Virus record (IMG/VR): IMGVR_UViG_3300004448_000230
Coordinates: 1 to 24,797 of that record
Strand: one strand, 5' to 3'
Source of the DNA: a virus
DNA: 24,797 nt
In this document: one piece after another, positions 1-24,797 of the stretch
Position numbering within the stretch: the first letter of the stretch is position 1
Layout: each line of letters begins with the position of its first letter
Made by a program: the position numbers and the translations under genes
Notes under the pieces: model-generated
What the model saw: only the letters and a program-made list of their open reading frames with translations
What the model was told of the DNA's origin: nothing
The model's database searches: none

Positions 1-6
1 ACTGGT

Positions 7-918
7 TTAACAGGTCAGCTTAATTGCGTAGGTGTTGTTTTCTACGATATTTTGCGTTGAGCCGGTGTTCCAGCTCCAAGAAGTCCAGTAAGGAAAGTTA
101 GGGTTTGCGGCAAAAGTTGCGTCTTCCCTGTAAAAAGAGGCCGACCCGATTTGCAGCTTGTACCACTGACTGTTCACGCCAAGTGGCGTTGACCCTGTGC
201 CTGTTGTGGTCTTGATAATTAGGGTTGGCAAGTAAGACGTTGATGCTTGGTCAAAAGTTTCAGATATAGAAATAATTAGCTTGTCGTTGTAAAAGTTTAT
301 CAAACTTGCGATCGTCGTTGATGTCATAGACCCAATACTGAACCCAACGTGATAACCCCTGATCGTAAAATTAGCAGGGAACCCAGCAGTGTATTTTCCC
401 GCCGTCATTGACGTTGAAAATTGATACTTCACCGCATTCTTTAGCCAGCTCAGTTTAAACGCTCCACTAACCGGCGGCACGTTTCGGGTAGCGCCATAAA
501 AGTCGTTCATACCTTTTGGGTTTCTACGCTCTAACGTCACGCCTTCAGTGTTTACGTTGGTGCTGCCACTGAAAAACTGCACCGTGTAAGTGGTGCCCGC
601 CACTAAATTCCTATAACTGTCGCTTGATCCCCACTGAGATTCGTTAGTGCCACTGTAATAGGTGAACGTGTTGACGTTGAATGTGAGGGTAGATCCACCC
701 GCTGGCGTTAATGTAAAGCTAGTGATACTACTGTTGTCAAAGCGACCCGCGAGCCTGATTATCGTGAAGCTGAAATAGTCATACACAAGATTGACTAAGG
801 GAGCGTTACCCACAGCCGCAGAGGTTGTTGGAGAGCAAGTGCCAATATTAGATACTCGGTTGAACTGCGGAATGCTGTTAAAGTTTTGCGGCACAACGGT
901 GAGCGTATCAACCGACAT
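7..918 (-). CDS. Ser/Thr/Asn-rich protein of unknown function, possible tail appendage
   Basis: A complete 303-aa ORF with an ATG start and TAA stop. I do not recognise the family. The protein is rich in Ser, Thr, Asn and aromatic residues, has few charged residues and no obvious transmembrane helix, and looks like a beta-strand-rich secreted or virion surface protein. Short stretches such as TYTVQFFSGSTNVN and FYREDATFAANPNFPYW resemble strand-loop patterns of phage appendage proteins. A GGAG about 10 nt before the ATG serves as a ribosome site. The start lies inside the end of the 51-aa ORF upstream (11-bp overlap), so translation is probably coupled. It is third in a small cassette directly after the giant fibre gene. 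That position makes a receptor-binding, decoration or fibre-accessory role plausible, but this is inference from position and composition only. Confidence 0.8.
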   Translation of the reverse strand: MSVDTLTVVPQNFNSIPQFNRVSNIGTCSPTTSAAVGNAPLVNLVYDYFSFTIIRLAGRFDNSSITSFTLTPAGGSTLTFNVNTFTYYSGTNESQWGSSDSYRNLVAGTTYTVQFFSGSTNVNTEGVTLERRNPKGMNDFYGATRNVPPVSGAFKLSWLKNAVKYQFSTSMTAGKYTAGFPANFTIRGYHVGFSIGSMTSTTIASLINFYNDKLIISISETFDQASTSYLPTLIIKTTTGTGSTPLGVNSQWYKLQIGSASFYREDATFAANPNFPYWTSWSWNTGSTQNIVENNTYAIKLTC

Positions 919-1063
919 TTCTGGTCAGCTCCATCATGTCAATGGCTGCTTGCATGTCTTCCGCAACGGTAGTTTTTAGCTTGGTCTCAATATAAAGCTC
1001 GTCACCATCGTCATAGGTATGGTTGAAACAGATCCAGTCATCCCGCATCGTGTAATCAGTCAT
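908..1063 (-). CDS. 51-aa acidic hypothetical protein
   Basis: A short ORF beginning MTDYTMRDDWICFNHTYDDG and ending MMELTRNVG before TGA. It fills the 137-base space between its neighbours exactly. Its ATG overlaps the stop of the 84-aa gene by 8 bp and its end overlaps the start of the 303-aa gene by 11 bp, the same tight packing seen throughout the operon. It has no strong Shine-Dalgarno of its own, so it probably depends on translational coupling. The protein is acidic with a probable C-terminal helix. I recognise no domain. A second in-frame ATG five codons in is an alternative start. The overlaps on both sides are the main support for it being real. Confidence 0.65.
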   Translation of the reverse strand: MTDYTMRDDWICFNHTYDDGDELYIETKLKTTVAEDMQAAIDMMELTRNVG

Positions 1064-1310
1064 CAGCCCAGAGCACCGCGCAAATGTCTTGGACTAATTG
1101 AGGCGCAGCACTGTGATCAGCCAAAACCTCGTTCCCGTCTTCGTCTACATCCATTTTGCGGTAGTCTACGCTGCGGCTTTTCGTTAAAGGTAAATCGTCA
1201 TCATCTGGATCATCCCAAACATCTTCGTAAGTCACTTGTAAAATCCATTCTCCAGCTTCAAGCCTAGATTTCCTCGTATAAAAAGATTGAATGCTAGTTG
1301 TCTTTTGCAT
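1056..1310 (-). CDS. 84-aa acidic hypothetical protein downstream of tail fibre
   Basis: An 84-aa ORF starting with ATG, with a good GAGGA ribosome site 8 nt upstream that lies inside the last codons of the giant fibre gene. It overlaps the end of that gene by 17 bp. The protein is strongly acidic, with a DDPDDDD run near residue 33, and has a short predicted beta-rich N-terminal half (GEWILQVTYEDVW). I do not recognise a family. Position immediately after a long fibre gene is where many phages carry fibre-assembly or fibre-accessory proteins, so such a role is possible, but there is no sequence motif to support it. Confidence 0.7.
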   Translation of the reverse strand: MQKTTSIQSFYTRKSRLEAGEWILQVTYEDVWDDPDDDDLPLTKSRSVDYRKMDVDEDGNEVLADHSAAPQLVQDICAVLWADD

Positions 1311-1626
1311 GTTTAATTTCCTCTATAGTTTGTTTTAGTTGATCAATTTGGTCCTGTTGTTCTTGCAGCCCCTTGAGCAAAATTGCCGTCAAATGCTCGT
1401 AGTCTACGGTCAGGATTTTCTCAAGCCCATTTGCATCTGAGGGCTTGTCTACATCTACTTCACCCACCAATAACGGGAATTGCTCTTGCAGCTCTTGAGC
1501 AATAACGCCGATCTCTTTTTTATCGGATGGGGATGTGATTTTGTTGTAAGAATAAACGCCTAGCTTTTTAATCTTATCCATCACAGGATCAATCGGAACG
1601 ATGTCTGTCTTGATTCTTCTGTCTGA
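1294..1626 (-). other. Peptidase S74 intramolecular chaperone domain, predicted self-cleavage site
   Basis: This is the C-terminal domain of the giant fibre, residues 2871-2980, not a separate gene. It opens with SDRRIKTDI, the conserved start of the endosialidase-type chaperone, where Ser is the residue before which the chain cuts itself. IGVIAQELQEQFP, also typical of the family, follows at about 2909-2921. A C-terminal coiled coil (about 2955-2977) could hold the trimer. In characterised members the domain is released after the beta-helical fibre has folded, so the mature protein would be about 2870 residues. Confidence 0.85.
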
Positions 1627-4600
1627 GATAGAAGACATAGACCCGTAGGCAATGACATTGGATCGGAAAATGCCATCCCATGTGGTTTGGTTCATTTGGA
1701 AGGTTACAAGATCAGAATCTTTATCAACTACCCTGAAGGTTGTGCCGCCATCAGAGGATCCGTAAACCGTGACAGAATCTTGATCTAAACAAATGCCGCC
1801 CGCCTCAGTGCTACCAGCCTCAATGTAAAACGCGGTAGATGAAGCATATACGCCAGTTTGCATGACCTCCCCAGATCTTGCTGTGGGCTTCCATCCCATT
1901 GTAAAATATTCACCAGATGTGCTTGTGCTGTCTCTGCCAATATATATTGCAGTGTTTCGGTTCTGAGCACCTGCCGCACTCCAGCCTTCATACTTAACTG
2001 GGGCATTCATTGTTATAGGAATCGTTGAACTGAGAGGCCCAATTGTTACAGCGCCATCATTAGCCATGTGTAAGACGCGAGTGCCTGCACCTGTAAGATA
2101 ACCGGAATTACTATTGGGCCGATTTACGTTGAAAAACAAACCGCCTGAAACTGAAGACCCAGTGCTTATGACCGCATTGTTGTCACCAACCGCGAGCTTC
2201 AACTGCTGCTCAGTTGATTGGCTAAGGTTTCCGACTGTTTCTACTATAGATATACAAGGAACGTCGTCTGCCGACATTACAAAGGTGTCGTAAGCAACAG
2301 GTACTGGGGACCGGCCATGACGGAAATTAAATCGGTTTCTTCCGCTGCGATAAGGCATTTCAGCCTCAAATTTCCCGTCTAAGCCAGCAGTTAGACGGAA
2401 ATACCTAGTATTGTCGTCGTTGTGATATTCATTGGCAACATACACTTTATTCCAGCGGGTGCTTGCAGCTCCAAGAGAATTATTTACATCAACTTTTGAG
2501 TAGAATTGATTTGCGTCAAACTCGTATTCTTTCGTACCGTTTATTTTTACGGTGAACTCGCCAGTGTCGCTGTTAATGTATAGATCACCGTCTATACCAA
2601 TATCGCCTACCTTTGCTCCAACAGCGTAAAGCTCGGCAATTGACCCAGAACCACTTATACGATTTAAAGTTAAGACATCTCCAGTCCTTGCGATATCAAG
2701 ACGATAGCCATCGCCAACTTTCATTATGTTTAAGCCGCCGCCAGAGGTGCTACTAAATAAAGATGCTGAGGTGTTGCCGAAGTGAGAATCTTCGTTGTAG
2801 TACAGGTCGTTGTTGTACTGATCTATCATGTCAGCGCCAACGAACAGACCCCAGTTCATCATCAACAAATAGCCGTTAGTCCATCCTGTAGCGTATATCC
2901 TGAAATATCTATACGCTGTTCCAGCAGGGTTCTCTGTCACTCCTACAATTTGATGCGGCTTAAACCCATAGCTTCCTTGAGTGCCAGCAGTCCACTGATC
3001 TTTATCCCCAATCGCTAAAGTCGTCCAGCTAGAATCATCGTTTGATCCTTGCAAATACCAGTCACCACTAGGTTTATGGCTGCCTCCTGGATATCCACTT
3101 ACAGCAACATGAGTGACGTTGTAAGTTGTCTTGCAATCAACTTTTAGCCAAGCAACTCCGCTTGCGTCATCGGCAGTTTGATAGCCGTAAGAAGGCCAAG
3201 ATGAAGTAGTCCTTCTATCAGTTTCATCTGCAACATTTTTAGGAGTTCCAGATACACCAGCAAACGCAGACCCTGTGAACGTGAAAAATTCTTTTGTAGT
3301 CTTGTTTAGGATGTTTTGCGTTCCGCTCGGAGCCAACACAAAATCGCTTGAGTGGATTCCGCCATTTACCGCTAGTGTTGAATTTTTTGACGCACCGGTT
3401 ACGTTTGTCGTTCTGTTTACCGCAACTTGAGTATTGAACCAAACTGTCGTGTCGGACACTCTGGCATACTCAACATTGTTGTCTCCATAATAACGGATAT
3501 ATTTAGACATTAGATTAATGTCATCACTTGACCCTAGATCAAGGTCGCCGCTGTTGTGCTTGATATACCAATTCGCATTTTTAAACTGTAGCGGGATATC
3601 GTTATTAATACGCACAAGATTAGTGCCGTCTAGGCCAACATCTCCTACATATAAAACACCTGTCCAGCTGATTGCGGAATCTGCACTGCCACTATTTGCT
3701 GCGCTGTAAAATAAATGCCGTCCCTGATCAAGCTCATACATTGTTGCGCGACCTGGCTCGTTGCGCTTATAACCACTGTCGTAATAAGTGTTAGTAAAAG
3801 CCCTAAAATTATTTCCGCCAGTTGAGCTTAATGCACCGCCATAACTTGAGCTAGAGGTTGCAATGTGTAACGCGCCCCCAAACGGAGACGACCAAGTTGG
3901 ATGCCGACTAGACCCAATGGCTACGCTGTTAGAGCCTTTTCCTATTGATAGTCGGTATGAGGTGTCGTAGAAAAAGAATTGATTATTTGCGCTAGAGTCA
4001 ATCCCCTCGTTGTTAGTTCCGACTTGCCACTGGCCCGTTGACGCTGTGTATAAAATATCTTGTTCGGTATTTGCTGCGTCACCAATTGCCACGTTGCCGC
4101 GCACATCTAGCTCGACTGCTGGGCTATCGGTCAAGATACCTAGGCGTCCATCGCCTCGCATTAAGAATTTAGTAGAGGTGTTGTCGTAGGCTTTTAGGTA
4201 ATTAGTATCTGAACCCCCGTAAGCTCCAGCATTTAATTTTAGGAAAGCAGCGTCTGTATCATTTCCGTTAGTGTAATTAAAGCTAGTTATGTGAAGCCCC
4301 GGTCCTTTGTGTGAACCGGTTCCGCGTGTCAACTGCAATACAGAATTGTCCGCATCAGTGCTTCCGCTGTTGATTGTAACGGCAGTTGCTGTTCCGTTTG
4401 TGCTATTGAATACGTTCCCAGAAGCGGAAGTCCTGATAGCGCCAGAAACATCAACGGCATACGATGGGTCAGGCTGGCCAAAGCCAACATAGCCTTCAGG
4501 AGATATCGTCATCCTTTCAGTTGGGAAAGTTCCGCTAGTAGTAGCGTTGTTAGTTGCAAATACTAAAAAGTCTCTTTCTTGACCGGCAGTATCATGTACT

Positions 4601-7600
4601 CTTAATCCAATCCACGCTTGCCCACCCTGATAACTATTTCCGTAGGTTGTGTAGTCCAAATGCTGAAATTGAATACCCGAACTATAATCACCAACTACTC
4701 TTGCAGATCCACCGCTATCGTTAATCGTCCTTGTCGTGAGCTTTAACGCGGTGCTGTAATTGTCAATTACATCTGAGAAACCTCCACCAGCCATTGCGTT
4801 TTCAGTGTTATAGGCTCCTGTCATTTGGCCGTAAATACCGCCTGTCGCAAAAAGATTGCCGGTTGTTCCGTCAATTGCAAACTTTGTTGCAGAATCTTGA
4901 ACAAAACTAAGCGCAGCAGTCCCAGTGGCAACGTCTTGGAGCTTTAGATAGTCTCCGCTACCACTAGTGCCGTAGTAAATATTCCCAGCAGCAGCCCCTT
5001 TGTGTAGATAAAGATCACCATAGATGTCTGTGTTTCCAGTTCCGTCTACAACAAGCTGTTTTTGGCCGCCTCTTGCGCCTACAACAAAATGCCTAACCTC
5101 CGCTGTTGCAGAATCGCTCAACCTTGCCATTTCTATGAATAGGCCGTTTGATTCGTTGTTAGATGTGTCGTTTTGGCCGTGATATATTTCTGTAAATTGG
5201 TAAGTGCCAGTACCCCTGTTTGTAAATCGTATCGGGGTTACACTGGTCGCATTAAAAACGGTAGCTGCAACTTGACCTGAGAAATTAGCCAGATCGTTGC
5301 GTAGAGTCAACGCTGTAACTGTTGTCGTACCGTTATAGACCTGAAATTGATAATTGCCATACGCATTACCGGCAACGCTTCTTTCAAGCCGCCAATAAAA
5401 GTCTCCGCTATTATTTAAATACCCTTGCAAAGCCCCGCTTGTCCCTGCCGCAAAATCGTCATTCCCAAAACGGATCAGCCAAGGACTGTTATCGTCGGCA
5501 ACAATGTTGACTAAAGGACTTGCGGAGCCATCATCATTAACCGTCAATTTGTTTGTCGTAGTGTGAGCTGCGGTGATATTCCTGTCTGCATCAATGACCG
5601 CAGTAGACCCCATCAATAGCGAGCCAGTGTTGACTGCAACATCACCGCCAATCTTGATAGTCAGACGAGCTGGCATGGTTGTTTCGGAGTCTATGGGACT
5701 TATATTTCCGCTGGTTGCATCAGGAATCCTGAACCTTATTTCACCGTAGGATGAATAGAAATCAAACTTTTCAACGCTTCTAGTGTCGTAATGAACGCCA
5801 GCCCTTATTTGATTAGATGCGCTCCACATCCAGCCCCATGCAGTATCAGCACCAGAATTCCCATCTAGCCAATTTCCATTGTGGTTTACTAATTTTAGGT
5901 TGCGAGTCGTGGATGAAGACGTATAACTATCAAAAAGTATTTCTTGTATAAGTGACTGGCTCAACCAAGGTGAGACTGGTGGCTTTATTCTTATTGTGTG
6001 GCTGAAATCAAAACTGTCGTTTGCAGTCCTCCATAGGATGCTGGAGTCTACGCCATCGCTCACCGCATCTTGGATAGTTATACCCGCATTATTCGCGGTG
6101 CTAGATGAATCACCCGTGGAATAGTTCAGGGTTATATTGGGGTCTTTCACCGTTAGATTATCGGTATTTACGGTCGTTGTTGTCCCGCTCACCGTTAAAT
6201 TAGAAACCGTCAAGGTGTTGGTGGAATCGTTAAAGGTCAAGTTAGCTGACGCACCCAAAGACCCGCCGTCATTGTATTGAATCTGAGTGTCAGCTCCTGC
6301 TGGGCCTGTTACTGCTCCTGCGTTTACTGCTACGCCATTAATGTATAGCCCGTCAGTAAAGTTAGCATCGCCACCAAATGTTAGCTTGCTGCCGTCATAA
6401 GGAACGTACATTGAGAATTGTGGGCTTCCTATGCTGCCCAGTATCCCGCTTCCAGAACCTATAGCGTCTCTATCGTTAAAGAAGTAAAGACCATGCAACG
6501 GGCCATAAGCTGAGTTGGGGGTGCCGCCTGTTGTCCCTCTGCCTCCGAAGAATATAGCCGTAGAGTCCTGATCGGCTGCGTTAGCCCCTTCCTTGGACAT
6601 CAGATAAACAGAACCGCCTTTGATTAACGTCTCGTTGTCTCTGTTGTTGTCTGTGAAAATCGTAGTGTGAGCGCCACCAACAAATACAGATTGTCCAAAG
6701 TCAGGATGCACAAACGAAGATGCGTTAGGTATAGATATTCTTCTTTCTGTCGCAGTCGGAGATCCGGTTGCAGGGTATGGGCTTAACGATCCATCGGTGA
6801 CAGTTATAACAACCTTTATGAAATAACGTCCTTTAGGGAATACAAATGTATTTTTGCTCAGTGGTATATTTATAAAGTAGTCGTTATCAACTAGGCCAAC
6901 GGGAACTGAGGTTCCGTCTAGGGCATCGCCAAACGGAGATATTGTAGGATAGTCATCTAAGATGTCATTTCTGGTATCTAACGAAGCAACGTATGTTCCG
7001 CTTTCTCTAACCCTAAAGTTACTATACACATAGCCCGGAAATACAGGGCCTGATGCGACATCCCAGCTTGTAGCATCAACGCTGACTAACGAGGTCCAAG
7101 TGCCAGGACTGCCAGTAGAGGCGTCAGCATAAAAAAGCTCTGCCTTTATATTTTCCATAATGCCGTTCAGGGCATTCGCTGCGCTAGATTGTATCCCAGA
7201 TGTAAGAGGCCCTAAGTAATAGCTAACGATAAAATCAGGGAAGGCTAAGTCTTGTCTTCTATTGTCAAACAAGAAATAGCTAGAGTTATTCGCTAGAACA
7301 ACGGTCGCGCTCTTCTGGCTAGTCGTATACCTAGACTCTGATGAATAGTCTTGCTCGCCACCTGTAGAGAAGCTAACAGTGTTAGCCTCCACGTTTAGCT
7401 TTGACCCGTCCCAGGTAAGCACTTCGCCAGAAGCATCACCAACAGACAGTTTGTATGCGTCTGTGTCGTAACCTAAGAAGAAACCGCTTCCAGAATTAAA
7501 CGACGACATCGTGCCGCCGTACATTTTTCCAGACGAGTTGACGCTCACTGATCCTGCAAATGTGCCAGAAGTTGCTGTGATAGCGCCGATTACGGAAAGA

Positions 7601-10236
7601 TTCCCGCTTGTATCAATTGTTAAGGTTTGATTGGTGCCGTCAGCAAAACTCATTGAGCCATCTGAACCAAGGAAGAAACCTTGTTCAGTTGATGCGTATG
7701 TTGTGTGAGATCCTGAAGTCAGCGATGCTGAATTGATAGTTATGCCGCCTACGCTTCCATCGTTTAGCCCTAGATTCACGCCTGTATCAGCATCTTGCAG
7801 GGCGCTATCAGCGTCTCCAAGGCTTGTCTGAACACCTGTCGCTAAGTCTGTTTTTGGAATTGTGATCCCGCTTAGGGTTAAGGACGTTGCTGTGATTGCG
7901 CCGGTTATCGTTGCACCTGTTGCGCTTAATGCACCAGCTCTTGTTACCCTAAAAGGCGCACTTGCAAAAGTGTTATTACCTAGGCTAATTCCGTCATCTG
8001 TCGATAACGAGACCCTTGTTGCGCCGTCACCAGCGATTAAGTCTGTAGATCCGATTGTAAAGCCACCAACTGTACCAGTTGTGGCGCTTATGTTTCCTCT
8101 GACAACCGTGTTGTTGAAGGTGGTGTCGCCGTCCTTGTTAATCTGCCAGCCAGTTTCATTAGCTACACTAAAGTTATCAGATTGTATGGTCACTGCAATT
8201 TGATCTGAGCCAACAGCAGAATCGATTATTTGAGCTGTATCAATAGAATCCTCGCCCATAACGGCAACGCCAATCTTGGTGGCTGCGATCTTGGCTGGGC
8301 TACTCGCAACCATTACCGATTTAGACGCATTAGACCCGCTTGCAGGAGTTGATCCTTGCGGGTATCTAATCGCTTGAATCCAGTAATAGTATTCGGTTCC
8401 GTCTGCGGCACGTTGATCTGTGTAGCTTGTCCCTCGGAATTTAACGATTGGCGTATCGCTGTCCGTAGGAGTTGTTGCGCTCGTGCTTCTATAAACCCAG
8501 ATCTGCTCCCAAGCTAAAGCGTCTGACGGGTTGTCCCAAGACAACTCAATAGTGTTAATAGCTGCGGTTATGCCAAAGTTTGTAGGGGCAGGAACATCGG
8601 GAAGGTTTCTAGCAATAACTCCTGCTGCGGTAATTGTAGAATAATCAGTGGCCGCAGGATCGTTGTATCGAGCTTCCGCATCTTCTATCAGCGTAAGGTT
8701 TATCCCGCCTTCGCCATTCTCAGCAAACGACCAGTTGATGCACTTGAATATCTTAGGATTCCATTGCCCTGAATCGACACTTTCCAAGTCCGATAGGTAG
8801 ACTCTTACTCTATCGCCAATAGCGATCCGCATCCCTTTAAGATTGACGGGAACGGTAATAACTGTTTGCAGGAAGGATTGATTAACTTGCTTGAAGGCTA
8901 TTCGTTGCGCTGCGTATCGGTTGTCCGTGAACGGCAGCTTGATTTCTTCTTCTAAGACCTCGCCGTTGTCTCTAGCAATAGCTCCCGAAACGGTGACGGG
9001 GCCAAACTCCATCATCTTGTATTGCTCTGTGGGATCAATGAATAATCCCTTAATCTGATTTAGACGGTCAGATCTTGGTATAGCGGTTCTGATATCGACT
9101 TTGCCGATGATGTCATCTTCGGTTATGTTCTCAGACGGCTGTACAAATATTCCTGCGTGGACTATGTACTTGCCTTGGCTGTATGCCAAAGAACCGTTCA
9201 TACCGCTTAATATCTTCTCGATTGATTTGGCGTATGGGTCAGCGCCGAAGATAACGCCACTGCCAAAGAATCTTTTCTGGGTGGCAGAGTTAGGAATAGG
9301 TACTAACGTGTCGCAAGCATCTGCCGCTGTTATGATGGCCGACCAATCGATTTTAGTCGCAGAAATCCCCAATCCAAATTCGGAATCCATTAGGTAATCG
9401 GCAATCATTAACGCAGGATTCTTGCCTTGTTCGCCTCGGTCTATAGACGCAGTGCTTAGGCTGTCGTCATCGTATTTAACGTATGCAGCATTTGTTGGGC
9501 TGTTTCCAGCGAATGCAGGATTACCGCTGTTTGCGGCTACCTCTAATCGAGGGTCGTAAACCTTCTTTCCTTGCACTAATGCTTTTATATTCTGAACGGT
9601 TCCAACTTCGTCCCAGACTTCCCTAGAGCCTTCGTTAATAGTCCATCGGGTATACAGGCTTGCCACTCCGTTGCCGAGATGCGTAGCCAGATACTCCGTT
9701 GCCGTTTTAGCATCGGACCTTAAACCCGCGTAGACCGTTTGAGAGTTAGCGCCTAATCGAGTGTCGATGTATACAATCGTTTCGCTCGTTCCAGCCTCGT
9801 TATTCTTAGGCCCGAAGAAGCCGCTAGTTACTAGCTTAGTGGTAGGGTTGTAGACACCTGAGTTTGTTAAGTCGATAATCTTATCGTCGAAATAGACTTT
9901 CTTGATGGCCGTTAATTCGTGACCAGCTAACGCAACTACTTGGTGCATATATTTGTTGTTAGCGCCTGACACTTGAGCGTAAGTCAAAGGCCCACTAACC
10001 AGAGTCTCGCCGTATACTAACTTTCTCGGCTCCGTCGTAGATCGCACTGTTGTTTGACGGCTTCGATCATTGTCATCTACAGAAAAGTTTATCTTTGGCT
10101 TTAGCAATCTTGATGCAGCAACTACAGCGGTGGTCGCCACAACTAAAGCTGCGATACCGCTTCCAGCAGCGCCCATCGTCGCTATAAAAGTAATTCCTGA
10201 AGCAATAAACGCAATTACTGGTGGCATAGCTTCCAT
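1294..10236 (-). CDS. Giant tail hub-fibre protein: J-like tip, FN3, discoidin-like domain, S74 chaperone
   Basis: A 2980-aa protein covering about 36% of the window. Residues 1-45 are hydrophobic and Gly/Ala-rich. About 45-540 resemble the lambda J/Phage-tail_3 central tail hub (for example a DPRLEV segment, then NPALMIADYLMDSEFGLG near 270-290). About 545-645 are an FN3 domain (LSWDNPSDALAWEQIWVYR, then YYYWIQAI). A long Gly/Ser/Thr/Asn-rich fibre follows, with degenerate 'GFFLG' modules at about 743-950, a TGPAGADTQIQYNDGGSLG segment near 1308 and 'xGILTDSPAVELDVRG'-type motifs near 1913 and 2026. About 2316-2469 look like an F5/8 type C (discoidin) fold. The C-terminal 110 residues are an S74 intramolecular chaperone with the SDRRIK motif. 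By family knowledge this folds the fibre trimer and then cleaves itself off before Ser2871. The protein should close the tail tip and contact the host. ATG at 10227 has a better-spaced GGA-rich site and may be the true start. Confidence 0.95.
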   Translation of the reverse strand: MEAMPPVIAFIASGITFIATMGAAGSGIAALVVATTAVVAASRLLKPKINFSVDDNDRSRQTTVRSTTEPRKLVYGETLVSGPLTYAQVSGANNKYMHQVVALAGHELTAIKKVYFDDKIIDLTNSGVYNPTTKLVTSGFFGPKNNEAGTSETIVYIDTRLGANSQTVYAGLRSDAKTATEYLATHLGNGVASLYTRWTINEGSREVWDEVGTVQNIKALVQGKKVYDPRLEVAANSGNPAFAGNSPTNAAYVKYDDDSLSTASIDRGEQGKNPALMIADYLMDSEFGLGISATKIDWSAIITAADACDTLVPIPNSATQKRFFGSGVIFGADPYAKSIEKILSGMNGSLAYSQGKYIVHAGIFVQPSENITEDDIIGKVDIRTAIPRSDRLNQIKGLFIDPTEQYKMMEFGPVTVSGAIARDNGEVLEEEIKLPFTDNRYAAQRIAFKQVNQSFLQTVITVPVNLKGMRIAIGDRVRVYLSDLESVDSGQWNPKIFKCINWSFAENGEGGINLTLIEDAEARYNDPAATDYSTITAAGVIARNLPDVPAPTNFGITAAINTIELSWDNPSDALAWEQIWVYRSTSATTPTDSDTPIVKFRGTSYTDQRAADGTEYYYWIQAIRYPQGSTPASGSNASKSVMVASSPAKIAATKIGVAVMGEDSIDTAQIIDSAVGSDQIAVTIQSDNFSVANETGWQINKDGDTTFNNTVVRGNISATTGTVGGFTIGSTDLIAGDGATRVSLSTDDGISLGNNTFASAPFRVTRAGALSATGATITGAITATSLTLSGITIPKTDLATGVQTSLGDADSALQDADTGVNLGLNDGSVGGITINSASLTSGSHTTYASTEQGFFLGSDGSMSFADGTNQTLTIDTSGNLSVIGAITATSGTFAGSVSVNSSGKMYGGTMSSFNSGSGFFLGYDTDAYKLSVGDASGEVLTWDGSKLNVEANTVSFSTGGEQDYSSESRYTTSQKSATVVLANNSSYFLFDNRRQDLAFPDFIVSYYLGPLTSGIQSSAANALNGIMENIKAELFYADASTGSPGTWTSLVSVDATSWDVASGPVFPGYVYSNFRVRESGTYVASLDTRNDILDDYPTISPFGDALDGTSVPVGLVDNDYFINIPLSKNTFVFPKGRYFIKVVITVTDGSLSPYPATGSPTATERRISIPNASSFVHPDFGQSVFVGGAHTTIFTDNNRDNETLIKGGSVYLMSKEGANAADQDSTAIFFGGRGTTGGTPNSAYGPLHGLYFFNDRDAIGSGSGILGSIGSPQFSMYVPYDGSKLTFGGDANFTDGLYINGVAVNAGAVTGPAGADTQIQYNDGGSLGASANLTFNDSTNTLTVSNLTVSGTTTTVNTDNLTVKDPNITLNYSTGDSSSTANNAGITIQDAVSDGVDSSILWRTANDSFDFSHTIRIKPPVSPWLSQSLIQEILFDSYTSSSTTRNLKLVNHNGNWLDGNSGADTAWGWMWSASNQIRAGVHYDTRSVEKFDFYSSYGEIRFRIPDATSGNISPIDSETTMPARLTIKIGGDVAVNTGSLLMGSTAVIDADRNITAAHTTTNKLTVNDDGSASPLVNIVADDNSPWLIRFGNDDFAAGTSGALQGYLNNSGDFYWRLERSVAGNAYGNYQFQVYNGTTTVTALTLRNDLANFSGQVAATVFNATSVTPIRFTNRGTGTYQFTEIYHGQNDTSNNESNGLFIEMARLSDSATAEVRHFVVGARGGQKQLVVDGTGNTDIYGDLYLHKGAAAGNIYYGTSGSGDYLKLQDVATGTAALSFVQDSATKFAIDGTTGNLFATGGIYGQMTGAYNTENAMAGGGFSDVIDNYSTALKLTTRTINDSGGSARVVGDYSSGIQFQHLDYTTYGNSYQGGQAWIGLRVHDTAGQERDFLVFATNNATTSGTFPTERMTISPEGYVGFGQPDPSYAVDVSGAIRTSASGNVFNSTNGTATAVTINSGSTDADNSVLQLTRGTGSHKGPGLHITSFNYTNGNDTDAAFLKLNAGAYGGSDTNYLKAYDNTSTKFLMRGDGRLGILTDSPAVELDVRGNVAIGDAANTEQDILYTASTGQWQVGTNNEGIDSSANNQFFFYDTSYRLSIGKGSNSVAIGSSRHPTWSSPFGGALHIATSSSSYGGALSSTGGNNFRAFTNTYYDSGYKRNEPGRATMYELDQGRHLFYSAANSGSADSAISWTGVLYVGDVGLDGTNLVRINNDIPLQFKNANWYIKHNSGDLDLGSSDDINLMSKYIRYYGDNNVEYARVSDTTVWFNTQVAVNRTTNVTGASKNSTLAVNGGIHSSDFVLAPSGTQNILNKTTKEFFTFTGSAFAGVSGTPKNVADETDRRTTSSWPSYGYQTADDASGVAWLKVDCKTTYNVTHVAVSGYPGGSHKPSGDWYLQGSNDDSSWTTLAIGDKDQWTAGTQGSYGFKPHQIVGVTENPAGTAYRYFRIYATGWTNGYLLMMNWGLFVGADMIDQYNNDLYYNEDSHFGNTSASLFSSTSGGGLNIMKVGDGYRLDIARTGDVLTLNRISGSGSIAELYAVGAKVGDIGIDGDLYINSDTGEFTVKINGTKEYEFDANQFYSKVDVNNSLGAASTRWNKVYVANEYHNDDNTRYFRLTAGLDGKFEAEMPYRSGRNRFNFRHGRSPVPVAYDTFVMSADDVPCISIVETVGNLSQSTEQQLKLAVGDNNAVISTGSSVSGGLFFNVNRPNSNSGYLTGAGTRVLHMANDGAVTIGPLSSTIPITMNAPVKYEGWSAAGAQNRNTAIYIGRDSTSTSGEYFTMGWKPTARSGEVMQTGVYASSTAFYIEAGSTEAGGICLDQDSVTVYGSSDGGTTFRVVDKDSDLVTFQMNQTTWDGIFRSNVIAYGSMSSISDRRIKTDIVPIDPVMDKIKKLGVYSYNKITSPSDKKEIGVIAQELQEQFPLLVGEVDVDKPSDANGLEKILTVDYEHLTAILLKGLQEQQDQIDQLKQTIEEIKHAKDN

Positions 10237-10604
10237 CCTAGAGATATGTATTCGCTTGGAAGTCGAGCCAAGCCTTTATGGGTCAAGCAAATAGCCTGAT
10301 CCCCTAATTTTATTCCCAGCAACTGATTGTCTGGGATTGTCACCATAACAGGGCTTCCGTCTTCTAGCCCTTTGATGTCACTGGTTGACTCACCCAATAC
10401 TGTTGAGACTGTATCCTCTAAGTCTCCATTAGACTTGATGATGTCGTAAGCCTCTTGCTCCGAGTTGTAACTAAAGTCGGCCAAATAATCCTTTCCTGTA
10501 AGCTCCTTGGCGATAAACCCTGCAAACTGGCAGCAATCAGCATCGCCGTAGGTAAAATCTCTACGCTCCCATTTGTTTAACGCTTGTAAGATTCTTAGCT
10601 GCAT
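10215..10604 (-). CDS. DUF6950 / NlpC-P60-like tail assembly protein (lambda K position)
   Basis: 129 aa. Residues 20-27 (GDADCCQF) match the cysteine motif of phage NlpC/P60-like proteins, with Cys24 in the catalytic position. The C-terminal part, LGIKLGDQAICLTHKGL followed by LPSEYISLGW, has the pattern of DUF6950. Relatives such as the C-terminal half of lambda gpK sit in the tail tip and may cut peptidoglycan during entry or process tail proteins. Here no His is present at the 'LGIKLGDQ' strand where the second catalytic residue is expected. The only histidines are His109 and His128, so activity is doubtful. The start ATG overlaps the upstream stop as TAATG, and the end overlaps the giant hub gene by up to 22 bp. 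Confidence 0.8.
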   Translation of the reverse strand: MQLRILQALNKWERRDFTYGDADCCQFAGFIAKELTGKDYLADFSYNSEQEAYDIIKSNGDLEDTVSTVLGESTSDIKGLEDGSPVMVTIPDNQLLGIKLGDQAICLTHKGLARLPSEYISLGWKLCHQ

Positions 10605-11260
10605 TAGCGCATGTATTGCTTATCAGGGATTGTATCGTCCGAATCGATTCCAGGCGTTGAACGACCAGACCCTCCTTTCCTAACACCCCAATCCAAAGTG
10701 ATGTCTTGCATCTCTTGCAAGTGCGTAAAGAAGGTATCGCCAGAGAACTTCGCTTGCTGTGACGCATTCGTGTAAAGCAGATTAGATGACCGCTCGAACA
10801 TGGCGAGTTCACTTTCTGCACTTAGGGCTATGGTATCTCCGCCATCTCCACCAAGCCTTACGTCCATAGTATCTATGAAGCCATTCCATATAACGTCAGG
10901 AGTTGCCACAAGCTGATCGGAGTCGTTTAGAGCGCCAACGTATAGGGTGACAGGTCTTTGGTAGTAAACTTCTTTAACGGCCTCTGCTACAAGCCCAGCA
11001 TCCAGTCCTGACAAGGTTAGTTCAATGTTGTATGGGCTAATTTCCTCGCCTTCTTGGATCGTGCTGATCTGTCCTAGATCGCCAGTACCAAGCCAGTTGA
11101 CGTTTCCGCTACCATCGTTCCAAGTGTAAGTCCCCAGTCCATTGTGAAGCCTTATCGTCCCAGCAGAGCTAGGGTCAAACTCCAGCTTTACAAATACAAT
11201 CGGATTCACATGACTTGCCGCATAACTCGCTGCTGTGTTTGATGCTAGATCTCTGCTCAC
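10604..11260 (-). CDS. Tail-tip / distal tail protein (lambda L position)
   Basis: 218 aa. The N-terminal 130 residues (PIVFVKLEFD, WLGTGDLGQISTIQEGEEIS, then YNIELTLSGLD) resemble the DUF2163-like beta-barrel part of phage tail-tip proteins. Later residues (VIWNGFIDTMDV) continue that pattern. It occupies the place of lambda gpL between the distal tail gene and the NlpC/P60-like gene. Unlike lambda gpL I see no cysteine cluster for an iron-sulfur site, so the resemblance is positional and structural rather than strict homology. The start codon is GTG, forming a GTGA overlap with the upstream stop and lacking a good ribosome site of its own. The product is probably a structural ring of the tail tip. 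Family assignment is moderate. Confidence 0.8.
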   Translation of the reverse strand: MSRDLASNTAASYAASHVNPIVFVKLEFDPSSAGTIRLHNGLGTYTWNDGSGNVNWLGTGDLGQISTIQEGEEISPYNIELTLSGLDAGLVAEAVKEVYYQRPVTLYVGALNDSDQLVATPDVIWNGFIDTMDVRLGGDGGDTIALSAESELAMFERSSNLLYTNASQQAKFSGDTFFTHLQEMQDITLDWGVRKGGSGRSTPGIDSDDTIPDKQYMR

Positions 11261-11853
11261 GCTAGAACGTCCTCAATGGCTTCTATGTTAAATGTCGAGT
11301 ATATCCCTGGCTGCGTGTCCCATCCAGTTGATCCGGTCATTATAAAAACTCCGACAGGGTTAATAAGCTCTACATCTTCTCCTGCTGATGACACTCTTAC
11401 TTCTGGCGATACCTTTATGGGAATAGTTGTGGTTGTGCTGGTCACATCCTCGGTACACATAAACATTTGGTTATTGGCGCTTAGGTAGTCGCCGCTTTTT
11501 ACTGTTAAAGATGTACTAACCGTTCTCGTGCAATTTAGTGTCCCGCCCGTACTAGATGCGGTAACTAAACCTGTTTGCGACCCAGTACCTCTTCTAGCAA
11601 AGGCGTGATCTTTTATGCTAAACCTATGTCTTTGCCCCTCCAGCATGACCATGAACGCTTGCATTTTAGCCCTGTCTTCTCCAAAAAGATTCTCAAAGGA
11701 CAGAGATATTCTCCAGTGCGAACCTTTTCTAGCAGCCGTCTGAACTGCCTTAGTGAGAGGGCTTTCAAATATTCTGCTGTTGGTCACTAGCTCCCAACTA
11801 GAAGTGCTAGGAAGTACATTAGGTACTTTATCGGCAAATATAAAAATTGTCAT
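11257..11853 (-). CDS. Distal tail / minor tail protein (lambda M position)
   Basis: 198 aa. The N-terminal region contains NSRIFESPLTKAVQTAARKG followed by HWRISLSFENLFGEDRAKMQ and FMVMLEGQRHRFSIKD. This is the pattern of phage distal tail (Dit-like) proteins in which a beta-sandwich forms a hexameric ring under the tail tube. The C-terminal part is Ser/Thr-rich and beta-strand-like. Its ATG overlaps the tape-measure stop (ATGA), and its end overlaps the next tip gene by 4 bp. In lambda the same slot after gene H is occupied by gene M. I infer that it joins tail tube to tip. I cannot name a precise family without a profile search. Confidence 0.8.
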   Translation of the reverse strand: MTIFIFADKVPNVLPSTSSWELVTNSRIFESPLTKAVQTAARKGSHWRISLSFENLFGEDRAKMQAFMVMLEGQRHRFSIKDHAFARRGTGSQTGLVTASSTGGTLNCTRTVSTSLTVKSGDYLSANNQMFMCTEDVTSTTTTIPIKVSPEVRVSSAGEDVELINPVGVFIMTGSTGWDTQPGIYSTFNIEAIEDVLA

Positions 11854-14294
11854 ACGAACCGACGCCTCCTCATGAGGTTTTGTATATTCTGAGTGGTTGA
11901 CTCAGCGGTTTGCTTCATTGCTGCTCTGATCTTCTGATCTACGCTCGCGTCTGCACCTCTGGCGTCTACATTGTTAATAATTGTTATACCGCCGCCACCA
12001 CCAACGGCATTTTTGAGTTGATCGTTGCTCGATATACGACCTGATCCTCCCATCGTCAACAGCTCTGGGCCTCGCTCACCGACTAAGTATGATTGGCCGC
12101 CTCTAACTTGACCGCCAGTTGCCCTTGCTGCCGCTGCTGCTCCACTTAAAGCTGTCACTGCCGCTGCTAGTGGCCCAGTAATACCTATTGCCGTCGCCAT
12201 CGCTGCGGGTGCCGCTGCTGGGCCTACAACTGGGATCGCTGCTGTGCTTGTAAAGGCATTGATTCCCGCCATGATGCTTTGCGCTTGTGCCGTCAAGCCC
12301 ATGTATGTTGCAGCAGACACAGCAGTCGCCTTGCCCATCAACTTCTCTACTGCCGCCAAAGCAATCCGTTTAGCTATCATTTGAGAAATAGCGCCCAAGA
12401 ATGCCTTCAGCATCCCTTTGGTAAACTCTAAGAATGCCTCTTTGACGGTCATTGTGCCTGTCAGGATGCCTTCAAAAGCGTTAGCCATGTTGGATTCTAG
12501 GCTCATCGCCATTGCAACTTGCATGGCATCTATTCTTCCAACCGCCTCTCTAGTTCCCTCCACCCATTGATCAAGATAACTTTTATTGGCCTCTGCCTGT
12601 ATCTGCGCTGTTTGAATTGCGATGGACTGAACTGCTGCCGCGTACTGCTCTTGAGTCATTAACCTCTGTGTAACTTCTTCGCCAAGCGCGTTTGTATAGG
12701 TGGCTTCTGCATCCTTAAGGCTGTTTAACGCCTTTAATTGCCGGTCGAGATTGTGTAGCTGTTGCTCCGTCTGGTTCATTCCCGCAGTCATGATGCTGTC
12801 AACAAATGATTGCGCTTGCGTCACTTGAGCTTGTGCTTGTTTAGCGGATTGAAGGGCTAGGTTTAATCTCTTCTTGTTCTCAGCCTCAGTTGTCGCAGTA
12901 ATCTTTTGCTCAGTCACGGTTGCGTGAGCCAGTATGTTCTGATCTATCTCTCGCCTTAAATCTGCTAAAGCCTCTTGATCCCCTCCAGCCTCTCTGACCA
13001 ACTCAACTTGCTTTTGGTATTGCGCTTCTTGCTGAGAGATAAACTGAGTATGAGCATCCGAATACATAACTTGCTGCTTTCGGATAGAATCTTGAACCGT
13101 GGTATTAGCTTGCTCTCTTAACCTGTCAAGACGCTCCTTTTTCTTGGCTTCTTCCTTTACTTGCCTGCTAGAAGCCTCAGCAGAACCTTCAACTAAGGAA
13201 TTAAATGCCGCAACGCCATTCTGCCTTACTTCATCTAAAGCAGTGCTGGTAAATCCTAAGGTTTCGTTTGCCCCGCTCAACTGCTCAATGGATTTCTGAA
13301 CGCTTTGTGTAAACTCTAGGAATTTCTGAGACCCGCCTTGAGGTGCCATCGAAGCGGTAACAGTTATTTCATCCAGCAAATCCCGAAAGGTCTCAAAAGT
13401 TGAAACGTCACTTGAGTCTAAGCTCGCAGCGCCTTTCAATAACTTTCCTGCCGCTTCTGGTAAAATACCGAATCTAGCAACAAGGTCTTCTATGTTGTCG
13501 GCCAGTATCCTAGTGGACGCACTGGCTTCTTTAGCAAACCCTTTTCCTGTAAAAACATCAGAGGCAGTTGTTCCAGCTTTTTCAAGCTGACCCAAAAGGT
13601 AGGCAGATCCTTTTAACCTATTGTCTAGCCCGTCGTAATCATCGAGGCTGTCAAGAATTGCGGTAGAAGTTAGCTTGATTGCGTTCCTAGCTTCGTGCTG
13701 CGATCTTATTAACTCTGCCATTAATGCGGTTTTAGACCTGTCAGCAAAGACCTGCAAGCGGTCTGATAGCTCAAGGATATTGTTATCAGTCCTCACTACA
13801 GTCTTGTCTAACTCGTCCAAGGACTTTTCTAACCCCTCGGCCCCGTCTGAACTGTTTTTAAATGCAGTTACTAATACGCTTCCTATCAAAGCTCCGAAAG
13901 CGACCAACGCTCCAACAACAGCGCCGCCTGGGCCAAAGATAGATAGTATTTGCGGTCCCTGTTGGGCCAAAATAGTTAAACCAGCGGTGCCAGATTGAGC
14001 CTGTACTGCAACATCTTGAAGCTGAAAGGATAGTTGCTGAGTAGCTCCTCGCATTGCGCGAAAGCCACCTCTAGCTTCTTTGTGAACTTGTGCAGCGCCT
14101 CTAACGGCCTCGTTTGCTTTTTCCTGCTGCTTCTGATAATTCTTTTGAGCAGTCTCGTTCTTTTTAGTTTCTTCCTTGTACTTCTTAACCGCATCTTCTG
14201 CTTTGTCGGCATTGACGCCTAGCTTCTGAAGCGCAAGATGTGCTTCTTTGATGCCCTTAGAGGTGACTCTTATGTCTAAATTTGCGTCAGCCAT
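11850..14294 (-). CDS. Tail tape measure protein
   Basis: 814 aa, the longest gene apart from the hub-fibre and placed directly after the G/T chaperone pair, as for lambda gpH. Residues 29-75 form a Lys/Glu-rich coiled coil. Residues 80-100 carry the common RGATQQLSFQLQDVAVQAQ motif. A hydrophobic Gly-rich segment spans about 118-146 and an Ala-rich one about 670-735. The C-terminus has GGQSYLVGERGPELL, typical of tape measure proteins, and ends in RRRRFV. It sets tail length and is ejected with the DNA, probably aiding membrane passage. At the usual 0.15 nm per residue it predicts a tail of roughly 120 nm. The start overlaps the upstream frame by 8 bp. Confidence 0.95.
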   Translation of the reverse strand: MADANLDIRVTSKGIKEAHLALQKLGVNADKAEDAVKKYKEETKKNETAQKNYQKQQEKANEAVRGAAQVHKEARGGFRAMRGATQQLSFQLQDVAVQAQSGTAGLTILAQQGPQILSIFGPGGAVVGALVAFGALIGSVLVTAFKNSSDGAEGLEKSLDELDKTVVRTDNNILELSDRLQVFADRSKTALMAELIRSQHEARNAIKLTSTAILDSLDDYDGLDNRLKGSAYLLGQLEKAGTTASDVFTGKGFAKEASASTRILADNIEDLVARFGILPEAAGKLLKGAASLDSSDVSTFETFRDLLDEITVTASMAPQGGSQKFLEFTQSVQKSIEQLSGANETLGFTSTALDEVRQNGVAAFNSLVEGSAEASSRQVKEEAKKKERLDRLREQANTTVQDSIRKQQVMYSDAHTQFISQQEAQYQKQVELVREAGGDQEALADLRREIDQNILAHATVTEQKITATTEAENKKRLNLALQSAKQAQAQVTQAQSFVDSIMTAGMNQTEQQLHNLDRQLKALNSLKDAEATYTNALGEEVTQRLMTQEQYAAAVQSIAIQTAQIQAEANKSYLDQWVEGTREAVGRIDAMQVAMAMSLESNMANAFEGILTGTMTVKEAFLEFTKGMLKAFLGAISQMIAKRIALAAVEKLMGKATAVSAATYMGLTAQAQSIMAGINAFTSTAAIPVVGPAAAPAAMATAIGITGPLAAAVTALSGAAAAARATGGQVRGGQSYLVGERGPELLTMGGSGRISSNDQLKNAVGGGGGITIINNVDARGADASVDQKIRAAMKQTAESTTQNIQNLMRRRRFV

Positions 14295-14628
14295 TCTTAT
14301 TTGCCTCTACCCTTTGGGCTTGGTCTAATTCGACGATTGTATCTATCTCAAAAAGCGTTAGCTCCCCAAACATCTCCATATAATCTTTTATATGCGTGTA
14401 GCTAATTGCCTCTCCAGATGCGTTCTTCAACCGAACAAACATCAACCAAAGATATGCAAGCTCGTCCCGTAGAACAGGTGCGGCTTGCAATTCTTTAGGC
14501 TTGCGTCCCAGCGTCTTCTCGACTTGCCTCAAATTTTCAATACGGCTAACTTTGGAGTCTTTGTCGTAACCAGAGGCCCAAAACTGCCACTGTGCATACG
14601 TCAAGATTTCGTCAGTTAGCCCTTGATA
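14287..14628 (-). CDS. Tail assembly chaperone, T-like part, made by -1 frameshift
   Basis: This frame encodes the C-terminal 113 residues (starting YQGLTDEILTYAQWQFW) of a 232-aa fusion with the gene upstream. It has no ATG or good ribosome site near its beginning. The only nearby initiation codon is TTG at 14604, without a Shine-Dalgarno. The reading frame joins exactly to the -1 frame at the slippery heptamer 14628-14634. The product should be the equivalent of lambda gpGT: the G part binds the tape measure and the T part recruits tail-tube subunits, after which the chaperone leaves. The segment IKDYMEMFGELTLFEIDTIV looks helical. The end overlaps the tape measure start by 8 bp. If it were translated alone from TTG it would be 105 aa. 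Confidence 0.85.
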   Translation of the reverse strand, partial: YQGLTDEILTYAQWQFWASGYDKDSKVSRIENLRQVEKTLGRKPKELQAAPVLRDELAYLWLMFVRLKNASGEAISYTHIKDYMEMFGELTLFEIDTIVELDQAQRVEANKNG

Positions 14629-14984
14629 AAATTTTGGCGCTGGCTAACAAAAGTCATAACCTGAGTTGCTACATCAGGTGATTGATCGTAGATCTTTCTG
14701 GCTGCTTCAGGAGAGAAAGGAACATCTTTAGCGTCCTTGCCACTTCCTTGCTTCAAGCCATTCCAACCTATCGTCACTGCGACCAATAGGTCAGTCATGC
14801 TATCTGTATCATCAACCTCAAGATTCGCCCGATTAGACTTTAGTATCGCTCTCCTAAAGGTCTTTGAGTCTGGCCCCCTAACTATAAAAACCACATCTGA
14901 CGGCTCGCCAGTGCTGGGGTTATTTATAGCTACCTCTCGGCCTTTCTCATGCTCATCCGCTGTATAAAAATCATTAATATCCAT
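14616..14984 (-). CDS. Tail assembly chaperone (lambda G-like)
   Basis: 122 aa, between the tail tube gene and the tape measure, the position of lambda gene G. It contains FIVRGPDSKTFRRAILKSNR, then an acidic linker and the helical part DLLVAVTIGWNGL, seen in other phage tail assembly chaperones of this type. Its last codons include the slippery run A AAT TTT. Most ribosomes stop at the TAA at 14616-14618. A minority should slip back one base and extend the protein to 232 aa. A purine-rich GAGAGG precedes the ATG. It is not expected in the finished virion. Confidence 0.85.
   Translation of the reverse strand: MDINDFYTADEHEKGREVAINNPSTGEPSDVVFIVRGPDSKTFRRAILKSNRANLEVDDTDSMTDLLVAVTIGWNGLKQGSGKDAKDVPFSPEAARKIYDQSPDVATQVMTFVSQRQNFIKG
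14628..14634 (-). other. Programmed -1 ribosomal frameshift site (A AAT TTT)
   Basis: On the minus strand the zero-frame codons CAA AAT TTT ATC give the heptamer A AAT TTT, which fits X XXY YYZ exactly. Slipping back one base re-pairs the tRNAs on AAA and TTT, and the next codons TAT CAA GGG CTA ACT GAC run straight into the downstream frame. The zero-frame stop TAA lies three codons after TTT. No strong downstream stem-loop or upstream Shine-Dalgarno stimulator is evident by eye. Lambda and many siphophages use such a site between G and T. Confidence 0.85.
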
Positions 14985-15002
14985 CCTTCCCTCTCTCCCT
15001 GT

Positions 15003-15914
15003 TTACGCGTCTGTTCTAGTAATAGCTAACTGCGAGGTGATCCCAGCGTCGTATAATGCAATAAAGTCAAGCGTTACAGTAATCGCACCGGCACCGCCGA
15101 CCTCTGGATTACCGGAGTTGTACTTCACATTTGGCATATTAAAGGCATAATTATTTCCAGCAGCGTCTTGCAGAGTAAACGTAATCGCCGATGAGGTTTC
15201 GTTAATGAACTTGTTAATCAACGTAATGTCTTCGAAGTACGCAGTTATCGACCCTGTTACAGTAGATTTTGCCAATGGCGGCTTTAACGTGGTCGAATCC
15301 CCAACAACGTATTGCGGCTCAAGACCGTTCTCAATATTTAATTCAAGAGCAGTCACCACCGCGATACTAGAGCCTCCTTCAGTAATTGCTCCAGTAAAGC
15401 TGTCAAAAGGGTCTGTAGTTGTAGCGGCGGGATGGCTTGCGCCAGAGAGAGCCGTGGCAGTTGCAGTTAAATCTTTACCGATTACTGAAAACGATCCCGT
15501 AACCATAGAGTTAGGTGCTACAGAAAGGCTCATGCTGTTAAACAAGCAGCCAGTCGATCTAATGTATTTGTTTATGTCAGTATGATGACGTTCGATAGTG
15601 AACGCAGTTGCTGTGGTGCCTGTCTTTAGGACATCGGTAGTCCAAGCGCCGCACATAACTGCCGCGAGCAAGTCATCAAAAGATTCGTAAGACAATTCAA
15701 AGTTAATATCTCCTGATACTGCCTTGTTGCCGTGGCGATAATGGGCGATTTGACGATCTTGTCGCAATTCTTCTGACTCAATAGCGTCTTTAGTCATCCC
15801 TAATGTCGTTCCAGTGTGCCGAATAGCCTTCATTGTCGGGTTCGCTGGAGTAGTGCCAAATGTTACTTCTGCTGTATAGCTCATGTCATGCCGAGCGCCT
15901 GTTGCAATAGTCAT
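15003..15914 (-). CDS. Major tail tube protein
   Basis: 303 aa. The opening ARHDMSYTAEVTFGTTP, then IRHTGTTLGMTKDAIESEEL and an alternating beta-strand pattern to the end, match phage tail tube proteins of the Phage_tube_2 kind. The region SVAPNSMVTGSFSVIGKDL is typical of the strand and loop that pack the tube lumen. The C-terminal half (FEDITLINKFINETSSAITF, then VTLDFIALYDAG) continues the tube-protein fold. It lies between the tail terminator and the tail chaperones, as expected. Subunits stack as hexameric rings around the tape measure to make the tube. I see no extra Ig-like decoration domain. Confidence 0.9.
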   Translation of the reverse strand: MTIATGARHDMSYTAEVTFGTTPANPTMKAIRHTGTTLGMTKDAIESEELRQDRQIAHYRHGNKAVSGDINFELSYESFDDLLAAVMCGAWTTDVLKTGTTATAFTIERHHTDINKYIRSTGCLFNSMSLSVAPNSMVTGSFSVIGKDLTATATALSGASHPAATTTDPFDSFTGAITEGGSSIAVVTALELNIENGLEPQYVVGDSTTLKPPLAKSTVTGSITAYFEDITLINKFINETSSAITFTLQDAAGNNYAFNMPNVKYNSGNPEVGGAGAITVTLDFIALYDAGITSQLAITRTDA

Positions 15915-15920
15915 AATGTT

Positions 15921-16337
15921 TTACCTTGGGGCTACATGAGCCGAATAGTTGATTGAGACTGAGATAACAAACCTGTCATCTACGATTAATCCCTCATTCC
16001 GAGAGGTGTCGCCTAAACGAACTGTTACGCCATTATAAGTTAGATCAGTGCCTCGCTTAAAGTGATCTGCAACAGAATCCGCTTTTGTTTCTGCCTCATT
16101 CCTTCCCTTGCCTGATGGGGCGTAAACGTCCACTTGGTAAATACCAGCGTGTTCGTCTAGTCCAGCAGACCCTAGCCCAATTTGGGCAGATGAGACCGGC
16201 AGCAGGGACGGCCTCAAATATAGAGTTCCTTTGGTTGGCTTAAAAACTGTATTAGGCCAAGCAATCGGGGCGCTACCACTCAACGAGTTAAGCCTTGCGT
16301 CTAGTGCTGCGCTAATGTCAGAGAATACAGTGCTCAT
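15921..16337 (-). CDS. Tail terminator protein (DUF4128-like)
   Basis: 138 aa. The sequence has the DUF4128 arrangement: an N-terminal helix (FSDISAALDARLNSL), a strand-rich middle in which GIYQVDVYAPSGKGRNEAET is characteristic, a helix with AETKADSVADHFKRG, and the final strand FVISVSINYSAHV. Proteins of this type cap the growing tail tube, in the role of lambda gpU, and later join it to the head. Its ATG overlaps the upstream stop by 4 bp (ATGA), and it lies only 6 bp before the tail tube gene, which fits the role. Confidence 0.85.
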   Translation of the reverse strand: MSTVFSDISAALDARLNSLSGSAPIAWPNTVFKPTKGTLYLRPSLLPVSSAQIGLGSAGLDEHAGIYQVDVYAPSGKGRNEAETKADSVADHFKRGTDLTYNGVTVRLGDTSRNEGLIVDDRFVISVSINYSAHVAPR

Positions 16338-16795
16338 GGTTGTTTACCAATTACTATCAAACCTTCTCTGTCTCTCCTCATAGATACGGCCATCCTCTCT
16401 ACGTTTATTCGGCTCATACCTTTTGGCGCTTGGGTAGAAAAGCCATTGATCGTCTTTCCTGTAGGGTTCTTCGGCGGGTTAGGGTACAAGCCAAACTCAA
16501 CCACTGGGGCATAGGGTAGATTATTAGAGAATACGATAGTCTCATCGCCTATAACCTTTTTAATCTTAGTCTTTGCTTCACTTAAAGCTCTTGAGCCGCT
16601 TGGGTCTGCACCTTTTAGACTTCTGCCGTTTCTCGTATTAATCCCCGTTCGCCAGTTGTTAATCAGAACTCCTTCGTCTATAGGAGTGTCAGCCAACACA
16701 TTTTCTATCAACTTCAATGCCGCGCCCTTCTTGGCGGCAACGACATCTCGTCCAGTCTCCTCTGCCCAAGCCTTAACGTCTAATTTGAAGCTCAT
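16334..16795 (-). CDS. Head-tail joining / tail completion protein (HK97 gp10-like)
   Basis: 153 aa from the ATG at 16795. The stretch FSNNLPYAPVVEFGLYPNPP is the hallmark of the neck or tail-completion family related to HK97 gp10 and lambda gpZ. DTPIDEGVLINNWRTGIN upstream of it is also typical. These proteins sit between head closure and the tail terminator. A further ATG at 16804 would add three residues, but a GGA at suitable spacing favours 16795, and the sequence from there (MSFKLDVKAW) looks more like a natural start. The gene overlaps the upstream one by 23 bp or more and ends in an ATGA overlap with the tail terminator. Confidence 0.8.
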   Translation of the reverse strand: MSFKLDVKAWAEETGRDVVAAKKGAALKLIENVLADTPIDEGVLINNWRTGINTRNGRSLKGADPSGSRALSEAKTKIKKVIGDETIVFSNNLPYAPVVEFGLYPNPPKNPTGKTINGFSTQAPKGMSRINVERMAVSMRRDREGLIVIGKQP

Positions 16796-17132
16796 AGAGC
16801 ACATCCGTATCTGATGGGGCTATGGTAACGACATCCATAACCCTGTAATTTTCTGAGTCAAACAGAATGTTATCATCTATCTCAGGAGATCCGTTGCCAG
16901 CCTGGAAGTACATCCTAGCATCGTCTCTCTGGACCATTTCGCCATCAATCTCCGCTTTACTGTAGTTTAACCTTACAGCTTTGCCGGTAATTGTGGTCGT
17001 ACTGCCGCCTGTATAAGATCCGGTTGTAGGGTTAAAACTAGCCCCGCCCGTTCTAGTCGCAGTGGCATCCTCGCCAAACTTCGTCAAGATGCTAGTCGCA
17101 GTCGATTGTGTGGCTGTATAATTAAAGCTCAC
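16773..17132 (-). CDS. Head closure / neck protein
   Basis: 119 aa starting at GTG, with a GTGA overlap with the gene before it. The middle part (TITGKAVRLNYSKAEIDGEM, then DDARMYFQAG and DNILFDSENYRVMDVVTIAP) has the compact beta-barrel pattern of phage head-closure proteins that bind under the connector. Position between the DnaT-like connector and the gp10-like protein supports this. The family assignment comes from pattern and place, since I see no single diagnostic motif. No membrane segment or signal peptide is present. Confidence 0.75.
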   Translation of the reverse strand: MSFNYTATQSTATSILTKFGEDATATRTGGASFNPTTGSYTGGSTTTITGKAVRLNYSKAEIDGEMVQRDDARMYFQAGNGSPEIDDNILFDSENYRVMDVVTIAPSDTDVLYELQIRR

Positions 17133-17605
17133 GCCCTAGATACTCCGTTGACTGGCTTGATGATCTTTCTAATAGCAGATCTAACTGCTGGCGTTTCTTT
17201 GTTCATGCTTGCGTTGTTCTTGTAAGTTACTGTTATTTCACCAATTTTCTCTTGAGTGGTCTGTCTGTCTCTAGCAGATAGCGCAAAATTGCCATCAGAA
17301 ACCGTTCTAGTAACTTCATAAACTGCATTCTTTAGCTCTTTCGGTATCTCATCTGAGTTAACCGAGTAACTGTCTATGTATACTTCTGTTCTGGGCCACT
17401 GCAACGACTGAGCATCAGTTGCTTTGCGTCCCAAGAAATTCTGCGCTTCGATGTAATCCATTGCCGTGAGGATTAGCTCCTCGATCTTGCTTGCACTGTG
17501 ACTATGGGCGATACCGCGAGCAGTTGCCCAAGTATCCCACTCTGTCGTAGTTACATAGCTATTAGCGTTCGCTACACCTGAACCGTCTTCGATAATAAGC
17601 GCCAT
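17129..17605 (-). CDS. Head-tail connector / adaptor protein (DnaT-like domain family)
   Basis: 158 aa. It begins MALIIEDGSGVANANSYVTT, the start seen in the phage 'putative DnaT-like' (DnaT_2) family. LQWPRTEV and a run of helices (IPKELKNAVYEVTRTVSD) follow. Members sit just after the coat gene and act as adaptors that form a ring under the portal. The family name comes from similarity to DnaT, but in phages a connector role is the better reading. It begins after the hairpin at 17630-17645 with a GAGG-containing ribosome site, and ends in a GTGA overlap with the head closure gene. Confidence 0.8.
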   Translation of the reverse strand: MALIIEDGSGVANANSYVTTTEWDTWATARGIAHSHSASKIEELILTAMDYIEAQNFLGRKATDAQSLQWPRTEVYIDSYSVNSDEIPKELKNAVYEVTRTVSDGNFALSARDRQTTQEKIGEITVTYKNNASMNKETPAVRSAIRKIIKPVNGVSRA

Positions 17606-17629
17606 TACCTATCCTCAAGTAAGAATCAA

Positions 17630-17645
17630 GGGGGCCGAAGCCCCC
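17630..17645 (-). terminator. C(UUCG)G hairpin after the coat gene, partial terminator or mRNA stabiliser
   Basis: On the minus strand the sequence GGGGGC TTCG GCCCCC is a perfect 6-bp stem with an exceptionally stable UUCG tetraloop closed by C-G. It lies 22 nt after the coat stop and 24 nt before the next start. The trailing bases are TTGATTCTT, so the U-tract is weak and termination is probably incomplete. Placed here it could reduce transcription of connector genes relative to coat, or protect the coat mRNA from 3' exonucleases. Confidence 0.65.
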
Positions 17646-17667
17646 AATCATCTAGCATTAGCCAAAA

Positions 17668-18819
17668 TTAGCCAAGCAAAGTAGCGATGAAGTCAGGCTT
17701 CCAAGCCTTAACACCCCATGCAACACCAACTTCGATCATAGACTTACGATATCCGCGATAAACACGAACCTCGAAGACTAATCCACTACGTTGGTCTTGA
17801 ACGATCAGAGAGTCATCAGCCAAATCGCCACCTTCAGGTACAGCAGGAGCGCGAATAGCAAGCTCTAATGCTCTACGGTGCATTGCGATGTTGGCGGAGA
17901 AGCTATCACCAATCGTCATCTCAGCGGCGTCAGCCAAGACTGCCTGCAAGCCAGGAGTCCCGAGAGTTGCATTGCCAGCCGCAGCGGTAAAGCCACCGTT
18001 TACAACGTACTTGTTAGTATCGCCAGCAAAGGTAACGATGTCGCCAGATAACAACGAACCGCCGTTACCACCGTCAAGAGCGATAACAGAGTCACCGACA
18101 GCGTTGCCGCCGTTTGCGTCTAACCCAGTAGCCGTTCCTTTGGTATGGCTTTGGATTTGTGCAGACTCACGAATGCCCATGCCGAACAGATCAAGCAAGA
18201 TACCTTGACGGAGCAAAGTGTCATTACCTGATTTGTTGACTTCCTGCAATGCAGCGAGCTTACGCAAGTTAGCACCGGCAGAAGAACTCAAGATCAAGGA
18301 GACCTGATCCTGTTCAGTAGGCATACCGTTGTCAACCAAGATCTTTCGCATCTCTGCAATAGCGTGGTTGTTGGTGCCAAACGGAGTCGTTCCAGCAGTA
18401 CCGTGAGCGCGTGAAGCATTGGTATACGCCTCAACAGCCAAGTCATACTCTACTTCGTTACAAAGCGTTCGCATTGCTTGTGCAATCTGATCACCGTAAA
18501 CAGTCTCGAAGCCAATACCGTTGTTCAAGTGCCGTACATCTTCCCCAGTGTAAGGGATTTGTACTGCGCGAGACTTAGTGATAGACAGCGTTTTGTTGTC
18601 AACAGTCTGATCAGTCCCTTCTGGAACAGTCATAGACTCAGACACATCTACAGCAGTCGCCGCTCGTGTGAAGGATGCTCGAACGGTATCGCCTTTAGCG
18701 ACTCGCTCTGATCCGTTTGCGTTAATGGTAGACGCAGGAATGAAGCCAACAAGCTCTCGACCCACTACGTCAGCCGCGACATAAATGTCAGCAGCAAGGT
18801 TAGTTAATACGTTAGCCAT
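17668..18819 (-). CDS. Major capsid protein, P22 coat-like
   Basis: 383 aa. The opening MANVLTNLAADIYVAADVVG followed by RELVGFIPASTINANGSERV, and TVPEGTDQTVDNKTLSITKS soon after, are clear signatures of the P22-type coat family (HK97 fold). YGDQIAQAMRTLCNEVEYDL continues the match. A Gly-rich insertion from about residue 225 to 300 (GDSVIALDGGNGGSLLSGD and onward) may correspond to the family's inserted domain. A consensus AAGGAGG ribosome site at good spacing precedes the ATG, as expected for the most abundant virion protein. It follows the scaffold gene by 11 bp and is followed by a stable hairpin. The protein is slightly shorter than P22 coat (430 aa). Confidence 0.95.
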   Translation of the reverse strand: MANVLTNLAADIYVAADVVGRELVGFIPASTINANGSERVAKGDTVRASFTRAATAVDVSESMTVPEGTDQTVDNKTLSITKSRAVQIPYTGEDVRHLNNGIGFETVYGDQIAQAMRTLCNEVEYDLAVEAYTNASRAHGTAGTTPFGTNNHAIAEMRKILVDNGMPTEQDQVSLILSSSAGANLRKLAALQEVNKSGNDTLLRQGILLDLFGMGIRESAQIQSHTKGTATGLDANGGNAVGDSVIALDGGNGGSLLSGDIVTFAGDTNKYVVNGGFTAAAGNATLGTPGLQAVLADAAEMTIGDSFSANIAMHRRALELAIRAPAVPEGGDLADDSLIVQDQRSGLVFEVRVYRGYRKSMIEVGVAWGVKAWKPDFIATLLG

Positions 18820-18830
18820 TGTTGGCCTCC

Positions 18831-19493
18831 TTAATCATCAAAAAGTTTGCCGCCCGAACGCATAAAATCCGATTGATCAACCGGACGTAGTGCATCAAAG
18901 TCAGCTCGTGACATTTCTTTGGATCGCGCTTCAGCTCTGCCTTGCGCTCTGACGGCCCCGCCGCCATTTGCTTGACTGCCATCAACCAAGAACGGGAAGT
19001 TCTGCCTGATGGAGTTAGTGAGGTCATCAAGTGTTGAAACGGTCAACTGCCCCGATTCATCTGCCACTCGAATCTCATTGTCAACTAGGGTTAGCCTCTG
19101 GCTAATCTGTTGTTGCAATAGTTTTGCGCGACTTGTGTCTTTTGTCAAGCCTGACGCTATTTTTACAGCCTCTTGGTCGATTTTAGACCTAGAAATGTCC
19201 GAATTCATCTTCTCGATGGTCTTTCGCAGGGTATCCGACTCTTGCTTCTGCGATTCAAACAGTTGTTTGTAGTCGTTCTCAGCCCTAGCCTTTTCCTCCG
19301 CTTCCATCTTGGCCCTAGTCTTTGCTGCTTCGGTCGCCTCTTGGGCTTTCCGTTTCTCGGCGATCAGCTCGTCATTTTTAGCCTTTAGGCCAGAAACTTC
19401 CTGATCTAACCGTGATTGCAGCTCTTGCTCAATTTGCTCCGCAATCTTCCCTTTTACGTCATCATCTAGCTCGATGTCTTTTAACGCTTCCAT
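18831..19493 (-). CDS. Capsid scaffolding protein
   Basis: 220 aa from the ATG at 19493, which has a good GAGGTGA ribosome site 4 nt away. A TTG at 19514 would add seven residues but would place that ribosome site inside the coding sequence, so I reject it. The protein is highly charged and helical: an acidic start, then a long Lys/Glu/Ala coiled coil (about 25-110), and a basic Arg/Ala-rich stretch near 180-200 (GRAEARSKEM) before a short C-terminal tail (FDALRPVDQSDFMRSGGKLF). Such composition immediately before a coat gene is typical of phage scaffolds, which template the procapsid and then leave. No protease domain is visible, so release without cleavage, as in P22, is likely. Confidence 0.85.
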   Translation of the reverse strand: MEALKDIELDDDVKGKIAEQIEQELQSRLDQEVSGLKAKNDELIAEKRKAQEATEAAKTRAKMEAEEKARAENDYKQLFESQKQESDTLRKTIEKMNSDISRSKIDQEAVKIASGLTKDTSRAKLLQQQISQRLTLVDNEIRVADESGQLTVSTLDDLTNSIRQNFPFLVDGSQANGGGAVRAQGRAEARSKEMSRADFDALRPVDQSDFMRSGGKLFDD

Positions 19494-19516
19494 TTGCTCA
19501 CCTCTAGTTTGCAATG

Positions 19517-19531
19517 TACGCCTCTGGCGTA
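19517..19531 (-). repeat. Small inverted repeat between MuF-like and scaffold genes
   Basis: TACGCC TCT GGCGTA on the plus strand is a perfect 6-bp stem with a 3-base loop, starting right after the stop of the MuF-like gene and ending before the scaffold ribosome site. It lacks a U-tract, so it is not an intrinsic terminator. It may separate translation of the two genes or serve as an mRNA processing site. Confidence 0.45.
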
Positions 19532-20557
19532 TTAAATACCCAAGTCCTCAAAGACCATAGGTTCCAGTTTCCTAAGTTGGTCGAGCGTCAAAGTTGCCCC
19601 TTGTGCATCCACAAAGCGCCCTATTGATATTCGCCCTTCTCGGAACAGTTTAGCTCTCGTAACCCCTAAAACTTCCGTCTGGAACGCCCTAGATTGCCGT
19701 CTAAGCCATGTTTCGTATCGAGTGCTCTTACTTACTTGCTGCGCTCCAGAGTCTCCTAGAGCGGCTCTAAATTGGTCCTCTGAGTCCCCTTCAACGACTG
19801 GGGCTATGGTACTGCGACAGTTAAAATGCGCTGGAGGCTTTGGGCTTTCGTTGCTTTCTTTAAATATCTGCTGATCCCTGCTCGCGCAGATCAAAGAGGT
19901 TCTACCGTCCAACGTGGCAATCCATCTATAACTATTAGTTATATTAGGGTTCTCTCTCATAACCACTTCTCTGGCTTGGACGCTTGTATAGTTTGTGACG
20001 GTTCTAGCAAGTGTTGCCGCTTGTCTTTGCTGTAACTTAGTTAAGTTCTTGATATTGCTAGTTATTTCCTGAGATGTCTGCCCAAGGGTTACGCCGTCCC
20101 TGATGGTCTGGACTATCTGTCTGGACTTCCTGCCAGAGTATTCCTGTAACGCTTCGTTTATGGTGTACGATCTATCGGGTTCTAACGGCATTCGTCTCAG
20201 TAGCATCGCGGCCTGTAGGATTGCCAAGGCTGGGGCGGTCACTGCAACGGCGGCGGCGGCATTTTCTAAGAGGTTGACGTTAAACTCGGATTCATACCCG
20301 ATAAACTCCAGCATCTCATCGACAACGGACTTTTCGTACTCCTCAGACTGGGATTTTATCTCCTCGGCCACTTCGGCGATGATCTGATCCAGCCTAGCCG
20401 GTGAAACCGTGGCTATATCCGCCCCTAGACGCTCTGTGACGGCCTCTATCAGCTTTTCCACATAGTCATCGGCCAAACGCTCACGCCCTTGCGAGTAACG
20501 CATGATGAACACCTGATGGCGTGTAACGGCGTCTTCTATTTTGTCATTGGTTGACAT
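19532..20557 (-). CDS. MuF-like head morphogenesis protein (minor capsid)
   Basis: 341 aa. Residues about 185-255 hold the Mu gpF-like domain: ARTVTNYTSVQAREVV, then YRWIATLDGRTSLICASRDQ (210-229) and PPAHFNCRSTIAPV (241-254), with paired Cys224 and Cys247. The N-terminal 120 residues are helical, with an Ala-rich hydrophobic stretch at about 99-120. The last 60 residues (FQTEVLGVTRAKLFREGRIS and onward) form the short tail domain common in this family. MuF-like proteins are minor head components close to the portal and may be ejected into the host. The gene follows portal by 3 bp. No C-terminal toxin domain, such as MuF fusions sometimes carry, is present. Confidence 0.85.
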   Translation of the reverse strand: MSTNDKIEDAVTRHQVFIMRYSQGRERLADDYVEKLIEAVTERLGADIATVSPARLDQIIAEVAEEIKSQSEEYEKSVVDEMLEFIGYESEFNVNLLENAAAAVAVTAPALAILQAAMLLRRMPLEPDRSYTINEALQEYSGRKSRQIVQTIRDGVTLGQTSQEITSNIKNLTKLQQRQAATLARTVTNYTSVQAREVVMRENPNITNSYRWIATLDGRTSLICASRDQQIFKESNESPKPPAHFNCRSTIAPVVEGDSEDQFRAALGDSGAQQVSKSTRYETWLRRQSRAFQTEVLGVTRAKLFREGRISIGRFVDAQGATLTLDQLRKLEPMVFEDLGI

Positions 20558-20560
20558 GGG

Positions 20561-21958
20561 TTAGCCTAGCGGGGCCAGTTCTCCGAGTTCTTCCTTGATG
20601 TCTTCGAGCTGTCGATCAGCGTCGATGATTCCCCCCGCCTTCAGTCGGTCAAAGATGTCCTGATTGCTGATAATCTGCCGATCTAAGAGCGTGACCATTG
20701 ACATGAGCAATTGCGGGTCAACAGACTTGTCGTAGAACTCTCGGTTGATCTCAAACTCTGACAAATCACCAACACCCATGAATTCCCCGCACCATACTAA
20801 GCACTGCTCGATAGCTTGGCTCAAGTTGTGGACAATATCGCCTAGAACCGAGTTTTCACTGGCAAATCGGATTCTCGCGCCCTCTGCCGTCTCATTCCCA
20901 CCCCTATCCGTGACGATACGCGCACCGATGGCGATCATTGCGTTTTCTTTGGCCTTCATCGCCTCTAAAACTAGGTTGTTGGGGTCAGCCTGTACCAATG
21001 TCGCGCTTCCTGCCTCACCTAGCACATGACCCGCCCTAGATCCCAACTTGATCCCGTTGGGGTTGTACTCGAACCACTGCTCCATCGACAGGCTATGAGT
21101 GATGAACAGGGTTGGTTGGCCAGTCAAGAAACATGATTCTTCGTAGTCTGCCGAGTTGCGGTAATGGGCAATGTTCACATCCGCAATATCAGAAAGCGGC
21201 GCATCGTCTACCGTCGCGTCATTGTTCTTTGATCCAACGAAGATTCCAGGAATAACGTCCCAAGCCGACCCATCGGCCCTTTTCGGGTAGAACTCCTCGG
21301 TATATGGTTCGCCATCCCGATAGAGTTGTTGGGTATAACCATCTTCCCTCAGCCTCAGCACTCGGTATTGTGTATCGGTATCGTGTGCGAACTCGTCCCC
21401 GCCGTCCTTGTAGTCTTCTGCGATCACGCAAAGGGTTAGCAGCTTACGGCCTCGGACTGACTCAGTACGCCAATTAATGACCTGTTCCGCCGTGAACGGG
21501 ACGATTGAGGCTTTTAGGTCTAGCGTTGAGACATCCTCGGCGCTCAGTCCATCTTCCGCTTGGGGATAGTCAACCAGCAAGAAGGCGCGTCCCGTTTCCA
21601 GAAGGTTGGACAACTCATCCTTCGCCATTTGAACCAGCCCTAAGCCGTCGCCGGTTGCATCGGTCAAAAGGTAATCCAAGGCCGTAGGGATCTCAAGCAC
21701 TGGCATCTTGCGGAATGCCGCCCCAACCAAAGCATTTTTGGTGCGTCCGGTGAAGTTGGTAAACAATGCACGCTTGAGGTATTGCCGGTATCGCATCGAC
21801 TGAGAACCGACGCTGTCATCGTTGGACTCTGAATCGGGGACAGGCAGATAGTCCTGCCGCTTGTCTTTGACGGCTACCGAGCCTCTAACGGCGTCTCGCG
21901 TCTTCTTCCAGACCGGCAAATAGGTTTCATAATCGGGGTTCTTGTTTTCTACTGTCAT
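20561..21958 (-). CDS. Portal protein (DUF4055 family)
   Basis: 465 aa. The start (YETYLPVWKKTRDAVRGSVA), then YLKRALFTNFTGRTKNALVG and RKMPVLEIPTALDYLL, and the later SADYEESCFLTGQPTLFIT, match DUF4055, a family of portal-type proteins found next to terminase. The helical region with EAMKAKENAMIAIGARIV would form the stem and crown side of the dodecameric ring. The portal is the DNA channel at one capsid vertex and the dock for terminase and connector. It lies 12 bp after the large terminase gene and 3 bp before the MuF-like gene. Assignment is strengthened by this order. Confidence 0.9.
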   Translation of the reverse strand: MTVENKNPDYETYLPVWKKTRDAVRGSVAVKDKRQDYLPVPDSESNDDSVGSQSMRYRQYLKRALFTNFTGRTKNALVGAAFRKMPVLEIPTALDYLLTDATGDGLGLVQMAKDELSNLLETGRAFLLVDYPQAEDGLSAEDVSTLDLKASIVPFTAEQVINWRTESVRGRKLLTLCVIAEDYKDGGDEFAHDTDTQYRVLRLREDGYTQQLYRDGEPYTEEFYPKRADGSAWDVIPGIFVGSKNNDATVDDAPLSDIADVNIAHYRNSADYEESCFLTGQPTLFITHSLSMEQWFEYNPNGIKLGSRAGHVLGEAGSATLVQADPNNLVLEAMKAKENAMIAIGARIVTDRGGNETAEGARIRFASENSVLGDIVHNLSQAIEQCLVWCGEFMGVGDLSEFEINREFYDKSVDPQLLMSMVTLLDRQIISNQDIFDRLKAGGIIDADRQLEDIKEELGELAPLG

Positions 21959-21970
21959 CGGTTGATTCTC

Positions 21971-23215
21971 TTAGGTGGCAAAGGCAAAGCGTACATTGGC
22001 AACCGGCTTCATGACCGGCATCTCATACGCGATGGGGTACGTTGTCGCATCGTTTTGGTGATCTACGCCGCTCGATTTGTCTGGCTCACCGTTCTTGTAT
22101 ACTTGCTGCTCTAACGATTCGGCTGTGACCTTGCACGCCTCAGCGTTAATTCTAACCCTTCCCTGTCCAAGCGCCCTATTCATGGCCGCCACCCTATCCT
22201 TAACCGCTGGATTCTTCTTCTTCGCCCTCACCGTGAACCCTGCCTGCTCTAGCAGTGCAAGGTCACTCAATGAGGCGTTGACCGTCTTCCTGGCCCCGCC
22301 TGACGCATCGGGGTAGATATATATCGGGTTGTGCGGGAATCGCCCTTGAAGAATCCGGATCATCTCAGGCGTATCATACATGCTCACAAGCTCATCGACC
22401 CCATGCCACACCCTGCCGCCTTCCCGCTGAACGTACACGGTCGCCGCCTGTTTGGTGACGTTGAAGTCGCAACCAATGAATAGCGGTTCATTCTCTTTGA
22501 TCGTCTCAGTCGATCCGCAAGCGTGCCGGTCGTAACTCATGTATACCGTTCCGCTGGTTAGGTTGACGAATTCCCCGTCCAAGTAAGCCGCGAGCAAGTG
22601 CTGGGGGTAGATGGCTTTCAGGCTGTCGATATACCCCTCTGGAATGTGCGGGTTGCTCTCTGTCGGTGCTTGGATGATCTCATAACCCTTCTTTGGGTCT
22701 TTCTTCCACGCCTGATATACGAATCGGAAACCTTCGGGCGTTGTGGTAACGCCGACCGTGTTAGCCTTCCCGCCTTCCTTCTTCTGCCGGTTCCGCGCCA
22801 AGATCTGTCGCCAAGCATGGGCGGCTTCTTCTGGCTTCATGGTGTCCAGTTCGTCAACGTCCGCGTCGGCGTGCTCATAGCCAACGATTCTATGCGGTGC
22901 ATCCATCGACCGGAAAAATACCGCGCCCATCCCATTGATCTCAAGATAGTTGAGCGGTGATTTATAGAGTCGGTATGGTATATCAAGCTCTGTCAAGATT
23001 TCCTCGAATCGTGGAAAGGCAATCATGCGGATTAGGTCATAAGTCGGCGCGTAAAAGCCCCTGTTCGTTGTGGGGTTTCTCAGCTTGCCGATGATCGACC
23101 GATGGATGGCCGCTTCTGTCTTACCGGCACCGAATCCCGCCACCATTGCGGGGAATTGCGCCTCGCTTGTGATGTAGTCGAATTGCGGTTTGGTTGGGCT
23201 AATCGTCGAAGACAT
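21971..23215 (-). CDS. terL: Terminase large subunit
   Basis: 414 aa DNA-packaging motor. Residues 27-33 (GFGAGKT) are the Walker A loop, and 116-124 (ADADVDELD) contain the Walker B acidic pair Asp121-Glu122. TTTPEG at 157-162 is in the position of the coupling motif. The C-terminal RNase H-like nuclease has its acidic residues in FIGCDFN (Asp250), YIYPDASG (Asp303) and DHQNDATTYPIAY (Asp385/Asp389). All key residues are present, so the enzyme should be active in cutting concatemers and driving DNA into the procapsid through the portal. The gene begins within the last 17 bases of the small subunit gene. Packaging mode (pac or cos) cannot be told by eye. Confidence 0.95.
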   Translation of the reverse strand: MSSTISPTKPQFDYITSEAQFPAMVAGFGAGKTEAAIHRSIIGKLRNPTTNRGFYAPTYDLIRMIAFPRFEEILTELDIPYRLYKSPLNYLEINGMGAVFFRSMDAPHRIVGYEHADADVDELDTMKPEEAAHAWRQILARNRQKKEGGKANTVGVTTTPEGFRFVYQAWKKDPKKGYEIIQAPTESNPHIPEGYIDSLKAIYPQHLLAAYLDGEFVNLTSGTVYMSYDRHACGSTETIKENEPLFIGCDFNVTKQAATVYVQREGGRVWHGVDELVSMYDTPEMIRILQGRFPHNPIYIYPDASGGARKTVNASLSDLALLEQAGFTVRAKKKNPAVKDRVAAMNRALGQGRVRINAEACKVTAESLEQQVYKNGEPDKSSGVDHQNDATTYPIAYEMPVMKPVANVRFAFAT

Positions 23216-23543
23216 GCGGATTGACGATCTCGATGCTGATTGGCTTGTGCTCTTGCACCGTGTCGATTTGATCCCGCTGGCCTAAGAGCTGTTTGCCTAG
23301 CCAGATCGCCATCGTTGGGTTTCCGCCTTCCATGATTTCGAATTGCTTACGCCTAACCGACAGCATCCCATCTGATCGTCCGTGTTCGATGATCTCTGCA
23401 AACTCCTCATCATCTGACATTCGGCGCTCGATGGTCTTCTTGTTGCAACCGAAAAAGGCCGCGATCTCTGCAATGGTGCAATGCAGTTTTAGCAGCTTTC
23501 GAAGTTCGTCTAGGTCGATTTCGGTTCGAGGTCTTCCCGCCAT
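23199..23543 (-). CDS. terS: Terminase small subunit
   Basis: 114 aa. Residues 22-41 (CTIAEIAAFFGCNKKTIERR) form a clear helix-turn-helix for DNA recognition. A central helical part and NPTMAIWLGKQLLGQRDQ, seen in other small terminases, follow, and the short C-terminus would contact the large subunit. Small terminases form rings that recognise the packaging start on phage DNA. The start lies 1 bp after the stop of the 30-aa micro-ORF and has only a weak ribosome site, so translation may be coupled to it. The end overlaps the large subunit gene by 17 bp. Confidence 0.88.
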   Translation of the reverse strand: MAGRPRTEIDLDELRKLLKLHCTIAEIAAFFGCNKKTIERRMSDDEEFAEIIEHGRSDGMLSVRRKQFEIMEGGNPTMAIWLGKQLLGQRDQIDTVQEHKPISIEIVNPHVFDD

Positions 23544-23544
23544 G

Positions 23545-23637
23545 TCATCGGCCCTTTTTCTTGCCCATTGGCTTTGCTTTCTTGTCGGTCGTTTTCTTGA
23601 CCTTCTGGCCTTGTTTCTTCAGGTCTTTGTATGGCAT
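23545..23637 (-). CDS. 30-aa lysine-rich micro-protein upstream of small terminase
   Basis: A very short ORF (starts MPYKDLKKQGQKVKKTT, ends GKKKGR) with ATG and TGA. It has a good AGGAG ribosome site 8 nt upstream and stops one base before the small terminase ATG. 12 of its 30 residues are Lys and one is Arg, so the peptide could bind nucleic acid. It may act mainly to bring ribosomes to the small terminase start. A longer overlapping frame (23510-23701) lacks such a ribosome site and clashes with the terminase start. I do not recognise a family. Confidence 0.6.
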   Translation of the reverse strand: MPYKDLKKQGQKVKKTTDKKAKPMGKKKGR

Positions 23638-23701
23638 TGGTTCGTCTCCTGGAGTGTCTTAGATGAGGCCATGAGCCTCGCTTAGGTTGTTTGGGCCACA
23701 C

Positions 23702-23983
23702 TTACCACTTAACCCGATTGGACCAATAAGAGCCGCTGAGTTTACCCTTGGCGATTCCCTTGGCATGCCTGGCCTTGAAGCTCGCACGCCTTGCCGCATC
23801 CGCTTTGCTTTCACCCTTGCTAGGCGGGGAGCCTTTAACGCCTTGCTGGCCGAACCGTATCAGCTTGACTTGATCGCCATCCTTAGCGAGCACCACATGC
23901 GACTTTGAGGCGTGGCTAGGCGTGCGCTTTGGCTTGTTGAAGCCGTCAAGATTAAATCTTTCAAGCCTTGGATCTTTCGCCAT
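23702..23983 (-). CDS. Conserved basic phage protein (DUF6321-like)
   Basis: 93 aa and highly basic. MAKDPRLERFNLDGFNKPKR followed by TPSHASKSHVVLAKDGDQVK, IRFGQQGVKG, RRASFKARHAKGIAKGKLSG and SYWSNRVKW is a pattern I recall from small proteins of many marine and environmental phages, probably DUF6321. No function is established to my knowledge. The dense Lys/Arg/His content and location next to terminase suggest DNA binding or a minor head role, but that is inference. An AAAGG about 8 nt upstream can serve as a ribosome site. It lies 33 bp after the endolysin candidate. Confidence 0.85.
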   Translation of the reverse strand: MAKDPRLERFNLDGFNKPKRTPSHASKSHVVLAKDGDQVKLIRFGQQGVKGSPPSKGESKADAARRASFKARHAKGIAKGKLSGSYWSNRVKW

Positions 23984-24016
23984 TTTCGGGCCTTTTATAG
24001 TTGCGACAATATGAGG

Positions 24017-24421
24017 CTAGGAACGCTCTGCAATGCGTCCTGTAATGATTTGGATCTTTAGTGAGTCAACGCCTTCTGTGAGTTCCTCGAACGCTGAGAG
24101 AGCTTTACGCGAGCTTGTAACGCCATCCGCGTCAGCTCTCAACCCTTCGCCTAATGCAATGCAGCCTGTTACATCTTTAGCAGTGTTTCCCGCGTGGATG
24201 AGGATATAAGACCGTTCGGGGACATCTTCAAGCATCCAGACATCGGGACCGAACTTTGGGGAATCATGGCGCGTCATTTTGTAGCGACCATCTGGCACAC
24301 ATGAGACGTTAACAGCGTTGTCTAGCCACGGCTTTTCCACGGTCCAACATCGAAAGCCATCGAACTCTAAGCGTCCAAGCGTGCATTCATCGGAGAAAAA
24401 CCAGCGCGTTAATATAACCAT
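24017..24421 (-). CDS. DUF5675 family protein, candidate endolysin
   Basis: 134 aa from ATG at 24421. The sequence has the DUF5675 pattern: CTLGRLEFDGFRCWTVEKPW, then SCVPDGRYKMTRHDSPKFG, VPERSYILIHAGN and a GCIALGEGL motif, ending with a helix. IHAGN and GCI resemble the core of L,D-transpeptidase-like folds, and members are often annotated as lysis or peptidoglycan-cutting proteins. That role is suspected rather than proven. The longer frame from 24490 begins inside the terminator stem-loop, so I reject it. No signal peptide is present in the shorter form, so export would need a holin. It is the first gene after the terminator and a candidate promoter. Confidence 0.82.
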   Translation of the reverse strand: MVILTRWFFSDECTLGRLEFDGFRCWTVEKPWLDNAVNVSCVPDGRYKMTRHDSPKFGPDVWMLEDVPERSYILIHAGNTAKDVTGCIALGEGLRADADGVTSSRKALSAFEELTEGVDSLKIQIITGRIAERS

Positions 24422-24449
24422 AAGGAATAAGGCCTTGAAATATTCGGCC

Positions 24450-24477
24450 TTTATATCATAACTCGCTGAATACGCAA
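24450..24477 (-). promoter_or_regulatory. Candidate sigma70-like promoter for the late operon
   Basis: Minus strand TTGCGT, a 16-base spacer, then TATAAA, located right after the terminator and about 30 bases before the DUF5675 start. The -10 matches the consensus in 5 of 6 bases and the -35 in 3 of 6. The idea is supported by need: genes to the left require transcription that is not stopped by the terminator, unless an antiterminator acts. The evidence by eye is weak. Confidence 0.3.
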
Positions 24478-24499
24478 AAAAAAGCCCCATTTAAGGGGC
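24476..24499 (-). terminator. Rho-independent terminator upstream of the endolysin candidate
   Basis: On the minus strand GCCCC TTAAAT GGGGC is followed by TTTTTTTT, giving a 5-bp GC stem, a 6-base loop and an uninterrupted T8 tract. This is a textbook intrinsic terminator for leftward transcription. It ends the transcript carrying the 35-aa ORF and the partial gene and separates them from the packaging and morphogenesis genes. Confidence 0.85.
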
Positions 24500-24528
24500 G
24501 ATTAATTTGGGAAGGGTAAAGGGTCAAC

Positions 24529-24636
24529 CTACAAGAAGAAAGACCCCACAAGGATCGACAGGAAGAACAGAGCGCCTGCTATCATCATCCATTCGTCTTG
24601 CATTAAATCTTTATGGCTTGTGCTGTGCCTTCTCAT
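24529..24636 (-). CDS. 35-aa single-span membrane micro-protein
   Basis: A short ORF beginning MRRHSTSHKDLMQDEW and continuing as a hydrophobic helix (MMIAGALFFLSILVGSFFL) to its TAG stop. A GAAGGGA ribosome site lies about 7 nt upstream, and its ATG overlaps the stop of the upstream partial gene (ATGA), so coupling is likely. The topology would be a short charged N-terminus in the cytoplasm and one span. Next to a candidate endolysin, a holin-like or lysis-accessory role is possible. A function in superinfection or host membrane takeover is equally possible. I recognise no family. Confidence 0.6.
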   Translation of the reverse strand: MRRHSTSHKDLMQDEWMMIAGALFFLSILVGSFFL

Positions 24637-24797
24637 GCTGTAATCCCTTCAAGTTTAAGTGAGTGATCGACTAACTTGCAATCTAACTCCCCGAATTCTT
24701 TGTCCGTAAAAACCCCCGCGTTGTACATCCTTTCGAGCCAATGTTCAACCTTGCTCAATTGTTCGATGGTTTTGGCGGTCTTGATCTTGCTGATCGA
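24633..24797 (-). CDS. C-terminal end of an unidentified protein (cut by window edge)
   Basis: An open frame running in from the right edge, giving 54 residues (for example TIEQLSKVEHWLERMYNAGV, then FTDKEFGELDCKLVDHSL) before TGA. It looks like a helical, charged soluble protein or the end of a small phage protein with a coiled coil. The stop shares the ATGA overlap with the 35-aa membrane ORF. Start and function lie outside the window. It is upstream of the terminator and so belongs to a different transcript from the late genes. Confidence 0.6.
   Translation of the reverse strand, partial: SISKIKTAKTIEQLSKVEHWLERMYNAGVFTDKEFGELDCKLVDHSLKLEGITA

Follow-up and report, generated by a model that had tools for sequence, protein, structure and literature searches.

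The analysed window, a stretch of 24,797 nucleotides that represents positions 1 to 24,797 of IMG/VR virus record IMGVR_UViG_3300004448_000230, very probably encodes two tail chaperones on a single message by means of a programmed -1 frameshift that is probably promoted by a downstream RNA stem-loop. This is a known kind of recoding that is lambda-like in function, and in which the slippery heptamer and the fusion protein are ordinary, while the covarying stem is the new element. The frameshift itself had been proposed in an original prediction made from the sequence of the window, and that account is supported by the heptamer, the reading frames and the relatives; it was nevertheless incomplete, because a stem-loop of approximately 78 nt that starts six bases downstream of the heptamer had been missed.

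All genes of the module are encoded on the minus strand, in the siphophage order terminase, portal, MuF-like head protein, scaffold, capsid, connectors, tail terminator, tail tube, G/T, tape measure, and tip genes. Gene G (14616-14984; ATG at 14984, TAA at 14618-14616) encodes a zero-frame product of 122 aa that matches PHROG family phrog_313, 'Tail assembly chaperone' (E 2e-19), and the T part (14287-14628) comprises 113 codons of the -1 frame, from TAT at 14628-14626 to the stop at 14289-14287, and matches PF23812 (Phage_TAC_18) with 45 bits at a cut-off of 27, so that both parts belong to tail-chaperone protein families. The pair is located between the genes for the tail tube (major tail) protein (15003-15914; PF18906, Phage_tube_2, E 5e-60) and the 814-aa tape measure protein (11850-14294; phrog_1538, E 5e-59; PF06791, TMP_2), the ATG of which, at 14294, overlaps the end of T (14287-14289). 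Elsewhere on the minus strand, positions 1294-10236 encode a tail tip or fibre protein of 2,980 aa with a C-terminal Peptidase_S74 (endosialidase-type) chaperone domain, and proteins containing DUF5675 (24017-24490) and DUF6950 (10215-10604) are encoded beside the structural module. No solved structure of a relative was found, and a search of genome contigs for relatives returned none and therefore pointed to no host.

The heptamer A AAT TTT (14628-14634, minus strand) conforms to X XXY YYZ, is in phase with gene G, and is followed by three codons (ATC AAG GGC) and the TAA stop, exactly as had been predicted. With AAT in the ribosomal P site and TTT in the A site, re-pairing in the -1 frame would occur on AAA TTT, and translation of the shifted frame yields the fusion ...QRQNF|YQGLTDEI..., of which the predicted size of 232 aa (119 + 113) was also correct. 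In-phase heptamers of the X XXY YYZ type occur at 22 of the 7,874 codon positions in the genes of the window, and the probability that one of them falls by chance within the 25-base overlap is approximately 2%. Since this figure is only suggestive by itself, the decision rests on the relatives, in which the conservation of the site removes the remaining doubt.

Relatives were collected by tblastn, which detected the fusion in 85 phage records, and by scans of IMG/VR, which provided close and intermediate relatives; 56 distinct junction contexts gave 63 distinct fusion proteins of adequate length (individual relatives are designated by L numbers). The original prediction had named relatives without a slippery run as its refutation. 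Instead, T was found in the -1 frame relative to G in all 63 distinct fusions from phage records and IMG/VR, and 61 of these carry a canonical heptamer at the homologous place, either A AAT TTT (34/63) or T TTT TT(C/G) (27/63). The alignment to related G/GT proteins that had been proposed as a check is continuous, with homology to the fusion unbroken across the junction. In a maximum-likelihood tree the two main heptamer classes track clades, with an additional mixed deep group, and the relatives thus display heptamers that substitute for one another while the junction stays fixed.

Codon usage around the slip site points to selection on the heptamer. In the A class, AAT TTT is preceded by CAA, AAA, ACA, GCA, CGA or TCA, representing six amino acids but always with A as the third base, and in the T class the preceding codon is CTT, GCT, CAT, AAT or AGT, always with T as the third base; the first base of the heptamer is thereby kept at the third codon position across eleven codon contexts (six in the A class and five in the T class). 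Moreover, the P-site Phe codon of the T class is TTT without exception, despite the GC-richness of this class, where TTT accounts for only 12 of the 106 other Phe codons upstream in G. Among ten close haplotypes both slip codons are invariant, and synonymous variation among them affects 55 of the 88 codons that can be compared in G and 53 of 70 in T. The two fusions with a non-canonical sequence at the homologous place are those of L018 (Roseobacter phage CRP-6; GGATTTT) and L048 (TAATTTT), in which either slippage takes place on weaker sites or one of the sequences contains an error; L048 still has a perfect 8-bp stem at the position described below. In L052 the junction reads ACA AAT TTT TTG, which combines A AAT TTT and T TTT TTG as overlapping sites in one sequence; it may represent a plausible intermediate of the slip-site classes, through which the site could have moved by one codon without a functional gap. 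In several isolated phages with this junction (MG596800.2, OM982619.1, MZ089737.1, OQ504960.1 and MW145138.1), the T part is unannotated or annotated with a truncated internal start (Kokobel2).

Downstream of the heptamer, a covariation-supported stem was found at short spacing, together with a localised folding signal. An 8-bp helix, first seen in the consensus fold of 11 close relatives, is formed by a 5' arm GGCUAACU (14621-14614), which includes the zero-frame stop codon, and a 3' arm AGUUAGCC (14551-14544), which lies in the sequence encoding the conserved SKVSR motif of T. The helix begins after a 6-nt spacer (14627-14622), a spacing that is common to the A AAT TTT clade, and it closes the stem-loop around an interior of 62 nt (14613-14552) with irregular inner helices in the minimum free energy and centroid folds of the window; the inner pairs vary more between relatives than the closing helix. 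In the A class (31 relatives), the helix is paired in 97.2% of its 248 cells, versus 9-40% in controls with the partner shifted by 1-3 columns. Changes on both sides occur at four of the eight pairs, in 27 such cells versus 8.2 in shuffles, and the covariation score of the helix was matched by none of 500 shuffles. It is also the only helix of at least 6 bp in the region from -60 to +170 that passes the threshold of 75% pairing.

The clearest example is the pair of alignment columns 18 and 87, which is A-U in 15 sequences, G-C in another 15, and broken in one. Column 18 holds the second base of the zero-frame stop, which is TAA or TGA, and in the T frame this base is the third position of a Leu codon. 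Column 87 holds the third position of a codon for Val or Ile. The stop codon covaries with this synonymous base, which lies 69 nt downstream. The counts for these columns are inflated by kinship, yet the switches are found in separate clades (L067 versus L069, L076/L077/L081/L090, and the clade of the window), and parsimony requires at least three changes on one side, four on the other side, and four in the joint state. A clade of relatives has maintained an extended stem through compensatory and mostly synonymous changes, including the TAA/TGA switch of the G stop.

Folding analyses point in the same direction. The full helix is present in 14 of 16 lineages, compared to a mean of 0.23 and a maximum of 3 in 2,000 synonymous-codon randomisations that kept the proteins, and it appears in the predicted fold of 30 of the 31 sequences. 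Relative to synonymous codons, the mean folding z-score is -3.4 at the place of the stem and 0.1 to -0.7 at six further positions within G and T. For the window, the 93-nt RNA has a predicted folding energy of -29.8 kcal/mol (z -3.5 relative to dinucleotide shuffles) and contains the full helix as well as the irregular inner stems. When only 70 nt past the heptamer were folded, no consistent signal emerged, since so short a segment excludes the 3' arm of the stem. A search for a conserved pseudoknot partner of the loop returned none, and a search of Rfam returned no matching family, with a single chance match below the gathering score on the opposite strand. Among the T TTT TTC relatives, strong hairpins occur in part only, at a spacing of 5-7 nt, with GGUCGAGC / GCUCGACC and variants of these as arms; a stem shared by all of these relatives was sought and not found, and the hairpin is restricted to a subclade. 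For example, GGUCGAGC/GCUCGACC and AGAUCGAG/CUCGAUCU hairpins are located approximately 5-7 nt past the heptamer in L005, L012, L015 and L020-L024, some with z-scores near -3 and others not.

Several other explanations for two adjacent ORFs in different frames were considered. That they represent one gene split by a sequencing error or mutation is practically excluded, as the same arrangement recurs in dozens of independent contigs and in isolated phages, and the relatives refute it. Separate translation of T, by initiation or re-initiation at TTG 14604, 12 bases past the G stop, could build on the presence of this codon and of an upstream AAGG, but it is considered very unlikely. The AAGG is the sole SD-like sequence and is poorly spaced at approximately 16 bases from the TTG, and there is no ATG near the junction in the T frame of the window, in line with the prediction that the second ORF has neither an ATG nor a ribosome site. 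The TTG had also been regarded as a spurious start, and this view is borne out by the close relatives, nine of which (L002, L027, L030, L031, L033, L039, L040, L042 and L045) have TTA, TTT or TCG instead, while many relatives contain no ATG, GTG or TTG at all among the first 20 codons of T. Moreover, the T-frame residues upstream of TTG 14604 are conserved. The second ORF thus lies in the -1 frame without a conserved start of its own, which is the arrangement of a G/GT-type pair.

It is even less probable that the RNA polymerase, rather than the ribosome, slips on the A/T run. An A4T4 tract forms the site, and runs of six to seven T occur in relatives, but the homopolymers in the window have a length of only four, relatives preserve the heptamer in its codon phase, and the covarying stem stands at ribosomal spacing. 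A real frameshift that is stimulator-free as in lambda, with the stem-loop serving instead, for instance, to restrict translation into the tape measure gene or to protect the message, is unlikely as well, although L061 and L062 speak for it. These two sequences (97-100% alike) have kept the heptamer with a broken 8-bp stem, which is the only loss of the stem in the A class, and they indicate that the stem is not strictly required. Against this reading stand the location of the stem 6 nt past the heptamer, which is the usual distance for frameshift stimulators, the same spacing throughout the clade, and the absence of a folding signal elsewhere in both genes. The covarying folded RNA probably promotes the slip.

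In the proposed mechanism of stem-loop-promoted frameshifting, which is drawn entirely from comparisons of sequences, the majority of ribosomes would translate G as far as its TAA stop, and a minority would slip back by one base on A AAT TTT through tandem -1 slippage and continue into T, yielding the 232-aa GT fusion in minor amount. The stem-loop of approximately 78 nt, with its 8-bp closing helix 6 nt after the heptamer, would promote this slip. By analogy with lambda, G may coat the tape measure protein, and GT may recruit the tail tube protein through its T part. Because the stem is conserved, the contribution of RNA structure to the G:GT ratio can be tested directly.

Several known systems resemble this arrangement in part. 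The Escherichia coli dnaX and IS-element signals likewise consist of a heptamer followed by a stem-loop stimulator (PMC5009743; PMC3711429); they belong to different genes, the stem-loop of the window has a far larger loop, and no upstream Shine-Dalgarno stimulator was established in the window in this comparison. Further counterparts are encoded by the Pseudomonas phages PMBT14 and Almagne and by Bradleyvirinae, Pamexvirus and Queuovirinae (phrog_313 / Phage_TAC_18), which have homologous G and T proteins with approximately 25-38% identity and the same -1 junction at the homologous residue, but their heptamer, T TTT TTC, is displaced downstream by one codon, and their downstream stems are located elsewhere and are less conserved. 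A literature search on AAATTTT and TTTTTTC in tail chaperones returned nothing relevant; the heptamers tabulated by Xu et al. 2004 lay outside the comparison, and an earlier report of the stem is possible.

The functional paradigm is the G/GT frameshift of lambda, which sets the protein ratio needed for tail assembly, with a G:GT ratio of about 30:1, and in which G binds the tape measure protein and T binds the tail tube protein (PMC5009743); at other tail-chaperone sites, frameshifting amounts to 6-7% (PMC3711429). The gene order of tube protein, G, T and tape measure, the -1 shift near the end of G, and the fusion into the second frame are shared with lambda (PMC5009743). Similarity to lambda G or T was not detected (hhalign probability 0.3-0.4%) and the proteins could not be assigned to the lambda G/T family, so the system would work like lambda G/GT with homology unproven. 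In addition, the heptamer is G GGA AAG in lambda and A AAT TTT here, a difference that had been recognised correctly from the outset, and downstream folded RNA has not been reported for the classic lambda case, in contrast to the covarying stem-loop described here; the lambda region, tested once in the same way, gave folding z-scores of 1.0 to -1.9 depending on the length folded. According to a 2016 review, shifting in certain tailed phages seems to proceed without stimulatory signals (PMC5009743), and the conserved stem departs from that stimulator-free description. It appears likely that the 78-nt stem-loop serves a widespread group of uncultured siphophages as a cis-acting stimulator of a kind not described before, so that tail-chaperone frameshifting would not always be stimulator-free, and that lineages have exchanged both heptamer and stimulator around a fixed junction residue.
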